Below, one piece after another: positions 1 to 64,000 of a stretch of 64,000 nucleotides of DNA. Positions within the stretch are counted from its first letter, which is position 1, and the number at the start of each line of letters is the position of its first letter. Where the stretch lies: assembly GCA_036567965.1 (NCBI GenBank), contig DATCTN010000027.1, forward strand, positions 1-64,000, read 5' to 3'. The position numbers and the translations under genes were made by a program. The notes under the pieces are model-generated. The model saw only the letters and a program-made list of their open reading frames with translations. It ran no database searches and was not told the origin of the DNA. The DNA comes from Candidatus Kryptoniota bacterium. Lineage in GTDB: Bacteria > Bacteroidota > Ignavibacteria > Kryptoniales > JAKASW01.

Positions 1-22
1 TCTTTATTGTTCACTTTCTTTT

Positions 23-46
23 GTCCCGAAGGGATCCCTTCGGGAC
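23..46. repeat. Perfect 24-bp palindrome, copy 1
   Basis: The left arm GTCCCGAAGGGA is followed directly by its exact reverse complement TCCCTTCGGGAC, with no spacer. A 22-bp copy of the same palindrome lies at 323-344. Nothing in the window shows a partner protein for this repeat. Confidence 0.75.
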
Positions 47-322
47 TCACCCAAAAGTCCCGCTCTTTGGGATCCCGTTCATCGTATGGTTGTTTCTGAA
101 CGGGAAAAGTGAACCGAAAGTCCGCCTTCTGCGGATGCGCCACATACAATAATCGAGGCGCAAAAAGGGTGCCCTGCGGAAATGGTCCCGACTTGCGTCG
201 GGATCGTCCCGTACTCAGGTATATGCGATTTTTTGAATAGCTATTCCAATTCATTCACCTAACAAAAAATCGCTATAACCACGTGTTGAGTCTTAAAACG
301 CACTTCCTACCCAACGGGACTC

Positions 323-344
323 TCCCGAAGGGATCCCTTCGGGA
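323..344. repeat. Perfect 22-bp palindrome, copy 2
   Basis: This is the same dyad as at 23-46, shorter by one base pair at each end. The two copies are about 300 bp apart in gene-free DNA, which suggests a dispersed palindromic repeat rather than a terminator. Confidence 0.75.
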
Positions 345-453
345 CATTTTCGCAAGGGACATATTCGCAGTTGAACTTGAGACACCACCAAAGTTTGCAC
401 TTCATTCAGTCACGGAATAAATTCACTGAATCTCACAAACCAACCTGGGTTAT

Positions 454-1014
454 ATGGCTGTCTACATTTCACTTCTACGCGGAATAAATGTCGGTGGAAA
501 CAAGATCGTACCGATGAGCGACCTCGAGGGAATGTTCGGACAACTCGGATTCTCCGACGTTACAACCTATATCCAAAGTGGCAACATTGTTTTCAAAAGC
601 GGCAAGAAGTCCGTTCTTGAGCTTGAAAAGAAAATATCGGCCGCAATCAAAACCCGATTCGGATTTCAAGTAGACGTATTGGTCCTTTCTCTTGACGATT
701 TGAAGAAGATGATGGAGAAGAATCCGTTCACGGATAACAAGTTGAAAACCGGCGAACGTATATATTTTACAATAATGTCGGATAAGGTGAAGAGCGAGAC
801 CGTCGCATCATTGAATCATCCGAAAGGAGCTGGTGATGATTTCAAGGTGATAGGCCGGGTCGCTTATCTTTTATGCCGAACCGGGTACTCGAAGACTGTT
901 TTCAACAACAACTATATTGAGAAGATCCTGAAGGTGACTGCGACCACGAGGAATCTTGAAACACTCTCAAAACTGGTCGAGATTGGAAATGACCTTGCCG
1001 GTAAGCCCGATTGA
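454..1014 (+). CDS. DUF1697 domain-containing protein
   Basis: The 186-residue product opens with the family signature: a first strand running into LLRGINVGG, then a region containing TYIQSGNIVF at about residues 38-47. That arrangement is the hallmark of DUF1697, a small cytosolic alpha/beta family found in many bacteria. Its biochemical role is not established, so none is proposed. The length matches the family and the ORF looks complete. No signal peptide or membrane segment is visible. The ATG at 454 follows a poor Shine-Dalgarno region, but the family signature starts within ten residues of it, so the start is likely right. It lies 31 bp upstream of the J-domain gene and could be cotranscribed with it. 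Confidence 0.85.
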   Translation: MAVYISLLRGINVGGNKIVPMSDLEGMFGQLGFSDVTTYIQSGNIVFKSGKKSVLELEKKISAAIKTRFGFQVDVLVLSLDDLKKMMEKNPFTDNKLKTGERIYFTIMSDKVKSETVASLNHPKGAGDDFKVIGRVAYLLCRTGYSKTVFNNNYIEKILKVTATTRNLETLSKLVEIGNDLAGKPD

Positions 1015-1045
1015 TAATTAAACATTCAGAATTGAGAATTAATTT

Positions 1046-1618
1046 ATGACATGGCAGGAGGCTTTTGATATTCTTGAGTTGTCGAATCCTAAAACTCTTG
1101 AAGAACTTCGAGAAGCTTACAGCATACAGGTGAAGGCCTGGCATCCGGACCGCTTCGAAAGCGACGCCAAAATGCAGCGAATCGGAACCGCGAGGATGAA
1201 GCTCATAAACGAGGCGTTCAGATACCTCAGGGAGAATTGGTCGAAGCGTGAGGACTATCTAATAAGACAAAAGGTCCACAAGGCACCCATTCCGGTCGGC
1301 GAACGTAGGACGGGTCCCAGGGAAATAGTGACGGTCCTGGAACACGCACGTTCGGTTGCGAGGAAAACGGGAATAACTTTTGCCGCGAAGAGAATACACG
1401 AGTACCTTGGCGACGCGACGATCTCAGCGATCTTCTCAGATCACCGCAGTCGCGAACTGAGACTCAAGGTAGGAGAAGCAGTAACGATCGAGTTTGGAAA
1501 ATCAGCTCGGTACGAAATACGCTTGCTTCAGGTCAGGCAGGTGTACAAGTCGCGTCGTGGGATGCCGTTTCCACTGTTCTATCCAGCCGCCGACCTGGCA
1601 GTAACGAGACTCGCTTGA
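1046..1618 (+). CDS. J-domain (DnaJ-like) protein with unassigned C-terminal domain
   Basis: Residues 1-65 form a J domain with the diagnostic HPD tripeptide at residues 33-35 (in AWHPDRF), flanked by the expected helices. J domains stimulate the ATPase of an Hsp70 partner, so this is probably a DnaK co-chaperone or specificity factor. The remaining ~120 residues are basic at first and then mixed. They show no Gly/Phe linker, no zinc-finger CXXCXGXG repeats and no recognisable substrate-binding domain, so this is not DnaJ itself. No transmembrane segment is seen. The client and the Hsp70 partner are unknown, and no dnaK or grpE lies in the window. Confidence 0.75.
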   Translation: MTWQEAFDILELSNPKTLEELREAYSIQVKAWHPDRFESDAKMQRIGTARMKLINEAFRYLRENWSKREDYLIRQKVHKAPIPVGERRTGPREIVTVLEHARSVARKTGITFAAKRIHEYLGDATISAIFSDHRSRELRLKVGEAVTIEFGKSARYEIRLLQVRQVYKSRRGMPFPLFYPAADLAVTRLA

Positions 1619-1669
1619 GTCTTTATTATTCAAACCGGAAGCTCATTCAAAGACAACGGTAGTGACAGA

Positions 1670-2587
1670 ATGAGAGACGAAACGCTAGTTGTCTTAAATC
1701 AACTTAAGAACCTTGATTTGTCAACTTATCCTTATGAAAGAGCCAAAGAGTTAATTGGCAAACTTGGCTGGTACTATGCCGAGCTTCCACTGCGTTCAGG
1801 AGCAACCATCATAAGATCTCGCCTTAACGAGAATAAAAAAGCATTTACTTCCAAAGAGGAGTTGACCTATGTGTCTAAGGAGAAAAATAAGACCTATAGA
1901 CGGGCAAGTACTCCCCACTCAACGATGTTCTACGCGGCCCTGGAACCTGGGTCGCTAGAACGGGATAGGTTCTATTCAGCACAAGTCACATGTGCCTGCG
2001 AACTGTTGAAAGAATGGATGGGGGACAAATATGTAATGGGTAGAAAAGTAATAACCTTAGGTTACTGGCGCGTCACAAAAGATTTGCATTTGTGTGCCGT
2101 GGTTCAAAACGAGGATTTTTCTAGTTCAAATCCAACGGTCAAATTGATTATGGACCGTCTTACAAAGTGCATTGCAGATCTCGAAGACAAAAAAGATGAT
2201 GTTCTATTGGTATCTACGTTCTTCGCGAATGAGTTTGCCAAAAAGGAACGAAACAATTACGATTATTTACTCTCGTCAGTGTTCACAGAGCGAATGGTTA
2301 ATAAGGGAATGGACGGAGTCTTCTACCCAAGCGTTTGTTTGGATGGCCGTGGATTCAATATTGCCATAAGCCCCCTGGTGGCTGATTCGAAGCTTGAATT
2401 GATGGCTGTAAAAGAAGCGTCAGTATACAAATACTACGGTGATTTCCTTATTGATTACGACAAGGTGATTGAGCTTGTATCAAATCAAACCACTTTTGAG
2501 TTAGTGCCAAAATTAGAAAACGACCATCACGAACGTGACAAGTGGCTCCGTGATCTTGGACTGAAAAGCATTGACGATCTTAAGTAG
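1670..2587 (+). CDS. RES-like domain protein, possibly acquired
   Basis: The 305-residue protein has no signal peptide. It shows an arginine-containing strand IIRSR at 47-51, then a segment ending in STMFYAAL at 84-91. Near 197-232 a block reads Y..LSSVFTERMVNKGMDGVFYPS, followed by GRGFNIAI. This order resembles RES-domain proteins, whose members include NAD+-degrading or ADP-ribosylating toxins with conserved Arg, Glu and Ser. The Ser candidate is S221. The family call is made from pattern only and is uncertain, and residues 100-195 are unassigned. The gene is visibly more A+T-rich than its neighbours, which suggests transfer. No Xre-type antitoxin gene lies beside it, so a classical RES-Xre toxin pair is not supported. 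Confidence 0.5.
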   Translation: MRDETLVVLNQLKNLDLSTYPYERAKELIGKLGWYYAELPLRSGATIIRSRLNENKKAFTSKEELTYVSKEKNKTYRRASTPHSTMFYAALEPGSLERDRFYSAQVTCACELLKEWMGDKYVMGRKVITLGYWRVTKDLHLCAVVQNEDFSSSNPTVKLIMDRLTKCIADLEDKKDDVLLVSTFFANEFAKKERNNYDYLLSSVFTERMVNKGMDGVFYPSVCLDGRGFNIAISPLVADSKLELMAVKEASVYKYYGDFLIDYDKVIELVSNQTTFELVPKLENDHHERDKWLRDLGLKSIDDLK

Positions 2588-2631
2588 AGTCAAACCATTC
2601 TGTTCCATCACAGAATGCTGAGGAGAAAAGT

Positions 2632-2829
2632 GTGATTGGCACAAAACGATCTGACATAGAGCCGGGGCTCAAGGTCTCGATCGTCCTGAAGCAGGATCAA
2701 CGAACCGGCAAACTTACGGAGGGAATCGTTAAGGATATACTCACGAGTTCTCCAACCCATCCGCATGGTATCAAGGTGCGCTTGGAAACGGGAGAAGTCG
2801 GAAGGGTAAAGAAAATTCAGAACTCGTGA
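2632..2829 (+). CDS. YwbE family protein
   Basis: The 65-residue product matches the small YwbE (DUF2196) family. The recognisable elements are a start RSDIEPGLKV, a central KQDQRTGKLTEGIVKDILT and an end HPHGIKVRLETGEVGRV. The family is small, basic and of unproven function, and its fold is predicted to be a small beta barrel. The start is GTG at 2632, set by the AGGAG at 2621-2625 seven bases upstream. The protein covers the full family length. It follows the RES-like gene by 44 bp on the same strand. Confidence 0.85.
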   Translation: MIGTKRSDIEPGLKVSIVLKQDQRTGKLTEGIVKDILTSSPTHPHGIKVRLETGEVGRVKKIQNS

Positions 2830-3053
2830 ACTGATCCGACTGCTGACTCCGATCATTACTGATACGCGGTCTTTTAATAGGGCCGGAGGTCGGCTGGATT
2901 TTATTTAACTGTGGTCCGTGTTTTGGCTTTGTTTCTCTCGCCAGTATAGCCTAGATTCACTCTGCATGATGGGACAGGAATCTTCGAGTTCTAAGTCCGC
3001 GATTCAAAATTCACGATTAACAAATTAAAATCCTCCAAATGGGAGATGATATC

Positions 3054-4514
3054 ATGAACGAAACAGCTATCCAGGGTCTGAAACCAGAAGCAGTCTGGAA
3101 GTACTTCCTCGAAATCAGCGCGATACCACGCGGGTCTAAGAACGAAAAGCAGGTATTGGAGTATATCAAGAAGACGGCGGCGTCGATGGGACTGAAATAT
3201 AAACAGGACAAGGTCGGGAATGTCCTGATTACAAAACCCGCGAGCCCGGGTAAGGAAAAGTCGCCGGTGGTAATCCTCCAGGCGCATACAGACATGGTCT
3301 GTGAAAAGAACCGGGACGTGCAGCACGATTTTCTTAAAGATGGCATTAAGTTTCACAAGGAGGGCAACTACATCAAAGCGGACGGCACGACGCTTGGCTC
3401 GGACGACGGAATTGGCGTCGCGTCTCTTCTTGCAGTGCTCGCCGACAAGTCTCTCGTTCACGGCCCGATCGAAGGCCTTTTTACGATAGACGAAGAAACG
3501 GGACTGACCGGAGCGAACCACATTGAGAAGGGCTTCCTGTCCGGATTCGTGATGATGAATCTCGATTCTGAAGATGAGGGCATCATCTATATCGGGTGCG
3601 CAGGCGGACTTGATACTTCTATTACAGTCCCTGTGAAAAGAAAAGCAGTTACAGGGAAAGTGGAATTTCTTAACGTGATGATTCGCGGCTTGAAGGGCGG
3701 ACATTCCGGCGTTGACATTCATGTCGGCCGGGCAAACGCACTGAAACTTCTGACCCGCACATTAATGGCCATCGATGCGCGGACAAAAATGAAACTCGTC
3801 TCTTTGGAAGGCGGAAGCAAGCATAATGCTATCCCGCGCGAGGCCGAAGCGAGTATCGCGGTGCCGGCTTCGGATGCGGGAAGGGTAAGCAAGCTCGCGG
3901 CGGAATGTGAGAAGACGTTTAAGAATGCATTCTCTTCAGTCGATCCCGAAGTGAAGGTGCTTGTGGAAAAAGGAAAGAAGTCGAAACAGGCGTTCGACGA
4001 CGCTTCGAAGCTCAAAGTTCTCGGGACGCTTGCCGGATTGCCCCACGGGGTCATCAGGATGAGCAACGATATCCCCGATCTCGTTGAAACATCCACCAAC
4101 GTGGCGGTTATGCGGACCGAAAAAGCCGGCGTAACTATTGTCACGAGCCAAAGAAGTTCGATCGAATCGGAAAAGGATATGATTGCAGCCCAGGTTGCCT
4201 CTGTCGGCCAGTTGGCAGGCGCGAAGGTGAAAGTGAGCGACGGATATCCCGGCTGGCAGCCGAATGTCAATTCTCGCGCACTGAATATCGGGAAAGAGAC
4301 TTACAAGCGCACATTCGGCAAAGACCCCGCCGTGAAAGCTATCCACGCAGGACTTGAATGCGGTATCATAAACGACCGGGCCGGCGGAACGATCGACACC
4401 ATTTCTTTCGGACCCACGATCATCGGGCCGCATTCGCCAGATGAACGAGTGGAGATCGGGAGCGTCGAAAAATTTTACAGGTTCCTTGTCGAACAGCTTA
4501 GAGCAATAGCATAA
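3054..4514 (+). CDS. pepD: Cytosol non-specific dipeptidase (aminoacyl-histidine dipeptidase), M20 family
   Basis: This is a zinc peptidase that hydrolyses Xaa-His and many other dipeptides in the cytosol. Family M20C features are clear: LQAHTDMVCEKN with metal ligands His and Asp, then GSDDGIGVA with the bridging Asp, and DEETGLTGA with the catalytic Glu followed by a metal-binding Glu. A lid/dimerisation domain with KGGHSGVDI follows. The length of 486 residues is normal. The ATG at 3054 is preferred because GGGAG at 3041-3045 sits eight bases before it. The ATG at 3039 would add five residues but has no ribosome binding site. It stands among other peptidase genes (DPP III, M20 dipeptidase, S46 peptidase), which together suggests growth on peptides. 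Confidence 0.93.
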   Translation: MNETAIQGLKPEAVWKYFLEISAIPRGSKNEKQVLEYIKKTAASMGLKYKQDKVGNVLITKPASPGKEKSPVVILQAHTDMVCEKNRDVQHDFLKDGIKFHKEGNYIKADGTTLGSDDGIGVASLLAVLADKSLVHGPIEGLFTIDEETGLTGANHIEKGFLSGFVMMNLDSEDEGIIYIGCAGGLDTSITVPVKRKAVTGKVEFLNVMIRGLKGGHSGVDIHVGRANALKLLTRTLMAIDARTKMKLVSLEGGSKHNAIPREAEASIAVPASDAGRVSKLAAECEKTFKNAFSSVDPEVKVLVEKGKKSKQAFDDASKLKVLGTLAGLPHGVIRMSNDIPDLVETSTNVAVMRTEKAGVTIVTSQRSSIESEKDMIAAQVASVGQLAGAKVKVSDGYPGWQPNVNSRALNIGKETYKRTFGKDPAVKAIHAGLECGIINDRAGGTIDTISFGPTIIGPHSPDERVEIGSVEKFYRFLVEQLRAIA

Positions 4515-4534
4515 CGGATATTTCCGTCGTCGCG

Positions 4535-4560
4535 TCCCCCTCTCTTTTTCGGGAGGGGGA
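4535..4560 (+). terminator. Possible hairpin terminator after pepD
   Basis: The arms TCCCCCTC (4535-4542) and GAGGGGGA (4553-4560) pair perfectly around a T-rich loop, 20 bp after the pepD stop. There is no T-run after the stem, so it may be a repeat or an RNA-stabilising hairpin instead of an intrinsic terminator. Confidence 0.35.
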
Positions 4561-4644
4561 ACACAATCAGGCGGGTTAGTGTTAACATGATTGATTAAGT
4601 TGTCGTAGCACTCATGTAGAGATTAATTGAAGGGAGGAGGAGGG

Positions 4645-5007
4645 ATGAAGTTTGCGGGCTGGTATGCAACCGTGGCAGGTGTTCTGATCTTTATCCACTG
4701 GGGGTTCTTTCTATTCACTGCGAACGTGCCGGAATTGGAAACTATGCCGTTTCAAATCTCAGCCCATCTGGCGGCCGAGTTCGCCACGGCCATAGTCCTT
4801 ATCGGCAGCGGGCTTGCAGTCCTGAAAAACAGAGTATGGGCCCCGAAAGCGTACTTCGTTGCATCGGGGATGCTCATCTATACCGTGATAAACAGCGGCG
4901 GTCATTTCGCACAACTTGGCAAGTGGACTTTCGTGGTGGTGTTCGGTGTCCTGCTCATACTCACGGTGATTGGACTCGGCAAGATGGTACGCACTACAAG
5001 TGCGTGA
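4645..5007 (+). CDS. Small four-helix membrane protein of unknown function
   Basis: The 120-residue product is almost wholly hydrophobic, with four predicted transmembrane segments at about residues 5-25, 45-63, 71-88 and 94-112. Short polar loops separate them, and a His-Phe-Ala motif follows the third. The start ATG at 4645 is chosen because a very strong purine tract, AGGGAGGAGGAGGG, ends one base upstream. An upstream in-frame TTG at 4627 would place the ribosome binding site inside the gene. The layout is loosely like DoxX/DUF4383-type small membrane proteins, but no diagnostic motif is seen and no function is assigned. Confidence 0.7.
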   Translation: MKFAGWYATVAGVLIFIHWGFFLFTANVPELETMPFQISAHLAAEFATAIVLIGSGLAVLKNRVWAPKAYFVASGMLIYTVINSGGHFAQLGKWTFVVVFGVLLILTVIGLGKMVRTTSA

Positions 5008-5179
5008 ATGAATCTCCCGGCGGACATCGAGCTTTAGGCATTTTAGTCCCACCGTCGGCATCTTCGGTGATTCGTCGAGTTGAAGCTAATCATTATTCCA
5101 CTGGCAAATATCCGGGTAGAGCATTCGCCCCTCGTGGGTCTCTATCTCTCACGCCTTCAGATAAATCAAGCGTAATGTA

Positions 5180-7123
5180 ATGGCAATGCCTCGATCAAGA
5201 CCAAAAAGAATATACGAGCTCGAGCGGATTGGAAACGCGAGAACAGTCCAGCTGTATGCAGACGGGTTCAGTGCGTTGACAAATCGCGAGAAGATCTTCG
5301 CGTACTTCATGGTACAGGCGGCAATCGCCGGCCGCAATATCGCCATCGACCAGGCGAACAAGTACGCCGTCCGGATCATGAAATTATGCGAGCATATCAT
5401 CTCTAGCCCGAAGGGAATCCCGGTTAAGAACATTGACGCGATCCGGAACTATGTCAAGTTATTCTGGATCAATAACGGGATGTATGACCACGGGACTAAC
5501 AGGAAATTTGTGCCGGCATGCAGCGAACATGAATTCCGGAAAGCACTTCAAACCGCCTGTAAGAATCATCCCGAAAATAGCGGACCATTCCTGCGAACAT
5601 TTGCCGATGTAAAAAGGGCGATGTTTGATCCGGACTTCATGCCCGTCGTTACCGATAAGACACCCGGTCATGATTTCATTTCCGAAAGCGCGAACAATTT
5701 TTACGAGGGACTAAATACATCCCGGCTGAACGAATGGGTAGGCGGCGGAAATGAAAAGAACCCGCTTAATTCGAAGGTCATCGCGAGGAACGGGATGATT
5801 GAAGAGCTCATCTGGAGATGTGGAGGCGACGGGTGTGCACCGGGAATGTACACGCATGAGCTGAACCGCGTGGTGGAGAATCTTGAGAATGCAAAAGGAT
5901 ATGCGGCCAACAGACGTCAGGCTGAATCCGTAGAATTGCTGATAAGATTTTTTCGTTCCGGTGCGATCCCGGATTGGGAGAAATTCAATATAAACTGGGT
6001 CAAGGACTCATCGAATGTCGATTTCATATTGGGATTCATCGAAGTCTATATGGACCCGCGGGGACAAAAGGGAAGGTTTGAATCGGCAGTCTACTTCACA
6101 GATAAAAAGCAGACCAGGTTAATGCGGAAGCTCGCCGCAAGCGCGCAATATTTCGAGGACGGGGCTCCCTGGACAGACGAGTATAAGAAAAGGGACGTCG
6201 TTGCGCCTGTGGCCAATGTTGTGAACGTCATCGTCGAAACGGGCGACGCGGGACCGATCAGCGCCATCGGAATAAATCTTCCGAACGAGCAAGCTATCCG
6301 CCAGAAGTACGGTTCAAAAAGTATACTTCTTCACAATGTTGTTGCCGCCTATAAAGCGTCAGAGCCTAAAGGACTACTCGAAGAATTTTGCTTCGACAAG
6401 GCTGAAATCAGACGCGCGAAAAAATACGGAGCGATTTCAGATGATCTGCATACCGCGATGCACGAAGTCCTCGGCCACGCCTCGGGCAAAATTAGCGACA
6501 GCTTGAAGGGTGATCCCGCCGATTATCTTCCCGGCTATTACTCGACGCTCGAAGAAGCACGCGCGGACCTCGTCGCACTTTGGAACGCGTTCGATCCGAT
6601 GTTGAAAAAATTAAAACTGGCCGATTCAGATGAAATTGGAAAAGCGATGTACGATGCTTATGTGCGAAATGTTTTTCTTCAACTCAGAAGGATCCCGAGC
6701 GGTGACCAGCTCGAGGAAGACCATATGAAGAACAGGCAGCTGGTCGTCAATTACGTAATCAAGAACTCGGAGGCGATAAGAACTGAGCACCGAAAAGGGA
6801 AAACATTTTTTCATGTAATCGACTATCCCCTTATGCGCGAAGCCGTGGGGAGACTTCTTGCTGAAGTAATGAGAATAAAAGCCGAAGGCGATTTGACTGC
6901 CGGGAAGAATCTTGTCGACGCGTACGGTCTCAAGATTAATACCGCGTGGCGGGACGAAGTCATGAAGCGAGTGAAGAAATTAAACGTTTCATCCTATACC
7001 GGTTTCGTCATGCCGGCTCTTCGACCCATAAAAAACAAATCCGGAAAAATCACCGACGTTAAGATTTCATACCCAAAGGATTTGACCAAGCAGATGCTTG
7101 AATTTTCAAGCATGGCACATTAG
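5180..7123 (+). CDS. Dipeptidyl peptidase III family (M49) metallopeptidase
   Basis: The 647-residue protein carries the M49-specific zinc motif HEVLGH (HEXXXH, residues 428-433) and, about 25 residues later, EEARAD (458-463), the EExRAE/D motif that supplies the third zinc ligand. Members remove dipeptides from the N-terminus of short peptides. Bacterial homologues such as the Bacteroides enzyme have the same short spacing between the motifs. No signal peptide is present, so it acts in the cytosol. An in-frame stop at 5162-5164 rules out a longer N-terminus. The gene follows pepD and the small membrane protein on the same strand. Some databases mislabel members as dihydrofolate reductase, but nothing here supports that. 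Confidence 0.9.
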   Translation: MAMPRSRPKRIYELERIGNARTVQLYADGFSALTNREKIFAYFMVQAAIAGRNIAIDQANKYAVRIMKLCEHIISSPKGIPVKNIDAIRNYVKLFWINNGMYDHGTNRKFVPACSEHEFRKALQTACKNHPENSGPFLRTFADVKRAMFDPDFMPVVTDKTPGHDFISESANNFYEGLNTSRLNEWVGGGNEKNPLNSKVIARNGMIEELIWRCGGDGCAPGMYTHELNRVVENLENAKGYAANRRQAESVELLIRFFRSGAIPDWEKFNINWVKDSSNVDFILGFIEVYMDPRGQKGRFESAVYFTDKKQTRLMRKLAASAQYFEDGAPWTDEYKKRDVVAPVANVVNVIVETGDAGPISAIGINLPNEQAIRQKYGSKSILLHNVVAAYKASEPKGLLEEFCFDKAEIRRAKKYGAISDDLHTAMHEVLGHASGKISDSLKGDPADYLPGYYSTLEEARADLVALWNAFDPMLKKLKLADSDEIGKAMYDAYVRNVFLQLRRIPSGDQLEEDHMKNRQLVVNYVIKNSEAIRTEHRKGKTFFHVIDYPLMREAVGRLLAEVMRIKAEGDLTAGKNLVDAYGLKINTAWRDEVMKRVKKLNVSSYTGFVMPALRPIKNKSGKITDVKISYPKDLTKQMLEFSSMAH

Positions 7124-7199
7124 TTTTCTTCATACGCATTCAGAGAAAGCCTTCCGAAGCACCTTAACAGATGATCTTTTGGTAAGGAGGTGTTTCTGT

Positions 7200-7652
7200 A
7201 TGAGACGGATTTTAAGCTTCGCTTTGTTGCTTGTATCGGCTGGACTCCTGGTTACGTGCAACGACAAGTCTTCTAATCCGGTAGATCAAACCGTCGTCGG
7301 GTCGTTCCACCAGATCGGCGGGTGCGGGTACAGCACTACAGCAAGGGTATTCGCCTACGATTCATGCTTCGCATATGAATTCAAGGACACACTTATAACC
7401 GACTTCTGTCTCCCGGGGAATTGTTGTCCTGATTCGAACCGATTCGTTCTGTCGTACGAAGTGCGAAATGATACGATCTTTGTCGCGGCTTCCGACACGG
7501 CCGAGAACCTTTGCAGGTGCACCTGCAATTACATTTTCCGCGCGGAGTTCGCCAATCTGCCACTCAACCACTATGTATTTCACTGCATGGCAGGTGAGTA
7601 TCCGGACCTGGAGTTGCTGTATGAGATGCAGGTTTACAAGCCTGGAACTTGA
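7200..7652 (+). CDS. Cysteine-rich lipoprotein of unknown function
   Basis: The N-terminus MRRILSFALLLVSAGLLVTC is a signal peptide ending in an LVTC lipobox, so Cys20 is probably lipidated and the protein anchored in the cell envelope. Directly after it comes NDKSSNPVD, an N-terminal tag also seen on the lipoprotein at 15701. The mature part of about 130 residues holds at least eight more cysteines, including CC and CRCTC clusters, which could form disulfides or bind metal. The start is set by AAGGAGG at 7184-7190, nine bases upstream. A longer reading from 7098 has no ribosome binding site and would bury the signal peptide. No family is recognised. Confidence 0.7.
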   Translation: MRRILSFALLLVSAGLLVTCNDKSSNPVDQTVVGSFHQIGGCGYSTTARVFAYDSCFAYEFKDTLITDFCLPGNCCPDSNRFVLSYEVRNDTIFVAASDTAENLCRCTCNYIFRAEFANLPLNHYVFHCMAGEYPDLELLYEMQVYKPGT

Positions 7653-7653
7653 G

Positions 7654-7698
7654 ATGACAGTCACCTCAAAGGTGTAGTACCTCAAAGGTGACGGTCAA
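7654..7698. repeat. REP-like palindromic repeat, left flank of RAYT
   Basis: The block begins ATGACAGTCACCTCAAAGGTG and ends in a 24-bp segment (7675-7698, TAGTACC...GGTCAA) that is identical to the end of the right-flank block at 8329-8352. Compared with the right block it lacks nine bases (ACGGTCATC). The outer arms GACAGTCACCT and AGGTGACGGTC can still pair with one mismatch. It lies just after the lipoprotein stop and 15 bp before the transposase start. Confidence 0.8.
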
Positions 7699-7712
7699 AT
7701 AACACTTTTCAC

Positions 7713-8294
7713 ATGTCAACCAAAACGACATTTCTCAACTCTTCAGACGAGTACTTTCACGTGTACAACCGCGGAGTTAATCGGGATCCGATTTTTCTGG
7801 AAGGACGCAACTATACTTATTTTCTCAAAAAGCTCTGGCGATATCTTCCGTCATCGGGCCTGGAATTGTTGGCTTACTGTCTCATGCCAAATCACTTCCA
7901 TTTCTTGGTGAGGCAGGAACGTCCATATGCCTTGTCAGTAGTAGTCGGAAACTTATGCAACGGGTATGCGAAGGGAATGAATAGGGCCTTGAAACGATCG
8001 GGGCACTTGTTCGAGTCTAAGTATAAATTGAAATTGGTTGACGAAACCCGGTATTTGTCCTATCTGACCGGATATATCCATTTGAACCCGGTACGTGCTG
8101 GTCTTGTTAGACTTCCAGAAGAGTGGGATTACAGCAGTTGCCAGGATTACCTTGGAATGAGACCGGACAGCCAGGTTAACTCGACGATTGTGCTGGAGTC
8201 GTTTCGGGATCGGAAGGATTATTTTGAATTTATGTGTGGACCCGCGAGTGTTCCAAAGGAATTAGAAGTTTATCTTTTTGACGAGCCAAGCTGA
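7713..8294 (+). CDS. REP-associated tyrosine transposase (RAYT), Y1/HUH family
   Basis: The 193-residue protein has the IS200/RAYT layout: an early strand with YFHVYNRGVN, the metal-binding HUH motif in MPNHFHFLV (His61 and His63), a GHLFESKYK segment and YIHLNPVRAGL at 121-131. These enzymes cut and rejoin single-stranded DNA using a tyrosine nucleophile, and RAYTs act on REP palindromes. The length is normal for a RAYT and the frame is intact, so it may be active. Palindromes with GACCGTCACC/GGTGACGGTC arms flank it on both sides (7654-7698, 8299-8352), and a third lies at 9779-9807. No IS-type ends or second ORF (tnpB) are seen, so it is better called a domesticated RAYT than an insertion sequence. 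Confidence 0.88.
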   Translation: MSTKTTFLNSSDEYFHVYNRGVNRDPIFLEGRNYTYFLKKLWRYLPSSGLELLAYCLMPNHFHFLVRQERPYALSVVVGNLCNGYAKGMNRALKRSGHLFESKYKLKLVDETRYLSYLTGYIHLNPVRAGLVRLPEEWDYSSCQDYLGMRPDSQVNSTIVLESFRDRKDYFEFMCGPASVPKELEVYLFDEPS

Positions 8295-8298
8295 TAAG

Positions 8299-8352
8299 AT
8301 GACCGTCACCTTAAAGGTGACGGTCATCTAGTACCTCAAAGGTGACGGTCAA
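8299..8352. repeat. REP-like palindromic repeat, right flank of RAYT
   Basis: Bases 8299-8327 form a perfect palindrome of two 14-bp arms, ATGACCGTCACCTT and AAGGTGACGGTCAT, around one central base. They are followed by a half-site block (8329-8352) identical in all 24 bases to 7675-7698. The unit lies four bases after the RAYT stop. The same core is seen at 9779-9807. Confidence 0.88.
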
Positions 8353-8389
8353 CTTAGTCAAATAATCACCCAAACATAGGAACTGCAAT

Positions 8390-9769
8390 TTGGATCGCGA
8401 GAAATTATGGGGCTATGTAGATTCGAATAGAAAGATATTCCTGGATGAACTCGGAGCTCTCCTTAGAATTGAGAGTATATCCGCCGATCCGCTGAAAAAA
8501 CCTGAGATGCACCGATGCGCGGAGATGGTTTCGCAGGCGATGCAGAATGTCGGCATAGAGAACATCTCCATCATTCAGACGGAGGGAAATCCGCTCGTCT
8601 ACGGAGAGTACATGCGCCCTTCGAATAACACCACCATTCTTATTTACGGACATTACGATGTCCAGCCTGTCGATCCTGTCAATGAATGGAACACTCCTCC
8701 GTTCGAGCCGACCGTAAAAGGCGACGACTTATTCGGACGAGGCACCACCGACGACAAGGGTCAACTTTTCGTTCACCTAAAGGCGTTTGAGGCGTACAGG
8801 AAGATCGTCGGCGATCCGCCAGTGAATTTGAAATTCATATTTGAGGGTGAAGAGGAAATAGGAAGCATTCATCTTGAACCGTTCATCAGATCGAACAGTA
8901 AGCTTCTCAAATCGGACATCGTACTGATTTCTGATACGGCCATGTACGGACGGGATCTTCCGTCTATCTGCTACGGGCTGAGAGGTATGGCGTATTGCGA
9001 AGTCAGCGTCGAAAATTCTGCCATCGACCTACACTCGGGCTCGTTCGGCGGCGCGGTCGAAAATCCCGTACATGTTCTGTCAAGTATCATTTCATCTCTT
9101 CATGACGATAACGGGCGGGTCTCAATCCCTCATTTTTACGACGATGTTCTCGAGGTGAGTAAAGAGGAGAGGCGCGAAATTGCCCGGCTTCCTTACTCAG
9201 ACTCAGAATTCCTGCGACAATCCGGCGCGATGGCTCCGCATGGTGAGAGAGGATTCACCACCAACGAGCGTCTCTGGATAAGGCCCACTCTCGACGTGAA
9301 CGGGATATTCGGAGGGTTCACAGGCGAAGGCGCGAAGACAATTATCCCTGCGAAGGCCGTCGCGAAGATCAGCATGAGGTTGGTTCCTAATCAGAAATCA
9401 GCTGTCGTGCTGAGGTTGCTCGAGGATTACGTCCGGGAAATTTCGCCGTCTACTGTCAGAGTTGCTGTCAGGAAAATGCACAGCGGCGAACCGGCGTTGA
9501 CACCCATCGATCATCCCGCGGTAAAGGGTGTAGCTGCCGCACTTGAGGAGGTTTTCGGTAAAAAGCCCTACTATATCCGTGAGGGAGGCTCAATACCGGA
9601 GGTAATCACATTTCAGGATGTGCTGGGAGCTCCGGTCGTTCTCCTGGGCTTCGGACTTCCTGATGAAAACAGCCACGCTCCGAACGAGCACCTCTACCTG
9701 AATCATTTCTTCGGCGGAATCAAAACCGTCGCTATCCTTTATGACAAGCTTGCAGACCTGATGACATAA
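8390..9769 (+). CDS. M20/M25/M40 family dipeptidase
   Basis: A cytosolic zinc peptidase of the ArgE/CPG2/carnosinase-like group, 459 residues. The metal-binding motifs are all present: IYGHYDVQPVDP (His and Asp), GRGTTDDKGQ (bridging Asp) and EGEEEIGS (catalytic Glu-Glu). The lid domain contains DLHSGSFGG, and the C-terminal HAPNEH supplies the last ligand region. The substrate is probably a dipeptide, although M20 members also hydrolyse N-acyl amino acids. The start is the TTG at 8390 (LDREKLWGYVD), because the conserved region begins soon after and no better start exists. It is separated from the RAYT by the palindromic repeat and sits in the peptidase cluster with pepD and DPP III. Confidence 0.9.
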   Translation: MDREKLWGYVDSNRKIFLDELGALLRIESISADPLKKPEMHRCAEMVSQAMQNVGIENISIIQTEGNPLVYGEYMRPSNNTTILIYGHYDVQPVDPVNEWNTPPFEPTVKGDDLFGRGTTDDKGQLFVHLKAFEAYRKIVGDPPVNLKFIFEGEEEIGSIHLEPFIRSNSKLLKSDIVLISDTAMYGRDLPSICYGLRGMAYCEVSVENSAIDLHSGSFGGAVENPVHVLSSIISSLHDDNGRVSIPHFYDDVLEVSKEERREIARLPYSDSEFLRQSGAMAPHGERGFTTNERLWIRPTLDVNGIFGGFTGEGAKTIIPAKAVAKISMRLVPNQKSAVVLRLLEDYVREISPSTVRVAVRKMHSGEPALTPIDHPAVKGVAAALEEVFGKKPYYIREGGSIPEVITFQDVLGAPVVLLGFGLPDENSHAPNEHLYLNHFFGGIKTVAILYDKLADLMT

Positions 9770-9778
9770 AGAAGATAA

Positions 9779-9807
9779 TTGACCGTCACCTTCAAGGTGA
9801 CGGTCAA
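9779..9807. repeat. REP-like perfect palindrome between convergent genes
   Basis: Two perfect 14-bp arms, TTGACCGTCACCTT and AAGGTGACGGTCAA, surround a single C. It is the third copy of the RAYT-linked repeat. It sits nine bases after the M20 dipeptidase stop and before the end of the convergent S46 peptidase gene, so it may also act as a transcription barrier for both genes. Confidence 0.88.
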
Positions 9808-9820
9808 TTTCCAATTAGAC

Positions 9821-11998
9821 TTACGGTTGTATTTTTCCCGATTTGATTTCATTCACAAGCCGGTCGGCGTGGTAAATGTACTTCAACGCCTCAGGAATGG
9901 CATCAGAATGTACTGCCACAGAGCGGTTGTAAGTGTCTACATAAATGTACTCACCCGGAAGGCTCTCAATGTTCCCGTCGAATATCAATCCGACAATTTG
10001 GAGATCCTTATTCAGCACAGGGCTTCCCGAATTTCCGCCGATGATGTCGTTCGTCGCAACGAAGTCCAGAGGCGTGCTCAGGTTGAAATCAGCCGGAGGA
10101 TTGGGCCAGTTGCCCGGAAGAGAGAACGGATATCTTTTTCCGAACGAATAGTATCTGTCGTACATTCCATAGTAGGTGGTATTCGTAGGAGCAATCGTCC
10201 CGTTATATTCGTATCCCTTCACCACTCCGTCTGCAATTCGCAGTGTGAATGTCGCGTCGGGTGGGATCGAGGTGCCGTATACGTCGAACACTGCTCTGCC
10301 GAGCAATTGTCCTTCTGCACCTTCCTGCGCTGCTAGTTTCTCATACTGCGATCTCATGGACGACATTTCCTGTTGCGTTTCGACGACAAATTGTATGAAA
10401 GGATCTGTAGAAGTCAGGATGGCATCCGGAGTGCCGTTTAGCAGGTCGGCAACCCTCGCGCTGTCTCCGAGTGAGGTAGAGCCTGTCAAATAATCCGCCG
10501 CATCCGCGGGCGTTCTGCCGCCGAGTAGTTTATTGAATGATTCGTTGCTTACTCCGAGTCCAGCCTGCATCTGCATAAGTTGATGGGCCAGAACCAGCTT
10601 CTCGAGATCCGCGTTGAAATCCGCGGGGAAGAATTTCGCCTTCATTTTGTCGAGTGCTGCACCCCGATACATCTTAGGACGGCTGGAGTCGGGCATCTTC
10701 ATGTTGTTGGCGTATTGCACCAGACGATTTGCGATGGAGAAATACGATGACCTGCCGAAGCCGGCCGGGCTGAGCGCGTTAAGCTTTTCAAAAAGTTTTG
10801 CTTTCCCGTCCTGAACTGCGGCTATGTTGTCCCAGACCGTTCCGTATTTCTCTTCGAGAGACGGATTTGCGGTTACAGCATCACGGAATTTCTTTTCGAA
10901 CGCTTTCTTCCTTGCCATGAGATAAGGATCTCTCAACCCGCCCAGATATCCCGTGTAAGCCTTGAAGGAGTTGGAAATTCCAAAGAGTCGCGTCTGGTAG
11001 TCCAGCTTCTTTTCCGGATGTTGTTCGATCATCTTTGTGTATGTGTCCATTCCTGCCTGCAACAGGTCGACAATATACGGATACTGGTAATCCCTGTTGA
11101 ACTCGAGCTGTGAAACAGTCAGGAGTCTGCTGGTCCTTCCGGGATTCCCGATGACGAAGACAGGGTCTCCTTCTTTTGCGCCGTCCTCGCTCCACTTGAA
11201 ATAATGGTCAGACTTGAATGGCTTGTCGTTATCATAGATTCTAAAGAGTGAGAAATCGACATCGTAGCGCGGATAAGTGAAGTTGTCGTAGTCGCCCCCG
11301 AAATACGCAACGATTAGTTGCGGCGCGAATACGAGTCTCACATCTGTATAACGCTTATATCCGTATAGCGAATATTTTCCACCGTTATAGAACGTAACCA
11401 CCTGGAAGACCATTGAATCCGCAGGCGAATCTTTCTTGTATTGTTCCCAATACTGGTTCTGCAGCTTTTCGATTTCAGCATTTCGGTTTGCAACTTTTTC
11501 TTCGTCCGTGGTACCGCTCTCGAACGCCTGCTGGACCTCTGACGTGACATCCTTGATAACGACCAGCTGGTCGGCGTACATCCCGTCGACCTTCCGTTCG
11601 TCGGCAAGTGTCGGTGCGTAGAAACCGCTGTCCGGCAAGTCCTCACCTGGCTTGTTTACTTTGTCAAGTGCGCCGCGTGCGCAATGATGGTTTGTCAGGA
11701 ACAGGCCGTCGTCAGATATAAATGACGCCGAACAGCCGGCGAGTCTCAACGCTCCCAATCGTGCGTCATCGAACCAGCCCTTGTCGGGAGTGAAACCATA
11801 GGCTTCCTTGAAATATTGTGTCGGTGGATAATCGAATGTCCACATTTTTCCGTTGTCGTACTGCCCCGCCTTTACAGTGTCGGGGTTAAGAAAATTTTGC
11901 GACGTCGGTTTGGTGGCCTGATAACTCGTGCAGCCCCCGAGCGCCAGCAACGCCGTGAATAGAAATGCGGATGCGTACCGTGAGTGGGAATTTCGCAT
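9821..11998 (-). CDS. S46 family dipeptidyl-peptidase, DPP7-type, lipoprotein
   Basis: The 725-residue serine peptidase starts with a lipoprotein signal ending in LALGGC (Cys23), so it is envelope-anchored. S46 features are in order: a chymotrypsin-like His in TNHHCARGA (His104/105), then GGDYDNFTYPRYDVDFSLFR around the catalytic Asp region, and NDIIGGNSGSPV with catalytic Ser657. Between them is the helical domain that closes over the substrate. Eighteen residues after Ser657 is a Gly (in FDGN). In the family this position is Gly in DPP7 and Arg in DPP11, so a hydrophobic P1 preference is more likely than Asp/Glu. It would release dipeptides in the periplasm for uptake and cleavage by the cytosolic dipeptidases nearby. 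It converges on the M20 dipeptidase gene. Confidence 0.93.
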   Translation of the reverse strand: MRNSHSRYASAFLFTALLALGGCTSYQATKPTSQNFLNPDTVKAGQYDNGKMWTFDYPPTQYFKEAYGFTPDKGWFDDARLGALRLAGCSASFISDDGLFLTNHHCARGALDKVNKPGEDLPDSGFYAPTLADERKVDGMYADQLVVIKDVTSEVQQAFESGTTDEEKVANRNAEIEKLQNQYWEQYKKDSPADSMVFQVVTFYNGGKYSLYGYKRYTDVRLVFAPQLIVAYFGGDYDNFTYPRYDVDFSLFRIYDNDKPFKSDHYFKWSEDGAKEGDPVFVIGNPGRTSRLLTVSQLEFNRDYQYPYIVDLLQAGMDTYTKMIEQHPEKKLDYQTRLFGISNSFKAYTGYLGGLRDPYLMARKKAFEKKFRDAVTANPSLEEKYGTVWDNIAAVQDGKAKLFEKLNALSPAGFGRSSYFSIANRLVQYANNMKMPDSSRPKMYRGAALDKMKAKFFPADFNADLEKLVLAHQLMQMQAGLGVSNESFNKLLGGRTPADAADYLTGSTSLGDSARVADLLNGTPDAILTSTDPFIQFVVETQQEMSSMRSQYEKLAAQEGAEGQLLGRAVFDVYGTSIPPDATFTLRIADGVVKGYEYNGTIAPTNTTYYGMYDRYYSFGKRYPFSLPGNWPNPPADFNLSTPLDFVATNDIIGGNSGSPVLNKDLQIVGLIFDGNIESLPGEYIYVDTYNRSVAVHSDAIPEALKYIYHADRLVNEIKSGKIQP

Positions 11999-12261
11999 GA
12001 TTGTCCTCTTTAGAATTTGTTAGACTGTTCGAAATTTAAGACAAACCCGGAGTAATTTCCATTTGAACTGAGATCATCCTACGAAGAACCGGTAATTTGT
12101 TTCAACGACAAGTCCACGAAAGGCGGCCACTTATTCCTAAGCTTCACTTTCCATATGATATGACTTTAAATGTTGTTATTTCTGCAGAAGCTTGATATAT
12201 TTTCGCGTCCGAAGGACCTCTTCGGGATTTGAGTTTGGCATACCAAATAGAGGAGCGCATT

Positions 12262-13278
12262 ATGTATTTAAGAATTACGGAAAGGGTCTTGGTCTTTCTA
12301 TCGTTATCCATCGCGTTTGTTGCGTGCCAGAAGAGCGGTCCTGTCGCACTGCCACCTCTCACGGATTACAGGGACGGCTCTAATCTCTTCGCCATTAAAA
12401 TCCCCGCGGCATGGCAGCAATCGAGCGAGCCGGGCAACCTGAACCTCTATAACACACAAGATGCGTGGAATAGATTTGCCGACCCGACCACGAATTCCAA
12501 GACGGCCGTTAGGATACACGTGTATGCCGAGCCTGCGGGCGCCAAGAAACTCGATGAAGTTGCAGAAAGCTTTAAGTCAGAACTTCGACAGGAGCAAGCT
12601 CAGATTGATCCTGACGTCCCGACCACCATCAGCGGCGTTCCTGCTGTGAAAATTCCGTACCAGCTGAAGCTTGACGACAAGAACACCATCTATTCATATC
12701 GCGTGCTCGCGGTGTCGGACAGCAATACGTACGGGTATGAATGCGACGGATTCAACCAGGACTTCAAGAATTACTCCGATGTGTTCGACAGCATCATGCT
12801 GACCTACCGGATCATACCGAAGGCCGTGCAGACCCAGCAGCTTCCCGAGGACCTGATCCCCTCGCAGGTATTCTCGACTTATCAGAACGACGTGTTTGCT
12901 ATCCAATACCCCGATAACTTCAAGGCGGCGTCGCTGCCGGCGTCCGGCGATATACAATCATCGGAGAAATTCTCGGGCTATAGAAGCGACTGCACGATCC
13001 AGGTCGACGTCCTTGATGCGAAGAAGCTGACCGTCCAGAAGGTTTTCGACCAGAATAAGGGCAAGTACCCGAATGTTGCGGATACGAAAAAGATCCAGAT
13101 GGACGGGCTCGACGCGTATCAGATCAGCTATTCTCCAGTCAGAGGAATTCAAAGCCGCGCATACTTCGTTGTCAAGAACAATAAGTGGATCAGGGTCACC
13201 TTCAATCTTGCCACCGAAATGGCGAAGGATTTCCTCCCGGCTTTTGAGAAATCAGTGACAAGTCTGAAACTCAAGTAG
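12262..13278 (+). CDS. Lipoprotein with an internally repeated PsbP/Mog1-like domain
   Basis: The N-terminus is a signal peptide ending in AFVAC, so the 338-residue product should be a lipoprotein. Two similar halves can be seen. One begins NLFAIKIPAAW near residue 40 and the other NDVFAIQYPDNF near residue 210. Each is followed by a strand-rich stretch with a helix like AESFKSEL or VFDQNKGKYP, and each ends in a region with YSYRVLAV or SRAYFVV. This pattern recalls the PsbP/Mog1-like alpha-beta sandwich, an inference only. The start at 12262 has AGGAG at 12251-12255 upstream. A longer in-frame reading from 12229 lacks a ribosome binding site. An intrinsic terminator follows at 13297. Confidence 0.7.
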   Translation: MYLRITERVLVFLSLSIAFVACQKSGPVALPPLTDYRDGSNLFAIKIPAAWQQSSEPGNLNLYNTQDAWNRFADPTTNSKTAVRIHVYAEPAGAKKLDEVAESFKSELRQEQAQIDPDVPTTISGVPAVKIPYQLKLDDKNTIYSYRVLAVSDSNTYGYECDGFNQDFKNYSDVFDSIMLTYRIIPKAVQTQQLPEDLIPSQVFSTYQNDVFAIQYPDNFKAASLPASGDIQSSEKFSGYRSDCTIQVDVLDAKKLTVQKVFDQNKGKYPNVADTKKIQMDGLDAYQISYSPVRGIQSRAYFVVKNNKWIRVTFNLATEMAKDFLPAFEKSVTSLKLK

Positions 13279-13296
13279 GAAAGACGTGATTCTTTG

Positions 13297-13329
13297 TGTG
13301 CAGGCTCGAATTTTGTTTGAGCCTGCACA
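13297..13329 (+). terminator. Stem-loop, probable terminator
   Basis: The arms TGTGCAGGCTC (13297-13307) and GAGCCTGCACA (13319-13329) form a perfect 11-bp stem with an 11-base T-rich loop, 19 bp after the lipoprotein stop. The T-run after the stem is weak. The hairpin covers a possible upstream GTG start for the GDPD gene, which argues for the later start used below. Confidence 0.6.
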
Positions 13330-13367
13330 AACTTGTTACCCACCTGCATCTCTTCCGGAGAACTGTC

Positions 13368-14138
13368 GTGACTAACACGTTGTTTGGAGACGGGGTAGAA
13401 TTCTACAACGTGGCGCACAGGGGCTTTTCAATGGCGGCGCCTGAAAATACAATGTCGTCTTTCCAAAAGGCAATAGAGGCCGGCGCGAACATGCTCGAAA
13501 TGGACGTCATGCTCACCGGCGATAACCACGTGATAGTTTTCCATGACTTCAGTGTGGGAAGAACAACAAACGGGACCGGGCTCGTCAAGAAGCTTAATCT
13601 CAGCCACATAAGGTCGCTCGATGCCGGGATGTGGTTCTCCCATAAGTACGTGTCGGAACAGGTCCCGCTCCTCGATGAGGTCCTCGAGCTGGCGAGAGGG
13701 AAAGTCCGGCTCAATGTCGAAATGAAACACAGGCGGCGAAATGGAGCGGCGGCGCTCGTGGATAGATGTCTGAAAATAGTCGACCGTCATCGAATGAATG
13801 ACGATGTCCTTTTCTCCTCGTTCAACCTCGAAGCGCTGAGACATCTGCACGACAGGTCACCGCACCTGAGGATTGCTCCTCTCTACAGGCATAATCTGAA
13901 TCCGACGCGCCGATCATTCCCGCTTCGATACGGTGCGCAAGGTGTAGTACTCAACCATTTATTCCTGAATCGGGCAACCGTGGATCAGTTTCACAGACTC
14001 GGCATACATGTTTTCGTGTACACCGTAAATAATCTGCGCAGGATAGAAAAAATGTTCCGGATAGGTGTGGATGGGATAGTTTCCGATAATCCTGCCGCTG
14101 TAAATTCTACAACCAGGAAATTCCTAGTTAGATTCTAG
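13368..14138 (+). CDS. Glycerophosphodiester phosphodiesterase (GDPD family)
   Basis: The 256-residue protein carries the GDPD catalytic core: AHRGFSMAAPENT with the first catalytic His and Arg, an EMDVMLT strand with the metal ligands Glu and Asp, and VFHDFSVGRTTNG with the second catalytic His. It continues through a TIM barrel with LNVEMK and HVFVYTVNN near the end. It would hydrolyse glycerophosphodiesters to an alcohol and glycerol-3-phosphate. No signal peptide is present, so it acts in the cytosol. The GTG at 13368 follows GGAG at 13357-13360 by seven bases. The longer reading from 13296 runs through the terminator hairpin. Its stop codon overlaps the convergent thiL stop through a shared CTAG. 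Confidence 0.9.
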   Translation: MTNTLFGDGVEFYNVAHRGFSMAAPENTMSSFQKAIEAGANMLEMDVMLTGDNHVIVFHDFSVGRTTNGTGLVKKLNLSHIRSLDAGMWFSHKYVSEQVPLLDEVLELARGKVRLNVEMKHRRRNGAAALVDRCLKIVDRHRMNDDVLFSSFNLEALRHLHDRSPHLRIAPLYRHNLNPTRRSFPLRYGAQGVVLNHLFLNRATVDQFHRLGIHVFVYTVNNLRRIEKMFRIGVDGIVSDNPAAVNSTTRKFLVRF

Positions 14139-15193
14139 TTCGTGCGGGAGAAATGTTGGTAGCCGGGAAAATCCTTATGCTCATCAACCTTGCCGTCGAT
14201 CCTCTTGATGCGGACGGCCGGCGAACCCTCCGTCACTCTGCCGATAACTCTTATGTTACCCTCGAGTGAGAAAAGTTTCTGAAAGTCACCTTCCGCGATT
14301 GTGAAAAGCAGTTCGTAATCTTCACCGCCCGACAGCGCGTAAGATAATGGGTCCTCTTTGAAATCGTCCGCGATTTTTCTCGTGATCGGATCTATCGGAA
14401 TGAACTCTTCGTCGAGTTCGGCAGATGTACCGCTCTCTTTGCAGATGTGAAGCATATCCGCTGCGAGTCCGTCGCTGATGTCGATCATAGAATGAATTCT
14501 GATTTTGTCGCTGATCGATCTGGACAACTCAATTCTCGCTTCGGGCAGGAGATGCTTCTGCAGCGCGTCGTCTACTCCCTCGAAGTCCGGCTTGAAGTCG
14601 GACGGCTGGCCCAGCTCGAGGTACCTGTTTTTTTCTCTTTGGAGAATCTTCATACCGGCGTGCGATCTGCCGAGGTCGCCGGTGACGCAGATGACATCGC
14701 CCACCTTCGCTCCATTCCTGAGTACCTGCCGATCCGGCTCGACTTCTCCGGTGATCGTCATGCTCACAACGAACCCGACAGGGGATGCCGACGTGTCTCC
14801 TCCCGCCACTGCGCAGCCGTACTTGCCGAGCTCATCGACCATTGCCTCGTAAAACTCTTCGATCATCTCGACGCTCAGATTGGAATGGATGCCCAGCGAC
14901 ACCAACGCCGCGACGGGCGTGCCCGACATCGCGGCAATATCGCTGAGATTCGCGGCCGCAGCCTTTCTCCCAAGATGTTTCATCGAAGTATAGGACAGAT
15001 CGAAGTGTACGCCCTGGATCAGCAAATCTGTCGTGATTATTCCGAGCTTTCCTTCGGAAGGTTTGATCAGAGCAGCATCGTCTCCGATCGACTGCACGAT
15101 AGCTGGATTTTTAAACTTTGATGCGATGGAAGCGAATTTTTCGACGAGCCCGAACTCGCCCACGTTCGAAACCGGCGTGAATGTAATGTCCAC
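14135..15193 (-). CDS. thiL: Thiamine-monophosphate kinase
   Basis: ThiL phosphorylates thiamine monophosphate to thiamine pyrophosphate, the last step of cofactor synthesis. The PurM/ThiL-type ATP-binding signatures are clear: SIGDDAALI, TTDLLIQGVHFDL, then NLSDIAAMSGTP, VAGGDTSASP, VTGDLG and near the C-terminus IDISDGLAADM and ALSGGEDYELLFT. The start is taken as GTG at 15191-15193 (VDITFTPVSNVGEFGL), which lies just downstream of GGAGGA and gives 352 residues, close to the family length. An upstream reading to 15298 adds residues that do not resemble ThiL. No other thiamine genes are in the window. The gene overlaps the convergent GDPD gene by four bases. Confidence 0.92.
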   Translation of the reverse strand: MDITFTPVSNVGEFGLVEKFASIASKFKNPAIVQSIGDDAALIKPSEGKLGIITTDLLIQGVHFDLSYTSMKHLGRKAAAANLSDIAAMSGTPVAALVSLGIHSNLSVEMIEEFYEAMVDELGKYGCAVAGGDTSASPVGFVVSMTITGEVEPDRQVLRNGAKVGDVICVTGDLGRSHAGMKILQREKNRYLELGQPSDFKPDFEGVDDALQKHLLPEARIELSRSISDKIRIHSMIDISDGLAADMLHICKESGTSAELDEEFIPIDPITRKIADDFKEDPLSYALSGGEDYELLFTIAEGDFQKLFSLEGNIRVIGRVTEGSPAVRIKRIDGKVDEHKDFPGYQHFSRTN

Positions 15194-15700
15194 ATGTCCT
15201 CCGCCAAAAAATACTGAAATGGAAACTGAAATCAAATCTCGGGGTAGCGTCTCCCCGTCTGAGATTAGGAAGGCAGACGTAATTTGCGAGCGTGACACGA
15301 CCGAGACATTTTGAAATTATGTGAGCGCTTTTTGGACATCTTGTTTGACATTTGATCACATGTTTGTTATCTATTTGCCGGTTAGGTGAGGCGACTTGTA
15401 TATGGTTAGAGACGAATGAAATTGGCGTCGTATGCACTCCAATGGGAAAAGTCAATTCTGAGTCCTCGTAGAAGAGCGACATTTTGCCGATGCACCAGCC
15501 TATCCAGTAGCTCGATCGACTCGCGAGGGGACATTCGCTAGCCATTCAGGTATTTCTGGTGCCAGGTTGTTTCGTGCCAGGAGGTCAGGAAAAGGTGATA
15601 CATCAAGACCTTAGAATGCAAATCAGGGTAAGACAGGGTCAGATTTGAAAGACCACTTTAAAGTGTCAAGTCTTCGGCGAAGTCGGACCTAGGAGTCGTC
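15194..15700. other. Intergenic region with possible repeat remnant
   Basis: No credible gene is seen between thiL and the next lipoprotein. A segment near 15630-15675 reads AGACAGGGTCAGATTTGAAA and then contains the 12-bp perfect palindrome CACTTTAAAGTG at 15654-15665, 35 bp before the next start. It could be an operator or the end of a lost transposable element. Promoters for the divergent thiL and lipoprotein genes should lie here, but no clear -35/-10 pair stands out. Confidence 0.5.
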
Positions 15701-16411
15701 ATGACAAGTATCCGCATTGGAAGTTTTGTTTTTAGACTGTTGCTGTTTGGATTGGTGCTTCTCGTGTTTGAGTCAATATCTCACTGCGGCAGCAATCCGG
15801 TCGATTCGGGAAACAGCAAGAACGAAATTCTCCCCCTCGCGGTGGGTAACAAGTGGGTTTACTTTGCCTTGTCCACGTACGGAGCAATTGACACTGTCAC
15901 CACGGAAGTATTAAGTAGTACCGTCATTGACACGGGAAAGGGTAGGGTGAAAGCCTATGGCGTGAACTATCGTTTCAACGAAGAACCGATACCCGATTTT
16001 CAATGGATTTACTGGAATTGTCCTGACGGACTTGTGGGGGCCGGTGGAATCTCCAGTAGAGATACTTTGATCGTGAAAAGTCTGATGCTGAAATATCCTG
16101 GTGTGGTTGGTGATTCGCTGCTTGTGCCTAATGTGAGTTATTCGGACGGACAGTTCTACGTGAAAGACACACTCACTCACTTCCTTGTGTCAACGGACGA
16201 TTCAATAACTACGCCTTTCGGGACGTTCACGGGATGCTATGTATACAATTACAAAGAGAGCCAGGGTGAGGACGTCGCCGGTTTTGACGATATCTTCGAT
16301 TACTATGTTCCTGGCATCGGACTGGTCGGTGAAATTGTGCGCACATTAATCTGGAACGTGCCTCGGGATACAACATATCGTCTTCTACTTTCCAGCTACT
16401 CAATTAGGTGA
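15701..16411 (+). CDS. Lipoprotein of unknown function
   Basis: The 236-residue product starts with a hydrophobic signal segment ending in SISHC and then GSNPVDSG, the same SNPVD tag as in the lipoprotein at 7200. The first conserved stretch after it, ILPLAVGNKWVYF, is typical of envelope lipoproteins in Bacteroidota-Chlorobi genomes that are built of beta strands. Later DSITTPFGTFTGCYVYNY and YYVPGIGLVGEI recall the same group ('TPAGTFNCYVY...YAPGVGLVK'). The function of this group is not known. It stands alone between two long intergenic regions. Confidence 0.75.
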   Translation: MTSIRIGSFVFRLLLFGLVLLVFESISHCGSNPVDSGNSKNEILPLAVGNKWVYFALSTYGAIDTVTTEVLSSTVIDTGKGRVKAYGVNYRFNEEPIPDFQWIYWNCPDGLVGAGGISSRDTLIVKSLMLKYPGVVGDSLLVPNVSYSDGQFYVKDTLTHFLVSTDDSITTPFGTFTGCYVYNYKESQGEDVAGFDDIFDYYVPGIGLVGEIVRTLIWNVPRDTTYRLLLSSYSIR

Positions 16412-17071
16412 AGCGACGGTTGATTCGATTAACATAACGCCAATCGATCATGGAGGAAAAAGACGAAGAAGTAAACTCTCGATTCCGGATGTTATCATGG
16501 TACAGGGCTGAAATCTCATCTCTCATCATAATGAATGATTTAACATCTCCACGATCCATCTAGTATTCGAGATAGCAATTTTTGGTTGCTGGATCAAGTG
16601 TGACGACCCAGACCAAGTGGGTGGTTTGGTTCTCACTTTCAATTATCATTTATTTGAATACAGCAAGTAATCGAAGAAAACGCGCCGGCGTAATTATTGC
16701 GCCTTACTGAATTGAACAAATTGACGCCCGCTAGATTTCTAAGTCGATACCGCATCTCGACACAAGGAGGTGTGGGTGAAAGTTGCATCAGAGTGTTAAC
16801 ATATCCCGAGGGTGTATCCTGATGCATACGAAGCCGCGGAACGAATAAGAAAGAGGTAACTTCAATCGAGCATTGCGTTCTTACTCGCCAGCTTTGTTTG
16901 ATGTTTTGCGCAATTTAGGTCAATTCAGATTCAATACTATAATTGACCTGAAGATCGCGGTCGTGAGCATGTGCGAAGGTAAGTTGTTTTTCTGGCTCTT
17001 GAGACTCACATTAAGGAAGTAGACTTGCTAAGGCGGCTGGCGAGATATCAGGGAGTCTGCGAACGAAGATC
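16412..17071. other. Long intergenic region upstream of DUF4249/TonB-receptor operon
   Basis: No gene of support is seen in this 660-bp stretch. The open frames here are short and unlike proteins. It holds the inverted repeat at 16917-16949 described separately and must contain the promoter of the outer-membrane receptor operon that starts at 17072. Confidence 0.5.
16917..16949. promoter_or_regulatory. Inverted repeat upstream of the receptor operon
   Basis: The perfect 9-bp arms AGGTCAATT (16917-16925) and AATTGACCT (16941-16949) are 15 bp apart, centred about 140 bp before the DUF4249 start. The A+T-rich spacer CAGATTCAATACTAT ends in a TACTAT-like hexamer. The arrangement suits an operator overlapping a promoter, but no regulator is known. 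Confidence 0.4.
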
Positions 17072-18022
17072 ATGACAAGGATTTTGTTTGGAGGGGATGA
17101 GTTCCACCCGCTCTTCAAAGTAAGCACGACGTCGCTCAAGCTCGCTTTCCTGCTCTTGTTATGCTCCCTTGTGATGCAAAGCTGTAGTTCTCCGTTTCAA
17201 GTGAAGGAGGATTATTCACCACGGCTTGTAATTTACGGTATCGCGTTCAGGGGAGATTCGGCGCTGACACTTAGGGTTCAAACAAATAGCAAAAATCCGA
17301 TTGCTGATCCCAATCATTCGGAGAAGGTAGATTCTTTGACCGGATCAGTAGTAAATGGGGCGACGGGGGAAGAATTTCAGCTACGCGGATCTTATGCCGA
17401 CACAATGAACTGGCTACAAACGTCAATTCCAATCGTTGCCGGATCGAATCTCTTACTCGCTGCAAGCGCCAGCAGGTATGCTACAATTACATCGAGTCTG
17501 ACAGTACTTGATAGCGCCACAATTTATGTCGCAGATGCTGAAACGGATGCAAAACTTAGAAATCGATTTTCGGGTTCTGATACGACTGATTTAAAGTTCT
17601 TGGTTTACCCATCTCATCTGACAAAAGCAATTCGAGCAACACTAGACGTTGTGTATGATGGCATTGACGGATTTGGAAGTCATGTTTCCGGAGAGATCGT
17701 AGTTAATCCAGTGTACCAGCAGGATACGACAACATATCTCATGCGAGTAAATGGTCAGTTAGCTGATATAACATTTAATCTGCGCAATTGTATGGATGCA
17801 TTGTCACTGGCACTGAATAGCATTCGGAGTGGTACGATTTATGCCGTTGTCAAGGTCACCCAAGTCGATGCGGCACTGTATGATTTCTACAGCATTTCGC
17901 ATGGTTTTAACCAACCATTTACGTTCAGAACTGAGAGGCCAGTTTACTCGAACATAGTGGGTGGACTTGGTTTCTTCGGAAGTGCTTCGAATGATTCGTT
18001 AGCTATAAAAGTCTATCCGTAA
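17072..18022 (+). CDS. DUF4249 family lipoprotein, partner of TonB-dependent receptor
   Basis: A signal segment ending in MQSC at about residue 38 marks a lipoprotein. The mature protein starts with a short beta domain (ITGxA-like, PRLVIYGIAFRGDSAL) and ends with the diagnostic DUF4249 block: a DFYSISHGFNQPFTFRTE-type stretch, then PVYSNIVGGLGFFGS. DUF4249 lipoproteins are typically encoded next to a TonB-dependent receptor in Bacteroidota and are thought to work at the cell surface with it. The stop lies one base before the receptor ATG, so the two genes are coupled. The first ~15 residues before the hydrophobic stretch are long for a signal peptide, and an internal start cannot be excluded. 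The substrate is unknown. Confidence 0.8.
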   Translation: MTRILFGGDEFHPLFKVSTTSLKLAFLLLLCSLVMQSCSSPFQVKEDYSPRLVIYGIAFRGDSALTLRVQTNSKNPIADPNHSEKVDSLTGSVVNGATGEEFQLRGSYADTMNWLQTSIPIVAGSNLLLAASASRYATITSSLTVLDSATIYVADAETDAKLRNRFSGSDTTDLKFLVYPSHLTKAIRATLDVVYDGIDGFGSHVSGEIVVNPVYQQDTTTYLMRVNGQLADITFNLRNCMDALSLALNSIRSGTIYAVVKVTQVDAALYDFYSISHGFNQPFTFRTERPVYSNIVGGLGFFGSASNDSLAIKVYP

Positions 18023-18023
18023 A

Positions 18024-20309
18024 ATGAGAGACAGTGTTACTAAGAAAACAAATCTAATAATTTATTCGGTCCTCCTTTTTGGATTGGCATTTGTCGTGTC
18101 TCCTGCGGAGAGTCAACCAAGAACATATACTCTACGTGGCACCGTTGTAGACTCGTCGACGGGCGAAAGAATTCCTTACGCTACAGTCAGGGTTGACAGC
18201 ACCACTATAGGAACAGCGTCTAATGCCGCAGGCTACTTCATTCTTCCTCTGATCCCTTATCATTCGAGACACTTTGTGGTGAGCGCAGTGGGATTCAAAC
18301 GAAAGAATTTTGAAGTTGAAAGTTCGTTAAGTGTAGTGGAAGTGACTTTCCGCCTCCCCGAAGAGCCGCCTACGATGAATCCTGTTTTGGTAACAGCTGA
18401 AGCCGTGAGTCAGATGAAGCCTGCCTCACCTAGCACTTTCGTTTTATCTCCAAGAGAGCTCCAAAAAGCTTCAGGTCTCCTCAACAACGATCTGCTCCAG
18501 GCCGTGACACAGCTTCCCGGTGTGGTAACTATCGGCGGGATATCAAGTCAATACTATGTCCGTGGAGGCGCTGCAGATCAGAATCTTGTGACTATAGATG
18601 GTATGCGAATTTATAATCTCTTTCATGCATTTGGATTGTTCAGTTTCGTCGATCCCTTGATAGTCAAGGTTGCCGATGTGAGCACTGGTGGTTTCCAGGC
18701 AGAATACGGTGGAAGACTCTCATCAGTCCTGAGCATCGAGACTAGGGACGGCGACAAGTATAATTACGGAGCGGCAGGTTCGTTTGACCTCCTTTCGTCG
18801 GACATCGCGCTGTACGGTCCGTTACCTTTCAACTTGTTCCAAGGTCACACGAGTTTTATCGGCTTCTTTCGTACATCGCTGAATAGGAATACGCTCAATA
18901 ACTTCTTCAATCTCAATTTACCATTTCAGTTTTATGACGGCTTTGGGAAATTCACGACCGATTTTTATTCGTCCGGTCACGTTTCTCTGGAATATTTTTC
19001 CACGGGTGATCAGATTGTGAGCAGCAACAACATGGACCCGGATTACCACTGGCGCAACAGCGGATATGCGTTAACGGGTAATTACTTCTTCGGGGACGAC
19101 TACAATATTCAATTTTCCATATCGAAATCAGTTTACAGAGCTGAACAGCTTCCAAAATCCTCGAGCTATCTGTACCATCAATTAAGCCAGATAAGCGATC
19201 CGGGGGTTTACGGAAACCTGACCTATTATCCTAGCCCAACTGCCCAACTTGACTTTGGCCTCCTATTCAACTTCCCAACGTATGAATTCACATTCACTAA
19301 CGCCTTCGGTTTGCCTTTGGCGATCGATCAGACTGAAGCCGAGCCAAATTTCTGGCTAAAATACAAGTGGGAGTTCATAAGGAAGCTTTCGATTGAATTG
19401 GGAATGAGGATCGATATGGCGCGGAACTTCAGTTATGTGATGGGAGGGAACCATGGATATCTCGGTGACCCTCGAGCGACGCTTACATACAAATTAGATC
19501 CCGCTTCGGAAGTTTATTTAGCAACCGGCTTATACCACCAGCGAGTCATGAATCTTAATAACGAGAACGATATTTACACACCATTCAATCTTATCATCCC
19601 GATTTCTGATGCGACTACTCACACAGATGACGAGGAGGCATACCATTTTATACTAGGAGGTAAAGGTTTGCTATTAGATTTTCTGGATGTCGGCACAGAA
19701 GTTTACTACAAAGACTTCACTAAACTTGTATTGATCAATCGAAATAAGGTGGACGAAAGTGATCCTGACTTCATTCTTGGGACAGGAGAATCTTACGGGA
19801 TTGAACTGAGTGCCAAATACGACATAGGAATCTTCTACACGATGGGAAATTATTCGCTTGCTAAGGTCACAAACACTTCGGAAGGATTCACCTTTGCCCC
19901 TACTTATGACAGGCGTCATCAGTTTAACTTCTCCTTGGGTTGGGAACCACTGGAAAGACTGTGGCTGCGTACCCACTGGGAATATGGCTCCGGACTTCCT
20001 TACACACCACTTGCCGGCTATTATCCAGAGATGCGTATAAATCCTGCGGATTGGGTAGCCTATTTGCTCAGCAACGCTTCAAGTCAAGTAGCCTTTGGAG
20101 CGACCAACAGCGAACGAATATCAGCTTACCATAGACTTGATGCAAGCGGGTCTTACGAATTTCACTTGATCGGACTAGACCTCACTTCTGAGCTCATGTT
20201 AATAAATATTTACAACCGTAAAAACGTCTTCTATATCAACAACATAAATGGCAGCGTCGAGTATTCACTGCCTTTCATGGTAAATGTTTCGCTAAAGTGG
20301 AAAATCTGA
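18024..20309 (+). CDS. TonB-dependent receptor with N-terminal carboxypeptidase-regulatory-like domain
   Basis: The 761-residue outer-membrane protein has a signal peptide (residues 1-31), then a carboxypeptidase D regulatory-like beta domain starting YTLRGTVVDSSTGERIPYATV. A plug domain follows with LLNNDLLQAVTQLPGVV and SQYYVRGGAADQNLVTIDGM. The rest is a 22-strand barrel ending in a terminal aromatic-rich strand (MVNVSLKWKI). Such receptors import iron chelates, B12, oligosaccharides or peptides using TonB energy. The paired DUF4249 lipoprotein directly upstream supports a two-gene uptake module. It is shorter than SusC proteins and has no SusD partner, so a glycan role is not indicated. 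The cargo cannot be read from the sequence. Confidence 0.9.
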   Translation: MRDSVTKKTNLIIYSVLLFGLAFVVSPAESQPRTYTLRGTVVDSSTGERIPYATVRVDSTTIGTASNAAGYFILPLIPYHSRHFVVSAVGFKRKNFEVESSLSVVEVTFRLPEEPPTMNPVLVTAEAVSQMKPASPSTFVLSPRELQKASGLLNNDLLQAVTQLPGVVTIGGISSQYYVRGGAADQNLVTIDGMRIYNLFHAFGLFSFVDPLIVKVADVSTGGFQAEYGGRLSSVLSIETRDGDKYNYGAAGSFDLLSSDIALYGPLPFNLFQGHTSFIGFFRTSLNRNTLNNFFNLNLPFQFYDGFGKFTTDFYSSGHVSLEYFSTGDQIVSSNNMDPDYHWRNSGYALTGNYFFGDDYNIQFSISKSVYRAEQLPKSSSYLYHQLSQISDPGVYGNLTYYPSPTAQLDFGLLFNFPTYEFTFTNAFGLPLAIDQTEAEPNFWLKYKWEFIRKLSIELGMRIDMARNFSYVMGGNHGYLGDPRATLTYKLDPASEVYLATGLYHQRVMNLNNENDIYTPFNLIIPISDATTHTDDEEAYHFILGGKGLLLDFLDVGTEVYYKDFTKLVLINRNKVDESDPDFILGTGESYGIELSAKYDIGIFYTMGNYSLAKVTNTSEGFTFAPTYDRRHQFNFSLGWEPLERLWLRTHWEYGSGLPYTPLAGYYPEMRINPADWVAYLLSNASSQVAFGATNSERISAYHRLDASGSYEFHLIGLDLTSELMLINIYNRKNVFYINNINGSVEYSLPFMVNVSLKWKI

Positions 20310-20939
20310 TGCAAGGTCTGGCCTCTTTCCCGAACGATCAAAAGAATCTAGTTAGCAGCCTAGTGGTTGCGTACTAATGCCGGGTTAGATATTTGGTCAA
20401 CCATCGGCGAACTGAGAGGACGAGCACCTTCCACTGTCGAGGGTCTTTGTATTAGGGGACTGTGAGGTCTCGCCGCGTTGCATTATACTCTAGCCTTCCT
20501 TCCAGAAGCGTACTAAATATTTGTCTATGGAGAGCCTGCATTTGGAGGGGGACGGTGGTGACGGAAACTGTCTGTTGACTCTCAGCGGAACAACCTGGGA
20601 ATCTCGTCATCATCATGGGTGGCGGGACATTTCTTAATGTGGAGAGAGAGGAATCATATATATAATGCGGGGCCGCATGATTGTGCTCAGTCACCATATC
20701 ATCACCGAAGCGTATATAAACCGATACAACCAAGCGCAGACAGTAACCAAATGGTAACCATCGGTTGAAGAAAATGGCAAATACCTACTGCCAATGAAAG
20801 TAAAATGCTCAAGGCGCAAGCATGTCTTGAGCACCCTTTGGCGTAGAAACCGAGCAGAAAGCTTGTAATTTTCGATGCTTTTGAAGATTTGAAGATCGTG
20901 AGTTATATTTATGTTCCTGCGAGAGCAGTGAACCCGGTC
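20310..20939. other. Intergenic region before tRNA-Leu
   Basis: No convincing gene is seen in 630 bp. One hairpin, TGCTCAAG (20806-20813) pairing with CTTGAGCA (20826-20833), lacks a T-run. A minus-strand frame at 20452-20733 is compositionally unlike the neighbouring genes. The promoter for tRNA-Leu and perhaps tig lies at the right end. Confidence 0.5.
20881..20909 (+). promoter_or_regulatory. Probable sigma-70-type promoter for tRNA-Leu (and tig)
   Basis: TTGAAG at 20881-20886 and TATATT at 20904-20909 are separated by exactly 17 bp. Transcription would start near 20916, about 25 bp before the tRNA 5' end, a normal leader for a tRNA gene. Confidence 0.5.
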
Positions 20940-21022
20940 GGGTAGATGGCGAAATTGGCAGACGCGCTAGCCTTAGGAGCTAGTCCCGCACAGGGATGGG
21001 GGTTCGAGTCCCCCTCTACCCA
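20940..21022 (+). tRNA. tRNA-Leu (anticodon UAG)
   Basis: A full class II tRNA cloverleaf is visible. The acceptor arms are GGGTAGA (20940-20946) and TCTACCC (21015-21021). The D-arm region carries AATTGGCAGACGC. The anticodon stem is CTAGC/GCTAG around the loop CTTAGGA, giving anticodon TAG. A long variable arm (TCCCGCACAGGGA) and the T arm GGGGGTTCGAGTCCCCC follow. The discriminator base is A at 21022. The 3' CCA is not encoded, since CGA follows. The gene lies 66 bp before tig. Confidence 0.95.
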
Positions 21023-21088
21023 CGAAAATGCGGAAGACGGGGGTCACATTGCCTCTCGCGCGGAAAGTTTTCTTTAATAAGGAGCATG

Positions 21089-22375
21089 ATGGATTACAAG
21101 ATCACTGAACTCGGCGGCCTGAAGAAGCAGCTCGAAGTGACGGCCGCCGTCGAGGACGAACCAGTCAAGGGAAAGCTGGAAAATGCTTACTCGGAATTCC
21201 AGCGGAATGCTGCAGTACCAGGTTTCAGAAAGGGCAAGACTCCCATTGAAATCGTGAAGAAGAGATACGGAGACGAAATAGAATCTGAATCGATTCCCGA
21301 TATTGTAAACGACATTGTCAAGGACATTTTCGAAAAAGAAAAAACAAAAGTTGCCGGAGTCGTCGATTATAATTTCGACACACGGAAATCCGGTGACCCT
21401 CTTCATTTCCGTCTGACTTACGAAGTGGTCCCGGAAATTGAGCCGAAGGACTACAAAGGGATGAAACTGGAACGGGCGATGTATAGGATCGCTCCTGAAA
21501 ATGTTGACCACGAGCTCTCGCATATACGTGAAGCGAACGCTGAAAAGCAGGAAGTAGACGCCATCGAGGACGAAAACGCTATTGTCACTGTCGATCTTCA
21601 GGTCGTCGACGTGAATGGCGTCCCTCTGATCGGCCAGAGGCGCGAAAATTATAAGATCGATCTTCGAAGCAAGGCGCCGGAGCTCGCCGACATGAGAGGA
21701 AGACTTCTCAAGAGCAAGATTGGCGACGAGTTCAACATTGAGCTCGATACTTTTGACAAGAGCGGTAAATCGGTCGGCAAGAAACCGTTCAAAGTGCTTG
21801 TGAAGAAGATGGAAAAGTTCGTGATGCCGGAGCTCACGGACGATTTCGCAAAGAAAGTCTCCGGCGGTAAGATGGAAACACTCAGCGCACTCAAAGCCGA
21901 TATCGAAAGGGAGCTCGAACATTATTACGAGGAGAAAGCGGAGGAGGAACTGCGCGACCGGATCGCCGAGGAGCTCCTTAAGGTAAATGAGTTCGAAGTG
22001 CCTGACAGCATGGTCGAGGACTATCTCAGCGACCTGTTGGAAGAACTAAAGAAGCAGTCCGGCAATCAGGAAGTGGACGAGAACTTCGTGAAGGAGAAGT
22101 ACAGGCCGGCGGCCGTGCGCGCCGTGAAGTGGAATATCCTCGCCGCTTCAATCATACAGAAAGAAGCGATCAGCGTGGAGAATTCGGTGCTTGAGCGGAC
22201 CGCCGATGATGAAGCGGCAAAATACCGGCTCGACAAGGGCAGACTTCTCGACTTTTATAAGAATTCAAACGACGTGAAGAACAAGCTTCTTTTTAACGAA
22301 ATGTTTAATTTTATAGTCGATAATTCGGACGTGAAAGTTGTCGATAAAACTCCCGGACACGAACACGAGGACTGA
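21089..22375 (+). CDS. tig: Trigger factor, ribosome-associated chaperone
   Basis: Trigger factor binds the ribosomal exit tunnel and shields nascent chains. The N-terminal domain contains the ribosome-docking signature GFRKGKTP. A middle PPIase-like domain and a long helical C-terminal domain ([23 protein letters not shown] and onward) follow. The middle domain is diverged and may lack isomerase activity, as in many Bacteroidota-type trigger factors. Two ATGs lie in tandem at 21086 and 21089. The second is better spaced from AAGGAG (21079-21084) and gives 428 residues. The reading that extends back to 20996 runs into the tRNA gene and is rejected. It heads the tig-clpP-small ORF-clpX operon, with four bases between tig and clpP. 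Confidence 0.93.
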
Positions 22376-22379
22376 GGAA

Positions 22380-22991
22380 ATGGAAATTTATAATCAGCTG
22401 ACTATCCCATATGTAATCGAGCAGACCGGACGTGGTGAACGCGCATACGACATATTTTCCAGGCTGCTAAAGGAAAGAATCATTTTTATTGGAACGGCAA
22501 TCGACGACACGGTGGCGAGCCTCGTTATAGCTCAGCTTCTGTTTCTCGAGAGCGAAGATCCGAACAAGGATATCAACCTCTATGTCAACAGCCCGGGCGG
22601 AAGCGTCTCTGCGGGACTCGCGGTCTACGATACGATGCAGTATATCAAACCGGATATCGCAACGACATGCGTCGGGCTCGCGGCGAGCATGGGTGCCGTT
22701 CTTCTTACCGGAGGCGCGCGAGGAAAGCGGACTGCTCTTCCGAACGCGCGCATAATGATCCATCAGCCGTGGGGCGGATTTCAAGGTTCGGCGGCAGATA
22801 TCAGTATCCAGGCGGAAGAAGTGCTGAAGACCAAGAAAAGGCTGAACGAGATCATCTCCCACCATACCGGAAAACCGATAGATCAAATTGAAAAAGATAC
22901 AGACAGAGACTATTTTATGTCGGCCGATGACGCTGTGAAGTATGGACTGATCGACAACGTGCTGGCAAAGAGAGACGGTAAAAAGAAGTGA
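22380..22991 (+). CDS. clpP: ATP-dependent Clp protease proteolytic subunit
   Basis: ClpP is the serine-peptidase barrel of the Clp protease, fed by ClpX or ClpA/C. The catalytic triad can be placed: Ser103 in GLAASMGAV, His128 in MIHQPWGG and Asp177 in DRDYFMS. The oxyanion region [11 protein letters not shown] is also intact. The 203-residue length is normal, with a short propeptide-like N-terminus. The ATG at 22380 lies four bases after the tig stop, with GAGG overlapping that stop. An upstream in-frame start at 22338 would overlap tig and has no ribosome binding site. The clpX gene follows after a small ORF. Confidence 0.96.
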
Positions 22992-23018
22992 AACTAATTC
23001 GGAGTAGCCAAGATTTTC

Positions 23019-23162
23019 ATGGGCAGTTTGATACTGTTGGTTATAATTGTTTTCGCAATACTTTTTGCGATAGCGGTCCCGACTGTCATCGCAGATGTGT
23101 CGAGATGGATCCCTTCTGCAAAAGTACAGAGCGAAGAGGAAGTAAAAGAAGAAGCTGATTAA
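23019..23162 (+). CDS. Small membrane protein between clpP and clpX
   Basis: A 47-codon frame runs from ATG 23019 to TAA 23162. It encodes a strongly hydrophobic segment ([20 protein letters not shown]) that forms one predicted transmembrane helix. A short linker with a Trp follows, then an acidic tail ([10 protein letters not shown]). The stop is two bases before the clpX ATG, which implies translational coupling, and the 27-bp gap from clpP is short. The ribosome binding site is weak: GGAG at 23001-23004 is fourteen bases away. Composition and codon use are protein-like. No known family is recognised. A role in tethering or tuning ClpXP at the membrane is only a guess from position. Confidence 0.55.
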
Positions 23163-23164
23163 GT

Positions 23165-24430
23165 ATGAGTAAACAACACCAGGAAGAGATGCGCTGTTCT
23201 TTCTGTGGACGCGACGCGAAGGAAGTCAGGAGCCTCGTGGCGGGTCCGGGCGAGGTTTACATCTGTGACGTTTGCGTCGAACATTCCGTAGAGATCCTCA
23301 GGAGTAACATCCCTGCATACAGGCAGCACCAGGATGAATCTCCCGAGAAAGGCGCGCTTACTCCTGTCGAGATCAAAGCGGCTCTCGACGAATACGTCAT
23401 CGGCCAGGATCACGCGAAAAAAACTCTTTCTGTTGCGGTTTACAACCACTACAAGCGAATTTCGATGCCGCACGATCTTGTTGGGGAGGACGACACTGAG
23501 ATCGAGAAGAGCAATATTCTTCTGGTGGGTCCCACCGGAACCGGCAAGACTCTTCTAGCCCAGACACTTGCGAGGGTGCTTAATGTGCCTTTCGCGATCG
23601 CGGACGCGACTACGCTGACGGAAGCGGGCTACGTCGGCGACGATGTCGAGACGATACTCGTCCATCTTCTCCAGAACACGGACTATGACGTAACGCGCGC
23701 CGAGCGGGGAATTGTTTATGTTGACGAGATTGACAAGATCGCGAGGAAAAGCGAGACCCCCTCGATAACGAGAGATGTTTCCGGAGAGGGAGTCCAGCAG
23801 GCTCTCTTGAAAATTCTCGAAGGGACGACCGCCGGAGTTCCGCCGCGGGGCGGCAGGAAACATCCCGAGCAGCCTCTTATAAATGTTAACACCAGGAATA
23901 TTCTCTTCATCTGCGGAGGCGCCTTTGAGGGGCTCGAGAAGATCATCGCGCGAAGAGTCAGCCGCAACCCGATCGGGTTCGGTGCCGAAATACACACTGT
24001 CCATGACGACCAAGTAAATGAACTTCTCCCGCTGGTTCAGCCCGATGATCTCCTGAAGTTCGGGCTAATCCCCGAATTCATAGGTCGCTTGCCGGTCGTG
24101 GCATCGTTGCACACTCTGAGCAGGGAAGCCATGCGCGACATTTTGACTCTCCCGAAAAATGCGCTCGTGAAGCAATACAAGAAACTCTTCAGGCTTGAGG
24201 ATGTTGATCTTGAATTTGAAAATGAAGCGCTCATTGCGATCGTCGAGAAGGCGATCGAGCGGGGAACCGGCGCGAGAGGCTTGCGGTCGATAATCGAAGA
24301 CAAGATGCTGGATATCATGTATAACCTTCCATCGATGTCCGACGTCGGAAAATGTATAATCACAAAAGACGTAATTACTTCCGCCGCGGAACCTCTCTTC
24401 CTCGCGGCCAGGAAACAAGCTTCCGCTTAG
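23165..24430 (+). CDS. clpX: ATP-dependent Clp protease ATP-binding subunit
   Basis: ClpX is the AAA+ unfoldase that selects substrates and threads them into ClpP. The N-terminal zinc-binding domain has Cys11, Cys14, Cys35 and Cys38 (CSFCGRD and CDVC). The Walker A motif GPTGTGKT is at residues 122-129, and the Walker B region reads [11 protein letters not shown]. The pore loop GYVGDDVE and the sensor II block [12 protein letters not shown] are also present. The IGF-type loop that docks on ClpP appears as IGFG in [11 protein letters not shown]. The length of 421 residues is normal. It ends ten bases before the convergent DUF1573 gene, with no visible terminator between them. Confidence 0.97.
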
Positions 24431-24440
24431 TCCCTGCGAC

Positions 24441-25121
24441 CTAACCTGCACCAAATCCGTGAAACACCCTTATCTGTAGAACAGGCTGGAGTTTGCTTGT
24501 GGTCATGACGCGGATGTAGCCGCTCATCTTGCTGCCCCGTTGCAATTGGCGGCGCAAGATGAGAGTCGTAGATTCCCCTTTTCCTAGTTTGTCCTTGCCG
24601 AGGGTGATCTTAATGTCACCATATTCTGATACCGCCTTCAGAATACGGACCGGTGCGCTCGTAACATTTGTGAGCAATAACCTGACAGTGTCCGGTGCTC
24701 CAAAACTTGAACCCCTGAACGAAATATACGGAGGCGAGGACTGTAGAACAGTTGCAATCGTTCCGGTCAGTCTGATCGTAATCGTTGGGTTTAACGGATC
24801 GGTTGTAAAAACGTGAATGAATTTACTGACCTTTCCGAGGTAGCCTTCCGGATTGAATGTGACATGGATGATAGTGTGTCTTCCGCGCGCGAGCAGGCTG
24901 TCGGATATCTTCGCCACGGTACAGCCGCAGCTCGTTCGCACACCCTTTATCACGAGCGTTGATTTGCCGGTGTTCTTGAGGATGACAGATTTCGATATGA
25001 GCCTAGATGTATTATAGATCGTGCCGAAGTTGATCTCGGTTCCGTCCGAAATTTTTATCTGGCCTGCGGCATATGATGCGAAAAGAAAAATAAGAATTAT
25101 CTGCGGGCGTGCTAACAACAT
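24441..25121 (-). CDS. DUF1573 domain-containing secreted protein
   Basis: The 226-residue product has a signal peptide (about residues 1-20, ending AAGQ) and then the DUF1573 pattern. The pattern is a start such as FGTIYNTSRLISKSVILKNTGKSTLVI, the TSCGCTVA motif with its two cysteines, and HVTFNPEGYLGKVSKFIHVFTTDP. DUF1573 is an Ig-like (ASPM-SPD-2-Hydin type) domain common in secreted Bacteroidota proteins. A second, weaker Ig-like domain fills residues 125-220. The function is unknown, with structural or adhesion-type roles plausible for this fold. It follows the NYN gene by three bases and is probably cotranscribed with it. Confidence 0.8.
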   Translation of the reverse strand: MLLARPQIILIFLFASYAAGQIKISDGTEINFGTIYNTSRLISKSVILKNTGKSTLVIKGVRTSCGCTVAKISDSLLARGRHTIIHVTFNPEGYLGKVSKFIHVFTTDPLNPTITIRLTGTIATVLQSSPPYISFRGSSFGAPDTVRLLLTNVTSAPVRILKAVSEYGDIKITLGKDKLGKGESTTLILRRQLQRGSKMSGYIRVMTTSKLQPVLQIRVFHGFGAG

Positions 25122-25124
25122 GAC

Positions 25125-25607
25125 TCAGTTCTTCTTTTTGTTTTCCGTGAACAGCCGGAGGAGTTCCGCGTCGACACTTCCGCTGGGTTCTGGTTTCTCC
25201 GATCGCTTCTCAAATGAGACTTTCCGTTTCTTCTCGCTAAGGTAAGACAGAAATTCCCTGCTCCCGAGCACCCCTGCCCCACATTCTCTTGCGAAATTTC
25301 TGATCGACCTGTCGTCACTCACTACAACCGTCGAGCGTCTGCTTGAGCTCATTCCTACTTTTTTCTTTATCACATCATCCGCGGTTTCGGGAAGCGAAGA
25401 GAATATGATCTCAAGATTTTTTGCGGGCGTTTGTATGGAGCCGGAATGCTTCCCATCGAAGACGATCGTTACGGACTCTCTCGCAATTCCGGAATTTAGT
25501 ACGGTCCGAATCAACTCATCTCTTGCCGATTCCGGATTCTGCCTCATGAGCTTTGCTAGTTTCTCATTTGAGAGAATGACATTATATCCGTCTATCAACC
25601 ATCTCAT
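25125..25607 (-). CDS. NYN domain protein (YacP-like predicted endoribonuclease)
   Basis: The 160-residue product begins MRWLIDGYNVIL, the characteristic first strand with the acidic residue of the NYN/PIN fold. It continues with VTIVFDGK (second acidic strand), TADDVIKKKV and TVVVSDDRSIRNFAREC, which carry the remaining acidic residues of the metal site. This order fits YacP-type NYN proteins, predicted or shown in some species to cut RNA. The C-terminal ~30 residues are basic and polar, perhaps RNA-binding. No signal peptide is seen, so the protein is cytosolic. Its coupling with the secreted DUF1573 gene downstream looks like shared transcription more than shared function. Confidence 0.82.
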   Translation of the reverse strand: MRWLIDGYNVILSNEKLAKLMRQNPESARDELIRTVLNSGIARESVTIVFDGKHSGSIQTPAKNLEIIFSSLPETADDVIKKKVGMSSSRRSTVVVSDDRSIRNFARECGAGVLGSREFLSYLSEKKRKVSFEKRSEKPEPSGSVDAELLRLFTENKKKN

Positions 25608-26140
25608 GGAATAATATAATCATGCTCGCGAGCGGTTTAAATCGCCACAAAAATCGATAGTGAGATTCCTCTTTTGCAACTTGCCACTCCATTTCTCAAC
25701 TTGCGACTCTTCCATCTAGCCGAACAGGTTTTCCGGCGATTCTCGCGGCAAATTTCCGGCACGGAATTAGCTAAATAACAAGAAGAGAGTTTGAGATTGA
25801 TTGTTCATTATAAAAACTTGATTTGTAATCAGGGAACTGAATGGAGTTTTAGTTTTAAGAGTTGCATACCCGCAAACAGCCCCCTGACATGGGAAGAAGG
25901 TCTTGCCGCTCAGTTATCCCACGCTGCCACAAATCGCGAAGCACGACTCGCATGCCCTAATGCAGCCTCCTAATTTAGCGGTCAAACCCCAAGTAAAGAT
26001 TCTTCTTCCCGCTGCGGAAAACAGGCACTCCTGCCCGGGAGTGCCTCGTTTTTATATACCCTTTGGGAAATCAACGAATAAATGTGGTATTTCATAGAAT
26101 TGGAAGATTCTCGTCTGGAAAACCAAGGAATTCGTTTCGA
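25608..26140. other. Intergenic region, possible small-RNA locus
   Basis: No protein gene is convincing here. Short frames at 25791-25973 and 25903-26097 have no ribosome binding site and poor composition. The region ends in the strong plus-strand terminator at 26023-26051, although no plus-strand gene precedes it for more than a kilobase. G+C-rich blocks such as CCCGCAAACAGCCCCCTGAC and TGGGAAGAAGGTCTTGCCGC near 25868-25905 could be structured. No match to tmRNA, RNase P or SRP RNA cores was seen. Confidence 0.35.
26023..26051 (+). terminator. Intrinsic terminator without an upstream gene
   Basis: The arms AGGCACTCC (26023-26031) and GGAGTGCCT (26038-26046) form a perfect 9-bp stem, followed by CGTTTTT. 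It is a textbook plus-strand terminator in DNA where no plus-strand coding gene ends. Confidence 0.75.
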
Positions 26141-26461
26141 GTGACAGCAGTAGAACATTCCAAAAGACTCTTCTCCTCAAGAGAACAACGCGACTTGCTC
26201 TTTGGCAGTATGATAGGTGCTACAGTTATCGCAGTGATAGCTACCTCAGCCGCTCATTTCATAAAGGCGGAGCCAATTGGGATTGAAAGATGGATCGTAG
26301 GTGCTATTTCCGGAGGATTTGGAGGTGTAGCCGGAATTTTCATTATTAGCGAAATGGCCGGTCAAAAGCTGTTTCCAGCTTTGCTCCTATCTATCGCGGT
26401 AGGAATTGTGGATGGGACATTAGTCGGGGTTGCCGTCGCACTTTTCCCATCCATTTTTTGA
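26141..26461 (+). CDS. Small hydrophobic membrane protein of unknown function
   Basis: The 106-residue reading from GTG 26141 holds three predicted transmembrane segments, at roughly residues 24-42, 51-70 and 78-102. They are rich in Gly, Ala, Ile and Val. A short, charged N-terminus (HSKRLFSSREQRDLL) precedes them. AAGGA at 26124-26128 is the nearest ribosome binding site. A TTG at 26063 would add 26 residues that do not look membrane-related. No family is recognised. The Gly-rich helices (GAISGGFGGVAGIF) suggest helix packing or oligomers, and nothing more can be said. Confidence 0.5.
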   Translation: MTAVEHSKRLFSSREQRDLLFGSMIGATVIAVIATSAAHFIKAEPIGIERWIVGAISGGFGGVAGIFIISEMAGQKLFPALLLSIAVGIVDGTLVGVAVALFPSIF

Positions 26462-26569
26462 TCAGACTCACATTACGTGATGCCTAAGTACCTCTTTTTC
26501 CATTAATTTGTCTTCATCCCAACTTTTTTCTTGACAAAGACTTAAAGCCTTTTTAACTTCCACAGGTCG

Positions 26570-26595
26570 TTTTTGACTGACAGCTCTGTCAAAAA
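26570..26595. promoter_or_regulatory. Nested inverted repeat upstream of the M23 peptidase
   Basis: The outer arms TTTTTGAC (26570-26577) and GTCAAAAA (26588-26595) enclose a second dyad, TGACAG (26578-26583) and CTGTCA (26586-26591). It lies about 70 bp before the M23 start and after a TTGACA at 26531-26536. It could be an operator or a weak terminator for the preceding gene. Confidence 0.35.
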
Positions 26596-26666
26596 TCGGC
26601 CTATTTTTGCCTATTGGCTGTTTTGCTTTTGGGCTTAATTGTGTCTCTAGAAAAGAGGAAGCGCCA

Positions 26667-27605
26667 ATGCGAAAACTGTATTACTACTCTAAGTCCGATC
26701 TGAGTTTCAAGTCGGTGGGAGCGGCGAAGCTGGCAATTGTTGTCGCTTCGCTGATGTTCGCATCGTCTGCTCTTACATTGGTGGCCGGATATTTCGGATT
26801 GGATGTATTTGGGTTGAAGAGTTTACGCGCAGACAGCATAGCAAGAGAGAATACGGTTTTGAAAGCACAACTTGCCTCGCTCGACAGAAGGCTTGATGCG
26901 TTTGAGTCGGTTATGAGCACACTTGGCAAGAGCGATGCACAGTTGAGATCAGCGACTAATTTACCCCAGTTGTCCGAAGACGTGCGAAAAGTTTCCGTAG
27001 GTGGCGTTGAAGTGAACCAAGACTACGGAGTTTCTTCGGATGCGAACGAGTTGATCGGTCGTGCGACCGGGACACTCGATGCGCTGGAACGCGAGGCCAG
27101 TTTCCAGTCGCAGAGTTATTTGACCATACTCGACAGATACCAGACTAATCAGAAATTGTTTGCGCACATCCCGGCTATTGATCCGATTCGCGGCGGAGTT
27201 GAAACAGACGGCTTCGGCTACCGGTTTCATCCTATTCTCAGGATGAGAATCATGCATGAAGGAATCGATCTTGTTGCCGATATCGGGACTCCTGTGCACG
27301 TTACGGGAGATGGCGTCGTTTCTTATATCGGCCAGCGCGGCGGATACGGATCCGTTATCGAAATCGATCATGGATTTGGATATTCCACTCTTTACGGTCA
27401 CCTCTCTAAGCCACTGGTTCGCGACGGACAGAAAGTGAAAAGAGGCCAGGTCATCGCGCTGAGCGGTAACTCCGGGCTGTCGACAGGACCACATCTCCAT
27501 TACGAGGTTTTGAAGAACGGGGTCCACGTCGATCCGAACTCATACTTTTTCAATGACCGGGATTACAATGTTTCAGGCATTTACAGTGATGCAGCGAAGA
27601 ATTGA
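26667..27605 (+). CDS. M23 family metallopeptidase (LytM-type peptidoglycan endopeptidase)
   Basis: The 312-residue protein has one transmembrane anchor near residues 20-45, then a coiled-coil-prone region (ENTVLKAQLASLDRRLDAFESV). A C-terminal M23 domain follows with the zinc motifs GYRFHPILRMRIMHEGIDLV (H...D) and GPHLHYEV (HxH). GYGSVIEIDHGFGYSTLYGHLS lies between them. It would cut peptide cross-links in peptidoglycan or act as an activator of such enzymes, facing the periplasm. The metal ligands look intact. The ATG at 26667 is used because GAGGAAG lies about ten bases upstream. The longer reading from 26607 adds residues before the anchor without a ribosome binding site. The DUF2795 gene follows. 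Confidence 0.9.
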   Translation: MRKLYYYSKSDLSFKSVGAAKLAIVVASLMFASSALTLVAGYFGLDVFGLKSLRADSIARENTVLKAQLASLDRRLDAFESVMSTLGKSDAQLRSATNLPQLSEDVRKVSVGGVEVNQDYGVSSDANELIGRATGTLDALEREASFQSQSYLTILDRYQTNQKLFAHIPAIDPIRGGVETDGFGYRFHPILRMRIMHEGIDLVADIGTPVHVTGDGVVSYIGQRGGYGSVIEIDHGFGYSTLYGHLSKPLVRDGQKVKRGQVIALSGNSGLSTGPHLHYEVLKNGVHVDPNSYFFNDRDYNVSGIYSDAAKN

Positions 27606-27664
27606 AATAGAAACGATAAGAGATGCTAGCTACCTATGGTAATGAAAGAAAGGAGGTCAGTGAT

Positions 27665-27889
27665 ATGATATGGACGCCAGAGCTCGCGACATACCTTGAA
27701 GATGCTCCCTGGCCCGCTACGAAGGACGAGCTGATCGACTACGCTGTCAGAACAGGTGCGCCTATCGAGGTGGTTGAAAATCTCCGGGAACTCGAGGATA
27801 CCGATGAGCCTTACGAGAGTATAGAAGAAATTTGGCCCGATTATCCGAGCGACGAAGATTTCTTTTACGAAGACGAAAGCGAATATTAA
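27665..27889 (+). CDS. DUF2795 domain-containing small acidic protein
   Basis: The 74-residue product contains the DUF2795 core: DAPWPATKDELIDYAVRTGAPIEVVENLREL, with the 'P-T-K-D-E-L-I-D-Y-A' and 'G-A-P-x-E-V' marks. A strongly acidic tail (YPSDEDFFYEDESEY) follows. The family is small, soluble and uncharacterised. The ATG at 27665 is set by AAGGAGG at 27650-27656, nine bases upstream, one of the best ribosome binding sites in the window, so high expression is likely. The intrinsic terminator at 27910 closes the M23-DUF2795 transcription unit. Confidence 0.85.
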   Translation: MIWTPELATYLEDAPWPATKDELIDYAVRTGAPIEVVENLRELEDTDEPYESIEEIWPDYPSDEDFFYEDESEY

Positions 27890-27909
27890 AAACTAGATAT
27901 CCCTAAACG

Positions 27910-27945
27910 GCCCAGTTGGATTTTCGGATTCAACTGGGCTTTTTT
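27910..27945 (+). terminator. Intrinsic terminator after the DUF2795 gene
   Basis: GCCCAGTTG (27910-27918) pairs perfectly with CAACTGGGC (27931-27939) and is followed at once by six T residues. It stands 20 bp after the DUF2795 stop and just before the OMP85 gene. Confidence 0.88.
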
Positions 27946-27961
27946 GTATCTTAAATGTTCG

Positions 27962-29965
27962 ATGAAACCCCTTTACACACTTTTCCTCCTAGTCGTCCTT
28001 TCCTCCGCCGCGACTGCTCAGAGTAAATTCATGATTCATTCGATTTCTTTTTCGGGAAATGAAGCGTTCTCGGATGCCGATCTTCGAGCGATAATGCTAA
28101 CCAGAGAGTCCGGATCCGGATTCTCCCGCTTCTTGTACAAGCTGGGTCACATAATTGGGGATAGCGCGAGATACCTTGACCCGATTGTCCTTCGAGCCGA
28201 TCTGTTCAGGCTCAAATATTTTTATAAGGACAACGGCTTTCCGTTTGTGAGTGTAGATAGCAGTCTCGATTATGACAACGCCGATGACATTGTCGATGTC
28301 CACGTAATGATTAATGAAGGACCTGCTTCTTATGTGCATTCGATCGGCCTTCACGGGATAAGGGACAGTTCGGAGAATTTCTCTGAGCTGCTGAATGAAA
28401 AACCAGCCTTGAAAATCGGCCTGCGCTATTCTGCTTCCAGCGTGGTCGGTGAAGCTAACCGCATTCTCGGTCTCCTCCAGAACGACGGCTACGCGTACGC
28501 AAAGCGAGACAGCCTCGTTGTCTCACCGGTGCGGGTCGATTCAGACAGCGTGCAGGTCAAGGTCGATCTATATTTTAGCGCAGGTAGACGATATCTGTGG
28601 GGAGATTTGTCAGTGATATCACTTGACAGCGGAAACGTCTCATACGAGCGTCATGTGGTCCTGCGTGAGATGCTCTTCAAGGGCGGAGACGTTTACAGTT
28701 ACACGGCAGACAGCTTGAGCGAGCAACGGCTATATGAGCTCAATCTTTTCGAACTGGCGAAGATAGTCATCCCGAACAAACCCCCACCGACCGATACTTT
28801 ACCCGTGGTTATCTCTCTGAGGTCCCGGCCGACGCACGAAATCACGCCGGAACTCCTGATAAGCGATGAGAATAACGCATTTAACTACGGCGGCGGACTC
28901 GGCTATCTTCATCGCAACTTTCTTGGAGACGCCAGGCTGCTCAGTTTGAACGCAAGCATTCAACTCGAGAGTTTCAGTCTTGTGACATTCAGCTCGAAAG
29001 CCTTGCAGGACACTGTCACGGTGGGGAGAATCGAGGCGACGGCAGAAATGATACAGCCGTATCTATTCTCTAACGCGACCAGTCTTACCTGGGACGTCTC
29101 GTTCCTGGTCGATAAGCAGGAGCCATACGTCCAACTCGTGGCTAGGAATAAGTTCAGGATTAGCGAAAGGTTTGCGCAGTTCACAACCGGATACCTGGAC
29201 TGGGACATAGAGCGTGCAAAAGTGGATTCCTTGAAAGCGATACCGCTCCCGCTGGGACTTGAGACTCCTCAATTCAATTCGATCATTACATTCGGGATAC
29301 AGCGCGACAAAACTGATAATAAACTTTTTCCTACAAGAGGTTTCTTCAATTCGGCTACGATCGAGGAAGCCGGAGTAATACCGAAACTGATAAGTTCTGT
29401 CTTTCCTCATTCTGATTTCCCCTTTGCTCAGTACTGGAAGTTTACTGTTAATGGACGGTGGTACATCCCGTTGAACGACGCAGCCACAAATATCCTGGCG
29501 CTCCGCGCAAATGCGGGCTATGCGCAGGAATACGGAACGTATGAACAAAACCTCAACGGCCCCATTCCTCTTAACCATCGTTTCTTCGCGGGAGGGTCGG
29601 GGAGTATACGTGGCTGGAGGACCCGCGAGTTGGGTGACGTGCAGTTCCCTGAATACGGAGGCAACGCACTTATCGAGACAAATGTTGAGGAGAGGTTTCA
29701 TATTGCAGGAGATATTGGCGGCGTTCTATTCGTCGACGCGGGCAACTTGTGGGATTCCTACAATCAGATAACGCCCAGTTCCGTGGCCGTGGCAGTCGGT
29801 TTCGGGTTGAGGTACAATTTATTCTTCGGACCACTAAGGGTCGACCTCGGCTTCAGATTCTATGACCCGAAGGCTCCGGCAGGTCGGCAATTTCTCTTTC
29901 AGCAGAGCGGGAGTATGATCGCGCGTCAGTTCGTGCTCAGCTTTGGAATTGAGCAGGCATTCTGA
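27962..29965 (+). CDS. OMP85/BamA-TamA family outer-membrane protein
   Basis: The 667-residue product has a signal peptide (ending AATAQ at about 20). A POTRA region follows at about residues 22-285, with three repeats, the first starting FMIHSISFSGNEAFSDADL. A 16-strand barrel comes next and contains GGSGSIRGW, the RG[F/W] motif of the barrel that is essential for OMP85 function. Members insert beta-barrel proteins into the outer membrane or help secretion. Only about three POTRAs and a short total length make a TamA-like or accessory BamA paralogue more likely than the main BamA. The ATG at 27962 is chosen, since the upstream TTG lies in the terminator tail. Its stop overlaps holB by one base (TGATG). 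Confidence 0.85.
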   Translation: MKPLYTLFLLVVLSSAATAQSKFMIHSISFSGNEAFSDADLRAIMLTRESGSGFSRFLYKLGHIIGDSARYLDPIVLRADLFRLKYFYKDNGFPFVSVDSSLDYDNADDIVDVHVMINEGPASYVHSIGLHGIRDSSENFSELLNEKPALKIGLRYSASSVVGEANRILGLLQNDGYAYAKRDSLVVSPVRVDSDSVQVKVDLYFSAGRRYLWGDLSVISLDSGNVSYERHVVLREMLFKGGDVYSYTADSLSEQRLYELNLFELAKIVIPNKPPPTDTLPVVISLRSRPTHEITPELLISDENNAFNYGGGLGYLHRNFLGDARLLSLNASIQLESFSLVTFSSKALQDTVTVGRIEATAEMIQPYLFSNATSLTWDVSFLVDKQEPYVQLVARNKFRISERFAQFTTGYLDWDIERAKVDSLKAIPLPLGLETPQFNSIITFGIQRDKTDNKLFPTRGFFNSATIEEAGVIPKLISSVFPHSDFPFAQYWKFTVNGRWYIPLNDAATNILALRANAGYAQEYGTYEQNLNGPIPLNHRFFAGGSGSIRGWRTRELGDVQFPEYGGNALIETNVEERFHIAGDIGGVLFVDAGNLWDSYNQITPSSVAVAVGFGLRYNLFFGPLRVDLGFRFYDPKAPAGRQFLFQQSGSMIARQFVLSFGIEQAF

Positions 29966-31104
29966 TGAGCTGGGATAAAGTCATAGGGCAGGAAAGAGTC
30001 AAGGGGCTTCTGAAGCAATTAATCTCATCGGCCAGAATTCCGGGCGCCCTGCTATTCGATGGGCCCGAGGGAATCGGCAAAGATGCCACCGCGATAGAGC
30101 TTGCAAAGACTTTGAACTGTGAGCGAGGCGCCAACGAGGCGTGTGAGGAATGTACTTCGTGCAAACAGGCGGCCGCGCTGCAGCATCCGAATATCCATCT
30201 GGTATTCCCGCTCCCAAGGGGAGAGGGTGAAACGAAAGACGACGGTCCGCTGGACAAGCTCGACGAGAAGGCAATAAAGAAAATCAGGGAAGAGCTTGCG
30301 CAGAAAGCCCGCGATCCGTACCATGCGATGTCTGTTCCGAAGGCACAAATAATAAAGATCAGCAGCATCAGGGAAGTGATACGAGAGGATGCGTTGTCCC
30401 TTTTCCAGCGAGGCAGGAGAGTCGTAATCGTAATGCAGGCGCATGAAGTGGGAACGGAATCTGCTAACGCCTTGCTGAAAGTACTGGAAGAGCCAAGCCC
30501 GGGGACACTCTTCATACTTACGACGAGCAAGAGAAGTGCCCTCCTCCCGACAATTGTCTCGAGATGTCAGACAATGCGATTCGATCTCCTTTCGGAAAAA
30601 GAGATTGCGGAAGCTCTCGTCGAGAGGCACTCAACTGACCGCGCGGATGCGAAGCTTAAGGCAAGACTATCGGGCGGTTCCTACAGTAAAGCGGTAGAGC
30701 TCCTCGAGACGGAAACGCTGGAGATAAGGGACGAGGCGCTCGACATCTTGAGGGACATCGCAGTCAGCAACTATTCACTAATGGCCTCACGCGCTCTTAA
30801 GGCACTTGAGACCAAAGATGCCGTTCGCACTGAGACTCTCCTCAAGATGGTCCAGATATGGCTGCGCGACGCGGCTGTAATGCACTTCGATCTCCCGGAG
30901 GAGATCATTAACCAGGACCGTATCGACGTACTGACGAGAATGTCAAAGAGCTTCGACGACACTCGCTTGGTTGAAGCCGCGAATATCATAGATACGGCAA
31001 TAGCTCAGATAGACGGGAATGTGAATTTAGGACTCCTTTTTGTAAATTTGATGTTGAACCTTAGCGGGTTGCTGAACAAGAATAGAGAGGCTGAAAATGC
31101 CTGA
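29965..31104 (+). CDS. holB: DNA polymerase III delta-prime subunit
   Basis: The delta-prime subunit is part of the clamp loader that opens the sliding clamp at primed DNA. The Walker-A-like loop is FDGPEGIGKDA, with Asp in place of the usual Thr/Ser after Lys, so ATP binding may be weak. A zinc module follows: C, then CEECTSC, within residues 52-67. The SRC motif (IVSRCQTMRF) of clamp-loader arginine fingers lies near residue 198. The size, 379 residues, is within the family. It overlaps the OMP85 gene by one base and ricT by eight. The holB-ricT pairing is shared with Bacillota (holB-yaaT), which supports the identity. Confidence 0.85.
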   Translation: MSWDKVIGQERVKGLLKQLISSARIPGALLFDGPEGIGKDATAIELAKTLNCERGANEACEECTSCKQAAALQHPNIHLVFPLPRGEGETKDDGPLDKLDEKAIKKIREELAQKARDPYHAMSVPKAQIIKISSIREVIREDALSLFQRGRRVVIVMQAHEVGTESANALLKVLEEPSPGTLFILTTSKRSALLPTIVSRCQTMRFDLLSEKEIAEALVERHSTDRADAKLKARLSGGSYSKAVELLETETLEIRDEALDILRDIAVSNYSLMASRALKALETKDAVRTETLLKMVQIWLRDAAVMHFDLPEEIINQDRIDVLTRMSKSFDDTRLVEAANIIDTAIAQIDGNVNLGLLFVNLMLNLSGLLNKNREAENA

Positions 31105-32128
31105 TGATCTTGGCGAATTTGAAGGGTTAGAAGGGCTAGAAGATAGAGAGTACGAACTTGGAGTCGAGGAGATCGAAGCTACTGCGCTCTCCGAGTTCGT
31201 TGGACCTTGTGGAGGATGCACGGAGTGTGCATCGGGGTCGCCGCCTGTCGGAGCAGACCTGGAAAACAAGGAAGCCGCACTTGATGTGGTTGAGATCCGT
31301 TTTAAGTCGAGTCGCAGCTGCTTTTGCGTGAATAACTCGGGCGGCGAGATCAAAGCTGGATCTATGGTCATTCTTGATGCAGAGCGCGGGACCGATATGG
31401 GGATGGTCGTTTCTGTCGGCGAAGCCGCGCATGAGAAGCGCCGCTCCAGAGGACTTGTAGGTCAACCAATGAGAAACGTTCTCCGACTTGCCGGAGAAGA
31501 GGACGTCAGACAACTGGAGGAGAACCGCCAGACGGAAGAGAAGGCGGTTGCGATTTTCAACGCGAGGAGTCAGAAATATCACCTCGATATGAAACTGGCG
31601 CTTGTGGAATACCAGTTCGACCGGTCGCGGATAACTTTCTATTTCACCGCTGAAGGGCGTGTCGACTTCAGGCTGCTGGTGCGCGATCTTGCGAGTGTAT
31701 ACAGGACCAGGATTGAGCTCAGGCAGATCGGCGCGCGTGACGAGGCGCGAAAGATAGGAGCACTCGGAATTTGCGGCAGGGAGATCTGTTGTTTGGGATG
31801 GATGTCGCAAATCAAGCGTGTCAATCTCGATCACGCAAGATTCCAGAATCTCTCTCTCAATCCTCAGAGGCTTGCGGGCTCTTGTGGAAGGCTGAAGTGC
31901 TGCATTCTTTTTGAACTGGAAAGCTACGCTGATGCCTTGAGAAGATTTCCACCTTTAACGGCGAAGATCGTCACTTCGAAGGGCGAGGGGGTCATAGATA
32001 AATTGGACATATTCAGAGACTTCATTTATATACGTTATCAGAACACGGATGTAGTGGAGGCAGTTAACCTGGCCGACGTTAAATCCTTCCAGAACACATA
32101 CCACGTAAACCAGATTCATAACCATTAA
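31097..32128 (+). CDS. ricT: PSP1 / RicT (YaaT) family protein
   Basis: A PSP1 domain fills the middle and C-terminal parts. The signatures are GSMVILDAERGTDMGMVV, then the KYHLDMKLALVEYQFDRSRITFYFTAEGRVDF block and GIGREICCLGW-like and SCGRLKCCILFE segments, with paired cysteines as in YaaT. In Bacillus, RicT joins RicA and RicF in an Fe-S complex that affects RNA processing and development. No ricA or ricF is seen here. The N-terminus carries an extra acidic stretch and CGGCTEC, additional possible metal ligands. The gene overlaps the end of holB by eight bases. Confidence 0.88.
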   Translation: MPDDLGEFEGLEGLEDREYELGVEEIEATALSEFVGPCGGCTECASGSPPVGADLENKEAALDVVEIRFKSSRSCFCVNNSGGEIKAGSMVILDAERGTDMGMVVSVGEAAHEKRRSRGLVGQPMRNVLRLAGEEDVRQLEENRQTEEKAVAIFNARSQKYHLDMKLALVEYQFDRSRITFYFTAEGRVDFRLLVRDLASVYRTRIELRQIGARDEARKIGALGICGREICCLGWMSQIKRVNLDHARFQNLSLNPQRLAGSCGRLKCCILFELESYADALRRFPPLTAKIVTSKGEGVIDKLDIFRDFIYIRYQNTDVVEAVNLADVKSFQNTYHVNQIHNH

Positions 32129-32138
32129 CGGTAATTAA

Positions 32139-34208
32139 TTGTCTTCGCAATTCTCACGTACGCTCGTCACTGCTGCGCTTCCCTATGCAAACGGGCCGAT
32201 TCATCTTGGCCACCTGGCCGGTGCGTATTTACCCGCCGACATTTACGTGCGCTACCTGCGCCTGAAAGGCGAAGACGTGATATTTATCTGCGGTTCGGAC
32301 GAACACGGCGTTCCTATCACTATCACTGCCGAAAAAGAGCATGTCGGACCTCAGGAAATTGTCGATCGATATCATTCGATGAACAAATCGAGCTTCGAAA
32401 AATTCGGAATGAGCTTCGACAACTATTCCAGGACGAGTCTCCCTGTCCATCACCAGACCGGACAGGAATTCTTTCTTGAGTTCTATCGCCAGAAACTTCT
32501 GGTCGAAAAGAGTGAGAAGCAGCTTTACTGTGAAACCGATCGGATGTTTCTTGCTGACAGGTATGTCGAAGGCACTTGTCCTGTCTGTGGGAATCCGGAG
32601 GCACGAGGAGACCAGTGCGAAAGGTGCGGTACGTGGCTTGAGCAAACACAGCTGATAAATCCGAAATGCAAAATCTGCGGATCAACTCCTGTCGTCCGTG
32701 AAACTAAGCACTGGTATTTTCCACTCGGTCGTTTCCAGAAAAGACTGGAGGAATATGTCCGGTCACGGTCCTGGAAGGATAACGTCCGCGCATATATCGA
32801 CAGTTGGTTGTTGGAGGGTCTGCAGGATCGCGCTGTAACCAGGGATCTTCATTGGGGAATCCCGGTGCCGCTTCATGGCTACGAGAACAAAGTGTTATAT
32901 GTCTGGTTCGAAGCGGTCCTCGGATATATTTCTTCCACGCGCGAACTCTCTCAGCTGAGGGGAGACCCCGATCTCTGGAAAAGATACTGGCAGGATGAAG
33001 GAACCCGGTATATCGCGTTCATAGGAAAAGACAATATCGTATTTCACACATTGATCTTTCCCGCATTCCTCATGGCATGGAACGACGGCGGAAAATCACG
33101 ATATATACTTCCCGATGCGGTTCCCGCCAACGAGTTCCTGAATTTCGAAGGAAAGAAATTTTCGAAGAGCAGAGGATGGGGCATAGACCTCGGTGATTTT
33201 ATTTCAGTGTTTCCGCCGGACACATTGAGATACGCGTTGGCATTAAATCTGCCGGAATCACGCGACAGCGATTTCTATTGGAAGGATTTCCAGGCGCGCG
33301 TAAACAACGAGCTTGCCGACACACTCGGGAATTTTGTGAACAGGACACTCCAATTTGTCCAAAGGTATTACGTCGGAAAAGTGCCGGCAAGAGGAAAACT
33401 AAGCGATCTTGATCGGTGGGCGATAAGCCAGATAGAGGATGCACCTGCCAAAGTGGGGAAATTGTTCGATGAGTTCAAATTCCGTGACGGAGTCGTCGAA
33501 GCGATGTCGCTTGCCCGTTCTGCCAACAAGTATTTCAATGACTCGCAGCCATGGAAAACGAGGATCGAAGATCCGGAGCAATGCGGGACGACGATTAACA
33601 TTTGCGTCCAGATGACGCGTTCGCTTGCCATAATTCTCTCTCCTGTGATCCCATTCGCATCCGAGGAAATCTGGAGAATGTTGCGGCTCGACGGAAAGGC
33701 CGCGTCCGCCCGATGGGACTCCACAGGGTCGCTCGAAATTCCGGATGGGAAGGAACTGGGCGAACTCCGTATATTGTTTGCCAAGATTGAGGACTCCGTG
33801 ATTGATGACGAGATAAGCAAGACGACCGGCAACGATGCGAACATCTCCGTGTCTCCCAAGTCTCCTTTCGCGCCGCTGAAACCGAAGATTACGATCGATG
33901 ATTTCAGAAAGGTCGACTTGCGTGTTGGAAAAATAACCGCATGCGAAAAGGTTCCTAAGTCGGAAAAGCTCCTTCGGATCGAAGTTGAGGTGGGTCCAGA
34001 CAAGCGCCAGGTAATTGCCGGAATCGCGAAGCATTATAAACCGGAACAGCTGTTGGGAAGGAACATCATCATTGTCGCGAATCTCGAACCGGCCAAACTG
34101 ATGGGACTGGAATCGAACGGTATGCTCCTTGCGGCTTCCACTGAAGACGGCAAGCTTGCCATCCTCTCGATTGACGTCGACCTCGAGAGCGGCAGCATCG
34201 TTAAATAA
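32139..34208 (+). CDS. metG: Methionyl-tRNA synthetase
   Basis: The 689-residue enzyme charges tRNA-Met. Class I marks are the HIGH-type motif PIHLGHLAG in the first 30 residues and the KMSKS-type motif KFSKSRG. A two-knuckle zinc domain is present: CPVCGNPEARGDQCERC, then CKICG, the four-Cys-pair form of E. coli-type MetRS. A C-terminal tRNA-binding/EMAP-like domain of about 110 residues (starting IDDFRKVDLRVGKI, with ANLEPAKLMG) makes the enzyme dimeric and raises tRNA affinity. The start is TTG at 32139, ten bases after ricT. The Rossmann first strand starts eight residues later, so this start is well supported. Confidence 0.96.
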   Translation: MSSQFSRTLVTAALPYANGPIHLGHLAGAYLPADIYVRYLRLKGEDVIFICGSDEHGVPITITAEKEHVGPQEIVDRYHSMNKSSFEKFGMSFDNYSRTSLPVHHQTGQEFFLEFYRQKLLVEKSEKQLYCETDRMFLADRYVEGTCPVCGNPEARGDQCERCGTWLEQTQLINPKCKICGSTPVVRETKHWYFPLGRFQKRLEEYVRSRSWKDNVRAYIDSWLLEGLQDRAVTRDLHWGIPVPLHGYENKVLYVWFEAVLGYISSTRELSQLRGDPDLWKRYWQDEGTRYIAFIGKDNIVFHTLIFPAFLMAWNDGGKSRYILPDAVPANEFLNFEGKKFSKSRGWGIDLGDFISVFPPDTLRYALALNLPESRDSDFYWKDFQARVNNELADTLGNFVNRTLQFVQRYYVGKVPARGKLSDLDRWAISQIEDAPAKVGKLFDEFKFRDGVVEAMSLARSANKYFNDSQPWKTRIEDPEQCGTTINICVQMTRSLAIILSPVIPFASEEIWRMLRLDGKAASARWDSTGSLEIPDGKELGELRILFAKIEDSVIDDEISKTTGNDANISVSPKSPFAPLKPKITIDDFRKVDLRVGKITACEKVPKSEKLLRIEVEVGPDKRQVIAGIAKHYKPEQLLGRNIIIVANLEPAKLMGLESNGMLLAASTEDGKLAILSIDVDLESGSIVK

Positions 34209-34355
34209 AATCCTGTCATAAGAGAGAATTCAGGTTCTCGTGCGAGTTCTGACCACAGGCGGAGCGGACCCGCAGACTTGAGAGAGAAATTGTATACCGA
34301 CAATCATTGCCTGTTCTTATTCTCTTAACTTAGATCATCAACATTTCCCATTAGC

Positions 34356-35342
34356 ATGAAATCAGTCCAAGCAAATCAAAGAGTTGTAGTTACCCGCCGT
34401 ATTCCTGAAAACGGAGTATTGCTCCTGAAGAGACACTTTACGGTCGATATGAACATGATTAACAAGGACCTGACTCCCACGGAGCTCCTGAGGAAGCTCG
34501 ATGGTGCTTTCGGGGTTGTCGCGATGCTGAGTAATAGGTTCGACAAAGATGTCATTTCCAGGCTCTCGAGTATAAAGGTGATATCCGACTTTGCAGTTGG
34601 CTACAACAACATTGATGTCCCTGCTGCCACAAGGAAGGGAATTGTCGTAACAAACACGCCCGGCGTTCTTACGGATGCGACTGCCGATATGGCGATAGGG
34701 TTGCTCCTTGCGACCGCGAGGCGAATTGCGGAAGGTGATCGGCTGGTGCGTTCGGGAAAATTCACAGGCTGGACGCCGCTACTGATGCTCGGTCATGAGG
34801 TGAACGGCAAAACAATAGGAATCATCGGAGCTGGAAGAATCGGGACGGCGGTCGCGCGGAGATCTCTCGGGTTCCGGATGGTAATCAAGTACTTTTCACA
34901 TAAAAGGAACAGTGAGATAGAATCGATTGGAGGTGAATTCCTCCAACTCGAAGACCTCCTGAGCGTCGCCGATTTCGTAAGTGTGAATGTCCCGCTCACG
35001 GACGATACCCGCGGGATGATCGGGCCGCGCGAGTTGAAACTCATGAACCCCGATTCTATCATCATCAATACTGCACGCGGGGAGATAATTGACGAAGACG
35101 CTTTGATCAGCTCCTTGAAGAATCGGAAGATTGCCGGCGCGGGACTCGACGTTTATGTCAACGAGCCGAAAATAAACAAGGCCTTGATGCGACTCGACAA
35201 TGTCGTGCTAGCTCCGCATCTCGGCAGCGCAACTGTGGAGACGCGCGCGAAGATGTCCGAGCTTGCCGCTGCCAACGTCATCGCGGTCTATAAAGGTGAA
35301 CGTCCCCCCGCGATCGTGAACCCCGAAGTCCTTGCCGTCTGA
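34356..35342 (+). CDS. D-isomer-specific 2-hydroxyacid dehydrogenase (glyoxylate/hydroxypyruvate reductase type)
   Basis: The 328-residue protein has the NAD(P)-binding GxGxxG motif GIIGAGRIGTAVA near residue 155. The family signatures are a catalytic Arg in INTARGEIIDEDALI, a Glu in DVYVNEPKIN and a His in APHLGSATVETR. The substrate-binding SDFAVGYNNIDV segment is GyaR/GHPR-like. It likely reduces glyoxylate or hydroxypyruvate to glycolate or glycerate, but the exact substrate cannot be fixed without the co-substrate residues. The start ATG at 34356 follows 147 bp of intergenic DNA, and the family core starts within ten residues. No serine-pathway genes lie nearby. Confidence 0.88.
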   Translation: MKSVQANQRVVVTRRIPENGVLLLKRHFTVDMNMINKDLTPTELLRKLDGAFGVVAMLSNRFDKDVISRLSSIKVISDFAVGYNNIDVPAATRKGIVVTNTPGVLTDATADMAIGLLLATARRIAEGDRLVRSGKFTGWTPLLMLGHEVNGKTIGIIGAGRIGTAVARRSLGFRMVIKYFSHKRNSEIESIGGEFLQLEDLLSVADFVSVNVPLTDDTRGMIGPRELKLMNPDSIIINTARGEIIDEDALISSLKNRKIAGAGLDVYVNEPKINKALMRLDNVVLAPHLGSATVETRAKMSELAAANVIAVYKGERPPAIVNPEVLAV

Positions 35343-35449
35343 TCTCTTCTTGAGAATTGATGGAAGAAACCGAAGATATGTTCCGCCGTTTTTGAAGTCT
35401 TGCTGATGATATATCGGTGTTAGTCTTTCGCGCGCGCATTAAGCAAAAA

Positions 35450-36370
35450 TTAGAAGTTCGATCTTGTGACGACGACCTTTCTGTCTGTCAGGATATAGAT
35501 CTTATTTGCCTCTATCGACACATCCTCGAAGTGAGCCACATTTTCCCCCACCACATCTGCCGGTGAAAACCTGGCAAGGAGCTCGCCTCCGAGAGCGAAA
35601 AAGTACAATGTATCCGAGTCACAAACACCGACCTTGTCATTCCCTACTCCTATGCCGGTGGGATTGTGAAGCAGCCCGGCGCCTATTGACCTGACGAAGT
35701 TTCCAAAATTATCGTAGACCGCGATTCGTCCTTTATCGGAAACGTAAATTTCGTCGTGGGATCCGATTGCCACCTGACCAGGCATGGAGAGTGCTCCCGC
35801 GCCCTCTCCATAATTTCCGAATGTTCGTTCAACAGTTGAGAAAGTGTTGACCTTCACCATCCTGATATCTTCGTCGTCGCAAATGAACAAATCGCCAAGC
35901 CTCGAAACGGCGACTCCGGAAGGATATCCGAATCGGTCAGACTCGTCCGCCGCGTCGTGCGTGTCTAATGTCGCGACGTTCGCAAGAGTCCTGTCAAACC
36001 GCTGGATCCTCTGGTTGTTGTAGTCGGCAACGTAGATTTCGACTCCGTTTGTCGCGCAGACATCGTAAGGCTTGTCGAATTGATAATCTCCCCAGCCATA
36101 GCCTCCGACTCCTCCCGTGGAATCACCTTTGGTGTCGTATCGCAAAAGCAAGTCCCTCCCTGTGTCAACCACGTAGACGGTCCCCGCCGCATCAATACTT
36201 ATTCCCCTTGGGTCCCTGAAATTGCCGAACGAGTAATCTGCAACAAGGGAGGGAAGTTCGTGGAATGAAGTCAAAAAAAGAATCAGTGCCGGTGCGAGAA
36301 GTAAAGCAAATTGATCCGAAATTGTCGACAGAAATGACCTGATGAGATCCATCTTTAGAAATATTCTCAT
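35450..36370 (-). CDS. NHL-repeat beta-propeller secreted protein
   Basis: A hydrophobic N-terminal segment (about residues 18-38, LLLAPALILFLTSF) serves as a signal or membrane anchor. After it come at least five NHL-type repeats with the mark 'PxGIxxDxxGxVYVxDxxNxRI': FRDPRGISIDAAGTVYVVDTGRD, DVCATNGVEIYVADYNNQRIQRFD, GVAVSRLGDLFICD, QVAIGSHDEIYVSDKGRIAVYD, and LHNPTGIGVG. Propellers of this kind bind proteins, RNA or ligands, and the function here is unknown. The ATG at 36370 is preferred over a TTG at 36388. It starts about 36 bases after the dinB stop on the same strand, so it may be the third gene of the lexA-dinB unit. Confidence 0.82.
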   Translation of the reverse strand: MRIFLKMDLIRSFLSTISDQFALLLAPALILFLTSFHELPSLVADYSFGNFRDPRGISIDAAGTVYVVDTGRDLLLRYDTKGDSTGGVGGYGWGDYQFDKPYDVCATNGVEIYVADYNNQRIQRFDRTLANVATLDTHDAADESDRFGYPSGVAVSRLGDLFICDDEDIRMVKVNTFSTVERTFGNYGEGAGALSMPGQVAIGSHDEIYVSDKGRIAVYDNFGNFVRSIGAGLLHNPTGIGVGNDKVGVCDSDTLYFFALGGELLARFSPADVVGENVAHFEDVSIEANKIYILTDRKVVVTRSNF

Positions 36371-36405
36371 AGTGCCGGACTCTTTCAAGGTTTTGCGTGG
36401 AATAA

Positions 36406-37734
36406 TTATCTGCGGCGTGAATGCGGCACAAATCCGACTACCCGGTGCGCCGCGGCGCGTCTGTTATCGGCAAGTTTAGCTATCCCGAAGTAAACGGAAT
36501 CGTAACCGAATTTTCCACGGATCTTGTCTATATCAAAAAGCAAGTCTCGTCGCTTGTCGTGATCCGCCCGAAAAATGTCGAGCTGGCTTTTTTCCTCTCT
36601 GATATTTGAAACGCGTACACCGACATATCTGACCTTTTTGCCAGGAAGCCAGAGCGATTTGAAGAGTTCGAAAGCAACCGAAGTGATTTCGAATTCTGAA
36701 TTCGTGGGCTCTCTCACCGTGAAATCCTTCTGGTAAGTTACGAATTGCCGATCAGTGAATCTGCGCTTTTCACTAAAGCCCAAGATCGGAGTACCGTGAG
36801 AATAGCGCATCTTAACATTAATAGTTGTTGCCGCCAGACGTCCGTCCCTGAGTTCCGACGCAACACTTTCGGAGAGAGTGAATATCGTGGATAATATGAA
36901 GTCTTCATCATCCGAATCTTCGCCGAATGTCGTGCTCCTGGAAATTGACTTCGCGTGCCCGGCTTCCGATGAGATAATCCTATCCCCGAGACCATTGGCT
37001 GCTCGGTAGAGGAATTCGCCGACGAGGCCGAAGATTTCGTGAAGTGATTTCTTGTCGTACCCGGCTAGCGCGCCAACGGTTGTAATTCCGATATCGTTCA
37101 GCACCTCGGTTGTGCGTCTACCTATTCCAGGAATCGAAGAGACGGGAAGGGGTGCAAGAAAATCTTTTTCACTTCCCAGGTCGACGATATAAAGGCCATC
37201 CGGTGGTCCGGACTTTGAAGCAGTGTCACGCGTCTTCTTTGAATAGTCGGAAGCTACCTTCGCGCATAATTTATTGGAAGCGACTCCTATCGAGACGGTT
37301 ATTTTCAGTTCGTCCGATATCGCCCTCTTGATCTCAGAAGCGAGGAGTCGAGGTTGAAAATCCCAGAAATGAAGACACCCGTTCGCGTCGAGATATGCTT
37401 CGTCGAGACTGGCGGCGCGGACGTCGGGAGAAAAATCTTCGAGAATCTTTATGAACCGGCGTGAATAGTTCTCATATGTTCGATAGCTTCCTCTTATGAA
37501 AACTGCATCGGGCGCGAGGGAGTACGCCGCGGATATTGGCATCGCAGTTTTCACACCGAGTTTCCTCGCCTCGTAGTTCGGGCAGGCGACCACTCCCCGG
37601 TCAGTCGAGAGACCTCCGACGATTACAGCCTTGCCCGCAAGATCAGGATTGAGTGCCACCTCGACGGATGCGAAGAACGCATCGACGTCGATGTGAAATA
37701 TGGTAGGATACCTGTCTCTCTCTGAGGCAGACAC
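36406..37734 (-). CDS. dinB: DNA polymerase IV (Y-family translesion polymerase)
   Basis: This error-prone polymerase bypasses damaged bases. The catalytic acidic residues are present: IDVDAFF (Asp16, Asp18) and the AASLDEAYLD block (Asp and Glu). The steric-gate FF and the YRTYENYS finger region are also present. The helix-hairpin-helix (VSSIPGIGRRTTEVL, then GITTVGAL) and the little-finger domain follow. The C-terminus runs to 442 residues, about 80 longer than E. coli Pol IV, and contains a short tail (RAAAHRVVGFVPHSRRR). The start is GTG at 37734, 13 bases after the lexA stop, so it is cotranscribed with lexA. Control by LexA is strongly implied. Confidence 0.93.
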   Translation of the reverse strand: MSASERDRYPTIFHIDVDAFFASVEVALNPDLAGKAVIVGGLSTDRGVVACPNYEARKLGVKTAMPISAAYSLAPDAVFIRGSYRTYENYSRRFIKILEDFSPDVRAASLDEAYLDANGCLHFWDFQPRLLASEIKRAISDELKITVSIGVASNKLCAKVASDYSKKTRDTASKSGPPDGLYIVDLGSEKDFLAPLPVSSIPGIGRRTTEVLNDIGITTVGALAGYDKKSLHEIFGLVGEFLYRAANGLGDRIISSEAGHAKSISRSTTFGEDSDDEDFILSTIFTLSESVASELRDGRLAATTINVKMRYSHGTPILGFSEKRRFTDRQFVTYQKDFTVREPTNSEFEITSVAFELFKSLWLPGKKVRYVGVRVSNIREEKSQLDIFRADHDKRRDLLFDIDKIRGKFGYDSVYFGIAKLADNRRAAAHRVVGFVPHSRRR

Positions 37735-37747
37735 GCAGGTGGTTTCC

Positions 37748-38377
37748 TTAGGGAAGTTTCTTCACTGTGAGCTGATTATCGAGAAGCCTGAGTACTGCGA
37801 GCACCTTCCCAATTATTTTCACCGAGGAAGAGTCTACTACGATGGGAGCAAATTCAGGATTCTCCGGTTCAAGAAAAATCTGGTCGCCATCTTGTCTGAA
37901 TCTTTTTACGGTTGCTTCCTCGTCGTGCAGCAGCGCGGCAACAATATCGCCGGGTTCCGCAGTCGATTGCTGACGCACCAACACCAGGTCGCCGTCGAGA
38001 ATACCGGCGTCCTTCATGCTCAACCCTTCTACCATCAGCAGAAAGTTGCTGTCGCCGCGAACGAATGAAGGATCGAGGACAACACGCTCCTCTATATTTT
38101 CCACGGCGAGAATGGGCTTGCCGGCGGTGATTCGTCCGACTATCGGCACTTCCGTTCCTGTGGTCTTGTAAGCGAGCTGGATGCCTCTGCTTTTGTCACG
38201 CGAGCGCTTTATGTACCCCTTTTTCTCAAGCGCATCAAGATGTCTTTCTATTCCGTGATTCCATTTCACACCTATGTGATGACCGATCTCCCTGATCGTC
38301 GGAGGAAAACCGTTCTTCTTGTAGTGCGCCTGAATAAATTTAAAAACCCTCTGTTGCCTGTCAGTCAGCTCTTCCAT
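37748..38377 (-). CDS. lexA: LexA repressor (SOS regulator, self-cleaving serine peptidase)
   Basis: LexA represses DNA-damage genes until RecA-ssDNA triggers autocleavage. The winged-helix DNA-binding domain has the family start LTDRQQRVFKFIQAHYKKNGFPPTIREIGHHIG. The cleavage site is Ala85-Gly86 (in GRITAGKP), and the catalytic dyad is Ser120 (EGLSMKDAGI) and Lys158 (ATVKRF), all in the expected order and spacing. The 209-residue length is normal. GGAGGAG at 38380-38386 (read on the minus strand) sets the start. Fifteen bases upstream of the start is a perfect dyad, the likely autoregulatory operator. dinB follows in the same operon. The recognition helix sequence differs from E. coli LexA, which fits a different operator. 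Confidence 0.95.
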   Translation of the reverse strand: MEELTDRQQRVFKFIQAHYKKNGFPPTIREIGHHIGVKWNHGIERHLDALEKKGYIKRSRDKSRGIQLAYKTTGTEVPIVGRITAGKPILAVENIEERVVLDPSFVRGDSNFLLMVEGLSMKDAGILDGDLVLVRQQSTAEPGDIVAALLHDEEATVKRFRQDGDQIFLEPENPEFAPIVVDSSSVKIIGKVLAVLRLLDNQLTVKKLP

Positions 38378-38392
38378 AACTCCTCCAGCGTA

Positions 38393-38412
38393 TAGTAGAT
38401 ATATTTCTACTA
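38393..38412. promoter_or_regulatory. Putative LexA operator (SOS box) of the lexA-dinB operon
   Basis: The arms TAGTAGA (38393-38399) and TCTACTA (38406-38412) are a perfect 7-bp inverted repeat around the spacer TATATT. The site starts 16 bp upstream of the lexA start codon and just before the lexA ribosome binding site, the usual position for LexA self-repression. It matches neither the E. coli CTGT-N8-ACAG box nor the Bacillus GAAC-N4-GTTC box. The role is inferred from position and symmetry. Confidence 0.65.
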
Positions 38413-38560
38413 AATATGTGGGAGGGCGATGCGAATGTCAAGCGGCATTGCGACGGACCTTCTGCAAAATCGGTATTTTTGTTATTCATTGGGAGTTTTA
38501 CTCGTTGTTATAGTTACCTAACTTAATTAGATTCAAAACGTTACAGATTTAAACAATTTC

Positions 38561-42223
<3,663 letters not shown>

Positions 42224-42227
<4 letters not shown>

Positions 42228-42559
42228 AAAAGAAAACTTTCGAAACCGAAACCCACAAAGGGTACACTCTCCTCAGAGTGAATGTTGACAAGCTGGACGC
42301 ACAGGTCTCTCCTCAATTGAAGGCCGAGTTTCTGGTTATCTGTCAGCCGCCGTTGAAGAAGTTCATCGTGGACATGAGCTCCGTAAAATCCTGCGACTCA
42401 ACAGGCTTGAGCGCGCTCCTGGTTGCTGAAAGACAGATGAGAGAGCTGAAAGGTGAAATCCATCTGGTCGTGCCGAATCAGGATGTTCGTAACCTTTTCA
42501 GGATAACGCAGCTCGAGAGCATTTTTACTATCCATCAGTCGGTCGAATCGTTGGACTAA
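42224..42559 (+). CDS. STAS domain protein (anti-sigma factor antagonist-like)
   Basis: The 111-residue protein is a single STAS domain. Its core reads KFIVDMSSVKSCDSTGLSALLVAERQMRELKGEIHLVV, followed by LFRITQLESIFTI. The Ser in CDSTGL is the position phosphorylated by a kinase in SpoIIAA-type proteins. Such domains control sigma factors by binding or releasing an anti-sigma kinase. No anti-sigma kinase or sigma-factor gene lies in the window, so the partner must be elsewhere. It is coupled by a four-base overlap to the DUF6913-like gene. It could act in a stress-response partner-switching system, but this is inferred only from the fold. Confidence 0.85.
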
Positions 42560-42587
42560 TCAAGGCAGGCGGCTCTGCAGGGGAAAC

Positions 42588-44084
42588 ATGGGATTTACTT
42601 CAATCGATTATGTCATTGTCATAGCGTATCTGGTTGGCGTCGCAGCGTTCGGAGTCATCACCGGAGGGAAACAGAAAAGCACGAAAGACTATTTCGTCGG
42701 GGGAAGAAATATACCATGGCTGGCGGTCTCATTTGCGGTTGTCGCCACCGAGACCAGCGCGATAACTTTTATTTCGATACCCGGCCTGGCGTACCTGACG
42801 AATTTAAACTTCCTCCAAATTGCTATCGGCTATATCATCGGAAGAATAGCGATTGCGTTTCTCTTCCTCCCGTCCTACTATCGCGGCGAACTGGTCACCG
42901 CATATGAATTATTGCGCACCCGTTTTGGCGAGAAGACGAGGAACTACGCCTCGGTAGTGTTCCTCGTTACCAGGACCCTTGCTACCGGCGTGAGGCTCTT
43001 CACCACCGCCATACCCCTTGCCATAGTTTTCAAGGGATATAAGATTCTCGGCGGCCTCCCCGATACATACGTGTACGGAGTTGCGATAATAGTCATTACG
43101 ATTTTCACTTTCATCTACACTTACACCGGCGGCATAAAAGCTGTTATCTGGACCGATATTATCCAGATGGCAGTCTACATCGGAGGCGCTGCGTTCGCGC
43201 TCGACCTGATGCTCTCGCATATCCCTAACGGCTGGAGCGGCGTCGTCACCATGGCCGCTTCACAGCACAAACTCGATTTCTTCAACTGGGGATTCGGTGG
43301 AGGCATTGCCAAATTCTTCACTGTCAAGTACAGTCTGATCGCCAGTGTCCTCGGGGGCGCGTTCCTTTCCATGGCTTCCCACGGCACGGACCAGCTTATC
43401 GTACAGCGTCTCCTTGCAACAAACTCACTGCGGAATAGCCAGAAAGCCGTCATAGCCAGCGGTTTTTTTGTCGGCTTGCAGTTTCTATTCTTCCTTATTA
43501 TCGGGTTGTCGCTGTACGCTTTTTATAATGCGTTCCCGTTCAAAGACGGCGATCAAATATTTCCAAAGTTTATCGTGGAACAACTTCCGAGCGGTCTGAG
43601 CGGCCTGATAGTGGCAGGACTTCTCGCAAGCGCGATGGGATCGCTCAGCGGATCGATCAACTCTCTTGCGTCGTCTACTCTTATCGACCTCTACAAACCG
43701 TACTTCGGAAGGGATAACACTGACGCCAAGGACCTAATGATGTCAAAAAGGTTCAGCTTGATGTGGACAATCGTCCTCATCGGCACGGCGTTCATCTTTG
43801 TCGGTTCCAACGAAGCTGTAATTGAGATCGCGCTCTCGATCGCATCGGTTACTTACGGCGGGCTGCTCGGCACTTTTTTGCTCGGCGTGCTCTTCAAGAG
43901 TCCCGCCGAAAAAGACGCGATGATTGGATTCACCGCGGGTTTGCTTATTTTGATTTATGTCTTCTTCTTCACGCCGATTGCCTGGACATGGTATACCATG
44001 ATCGGATCCATAACAACTATTATTGTCGGACTTCTGTCGTCGTACCTTTCCCGCCCGCGAAGTTCAACCGCTTCAGCTGAATAG
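42588..44084 (+). CDS. Sodium:solute symporter (SSS family)
   Basis: The 498-residue protein has the SSS topology: about 13 predicted transmembrane helices, starting IDYVIVIAYLVGVAAFGVITG. The family signatures include KSTKDYFVGGRNIPWLAVSFAVVATETSAITF in helices 1-2 and an inverted-repeat LeuT-like core with YTYTGGIKAVIWTDIIQ and SHGTDQLIVQR. It would use the sodium gradient to import a small solute such as a sugar, amino acid or carboxylate. The substrate is not readable, and similarity to SglT-like members is only general. It follows the STAS gene by 28 bp. AGGGGAAAC precedes the start at 42588. Confidence 0.9.
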   Translation: MGFTSIDYVIVIAYLVGVAAFGVITGGKQKSTKDYFVGGRNIPWLAVSFAVVATETSAITFISIPGLAYLTNLNFLQIAIGYIIGRIAIAFLFLPSYYRGELVTAYELLRTRFGEKTRNYASVVFLVTRTLATGVRLFTTAIPLAIVFKGYKILGGLPDTYVYGVAIIVITIFTFIYTYTGGIKAVIWTDIIQMAVYIGGAAFALDLMLSHIPNGWSGVVTMAASQHKLDFFNWGFGGGIAKFFTVKYSLIASVLGGAFLSMASHGTDQLIVQRLLATNSLRNSQKAVIASGFFVGLQFLFFLIIGLSLYAFYNAFPFKDGDQIFPKFIVEQLPSGLSGLIVAGLLASAMGSLSGSINSLASSTLIDLYKPYFGRDNTDAKDLMMSKRFSLMWTIVLIGTAFIFVGSNEAVIEIALSIASVTYGGLLGTFLLGVLFKSPAEKDAMIGFTAGLLILIYVFFFTPIAWTWYTMIGSITTIIVGLLSSYLSRPRSSTASAE

Positions 44085-44095
44085 TCAGGCTGAAA

Positions 44096-45229
44096 ATGCC
44101 CCGCATTTGGTTTCAAGGCCTGTTGGTTCTTCTTCTTGCAGTCGGGGTCGTTTCATGCGGATCCCTTCGACTCTCTCGTGAAGCATCGAAGACGTCAGTC
44201 GGTGATTGGCCGATGTTCGGGCAGAATTCGGAGCACGCATCGTCAAGCGACATGGTATCCACGGGCCTCGATAGCATCTGGGAATTTGACGCAGACGCAG
44301 GGTTCGGAAACTTTTCACCGACCATCGCGGGTGGTGCGGTCTATGTCGGAACGCTTAAAGGTGATGTATACATTCTTGATTTGGAATCGGGAAAAAGCCT
44401 TGGCTCGAATTCATTTGGAGGCGCACTGTTCGCATCGCCTGCCATTGCGGACAGTCTCATGATCGTAGCTTCTTCAACAGGCAAGTACAACCTGCTCGCA
44501 TACAATATCTATTCAGGCAAGACTGTTTGGTCGCACCAGTTGAGCGATATCGAGTCGTCGCCGACGATCGCCGGAGATTTTCTATACGTGACGACACTCG
44601 CGGGTGATGTCTATAAATACGATGCTGTGGGCGGGAAGGAGTCCTTTCACCGGCATTTCGCATCAGCGATAAGAGTATCTCCCTTAGTCACGCGCAACCT
44701 TTGTGTGTTCGGTTCGGAGGATGGAAAGATCATTTGTATCGATGCTGAAAAAGGAAATGATCTTTGGAGCTACGACGCGGGATCGCCTGTGTGGTGCACT
44801 TCATCTGCGCATGATTCACTGATTTTCACAGGGACCAATTCAGGAGAGCTGATCGCGCTCGACATGAAAGGGGCGAAGCTGTTTGATTTCAAGGCGGGTG
44901 GAAAAATCTTATCGATGCCGATTTCCGATGGCAGTGGAGTTTACTTCGGCTCGAATGATGGGACCTTGTATGCAATCAGCGCGACTGACGGCCGCCTCCT
45001 TTGGAGAATAAACACAGACGCACCGATTATTGCGGCCGCTGCACAGGATAAGTCTGAATTGTTCGTCGGCGGGTTCGATAGGTTTTTTTACGTGATAAAT
45101 AAGTCGGACGGAATGGTGGAGGGGCGATTCGACCTTGGCGGACGGGTGCGCACGGCTCCGGCAATTTGCAATGGCTATCTCGTGGTGTGCGCTGAAAATA
45201 CAAATGTGTTTGGATTCAGAATCAGGTGA
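44096..45229 (+). CDS. BamB-like PQQ-type beta-propeller lipoprotein
   Basis: A signal peptide ending in VVSC at about residue 21 marks a lipoprotein. The mature region is a PQQ-like seven- to eight-blade propeller with repeats such as GGAVYVGTLKGDVYILDLESGKSLGS, GDFLYVTTLAGDVYKYDAVGGKE, NLCVFGSEDGKIICIDAEKGNDLWSYD and GVYFGSNDGTLYAISATDGRLLWRI. The opening WPMFGQNSEHASSSD is common to outer-membrane PQQ-propeller proteins of Bacteroidota. The resemblance to BamB suggests a scaffold for outer-membrane assembly, but an enzyme role (alcohol dehydrogenase-like) is unlikely because no cofactor residues are visible. Neighbours are envelope genes (LpxL-like, WaaF), in keeping with an envelope role. 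Confidence 0.8.
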   Translation: MPRIWFQGLLVLLLAVGVVSCGSLRLSREASKTSVGDWPMFGQNSEHASSSDMVSTGLDSIWEFDADAGFGNFSPTIAGGAVYVGTLKGDVYILDLESGKSLGSNSFGGALFASPAIADSLMIVASSTGKYNLLAYNIYSGKTVWSHQLSDIESSPTIAGDFLYVTTLAGDVYKYDAVGGKESFHRHFASAIRVSPLVTRNLCVFGSEDGKIICIDAEKGNDLWSYDAGSPVWCTSSAHDSLIFTGTNSGELIALDMKGAKLFDFKAGGKILSMPISDGSGVYFGSNDGTLYAISATDGRLLWRINTDAPIIAAAAQDKSELFVGGFDRFFYVINKSDGMVEGRFDLGGRVRTAPAICNGYLVVCAENTNVFGFRIR

Positions 45230-45261
45230 CTGATGAGATCTTTCTCAGGATCTAAATCGAA

Positions 45262-46185
45262 ATGAAGATTACAGACAATTTGCAGGCGTATCTTCTTAGA
45301 AGCATCGGATTCTGCCTCAGGCGCTTTTCGATCAAACGAGTCCAGCGGATGGCAGAATTCCTCGGGCGATTTTTTTATCGCTATCTTCCAGTGCGCAAAG
45401 ACGTCGCTCTCGCGAATCTGAAACTTTGCTTTCCGGAAAAGAGCCAGGACGAACTGGAATATATTATTGCAAGATGCTACATCAACGTCGCGACCGTTTT
45501 TTTTGAGTTCCTCTATTTCCCCAGGTTCACTGAGAAATCACTTGGTGAGCTGGTCGAATTCCGGGATGAGTCCAGGGAGTTGATAGAGTCTGCTCTCGCC
45601 AAAGGAAAGGGTCTCGTCATGATAAGCGGGCATTTCTGCAACTGGGAGCTCATTGCGTTTTCCGTCGGCAGATTTTATCCCAAAAGATTTCTCGTCATCG
45701 TTCATCCGCTCTCGAATAGGGCGGCGGACGTATTGACGGACAAATACAGACGCCTTCTGGGTAATTCGACCGTGCCGATGGGAAATTCCATCAGGGCAGC
45801 ATTGACTGAATTACATTCGAACGGGATAGTCGCCCTTCTCGCCGACCAAAGCGCGGCCAAAGAAAGCGCGCCCGCAAAGTTTTGCGGAATAGAAGTTCCG
45901 ACATTCCAGGGACCGGCTTCGTTCGCGTTGAAGACCGGCGCGGCAGTCCATGTTGGATTCCTGATCCGGAAGGAAGACGGGAGATACAGTGTGGAGCTGA
46001 AGGAAATTGATTGCAGCGATCTGAAAGATGACTCTGAAGAGAGTGTAAAGGAATTGACACAACGCCATGTGACGGTCCTCGAAGAATATGTCCGTCGCTA
46101 CCCGGAATGGTGGCTCTGGTTTCACAGGCGGTTCAAACACGTTCCGGCTTACCAGGAACTCTTCGCGAAAATGAAGAAGAAATGA
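45262..46185 (+). CDS. Lysophospholipid/lipid A acyltransferase (LpxL/HtrB family)
   Basis: The 307-residue protein has the HX4E acyltransferase motif GHFCNWE near residue 122. Family regions are MAEFLGRFFYRYLPVRKDVALANLKLCFPEK at the N-terminus, PLSNRAADVLTDKYRRLLGN and VALLADQSAAKESAPAKFCG. The C-terminus reads YPEWWLWFHRRFK, which is typical of LpxL-type enzymes. It would add a secondary acyl chain to lipid A at the inner membrane. One N-terminal hydrophobic segment acts as anchor. The downstream neighbour is a heptosyltransferase that overlaps it by four bases, so the two form an LPS-making pair. Confidence 0.9.
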   Translation: MKITDNLQAYLLRSIGFCLRRFSIKRVQRMAEFLGRFFYRYLPVRKDVALANLKLCFPEKSQDELEYIIARCYINVATVFFEFLYFPRFTEKSLGELVEFRDESRELIESALAKGKGLVMISGHFCNWELIAFSVGRFYPKRFLVIVHPLSNRAADVLTDKYRRLLGNSTVPMGNSIRAALTELHSNGIVALLADQSAAKESAPAKFCGIEVPTFQGPASFALKTGAAVHVGFLIRKEDGRYSVELKEIDCSDLKDDSEESVKELTQRHVTVLEEYVRRYPEWWLWFHRRFKHVPAYQELFAKMKKK

Positions 46186-47204
46186 ATCGCGCGCTCATAA
46201 TCCAGACTGCGTTTCTCGGCGACGTAATTCTCACCACGCCGCTGGTTCAGGTCTTGAAGAGAGAGCATCCTGAAATGGCTGTCGACATCGTGGTCATTCC
46301 TTCTACGCGTGAGGTGGTCGAGAATCACCCGGCCGTCTCGAAGGTGATAACCTATGATAAGCACGGCGCTCAGAAATCTCCCTGGTCTTTCATCTCGCTC
46401 GGAAGAGAATTACGGAAAATGAAATACGACGTGATAATCTGTCCGCATCGATCTTTGAGGAGCGCCCTCCTTTCCCGTATGACGAACGCGCCCGTCAGGA
46501 TCGGGTTCAGGAACTCGGCTCTCCCGGGGTCATTTACCAGCACACTAGCATGGAAATTCGGCGTACATGAAGTGGATCGAAATCTATCACTACTCGAACC
46601 TCTGGGAATAGCGACACATCGTGAGGTGCCGAGATTGTTTCCGACTCAAGGTAACCGCGAGGAGGTAGATCTGTTCATCGGCGAAAACAGGATAGAGAAG
46701 CCGTTTGCCGCGATTGCGCCTGGGACTGTCTGGAGAACGAAGCAGTATCCGGTCGCGAAAATGGTCGAGGTCGCGAAGCAACTCCTGGAGAGATTTGCAC
46801 GGATCGTGATTGTTGGCGGGCCCGCCGATGCGGAGACCGCGGCATCTTTCGACGGGATTGATTCGAGGATCGTTTCCGCCGTCGGGAAATTGTCCGTAAT
46901 GAGTTCTGCCGAATTGATAAGCAGGGCATCCCTTCTGGTATCGAACGATTCCGCCCCGGTACACATTGCCGCGTCGTTCGAAGTGCCGACAGTCGCGATC
47001 TTCGGCCCGACGGCCGGCAATTTCGGATTTTATCCTTACGGTGACAATTCGGCCGTCGTGGAAACTACCGGTTTAGGTTGCAGGCCCTGCACGATCCATG
47101 GAGGAGCAAGATGTCCGATCGGGACATTTGATTGCATGGAAATGATTACGCCGTACTACGTTGCCGCCACCGCATTGAGAATCTCCGGGACGCGCAATGG
47201 TTAA
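46182..47204 (+). CDS. waaF: ADP-heptose:LPS heptosyltransferase (GT9 family)
   Basis: A GT-B glycosyltransferase of family 9, 340 residues. It shows the N-terminal ALIIQTAFLGDVILTTPLVQVLKREHP, with the conserved GD after the first strand, then the phosphate-binding APGTVWRTKQYP and the C-terminal VSNDSAPVHIAA motif. It would transfer heptose to the growing LPS inner core in the cytosol. The ATG at 46182 overlaps the acyltransferase stop as ATGA. The upstream reading from 46107 is within the acyltransferase gene and is rejected. The gene symbol follows best resemblance, and a WaaC or WaaQ-like role is possible. Confidence 0.85.
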   Translation: MNRALIIQTAFLGDVILTTPLVQVLKREHPEMAVDIVVIPSTREVVENHPAVSKVITYDKHGAQKSPWSFISLGRELRKMKYDVIICPHRSLRSALLSRMTNAPVRIGFRNSALPGSFTSTLAWKFGVHEVDRNLSLLEPLGIATHREVPRLFPTQGNREEVDLFIGENRIEKPFAAIAPGTVWRTKQYPVAKMVEVAKQLLERFARIVIVGGPADAETAASFDGIDSRIVSAVGKLSVMSSAELISRASLLVSNDSAPVHIAASFEVPTVAIFGPTAGNFGFYPYGDNSAVVETTGLGCRPCTIHGGARCPIGTFDCMEMITPYYVAATALRISGTRNG

Positions 47205-47814
47205 GAAAGTTATCGCGTCCCGGAAGCGGAGTCTCGTGGTCGCAGCCCAGACGATTCTCAACGGCGGCGTGATTGTTTATCCGACGGAGACTATCTACGG
47301 GTTGGGTGCAAACGCGCTGGACCCGAAAGTTGTGGAGAGAGTTTTCGAGATAAAAGAGAGGCGAAAATCAAATCCGATCCTGATTTTGATTCCGGATATT
47401 CAGTCGTTGGAGGAACTTGCCCTCGAGGTACCGGACTCCGCTCAGGATCTGATGAAAAAATTCTGGCCGGGACCGTTGACAATAGTTTTCAGGAGTACCC
47501 CGATGGTCTCGAAGATATTGACGGCCGGGTCGGGAAAGATCGGCATTCGTTTGTCGAGTGACAAGTTCTGCAGAGATCTCCTGAGCATCTGCAAGATCCC
47601 GATCACATCCACAAGTGCAAATCTATCGGGTGAGTCCAATCCGAACTCGATCGAGATGATCAACAAAAGAGTGTTGGACTCTGTAGATACTATCGTCGAT
47701 GCGGGAACCTTGACTTCACAAACACCATCGACAGTTGTGGACGTGACGAAAGGGAAGGTGGAACTGGTGAGAGAAGGGGCGATCGCGTTCAAGGAGATTC
47801 TTAAAGAACGATAG
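47197..47814 (+). CDS. tsaC: L-threonylcarbamoyladenylate synthase (TsaC/Sua5 family)
   Basis: The enzyme makes threonylcarbamoyl-AMP, the first step of the t6A modification at position 37 of ANN-reading tRNAs. The YrdC fold is clear: VIVYPTETIYGLGANALDPKVVERVFEIKERRKSNPILILI, then KFWPGPLTIVF, IGIRLSSDKFCRDLL and ITSTSANLSGESNP. The 205-residue length shows the single-domain TsaC form without the Sua5 C-terminal domain. The ATG at 47197 overlaps the waaF end by eight bases. It is the last gene of the long plus-strand cluster that begins with the RodZ-like gene. Confidence 0.93.
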   Translation: MVKKVIASRKRSLVVAAQTILNGGVIVYPTETIYGLGANALDPKVVERVFEIKERRKSNPILILIPDIQSLEELALEVPDSAQDLMKKFWPGPLTIVFRSTPMVSKILTAGSGKIGIRLSSDKFCRDLLSICKIPITSTSANLSGESNPNSIEMINKRVLDSVDTIVDAGTLTSQTPSTVVDVTKGKVELVREGAIAFKEILKER

Positions 47815-48043
47815 AAGGCGGAAACACGACAATCGAGTTGGCAAATCTCTCGATTGTTAAGCTGAAGTGCCGTCGGCAGACTCGCTGATGTGATTGTTCA
47901 CTTGACAGTATTCGCCTGATCTTTTAAGATTACATCAGTAATGTGTGGGCCGGTTCAGGGCTGAGAATATTTTCCGAAAATAGATTTGGTTAGAGGCCGT
48001 TCCAATTATCATTGTCATGGGGATGTTGGAGAATGGATGGCGA

Positions 48044-49132
48044 ATGAAACACGCTCGTAAATACATTCTGGCGGCCGCGTGCTGCGGGCTGATCACTCTT
48101 TGCTTCAACTGCGACTTGTTTACAGGTCCGCATAATGGAGGAGGATCGGACACCACGAGCCATGCCTGGACATTCGAAGTTGACACATTGGGCGACGGTG
48201 CGAGCCAATTGTACGACGTAGCAATTGTCAGCATAAATCCGCCACTGGTGTACGCTGTAGGGTCTATTTTTCTGAAGGATTCAACAGGGCAGTGGAGTTC
48301 TCCCCCTTATTGTGTTGCTATATGGGATGGACAATCTTGGAGTCTGAGGCATCTATACTACAAGGGAACTGATTACCAAGGCAACCCATACATTTTGCCT
48401 CTGATAGAAATTAAGGGGATCTGGGTAACAGGGAGCAGTGACATTTGGTTAACTCCGGGAAGCATCTTCCGCTGGAACGGAAAGGACTCACTGACCAACC
48501 TTTCGTTCTCCCGCTTGTCGTTACCCGATCCAACCGCAACCATCAACACCCTATGGGGCTCATCCACCACATCTCTATATGGGGTCGGTACCGGCGGCTC
48601 AATCGTCCATTTTGATGGCAATGAGTGGCAGGGAATAGCAAGCGGGACCACTCTAGATATTCGGGACATCTGGGGATCGCCCGATGGAAATCAGATACTT
48701 GCCGTTGCATCGAACGATGAAGGATCTAAGCTTCTCAGTATTCAGAGAACAACTGTAACAACTGTTTCTGACAGTGGTTTGGGAAGCAGTCTTTACGGAG
48801 TCTGGTTTGTACCGAATCAAAAGTATTACGCAGTGGGTGCAGGGATCTTCTGGAAGAATCGACTCACTGATCCTGTCTGGAACACATATGCCCCAGGAGT
48901 TGTGACGAGTTATGTCTCAAATGGAATAAGAGGAAACGACACGAGCGATGTGTTCGTATCAGGCGACGCATTTGAGATAGTTCATTACAATGGAAGAAGC
49001 TGGCACAACTACAGTGACGTAATTCCGCCTTCATACGGTGCTGTAGGACGAACTGCTGTCAAAGGAAACCTCATGATCACTGTGGGGCTTGCGGACCAAA
49101 AGGCCATAGCAATAGTCGGTAAAAGAAATTGA
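48044..49132 (+). CDS. Beta-propeller lipoprotein of unknown function
   Basis: The 362-residue reading from ATG 48044 starts with a signal segment ending in LCFNC, so it is likely a lipoprotein. The mature part shows repeats of the type 'IWxxxSxDIWxxGxxGxIxHxxGxxW': IKGIWVTGSSDIWLTPGSIFRWNG, LWGSSTTSLYGVGTGGSIVHFDG, DIWGSPDGNQILAVAS, and GNDTSDVFVSGDAFEIVHYNGRSWHN. Such repeats fold as propellers in secreted proteins of several phyla. Their ligand is unknown. An ATG at 48017 would add nine residues ahead of the signal and is less likely. A long repeat-rich region follows. Confidence 0.7.
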   Translation: MKHARKYILAAACCGLITLCFNCDLFTGPHNGGGSDTTSHAWTFEVDTLGDGASQLYDVAIVSINPPLVYAVGSIFLKDSTGQWSSPPYCVAIWDGQSWSLRHLYYKGTDYQGNPYILPLIEIKGIWVTGSSDIWLTPGSIFRWNGKDSLTNLSFSRLSLPDPTATINTLWGSSTTSLYGVGTGGSIVHFDGNEWQGIASGTTLDIRDIWGSPDGNQILAVASNDEGSKLLSIQRTTVTTVSDSGLGSSLYGVWFVPNQKYYAVGAGIFWKNRLTDPVWNTYAPGVVTSYVSNGIRGNDTSDVFVSGDAFEIVHYNGRSWHNYSDVIPPSYGAVGRTAVKGNLMITVGLADQKAIAIVGKRN

Positions 49133-49196
49133 AGCAGGAAAACGTGAGAAGAATGGATTCCCGCTAAAAGCATGTCCCGACCGAAATATTCTATAT

Positions 49197-49238
49197 GCCG
49201 GGATCCCGCTGACGCGGGATGAACTCCAGCGGGAATTC
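49197..49238. repeat. Partial copy of the CCCGCT-ACGCGGG repeat
   Basis: The segment contains CCGGGATCCCGCTGACGCGGGATGAACTCCAGCGGGAATTC in outline: a short hairpin (CCCGCTGACGCGGG) followed by ATGAACTCCAGCGGGAAT. The same ending is present in the 128-bp elements downstream, so this is a truncated or variant copy. Confidence 0.6.
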
Positions 49239-49300
49239 ACTCTTCAGGTGTGGAGAATTTGTTGCGTCATACCTCTCTGGAAATAGCCAAGTAGCCATTC

Positions 49301-49428
49301 TGTCATTCCCGTCCCGCTTACGCGGGATAAACTGCAGCGGGAATCTGCCGTTCAGTTACACGGCATCTATTGATCGGAGCGATGCGCTGATCCGAGCGAG
49401 ATGGATTCCCACTTGCGTGGGAATGACA
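49301..49428. repeat. 128-bp MITE-like element, copy A
   Basis: The element begins TGTCATTCCC and ends GGGAATGACA, a perfect 10-bp terminal inverted repeat. Inside are a CCCGCTTACGCGGG hairpin, CAGCGGGAATC, and the segment CATCTATTGATCGGAGCGATGCG. Copy B at 49537-49664 has the same length and differs at two positions that I could see. Confidence 0.85.
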
Positions 49429-49479
49429 TTGACAGAGTTTTTTAGATGACATCTCTCTTGGAGTAACCCGCTTCTGTTC

Positions 49480-49523
49480 TGTCATTTCCAGCCCGCTTAC
49501 GCGGGATGAACTCCAGCGGGAAT
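49480..49523. repeat. Truncated copy of the repeat
   Basis: It starts TGTCATTTCCAGCCCGCTTA and runs through the hairpin and GATGAACTCCAGCGGGAATC, then diverges. It has the left end of the 128-bp element but lacks the right half. Confidence 0.7.
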
Positions 49524-49536
49524 CCACCTTCTCCTC

Positions 49537-49664
49537 TGTCATTCCCGTCCCGCTTACGCGGGATGAACTGCAGCGGGAATCTGCCGTTCAGTTACAGGGC
49601 ATCTATTGATCGGAGCGATGCGCTGATCCGAGCGAGATGGATTCCCACTTGCGTGGGAATGACA
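49537..49664. repeat. 128-bp MITE-like element, copy B
   Basis: It is a direct repeat of 49301-49428, with the same 10-bp terminal inverted repeats. It ends 16 bp before the stop codon of the minus-strand GIY-YIG gene. The near-identity of the copies points to recent spread or gene conversion. Confidence 0.85.
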
Positions 49665-49679
49665 AAACGAGAAATACGG

Positions 49680-49985
49680 TCAATCCTCAGAGACAAGCTC
49701 ATCGTATAGGTCCTTCCATTCTGGATTCATCGACTCGATAAGTTCTATCTTCCATTTCCTATACCATTTCTTAATCTGCTTTTCTCTTCTTATCGCGACC
49801 GTTACATCATCCGTTGATTCGAAATAGACAAGCTTGTCTACACCGTACTTCTTTGTGAAGCCATTCATCATCTTATCTTTGTGTTGGCGAACTCTCCTGA
49901 TCAGATCGTTGGTCACCCCTGTGTAGAGTGTGCCATTTCGCTTGCTCGCAAGTATGTAAACATAGTAGTTCTTATCGCGTGGCAT
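49680..49985 (-). CDS. GIY-YIG nuclease superfamily protein (UPF0213/YhbQ-like)
   Basis: The 101-residue product is a single GIY-YIG domain. The two signature triplets occur as YVYIL and LYTGVT, 12 residues apart, followed by the conserved Arg in DLIRRVRQHK. A Glu in RREKQIKKWYRKWKIELI supplies the metal ligand. The mark of UPF0213 proteins, KYGVDKLVYFE, is also present. The family contains structure-specific nucleases, and the small single-domain forms are often found near short palindromic repeats. Here the gene is embedded in a field of MITE-like repeats. A role in moving them is inferred from position only. Confidence 0.88.
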   Translation of the reverse strand: MPRDKNYYVYILASKRNGTLYTGVTNDLIRRVRQHKDKMMNGFTKKYGVDKLVYFESTDDVTVAIRREKQIKKWYRKWKIELIESMNPEWKDLYDELVSED

Positions 49986-50080
49986 ACAATATCAGAGTTG
50001 ACTTCGGAAGATCAGGGATGTAACTCCAGGGAAAGCGGAGATCCAGCCTTTGACATTACCCGCCAGACGCCAGCATGACC

Positions 50081-50187
50081 CTCTTCCCTGGATTCCCGAT
50101 TAGATCGGGAATGACATTTCCGGGCTCCCCGTAATCCACGCCCCGCTGGCGTGGAATAAACTCCAGCGGGAATTCCCCGCGGACTTC
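50081..50187. repeat. Variant repeat copies next to the methylase-like gene
   Basis: The stretch contains TGGATTCCCGATTAGATCGGGAATGACA in outline, which matches the right end of the 128-bp element, and a variant left part CCCCGCTGGCGTGGAATAAACTCCAGCGGGAATTC. The latter reaches the stop codon of the next gene, so it may also terminate its transcription. Confidence 0.65.
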
Positions 50188-51243
50188 TTACACTTCCGAC
50201 TGCTTCTGGAATGTCAGGAGCTCGGTCATTTCCGGTATCAGCGGCTTTCGCTCGTAGTAGTTGTATCTTCTTGCGGATCTCTCGGGTAGAAAGACCCTCC
50301 CCACAGTCTTGTAGTTCGCGTCAGCGTACATCCGTTCCACTTCGTACGGAAAATCGGCCACGCCTGCCTCTCCGATCCTCGAGCCGACCATGACGGAAAC
50401 CCTCCCACCGATTTTCAAAATGCGGTGGCTCTCCCTGAAAACAGTTTTAAATTTCATCTTGAAGTTTGATAACGCTACCGTCAGGTCCTCGGGGTTCGAG
50501 TAAAATTCTGCAGGCAAGTTGAGAAAAACATAATCGGCTGAATTCGATTCTCGCGGAATGCCGGTCAGGAAAACATTGTTTTGTTTTATCCGTTCATCCG
50601 ACGAAATCGTTTCATATAATGAATATTTTCGGTCATTGAAGCAGGAGAGATTGTCTACCACGTCGCCGAGAGTACCGTCTGTGGCGAAGGGATCGACAAT
50701 ATTAGCGCCTGGATCAGTATAATAGTAAAGCGCGTTCGCGACTACCTGCCCCGCCACTCGCCCCTTTTGCCCCGGTTTGCCGAACCGCGGATCGGGAACG
50801 TCGAACGTCCACACGTTCGTGTTCCTTAAATCGAATCCGAATTTTGTCCGCTCAGATTCACGTTCCGTCAGAACATCTTCGCGGATTCTTTTCCGCAGCT
50901 CTCCTATCGTCCACTTGTTTTGATATGCCGCCTTTTCGTACTCCTTGCGCTTATCATCTGTGCTGACTTTAGTCGCGAGCTCGAAGTAAAAGCTCTCGGG
51001 GAGTTTCCGCTTTTTCAGATCAGGATAGTAAGTGAAGTACATCTGGCATTGCTTGAGGAGACCCGGTTGAAATTTGAATCCGGGAGTAGTGGTCAGAAGT
51101 TTGTACAATTCTTCTTCCGAAAGCTTATTCGACTTAGCATACGGAAGAATTTTTTCGACGATGAACTTTCCCACGTCCCAGAAACTGTCGACTGAGAGGG
51201 AATTCAGTCTCTCTGCCAGTTTTTGAAGCGGATCGGTTTTCAT
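50188..51243 (-). CDS. DNA-methyltransferase-like protein with lost catalytic motif
   Basis: The 351-residue protein has an N-terminal helical region (about 1-125). Its YPDLKKRKLPESFYFELATKVSTDDKRKEYEKAAYQNKWTIGELRKRI block resembles the N-terminal domain of DUF1016 (YhcG) proteins. From about 140 on it resembles beta-group DNA methyltransferases: NVWTFDVPDPRFGK..GRVAGQVVANALYYYTDPG, then motif I as DPFATDGT (184-191). Motif IV, normally DPPY-like, is LNLPAEFY at 241-248, so the catalytic proline-proline-aromatic pair is missing. Either the enzyme is inactive and now binds DNA or cofactor, or the family uses a different motif. No restriction gene is adjacent. The C-terminus (RRYNYYERKPLIPEM) is basic. 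Start ATG at 51243. Confidence 0.6.
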   Translation of the reverse strand: MKTDPLQKLAERLNSLSVDSFWDVGKFIVEKILPYAKSNKLSEEELYKLLTTTPGFKFQPGLLKQCQMYFTYYPDLKKRKLPESFYFELATKVSTDDKRKEYEKAAYQNKWTIGELRKRIREDVLTERESERTKFGFDLRNTNVWTFDVPDPRFGKPGQKGRVAGQVVANALYYYTDPGANIVDPFATDGTLGDVVDNLSCFNDRKYSLYETISSDERIKQNNVFLTGIPRESNSADYVFLNLPAEFYSNPEDLTVALSNFKMKFKTVFRESHRILKIGGRVSVMVGSRIGEAGVADFPYEVERMYADANYKTVGRVFLPERSARRYNYYERKPLIPEMTELLTFQKQSEV

Positions 51244-51270
51244 AGCGACTCCGGTAGTAAGTGGAGATGG

Positions 51271-51355
51271 GTAATCAGCAATCAGCTTTCAGTAATCAGC
51301 AATCAGTACTCGGTAATCAGCTGTCAGCTGAAAGCTGATGCCTGAATGCTGATAG
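51271..51355. repeat. AATCAGC-rich intergenic repeat
   Basis: GTAATCAGCAATCAG occurs at 51271-51285 and again at 51292-51306. It is followed by GGTAATCAGCTGTCAGCTGA and GCTGATGCC..GCTGATAGC, which can fold. It fills the 112-bp gap between the methylase-like gene and the B12-binding gene. Confidence 0.7.
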
Positions 51356-51754
51356 CTACTTTCCCTTTTCCCAATTGCGGACATAATCGATAATGTCGGA
51401 AGTCAGCGTGCCGGGTGTAAACAGCTCGCCGACGCCGAGATCTTTCAGGGCTTTGACATCTTTATCGGGAATAATCCCGCCGCCGAAAAGAAGAACGTCT
51501 GTCAGTCCCTTCTCTTTCATGAGCGCAATGACTTTTGGAAATATCGTCATGTGCGCGCCGCTCAGGAGGCTGATTCCGATTACGTCGACATCCTCCTGTA
51601 TGGCAGCGTCTACAATCATCTCGGGCGTTTGCCTGAGCCCGGTATAGATGACCTCCATGCCGCCGTCCCTAAGCGCCGCGGCGACTACTTTTGCTCCACG
51701 GTCGTGCCCATCGAGGCCTGCCTTCGCTACCAAAACGCGGATTTTTCTTTCCAT
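51356..51754 (-). CDS. Cobalamin-binding domain protein (methylmalonyl-CoA mutase small-domain type)
   Basis: The 132-residue protein is a free-standing B12-binding Rossmann domain. The DxHxxG motif (DGHDRG at 15-20) places His17 as the lower cobalt ligand. The other markers are [24 protein letters not shown] and ELFTPGT. In archaea and some bacteria methylmalonyl-CoA mutase is split, and such a domain is the small subunit (McmA2). The large subunit is not in the window, so it should be elsewhere on the chromosome. Membership in another B12-dependent mutase, such as 2-hydroxyisobutyryl-CoA mutase, cannot be excluded. It follows the flippase-like gene on the same strand. Confidence 0.9.
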
Positions 51755-51844
51755 TACTTCCTTCTTGGGCTGTTCCAGTATACAAGGATGGGTGAATTCG
51801 CAGCAAAGTTGCCGCGCGAATCCCTCGACAGATTCACTTCTCTT

Positions 51845-52813
51845 TTAAGATCCACTATGCTCGAGCTTGTCATTGGCGGCAATTTCATAGTGCCTCTGCA
51901 TGTAAGATAGCACGCCCGCGCCAATTATAACAGCGAACCACAATGTCAGCGCCCTTACGATTAATGTGGCTGCGACTGCCGCACTCTTGGGAATTTTCGC
52001 AAGTATCAACAGACCTGCGAGAGAAGTCTCCGTCGCGCCGATTCCGCCCGGCAGAAAAGAAACAGCCCCGACAATTATAGAAAATGAATAAATGAAACTC
52101 GCCGAGAGAAGCTTGAGGTGGATTCCGAGCGCGCCGAGCACGAAAAGAAAACCGATGCATTCCGAATACCAGGCGAGGAGACCGAGGAGAGTCGAAATGA
52201 TGAGCGACTTCCCGCTGAGAATCGTCCGCGAACTTTCATAAGCAATTTCGATCTCCTTGATCCACTTCGATACGAGCGGGATCCTCTTTGAAAAGTTTAT
52301 TATCCCTAATGACAGGGATCTGTTCGCGATGACGTATAATCCCACGAGGAAAAAGAAAGCGCACAGGAATATGAATTCCTTATCCTGCCCGATGCCATAC
52401 GCTCCGAAGGTTGCGATGATCAGGAGCGCCAGGAAATCCGTTATGCGTTCGGCGAATATGATCGGGGCGGACCTGCTTATCGGAACTGCGTTGAGCGACT
52501 TAAGAAAATATGATTTTACAACTTCTCCCATTTTTCCGGGAGTGACGGACATGGAAAGCGAAGAGAAGAAGACGCCGAAACTTTCCGACCGCGGAATGTC
52601 TATCCCCAGAGCCTTCAGGTAGAATTCCCATCGCACGAACCGGATGAGGTAGTTCAGGATAGGAAAGAGGAGGATGATCGGGAGCATTTTGTAATCGAAG
52701 AGCGACAAGGCTTCCTTCAGCGCCGAGGTGTTTGCGTAAAGCGAAAACGCGACGCCTATCAACGCGGCGATCGCGAGAGAAATGAAAATCTTCTTTCTAA
52801 ACTGTTTCAGCAT
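51845..52813 (-). CDS. UPF0104 / lysylphosphatidylglycerol synthase-like flippase membrane protein
   Basis: The 322-residue protein has about eight to nine transmembrane segments. The family marks are RFVRWEFYLKALGI near residue 60, FFSSLSMSVTPGKMGEVVKSYFLK, and FSFSIIVGAVSFLPGGIGATETSLAGLL near the C-terminus. The group is related to the flippase half of MprF and to glycolipid-flipping membrane proteins. A lipid or polyprenol-linked sugar substrate is likely but unproven. The start ATG at 52811-52813 gives MLKQFRKKIF and overlaps maf by 17 bases. The reading that extends to 52885 lies inside maf and is rejected. Confidence 0.82.
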   Translation of the reverse strand: MLKQFRKKIFISLAIAALIGVAFSLYANTSALKEALSLFDYKMLPIILLFPILNYLIRFVRWEFYLKALGIDIPRSESFGVFFSSLSMSVTPGKMGEVVKSYFLKSLNAVPISRSAPIIFAERITDFLALLIIATFGAYGIGQDKEFIFLCAFFFLVGLYVIANRSLSLGIINFSKRIPLVSKWIKEIEIAYESSRTILSGKSLIISTLLGLLAWYSECIGFLFVLGALGIHLKLLSASFIYSFSIIVGAVSFLPGGIGATETSLAGLLILAKIPKSAAVAATLIVRALTLWFAVIIGAGVLSYMQRHYEIAANDKLEHSGS

Positions 52814-53384
52814 CTGCGAATTGTTTGAGGGCAAGATAAAATTTTGGAAGGGGCAGTCCAACCACATTATAGAAACAGCCGTCAATTCTTTCCACGAAGA
52901 GTGCGCTTAGATCGTCCTGGATGCCGTATGCTCCAGCCTTGTCAAACGGCGCACCCGATTCCACATACTCGTCGATTTCCTCGTCGCTCAAGTTTCTGAA
53001 AGTCACGTCTGTAATTTCACAATGCTGAACGATTTTCCTTTCCGGGACCCGGAGTAATGTGAACCCCGTGTAAACCTGGTGCGTCCTTCCACTCAGCGAC
53101 CTGAGCATCTTTCGAGCATCGTCGGCGTCTATCGGCTTATTCAGCACTTTTCCATCCAGGTACACTATCGTGTCGGCCGTCGCAATTATTCCTGACGTCA
53201 CTTTCTTCGCGGCCTCATCCGCTTTCTTACCCGAAAGGCTTATCACGTATTCCTCGGGATTATTCGCGAAGTGGTTCGTCTCGTCGACCTCCACATCAAG
53301 AAGTGTGAACTTAATTCCCACCATTTCGAGTATCTGGCGTCTTCTCGGCGACCTGGACGCAAGAAAAATATGAGGAAGATTCAT
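52797..53384 (-). CDS. maf: Maf family nucleotide pyrophosphatase
   Basis: Maf enzymes hydrolyse dTTP/UTP and modified nucleotides to monophosphates and delay cell division when overproduced. The N-terminal LASRSPRRRQILEMVG is the family signature. It is followed by ATADTIVYLDGKVLNKP with the catalytic acidic residues, then LSGRTHQVYTGFTLL. DKAGAYGIQD and FVERIDGCFYNVVGLPL come near the end. The 195-residue length is normal. The gene overlaps the flippase-like gene by 17 bases. The spoIID-like gene is 55 bp upstream on the same strand, so all may be one transcript. Confidence 0.94.
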   Translation of the reverse strand: MNLPHIFLASRSPRRRQILEMVGIKFTLLDVEVDETNHFANNPEEYVISLSGKKADEAAKKVTSGIIATADTIVYLDGKVLNKPIDADDARKMLRSLSGRTHQVYTGFTLLRVPERKIVQHCEITDVTFRNLSDEEIDEYVESGAPFDKAGAYGIQDDLSALFVERIDGCFYNVVGLPLPKFYLALKQFADAETV

Positions 53385-53439
53385 GGTCGGTGATTATCAA
53401 TTTCCGATTGAGAATTTAAGATTTGCATTTCACAATTCA

Positions 53440-54750
53440 TCAATAGACCTTTTTCACTTCTGTCCCGGGATAATAGTGGGAGAGAATTTGTTGATAGGTA
53501 TATCCAAGTCTTGACATGCCGAGTGCTCCCCACTGGCACATGCCCACACCGTGTCCGCTTCCCTGGCCCTTTATCACCGCGCTTCTTATAACTCCGTCAG
53601 CGTCTCTGGTTAGAGTAATCCTGAAGAGACTGCTTCTGAGTAAGGTCCCGCCGGGGGATTTAAAGAAATATCTCGTGCGGTCACCGCGGACAAAGTACGC
53701 CGTGCCGTCAGCGGTCTTGATTTGAAGTGTGTCTGCGCGGAAAGAGGTGAACCGATCAACCACCTTCAACGATGAGATTCTGCTTCTTAGAGCAATCCCT
53801 GTATACATGGGGTTAGCTGCGCTGAGATTTCTTCTAAGCATGGTATTTAATTCGGCGGCGCTCAGCGTCACTGTCCAGAAAAACTGTGGCGAGTAAATAC
53901 AGAATGGCTGCCCATTCGCCGAGTCTATATCTGAAACTCCCTGCAGGTAAGGTTGGGGAGGCTGCCCTTGCCAAACATGCTGGACGTCCTCGGTGTGACC
54001 CCCGCAGGTGGAATGGAAGAAGCATCTTGCCGGCTCGCCGTTGTATTCGACTATCATTCCCGACGTAAACTCGATTGCGCTGTCTGCGAGCGAGTTATAA
54101 CGCTGTATGCCAGAATAAACCTGGTCACGGGTATCGGCATAGACATCGAACCCGTTCCTCATGATGAATTTGTCCGAAGAGTCCACTCCGCTCATTCTGA
54201 AGAAAGCGTAATTTCGGGCGGCGATTGCCTGTGCCATGCACGCTTGAAGTTCGGCAGTGGTCAGATGATTTACGAGCTCGTTGGGAACCACACCTCGAAG
54301 ATAGGTCTCGAGCGGGACCATGTCGATCAGCCTGTACGTTCCGTTGCTCGAGGGCACAATCTCCATTTCCCCCGGGTATGTCTGGGATTTAAATGTGATC
54401 CGGTCGGAATTCGCAGCCGATTCCGGATTCAATGCTGTATCCGGCACAATCCTGATGGGCGAAAGAAACTGAAGTTCCTGATTGGGGAGAAAGGCCTTTG
54501 GCGAGCCGTCTCGAGAAAATTCAAACTTCAGTGTCGAGTTCGTCGCCTTTGATATCGAAACTCCCTGATAACTCAGGTGATAATTTCCTTCGACACGAAG
54601 AGAGATGCTGCCAACTCCTTCCGCGAGGCAGACGCGAATGGTCGGCTCACTACTGTAAACAAAGATCGGATGTGAGAATGAAACGGAAAAGGAAAAGACA
54701 GCGACGGCGACGATGATAATGAAGAGGGAGGTTCCCTTGCGGGGAATCAT
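53440..54750 (-). CDS. SpoIID/LytB domain protein (peptidoglycan-acting)
   Basis: The 436-residue protein has one N-terminal hydrophobic segment (residues 8-28) that anchors or exports it. The SpoIID/LytB core includes VPLETYLRGVVPNEL and AQAIAARNYAFFRM, then FFHSTCGGHTEDVQHVW, with the Cys and His typical of the family. The C-terminal GSGHGVGMCQWGALGMSRLGYTYQQILSHYYPGTEV is also characteristic. Known members are lytic transglycosylases or amidase enhancers acting on peptidoglycan. It is used here without sporulation genes, in keeping with LytB-type roles in Gram-negatives. Its ATG overlaps the upstream FN3-like gene as ATGA. Confidence 0.93.
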   Translation of the reverse strand: MIPRKGTSLFIIIVAVAVFSFSVSFSHPIFVYSSEPTIRVCLAEGVGSISLRVEGNYHLSYQGVSISKATNSTLKFEFSRDGSPKAFLPNQELQFLSPIRIVPDTALNPESAANSDRITFKSQTYPGEMEIVPSSNGTYRLIDMVPLETYLRGVVPNELVNHLTTAELQACMAQAIAARNYAFFRMSGVDSSDKFIMRNGFDVYADTRDQVYSGIQRYNSLADSAIEFTSGMIVEYNGEPARCFFHSTCGGHTEDVQHVWQGQPPQPYLQGVSDIDSANGQPFCIYSPQFFWTVTLSAAELNTMLRRNLSAANPMYTGIALRSRISSLKVVDRFTSFRADTLQIKTADGTAYFVRGDRTRYFFKSPGGTLLRSSLFRITLTRDADGVIRSAVIKGQGSGHGVGMCQWGALGMSRLGYTYQQILSHYYPGTEVKKVY

Positions 54751-55163
54751 CTAAACATTGCTTTGATGCTGCCCCATGTTCGTTTTGCAACATCCGAAAT
54801 GCTGGACTGGTATGTGAATGCCACAGTGATCTGGGCCGAGTAAGTTGAGCTGCCGTCAAAGCCGTCCGCACGTACCATGTAGATAAAATATGATGGAGAG
54901 GTAGTCTTATAGATTCCCTTGTCGGTGAATTGGTAAATGCTTCCGGCTCCGGTGGGATTCACGGTCCCAATCGGATAAAACTGGTTGTCCACTTGTGAGC
55001 TCTTCTCGACCACGAAGTCTTTCACTCCGTCTTCCTGTGAGGTCGACCACTGGATCACAATATTATCACCCTCAGCAGAACCTCGCACGTCCGAATAAGT
55101 GACCGACGACGTGGGCGAAAGCGCTAAGGAAATGATCGCGAAGAGACCGGCAACGTATCGCAT
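54747..55163 (-). CDS. Small secreted fibronectin type III-like protein
   Basis: The 138-residue product has a signal peptide (about residues 1-20, SLALSP...). The mature part reads like one Fn3/Ig-type beta sandwich: IVIQWSTSQEDGVKDFVVEKSSQVDNQFYPIGTV, then YQFTDKG and YFIYMVRADGFDGSSTYSAQITVAF. This is the pattern of fibronectin-like adhesion domains of Bacteroidota, with 'W-T-x-E-...-F-x-V-E-R' strands. A short basic tail (AKRTWGSIKAMFR) follows. A Trp and Tyr pattern supports the fold, but no catalytic residues are seen. It is coupled to the SpoIID gene by a four-base overlap and may act with it at the envelope. Confidence 0.7.
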   Translation of the reverse strand: MRYVAGLFAIISLALSPTSSVTYSDVRGSAEGDNIVIQWSTSQEDGVKDFVVEKSSQVDNQFYPIGTVNPTGAGSIYQFTDKGIYKTTSPSYFIYMVRADGFDGSSTYSAQITVAFTYQSSISDVAKRTWGSIKAMFR

Positions 55164-55479
55164 TGGTATGGAAATTTATCCTGAAGCCATTTTTAAGTCA
55201 AGACTCTTTGGCACGAATGTGATTTGCCTTGGGATGGATCGATCCGGATGGAGAATGCAGTCGGAAACCACCGCTTCAGGTCGATTTAACGCGACTTTCT
55301 TGATTTTGGAATCATTCTTCCTCGTTTTCTTGTTAGAATCATATGATGTTATTTTTAAAAATGGGTGGAAAACGCCTGAAATCTCTCTCTCCATCATGGT
55401 GTACGCCTTTTCACGTCACTCAATCGATACCTTTAAACGGTATTGAAGATACGCCCGCCTGACGATAAATTATACGTCT
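55164..55479. other. Intergenic region between divergent genes
   Basis: The 316-bp gap separates the minus-strand FN3-like gene from the plus-strand hem operon. The open frames in both strands here are short and lack ribosome binding sites. It should hold two divergent promoters. No clear repeat or terminator is seen. Confidence 0.5.
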
Positions 55480-56307
55480 ATGCTGCAATACTTCGTCGAC
55501 CTGCTGAAGATTTCGCTCCCCATTCTATATTTGTTCACGCTATTCCTTTATGGGCTCGCGTTCTTCCTGGATGAACAGTTTGGGATCAGGAATAGAACAC
55601 GATTTCTGCTGGCGACAATCGCAATCCATTTCGTCTATCTGCTCAGCAGGACACTGTTGACAGGTCATCCGCCGGTTACTTCGGTGTTTGAAATCATGAG
55701 CGTGGTGTCATTCACGGTGGCGCTGGCTTACGTGTACATTGAGATGCGGTCTAAAGTGAAAGAGACCGGGCTGTTCATAATCAGTCTCGCTTTTCTTTTT
55801 GAAATGGTCTCGGCGGCATTTATAAAGGACGAGATTCATCTTAACCCGGTATTGAAATCGAGTGTGCTCGGAATCCACGTTGGTAGCGCCATGCTGGGTT
55901 ACAGCGCACTTGCAATATCTGCGGTCTATGGCGGATTATATTTGATGATGTACCATGAAATAAGATCGAACAAATTCGGAATTGTATACAGAAAACTTCC
56001 CGACCTTCAAACACTCGAGAAGTTGAGTTACCGGTCGATCATCCTCGGATTCGCGCTCCTCAGCGTGGTAATACTGGTGGGATACGCGTGGCTTCCGAAG
56101 ACAATCGATAATTTTTCGTACTCCGATCCGAAACTGATAATAACCGATGTCGTCTGGGCCGTGTACTTCTTCGAGTTAATGACAAAAAGGGCGATGAGGT
56201 GGACCGGCCGGACAATGGTGATAATTTCAATCGTCGGATTCTGTCTGACGTTGGTATCCATGGTGGTTGTGAATGTCTTCTTACAAAGTTTTCATAATTT
56301 CAAATAG
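55480..56307 (+). CDS. CcsA/HemX-type cytochrome c assembly membrane protein
   Basis: The 275-residue protein has about eight transmembrane segments and belongs to the CcsA/CcmC family. A key block, HVGSAMLGYSALAISAVYGGLYLMMYHEI, lies near residues 130-160 and carries the conserved His of the family. A second conserved area is near the end, TDVVWAVYFFELMTKRAMRWTGRT. The CcsA WGxxWxWD motif of true System II cytochrome c assembly proteins is not seen as such, so HemX is more likely. HemX sits before hemA in many genomes and modulates glutamyl-tRNA reductase level or heme traffic. It is the first gene of the heme cluster here. Confidence 0.82.
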   Translation: MLQYFVDLLKISLPILYLFTLFLYGLAFFLDEQFGIRNRTRFLLATIAIHFVYLLSRTLLTGHPPVTSVFEIMSVVSFTVALAYVYIEMRSKVKETGLFIISLAFLFEMVSAAFIKDEIHLNPVLKSSVLGIHVGSAMLGYSALAISAVYGGLYLMMYHEIRSNKFGIVYRKLPDLQTLEKLSYRSIILGFALLSVVILVGYAWLPKTIDNFSYSDPKLIITDVVWAVYFFELMTKRAMRWTGRTMVIISIVGFCLTLVSMVVVNVFLQSFHNFK

Positions 56308-56374
56308 AAAGATGGCAGTCCCGGGCGATTACCCTCTGCCTGCCGATTGGCTGGCCGGGGAGGACTGAACGGAT

Positions 56375-57661
56375 ATGTTGAAGCTGACAGCGGTGTCCAT
56401 AAATCATAGGACCGCGAATGTCGAAGCGCGGGAGAAAATTTTCTACAGCCCGGAAGAGATCCGGAAGATCTCGGAAGAATTGAGATCTATTGGTCGCGAG
56501 TCTCTCCTGGTCTCTACCTGCAACAGGACTGAATTGTATCTTATCCCGTCCACAACTCCGAGGATGCACGCCGACCTTTATGGTCTCATCCGAAGGGGGA
56601 AGAATCTCTCCGAGAACGAGTTCCAGGTTGATTTCGAAACCTTCGAGGGCTTTGACGCGGTCAGCCACCTTTTCTCGGTGGCCTCCGGGATTGACTCGCT
56701 CATGCTGGGCGACATTCAGATTCTCGGCCAGGTCAAGGAAGCTTACAATACGGGTGTTGAGCTTGGAATGGTAGGATCAATTCTTCATCACGCTTGCCAG
56801 GTTGCGCTGAAGGCGGGCAAGCGGGCGAAGACCGAGACAAAAATCTCGGAAGGGGCTGTGTCGGTGAGTTATGCGGCGGTCGAGCTTGCCGAGAAGATTT
56901 TCGGAAACCTGCGTGGGAAGACGGTGATGCTGATCGGAGCGGGAGAGACTGCAGAGCTTGCCGCGAAGGATCTCAAGCCGAAAGATATAAGTCATCTATA
57001 TATTGCGAACCGCACTCTGGAACGCGCGCAGAATCTTGTGCGTGAAATCGGGTTCGGCGAGGCAATCCCGCTGGAGGGCATGGGAGAACGGCTTCCCCGG
57101 GTAGACATGGTCATATCGAGTGTCGGAGGATCTGATTTCGTATTGACCCGCGAGATTGTGGCGAACGCGATGAAAGGACGTGAGAACAGCCCGCTTCTCA
57201 TTGTCGATATCGGCGTGCCTCGAAACGTCGATCCTGCGGTAAGAAAGATATCAAATGTGTTTCTGAACGACATCGACTCGTTGAATCTCATAGTGCAGAA
57301 GAATCTTGAGATGCGCCGCGCTGAAATTGTTGCAGTCAGGCGCGTACTGAACGAAGAGCTGAATGATTTCATTAAATGGTACAATTTGCTGGAGGTCGGA
57401 CCGACGATAAAGCTGCTGCGCGAGAAAATCGAGCGAATCAGGTCCGAGGAGGTCAGGCGGAACAAGAACAGACTCAACGAGAGCGACACTGAACTCGTGG
57501 ATGAAGTCACAAAATCCATTGTGAACAAGATCCTGCACGAGCCGCTTACCAATTTGAAGAATGCAGAGAATGGAATTTCGCTCGTCGACCGGGTAAAGCT
57601 GATCAAGTATCTGTTCGGACTTTCCGAAGATGCTGCCAGAGACGAAGATGAAAAAAGTTAG
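56375..57661 (+). CDS. hemA: Glutamyl-tRNA reductase
   Basis: HemA reduces glutamyl-tRNA-Glu to glutamate-1-semialdehyde, the committed step of the C5 tetrapyrrole pathway. The catalytic Cys49 lies in STCNRTELY. The substrate-binding and NADPH-binding regions follow: FSVASGIDSLMLGDIQILGQVKEAY, then GAGETAELAAKDL with the Rossmann motif. The C-terminal dimerisation helices follow to residue 428, the normal length. It ends with AARDEDEKS and overlaps hemC. The start ATG at 56375 lies 67 bp after hemX. The operon uses the C5 route, so glutamate is the precursor. hemL, the next enzyme, is not in the window. Confidence 0.96.
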   Translation: MLKLTAVSINHRTANVEAREKIFYSPEEIRKISEELRSIGRESLLVSTCNRTELYLIPSTTPRMHADLYGLIRRGKNLSENEFQVDFETFEGFDAVSHLFSVASGIDSLMLGDIQILGQVKEAYNTGVELGMVGSILHHACQVALKAGKRAKTETKISEGAVSVSYAAVELAEKIFGNLRGKTVMLIGAGETAELAAKDLKPKDISHLYIANRTLERAQNLVREIGFGEAIPLEGMGERLPRVDMVISSVGGSDFVLTREIVANAMKGRENSPLLIVDIGVPRNVDPAVRKISNVFLNDIDSLNLIVQKNLEMRRAEIVAVRRVLNEELNDFIKWYNLLEVGPTIKLLREKIERIRSEEVRRNKNRLNESDTELVDEVTKSIVNKILHEPLTNLKNAENGISLVDRVKLIKYLFGLSEDAARDEDEKS

Positions 57662-58610
57662 GATCGGAACGAGGGGCAGCCAGCTCGCACTCTACCAGTC
57701 ACAGATCGTTGCTGGATATCTGGAAAAATCTTTAGGTGCGGGTTCGGTCGAGATAATAACAATTAAAACCACCGGCGACAAGATTCTTGACGCTCCCCTT
57801 TCGAAGATAGGTGACAAAGGACTCTTTACTAAAGAGATAGAGAAAGCCCTCCTTGGTTCCGAGATTGACTGCGCCGTGCACAGTCTCAAGGATTTACCGA
57901 CTGTTCTTCCGGACGGGTTGGAGATCACTGCGTTCAGCGAACGGGAAGATGTGCGCGACGCGCTTGTTGCCCGGGACGGGATGAAATTCCTCGAGCTCCC
58001 CAAAGGGTCCACTCTTGCGACTGGTAGTCTGCGGCGACGATCTCAGATACTTCATTTGAGAAGCGATCTTAACCTTGTGGACATGCGAGGGAATCTCAAC
58101 ACTCGGTTAAAGAAACTTGAGGAGGAGGGATACGCGGGTATGATGCTCGCATACGCGGGAATAAAACGTCTCGGGATGGCTAACAGGGTCACAGAAATAT
58201 TGGAACCATCCGTCATCCTCCCGGCGGTCGGGCAGGGCGTCATCGCTGTCGAGTCGCGGGCGTCGGACGATAGAATGAAAGAACTGATGAGAGGCTACAA
58301 TGATCACGATTCTAAAATCGCCGCCCTCGCCGAACGCGCGTTCCTCAGGCGCCTCGAAGGCGGATGCCAGGTACCGATTGGTGTATACACATCACTTGGA
58401 GAGAATAAGGTGACCGGGATGGTTGCCTCCCTCGACGGCGAAACGATCGTCAGAGAAGCGGTGGCGTTTGATAAGAAGGATCCGGAGAAAACCGGCACTC
58501 TTCTCGCTGAAAAACTTTTGACGATGGGAGCCGGCACGATACTCGAAGAAATAAGACGTGAATTTGAAAACGGGAATTTGAAAGCAGGCTCCCGGGATCG
58601 CGCGGACTGA
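57648..58610 (+). CDS. hemC: Hydroxymethylbilane synthase (porphobilinogen deaminase)
   Basis: HemC joins four porphobilinogens into hydroxymethylbilane. The dipyrromethane cofactor is held by Cys240 in RRLEGGCQVPIG. Other marks are RIGTRGSQLALYQ, KDLPT, DVRDALVARDG and LATGSLRRRSQI, all diagnostic. The reading from ATG 57648 (MKKVRIGTRG) gives 320 residues. An upstream ATG at 57630 would add six residues and has no better ribosome binding site. It overlaps the hemA end by 14 bases. Confidence 0.94.
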   Translation: MKKVRIGTRGSQLALYQSQIVAGYLEKSLGAGSVEIITIKTTGDKILDAPLSKIGDKGLFTKEIEKALLGSEIDCAVHSLKDLPTVLPDGLEITAFSEREDVRDALVARDGMKFLELPKGSTLATGSLRRRSQILHLRSDLNLVDMRGNLNTRLKKLEEEGYAGMMLAYAGIKRLGMANRVTEILEPSVILPAVGQGVIAVESRASDDRMKELMRGYNDHDSKIAALAERAFLRRLEGGCQVPIGVYTSLGENKVTGMVASLDGETIVREAVAFDKKDPEKTGTLLAEKLLTMGAGTILEEIRREFENGNLKAGSRDRAD

Positions 58611-58622
58611 AGGAGTTCCTAG

Positions 58623-59387
58623 TTGCATACTGACTTGCCTTTGTCGCGCAAGCGCATTGTCGTTACACGTACCGAAGATCAATCTGAAAGTGTTGCTGCC
58701 ACACTCAAGGCGCTGGGAGCGGCGGTCCTCGTGGTCCCGACGATCAGGATCGAACCCGTGGAGCTGACCCGGGAAGAGGTAAAACGTATTTCTGCGTACT
58801 GCGAATATGATATAGTGATCTTCACTTCGTACAATTGCGTGAAGAATTTCTTTCGCCATGCTCCGGCGCGTGACCCGGGCGGCAAGCGTCCGGTGATCGT
58901 TGCGATCGGAAAGAAAACCGCTGAAGCGCTCTCTGACATCAAACTTGAACCGGACATCGTTCCCTCAAAATTCAGTTCGGACGAACTTATTAAAGGAATT
59001 ACAAATCTCGATTGGCGGGGCAAAAGAGTCCTGATCCCCAGGGGAAGTATCTCGGGAAATGAAATCAAAGAATTCGTCGAGTCAAGCGGCGGTATCGCGG
59101 ATGACGTCATCGTCTATAGGACGGTGATAAACCGTCTCCTCGACCCCGAGCTCAAGGACGAAATCGCTTCGGGGAAATTCGATACGGTTGCATTCTTCAG
59201 TCCTTCCCAGGCGAGGAACTTTGTAAGTATTTTTGGTCCGGATGTCCTCGTAGGAAAAGAGATAGCCGCCATCGGCCCGACGACACGAAATGCGATCGAG
59301 GAAATGGGACTTCATGTCGATGTGATACCGGGAAACGCGACAACGGAAGAATTAATTGCGAGTCTAATTGAGCATGAAAAAGCTTAG
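58623..59387 (+). CDS. hemD: Uroporphyrinogen-III synthase
   Basis: HemD closes hydroxymethylbilane to uroporphyrinogen III with inversion of ring D. The family is poorly conserved, but the two-domain fold can be read: RIVVTRTEDQSESVAATLKALGAAVLVVPTIRIEP, TSYNCVKNFF, VAIGKKTAEAL, then VFFSPSQARNFV-like AFFSPSQARNFVSIFG and AAIGPTTRNAIEEMGLHVDVIPG. These are typical HemD elements. The TTG start at 58623 is set by AAGGAG nine bases upstream, 12 bases after hemC. The identification rests on the order in the operon as much as on the motifs. Confidence 0.9.
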   Translation: MHTDLPLSRKRIVVTRTEDQSESVAATLKALGAAVLVVPTIRIEPVELTREEVKRISAYCEYDIVIFTSYNCVKNFFRHAPARDPGGKRPVIVAIGKKTAEALSDIKLEPDIVPSKFSSDELIKGITNLDWRGKRVLIPRGSISGNEIKEFVESSGGIADDVIVYRTVINRLLDPELKDEIASGKFDTVAFFSPSQARNFVSIFGPDVLVGKEIAAIGPTTRNAIEEMGLHVDVIPGNATTEELIASLIEHEKA

Positions 59388-60402
59388 TAACGATCTGCTA
59401 CTGCAAGTGATCAGCGGCAAAAGCGCTGAACGGACACCTGTATGGATCATGCGCCAGGCGGGAAGGTACCTGCCGGAGTATATGGCGGTCCGTGCCAGGC
59501 ATGATTTTCTTACGATGTGTAAGACTCCGGAACTTTCATCCGAAGTCACCGTTCAACCTGTCGACATTGTCGGTGTGGATGCGGCGATTATCTTCTCCGA
59601 CATCCTGGTCCTGCCGGAGGCGATGGGGATGAACCTCGTCGTCGAGGAAGGTAAGGGCGGTCCGCGATTCACTAACCCGATTAAGAGCAGGACTTCCCTC
59701 GGGCAAGTTCACGACGCGGATTGCCGGAGGGACCTGAAATATGTTTCGGATGCACTGAGACTAACGGTGGAGAGACTGCAAGGGCGAGTCCCGCTTATCG
59801 GATTTTGCGGCTCCCCGTGGACACTGCTGGCGTATATGGTGGATGGAAAGGGCGGCGAGTTTGTACGTGCACGAGCCATGCTCTACGACGATCCTTCCTC
59901 GGCCCACCAGCTTCTCGAGAAGCTCGCCGTGAACTGCGTGTCGTACCTCAGGATGCAGCATGAGGCGGGCGCGGACTTAGTGCAGATATTCGACACATGG
60001 GGAGGTGCCCTCGCTCCTGATCTCTTCGAGGAATTTTCATTGAGGTATATCAGGTTCATGGTCGATTCCGTCAGGGAAGAATTTCCGGTAATTGTATTCT
60101 CGAAGGGGGCGAATCATTCCATCGAGAAGATCGCCGCAACTGCCGCCTCGTGTGTGGGAGTTGATTGGACAATTCAGATCGGCGAAGCCGCGAAGAGGAC
60201 CGGCGCGGTTCTCCAGGGAAATCTCGATCCAGCGGTCCTCTTTGCGAGACCTGAAATCATAAAGGCACGCGCGAAAAAAATACTCGAAGAAGCGCCTGCG
60301 GGTAAACATATTTTCAACCTGGGACACGGCATTCTCCCAAATACGCCGGTGGAAAACGTCCGCGTTCTCGTTGACTTCGTAAAAAACTGGAAAAGAGATT
60401 GA
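59374..60402 (+). CDS. hemE: Uroporphyrinogen decarboxylase
   Basis: HemE removes four carboxyls from uroporphyrinogen III to yield coproporphyrinogen III. The signatures are PVWIMRQAGRYLPEY at the N-terminus (the Arg residues bind substrate) and IIFSDILVLPEAMGM, then GFCGSPWTLLAYMVDG, GADLVQIFDTWGGAL and NLGHGILPNTPVENVRVLVDFV. The reading from ATG 59374 gives 342 residues, with the start overlapping hemD by 14 bases. A TTG two codons upstream is possible but less likely. Confidence 0.96.
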   Translation: MKKLSNDLLLQVISGKSAERTPVWIMRQAGRYLPEYMAVRARHDFLTMCKTPELSSEVTVQPVDIVGVDAAIIFSDILVLPEAMGMNLVVEEGKGGPRFTNPIKSRTSLGQVHDADCRRDLKYVSDALRLTVERLQGRVPLIGFCGSPWTLLAYMVDGKGGEFVRARAMLYDDPSSAHQLLEKLAVNCVSYLRMQHEAGADLVQIFDTWGGALAPDLFEEFSLRYIRFMVDSVREEFPVIVFSKGANHSIEKIAATAASCVGVDWTIQIGEAAKRTGAVLQGNLDPAVLFARPEIIKARAKKILEEAPAGKHIFNLGHGILPNTPVENVRVLVDFVKNWKRD

Positions 60403-60474
60403 TGTGAATTCACTTTCGTTTTCGCGAGATGTCGAGGCCGGTTCGACCCCATCCCGTCGAGCGAGGAATGCCCC

Positions 60475-61452
60475 GTGAGCAAAATTGGCGTGGTATTATT
60501 CAACTTAGGGGGTCCACTTTCAAGGGACGACATAGAGGAATTCCTGTTCAACCTTTTCATGGATCCATACATCATCGAGATACCGCTTCGCGGGTTCTTA
60601 AGGAGATGGCTGGCCAGAATGATAGCGAGACGCCGGGCTGTCAAGACGGCTTACTATTACGACATCATGGGCGGAAAATCACCGCAGTACGAACTGACGA
60701 TGAGGCAGGCGCACGCTCTTGAAAGGTCGCTTCGTGAAGTCATAGACGTTAATGTTTATGTCGGCATGAGGTACTTCAAACCTTCGATCGAAGAGGCCTA
60801 CGACTCACTTGTGAAGGACAATATCGAGGATGTCATTCTCCTTCCGCTTTATCCTCACTATTCGAGAACAACGACGTTGTCGAGCTTTGAAGAATGGAAC
60901 CGAGTCACTCGACATCCGGCAAGAAGGATGAAAGTCTTGCAGATCGACAGTTATCACGACAATCCCGGCTACATAGAGGCAGTGGTCGAAAGAATTGAAG
61001 AGGCGCTCAGAAAATTTCCCGCGACTTTAAAAGGTGATGTACATATACTTTTCAGCGCTCATGGTGTCCCTGAGAGCATAATTACCCGCGGCGATCCGTA
61101 CCAGAATCAGATTGTGGAGACAGTTGAACTTGTCTCAGACCGGTTCACGAATCCTCATTCACTTGCTTACCAGAGCCGTGTCGGCCCTGTGAAGTGGCTT
61201 GGCCCGCCGACTCTTGACGAGATCAAGCGTCTCGCTTCCGCGGGGGTTAAGGATCTTCTCGTCGTCCCGATAAGTTTTGTCAGCGAGCATTCGGAAACCC
61301 TTTATGAGGTGAATCATCTTTTCAGGAGTGAAGCGATGAAGGCAGGGATCGAACAATTTGAGATGATGCCGGCACTCAACGATTCTCCGAAGTTCATCGA
61401 GGCGTTGAAAGGGCTGGTCCTTGCCAGGGCGGCGGAGTTTGAAAAGGCATGA
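60475..61452 (+). CDS. hemH: Ferrochelatase
   Basis: The enzyme inserts Fe2+ into protoporphyrin IX (or coproporphyrin III). The catalytic His196 lies in ILFSAHGVPESI. Typical regions are the N-terminal GVVLFNLGGP, VGMRYFKPSIEEAY, LLPLYPHYSRTTT, YQSRVGPVKWLGPP and VVPISFVSEHSETL. No C-terminal extension or Fe-S cysteines are seen. The GTG start at 60475 is preceded by AGGA about seven bases upstream. It ends in an ATGA overlap with the oxidase gene, which suggests tight coupling of the last two steps. Confidence 0.95.
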   Translation: MSKIGVVLFNLGGPLSRDDIEEFLFNLFMDPYIIEIPLRGFLRRWLARMIARRRAVKTAYYYDIMGGKSPQYELTMRQAHALERSLREVIDVNVYVGMRYFKPSIEEAYDSLVKDNIEDVILLPLYPHYSRTTTLSSFEEWNRVTRHPARRMKVLQIDSYHDNPGYIEAVVERIEEALRKFPATLKGDVHILFSAHGVPESIITRGDPYQNQIVETVELVSDRFTNPHSLAYQSRVGPVKWLGPPTLDEIKRLASAGVKDLLVVPISFVSEHSETLYEVNHLFRSEAMKAGIEQFEMMPALNDSPKFIEALKGLVLARAAEFEKA

Positions 61453-62801
61453 GGGTCGCGGTTGTAGGGGGAGGAATATCTGGGCTCTCCGTCGCGCACT
61501 TCTTGAAGCGCGCGGGTGCCGAAGTGATGGTCTTCGAGAAGAACGGTACTCCCGGCGGCACCATAGGGACCAGAATGACAGAAGGGTTTCTTGTCGAGAG
61601 TGGCCCGAGCAGCACCTCGGAAACGAACTTCGTCATCGACGAGATGCTTGCGGACCTCGGAATGAAAGACGAGAAGGTTTACGCGAACGATGGATCGAAG
61701 TATCGCTACATAGTCCGTGGCGGAGAACTGCATGCGCTTCCGGGCGGACCGGGATCTTTCATCTCGACACGGTTGTGGTCGGCGCGCGCTAAGTTCAGGC
61801 TACTCGGTGAACCGTTCATCGGTCGCGCGACGCGCGAAGAATCGATCGCAGAATTTGTGAAGCGCAGGCTCGGAAGAGAATTTCTTGACTACGCCATCAA
61901 TCCGTTCGTAGCGGGGGTCTATGCGGGAAATCCGTCCGACCTCAGCGTCAGAGCCGCATTTCCGAAACTTTACGCGCTCGAGGAAAAGTACGGCGGCTTG
62001 CTGAAAGGCACTTTACAGGGAGCGCGGGAGAGAAGAAAACGCGCCGACAAAGCCAAAGTGTCTGCGAAACTTGTTTCTTTCAAAAGCGGGATGGGCGTAC
62101 TTCCCTCGACTATCGCGAAATCACTTGACGATGCGGTGTTATTCAACACGCCGGTCATCAGCGTAAAGCTCGAGTCAGCCTGCTACAGACTCGGTTTCGT
62201 GGAGAAGGGGAAAACATCCGGCGAAGTTTTCGACAGCGTAGTTCTCTCCACGCCGGCATACTCCGCCGCCCAAATCATCCGTTCGTGGCTGCCGGAGCTT
62301 TCTGAACAGCTCTCTTCAATAAAGTATCCGCCTGTCGCGGTAGCAATTCTCGGATATAAGCTTTCCCAGGTGGAAATGGATCTTAACGGTTTCGGCTTTC
62401 TCGTACCCGAAGTTGAGAAGCGGAAAATTCTCGGGACGATCTGGAGCTCCAGTATTTTTCCAAACCGTGCTCCCGAAGGCTCGGTTGAGTTGACCACTTT
62501 CGTCGGCGGGTCGCGGCAGCCGGGGCTTGCAAGCCTTCCGGCTGACGAGATCGCCGGCATTGCTCACGGCGAAAATTCTTCACTGATGATGATTAGCGGA
62601 GAACCTACATTCAATTCCGTCACCCGATGGGAAAAGGCCATCCCGCAATATAACATCGGTCATCTCTCTATAGTTGAATCCGTGAAACACGTTGAAAGCG
62701 TTTATAAGGGATTTTATATTTGCAGCAACTACCGGGATGGTATCTCGGTTGCCGATTGTATTGCTAACGGCAAGAGAACTGCGGAGAAAATTCTGGAATA
62801 G
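61449..62801 (+). CDS. hemG: Oxygen-dependent protoporphyrinogen (or coproporphyrinogen) oxidase, HemY/CgoX family
   Basis: The FAD-binding enzyme oxidises protoporphyrinogen IX to protoporphyrin IX. The N-terminal dinucleotide-binding motif is VVGGGISGLSVAHFLKRAGAEVMVFEKNGTPGG (residues 4-36). The family also shows GPSSTSETN, FAGVYAGNPSDLSVRAAFPKLYALE-like INPFVAGVYAGNPSDLSVRAAFPKL, and a C-terminal NYRDGISVADCI block with the FAD-contacting residues. The form uses O2, so it implies aerobic or microaerobic heme synthesis. Whether its substrate is proto- or copro-porphyrinogen is not decidable here: hemQ, which marks the copro route, and hemF/hemN, which mark the proto route, are both outside the window. 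It overlaps hemH by four bases. Confidence 0.9.
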   Translation: MRVAVVGGGISGLSVAHFLKRAGAEVMVFEKNGTPGGTIGTRMTEGFLVESGPSSTSETNFVIDEMLADLGMKDEKVYANDGSKYRYIVRGGELHALPGGPGSFISTRLWSARAKFRLLGEPFIGRATREESIAEFVKRRLGREFLDYAINPFVAGVYAGNPSDLSVRAAFPKLYALEEKYGGLLKGTLQGARERRKRADKAKVSAKLVSFKSGMGVLPSTIAKSLDDAVLFNTPVISVKLESACYRLGFVEKGKTSGEVFDSVVLSTPAYSAAQIIRSWLPELSEQLSSIKYPPVAVAILGYKLSQVEMDLNGFGFLVPEVEKRKILGTIWSSSIFPNRAPEGSVELTTFVGGSRQPGLASLPADEIAGIAHGENSSLMMISGEPTFNSVTRWEKAIPQYNIGHLSIVESVKHVESVYKGFYICSNYRDGISVADCIANGKRTAEKILE

Positions 62802-62906
62802 AAAATGCGAATGATGTGACGAGAACTATCTCCTGGTTCCCGCGGCTATTTGATAAACGAGCGAGGCTTTCGCGACTAACTCTCACGAAGATTGGAGCTG
62901 GATAAA

Positions 62907-63929
62907 ATGATCACGATGACAGAGTATCAGAAGAAAACCGGATTCCCTACAGTCCGTATGCGCCGTCTCAGGATGACCGAGTCGATTCGCGAGATGGTAC
63001 GCGAGACGGTCCTTCAACCGTCCGATTTCATTTACCCGATGTTCGTTGTTCCGGGGAAGAAAGTGCGTCACGAAATTTCGTCCATGCCGAATGTTTACCA
63101 GCTCTCAGTCGACGAACTCGTCCGCGAGTGTGACCAGGTTGTAAAGTCGGGCGTCAAATCTGTTATTCTTTTCGGTATCCCCTCGCACAAAGACGAATTC
63201 GGCTCAGAAGCTTACGATGAAAACGGGATTGTGCAACAGGCGATAAGAGAGCTGAAGAAGCAGCTACCGGAGCTGTTTATTATCACCGACGTTTGTCTCT
63301 GCGAGTACACTTCGCATGGTCATTGCGGCGTATTGAAAGAGATCGCGCCGGGTCAGGTTGAGATAATGAATGACGAGACGCTCGAGCTCCTTGCAAAGGA
63401 ATCGTTAACTCATGTCCAGGCAGGAGCGGATATGGTGGCGCCGAGTGACATGATGGACGGAAGAGTGGAAGCAATACGAACCCTTCTCGACGAAAACGGA
63501 TTTCTCTCGACACCCATCATGAGTTATGCCGCCAAGTATGCCTCGGGCTTTTACGGACCGTTCCGCGAGGCCGCGGAATCGACTCCGAAGTTCGGGGACA
63601 GGAAAAGTCACCAGATGGATCCGGCCAACTCCAACGAGGCGGTACGCGAAGTCGCGCTCGACATCGACGAGGGTGCCGATATCGTCATGGTGAAACCTGC
63701 ACTCGCGTATCTCGACGTGATCTACCGGGTCAAGAACGAATTCAGGATGCCCACCGCCGCTTACCAGGTCAGCGGAGAGTACTCGATGATCAAAGCCGCG
63801 GCGAAAAATGGCTGGCTCGATGAACAGCGCATCATGTTGGAGACATTAACCGCGATAAAGAGGGCTGGCGCAGATCTGATCCTGACTTATTACGCCGTCG
63901 ACGCGGCAAGACTCTTAAAGAAACAATAA
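62907..63929 (+). CDS. hemB: Porphobilinogen synthase (delta-aminolevulinic acid dehydratase)
   Basis: HemB condenses two 5-aminolevulinates into porphobilinogen. The zinc-binding Cys trio is at residues 130, 132 and 140 (TDVCLCEYTSHGHCG), so this is a zinc-dependent form. The two active lysines are in SYAAKYASGFYGPFREA and VMVKPALAYLD. GADMVAPSDMMDGRVEAIR and QVSGEYSMI are also family marks. The ATG at 62907 follows GGAGC by eight bases and gives 340 residues, the usual length. A TTG at 62892 would add five residues. It is separated from the oxidase gene by about 105 bp and may have its own promoter. Confidence 0.95.
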   Translation: MITMTEYQKKTGFPTVRMRRLRMTESIREMVRETVLQPSDFIYPMFVVPGKKVRHEISSMPNVYQLSVDELVRECDQVVKSGVKSVILFGIPSHKDEFGSEAYDENGIVQQAIRELKKQLPELFIITDVCLCEYTSHGHCGVLKEIAPGQVEIMNDETLELLAKESLTHVQAGADMVAPSDMMDGRVEAIRTLLDENGFLSTPIMSYAAKYASGFYGPFREAAESTPKFGDRKSHQMDPANSNEAVREVALDIDEGADIVMVKPALAYLDVIYRVKNEFRMPTAAYQVSGEYSMIKAAAKNGWLDEQRIMLETLTAIKRAGADLILTYYAVDAARLLKKQ

Positions 63930-63932
63930 CGG

Positions 63933-64000
63933 ATGCTGTCGGCGGAATCGTTCGCTGATAGGGCGATTGCTCTTCGGATCGTGTCGTTGTCGCTGTACCA
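63933..64000 (+). CDS. Possible start of a further gene, cut by the window end
   Basis: An ATG four bases after the hemB stop opens a frame (MLSAESFADRAIALRIVSLSLY) that runs to the window edge without a stop. No ribosome binding site stands out, although the hemB tail is near. Identity cannot be told from 22 codons. Confidence 0.3.
   Translation, partial: MLSAESFADRAIALRIVSLSLY

Follow-up and report, generated by a model that had tools for sequence, protein, structure and literature searches.

Pseudoenzymes are usually observed after the fact, and DUF1016_N is best known as part of the YhcG-type predicted nucleases. The C-terminus of YhcG has been described as a nuclease and its N-terminus as helical and unassigned (PMC1189080). 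Among methyltransferases, METTL14 has been found to keep the methyltransferase fold with a degenerate DPPW-type motif (PMC5023411). A fusion of DUF1016 with a methyltransferase was not found in titles or abstracts, in a search that covered subscription journals thinly, such that an earlier description is possible.

Here we describe such a fusion, encoded at 50188-51243 of the window (the whole stretch of 64,000 nucleotides that was analysed). On balance, comparison with its orthologues suggests that the protein is a methyltransferase turned conserved pseudoenzyme, probably one that binds nucleic acid.

A DUF1016_N domain joined to a methyltransferase-like domain

The gene (50188..51243, minus strand) begins with ATG and encodes a DUF1016_N-methyltransferase-like protein of 351 aa, as supported by the open reading frame, Pfam, PADLOC and orthologues. 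The sequence-only reading had recognized a DUF1016/YhcG-type N-terminus followed by a domain of methylase descent, and Pfam profiles confirmed both halves, since DUF1016_N (best 8.7e-9) and N6_N4_Mtase (PF01555; best 2.8e-12) were each found in 14/14 scanned orthologues. In the window protein DUF1016_N occupies aa 7-123 (50875..51225, minus strand) at 5.2e-7 and 30.3 bits, 2.5 bits below the Pfam cut-off of 32.8, and the PADLOC PDC-S02 models match aa 7-124 at 3.1e-10; this all-helical domain is the better conserved half of the protein. The methyltransferase-like domain spans aa 136-330 (50254..50838, minus strand) with the motif order X-I-II-III-IV. It was assigned from N6_N4_Mtase in the orthologues and from alignment with DSPY-type methylases, the N6_N4_Mtase match of the window protein being weak (17.7 bits, gathering cut-off 26.7). 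A profile of 26 orthologues aligned at 71 bits to L015, one of the DSPY-type methylases that share this motif order (L014-L017). The C-terminal half matched no nuclease model in Pfam or PADLOC, matching methyltransferases instead, and searches of PDB sequences returned no relative (best 0.97 with the single sequence, 0.044 with a profile).

Alignment with orthologues located motif I as DPFATDGT (aa 184-191, 50671..50694) and motif IV as LNLPAEFY (aa 241-248, 50500..50523), with E211 at the position of the motif II acid (50611..50613; all on the minus strand), which is D in 26/26 orthologues outside the genus. LNLPAEFY lines up with the DPPx loop of the relatives, in agreement with the earlier reading of this segment as standing in place of a DPPY-type loop. 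The FxGxG SAM loop of motif I does not fit DPFATDGT, and the amino-methyltransferase motif IV pattern [DNS]PP[YFW] fits neither the NLPA of the window protein nor the DPP[S/K/A/T/H/E] of its relatives.

AlphaFold was run with inputs of 11 sequences each, the more divergent orthologues being excluded. The N-domain of the window protein was modelled as helical with pLDDT mostly 83-92, and the methyltransferase half had pLDDT <50 over most of the domain, both in the window protein and in L042, an orthologue with intact motifs. With this half at low pLDDT, the best Foldseek rows were DNA methylases, the top three being TTHA0409 (E 4e-3). The top VIA-align matches of the N-domain were DNA-binding domains, namely Noc (6y93, Z 8.6), Spo0J (4umk, Z 8.0) and ParB, with the Noc and Spo0J matches (rmsd 4.7-4.8, 10-12% identity) lying within the chance range for helical models. 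From the domain type and this weak structural match we infer that the window protein may bind DNA.

Distribution and inheritance of the gene

A search of 60 relatives returned one orthologue each in 12 of the 13 genomes of the genus, 72-79% identical to the window protein and at a fixed chromosomal place. Loss of the gene in the 13th genome (G008) was considered and rejected, because the contig there stops within the B12 gene upstream, and hence no loss was counted. The genus members with identified records are all MAGs, labelled Bacteroidetes or Candidatus Kryptoniota. Across 391 genomes of the class, profile searching identified full-length orthologues in three more families (f13, f20 and f24), and the 26 orthologues sampled outside the genus came from these. 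Seven sampled genomes of f2, a family that shares its order with that of the window, contained no full-length orthologue; presence is therefore patchy. The viral contigs searched held no relative, and the plasmids searched held the DUF1016_N half only, in two Nostoc records, one of them annotated as a PDDEXK protein. The gene is vertically inherited, single-copy and chromosomal, and is no broken stray. As a separate observation, methylase content is very uneven within the genus, with 20 PF01555 matches in G004 compared to 2-3 in G000 and G001.

Motif states outside and within the genus

Outside the genus, motif I read DP[FML]AG[ST]GT in 26/26 orthologues and motif IV read DPPx[DE][FY] in 25 of the 26. 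The fourth residue of motif IV in these intact relatives was S, K, A, T, H or E and never Y, F or W. Because this residue is non-aromatic even in intact members, the family may descend from something other than a typical base methylase. The sequence-only reading had held that homologues with an intact DPPY would reduce the protein to a decay product; the intact DPP was indeed present among the relatives, but DPPY never was. The one exception outside the genus, L087 (7223-8335, minus strand), carries DAPSEFF with motif I intact, possibly an independent beginning of a similar loss.

Within the genus, DPP was kept in 2/12 members and replaced by [D/N/A]LP in the other ten, the majority of which also lacked motif I or motif II residues. 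The states form a graded series, from DPPEEIY with AGSGT (L005, L009) and DLP with AGSGT (L002, L004), through DLP with AESGT (L006) or AGDGT (L007) and NLP with AGDGT (L003, L012), to ALP with AAGGT (L008, L010) or AVGGT (L011) and NLP with ATDGT in the window protein. The motif II acid was changed from D to A in L007 and L012 and from D to E in the window protein. G188 was replaced by T, E, A or V and D242 by N or A in separate lineages, and the codon at position 243 was changed from CCN to CTN or TTG. Conservation of LNLPAEFY among homologues, raised earlier as a point to check, was not observed; the sequence varies, and the window protein stands at one end of the series.

Order and repetition of the losses

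P243L was present in every row lacking D242, G188, S189 or D211. A tree was built without the motif columns. A single clade of the three NLP rows was rejected (AU p 0.0004), indicating that D242N arose at least twice, and D242A was confined to the supported clade L008/L010/L011, adding one further origin. In all, at least three lineages of the genus lack D242 through separate losses. Monophyly of all ten P243L rows was not rejected (p 0.457), and neither the gene tree nor an RpoB tree resolved the base of the genus; P243L may be a single first event, or two events. The distribution of states suggests that P243L came first and that D242, G188, S189 and D211 were afterwards free to vary.

Purifying selection on the degraded protein

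Over the 12 genus members omega was 0.044 (maximum likelihood), indicating strong purifying selection. Pairwise estimates by counting on unsaturated pairs were similar: 0.039 for L008/L010 (dS 0.46), 0.051 for L008/L011 (dS 0.79) and 0.039 for L005/L009 (dS 1.03), with 0.04-0.06 for the methyltransferase half alone. Catalytic and cofactor residues have been lost stepwise in this genus under purifying selection that is ongoing, which is one mark of a pseudoenzyme.

Of the 118 columns conserved at ≥95% outside the genus, 77 were constant in all genus members. Three or more residue types occurred within the genus at S114, G188, S189, D211, E231, D242, E287 and S337, and among these Glu231 and Glu287 are invariant outside the genus. 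Such variable columns made up 4/11 of the catalytic and cofactor columns (motif I, motif II acid and DPP) compared to 4/107 of the others (Fisher, p 0.0025), a p-value that serves as a guide since the alignment was already known when the 11 columns were chosen. The same column test gave 0/10 in each of the control families f20 and f13. The rate ratio of the methyltransferase half to the N-domain was 1.78 in the genus compared to 1.26-1.48 in the other families.

Gene neighbourhood and the adjoining repeat island

Directly upstream of the target lies a gene for a small B12-binding protein (51356..51754, minus strand; Pfam 1.2e-25), which occupies this place on the same strand in all target-holding genomes of the genus. 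In L033, L040 and L042 the stop of the B12-binding gene overlaps the target ATG by four bases; in the window, short tandem repeats of AATCAGC lie between the two genes (51271-51329). The gene order in the genus is SpoIID-like, Maf-like, YbhN-like, B12-binding, target and a convergent Sua5-like gene, the names other than that of the B12-binding gene having been assigned by reading the sequences. Elsewhere the surroundings differ, with names again assigned by reading the sequences: most f20 and f24 loci have an SDR-like gene ahead of the target, with an acyl-CoA-dehydrogenase-like gene immediately before it in nine loci, and four f13 loci have a small pterin-dehydratase-like gene after it. These neighbours led us to consider a connection with B12 or acyl-CoA metabolism, which we do not propose because they vary between families. 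In all four families the neighbours are of housekeeping type, without any recurrent nuclease, recombinase or phage gene beside the target. A restriction endonuclease gene was likewise absent beside it in all four, which upholds the earlier description of an orphan with no partner nuclease adjoining.

The repeat island that had been noticed next to the gene was also found. In the window the target is separated by 2373 bp from the convergent Sua5/TsaC-like gene (47197..47814, plus strand; family name from sequence reading), compared to 2-215 bp in most genus genomes, and the extra DNA carries two ORFs, one of them GIY-YIG, along with the repeat island. The island (49184-50174, on the downstream side of the target) contains five 54-nt units and two 130-nt units, the latter 98% identical, and the repeats flank the GIY-YIG ORF (49680-49985, 101 aa). 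The 54-nt unit has the palindromic core CCCGCTTACGCGGGA, a pattern occurring four times in the island; the rest of the genome has a single occurrence, with three mismatches. The GIY-YIG ORF was considered as a partner and rejected: the genome has 15 GIY-YIG matches in all, several of them clustered on contig C20, and this one lies in extra DNA between the target and the Sua5-like gene that most other genus genomes lack. The insertion is peculiar to this genome and stands outside the conserved locus. The repeat island is incidental to the target.

Interpretation and alternatives

The protein joins a helical DUF1016_N domain to a Rossmann domain of the amino-methyltransferase type. Its relatives in the three other families retain a glycine-rich SAM loop and DPP, both of which were lost stepwise in the genus, with the remaining protein kept by strong purifying selection. 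The motif states strongly suggest that methyl-transfer activity has been lost in the window protein, and SAM binding of the kind expected in its relatives is probably gone as well. A SAM-binding role, which the sequence-only reading had offered, appears less likely than proposed because threonine replaces the motif I glycine. In the model that we propose, the protein now works without catalysis, and DUF1016_N and the former substrate surface of the methylase fold would bind either a protein partner or DNA (or RNA). The fuller statement is held more tentatively, a little short of an even chance: a DNA-binding bacterial pseudo-methyltransferase with a housekeeping role, descended from a DUF1016_N-methylase fusion, in a genus that holds the intact form, P243L alone and several losses completed independently.

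Unusual motifs can still allow methyl transfer, and neither NxP nor GDG is absurd in class I methyltransferases. The protein could still transfer methyl groups through an atypical active site, in which SAM would bind despite ATDGT and NLP would take the place of DPP in positioning the substrate. That the intact relatives are themselves atypical, without an aromatic fourth residue and perhaps with a substrate other than a flipped base, speaks for this, as does a domain that is mostly conserved in the genus (the 77 constant columns). However, the changes at G188 (T, E, A, V) and D242 (N, A) converge on no new motif, and Glu231 and Glu287 vary within the genus despite their invariance outside it; we consider retained activity unlikely. 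Decay of a pseudogene on its way out is very improbable. Two motifs are lost and a repeat island adjoins, but the frame is open in 12/12 genus genomes, the place is conserved, and the same kinds of loss recur across lineages that have diverged widely at synonymous sites. Several members share the degraded form, in graded degrees, and an omega of 0.044 indicates strong purifying selection on it, which argues against the mere decay that had been envisaged.

A kept fold with lost catalysis would also fit an inactive partner of the METTL14 kind, which dimerizes with a catalytically active methyltransferase and contributes the binding of substrate. Yet no methyltransferase gene is conserved beside the target in any family. 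Other PF01555 genes vary widely in number among the genus genomes, G001 having just one besides the target, so that no fixed partner of this family is seen, and such a role is quite doubtful. We return to the conserved, probably nucleic-acid-binding pseudoenzyme, either complete or still forming, as the reading that we favour. If it is true, the relatives document, as is rarely possible, the successive steps by which an enzyme becomes a non-enzyme: several stages of loss seem to coexist in one genus, with outgroups close enough for polarizing them, such that the order and epistasis of the conversion, and what the protein gained by it, could be tested protein by protein. DUF1016_N would here have settled into a housekeeping role with no nuclease attached.

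Comparison with known systems

The YhcG family (DUF1016_N with PD-(D/E)XK; PADLOC PDC-S02) has the N-terminal DUF1016_N in common with the window protein but a PD-(D/E)XK nuclease at the C-terminus, where the window protein has a methyltransferase fold. The helical arrangement of the window protein's N-domain weakly resembles that of ParB/Noc domains, at the rmsd of 4.7-4.8 and 10-12% identity given above, within the chance range for helical models. With TTHA0409 (2ZIG) and the DSPY-type methylases the window protein shares segment X and motif I (GRxxGQxxANAxxYYTxxG...DPFA) and the overall domain. PF01555 methylases have the motif order IV-X-I, in contrast to X-I-IV in the target family, which differs from them further in having DUF1016_N in front and DPPY in no member, and in the window protein the catalytic motifs are lost. 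METTL14-type pseudo-methyltransferases likewise keep the fold with a degenerate motif; METTL14, however, belongs to the eukaryotic MT-A70 family and has an obligate active partner, whereas the intact-motif relatives of the window protein are its orthologues in other bacteria.
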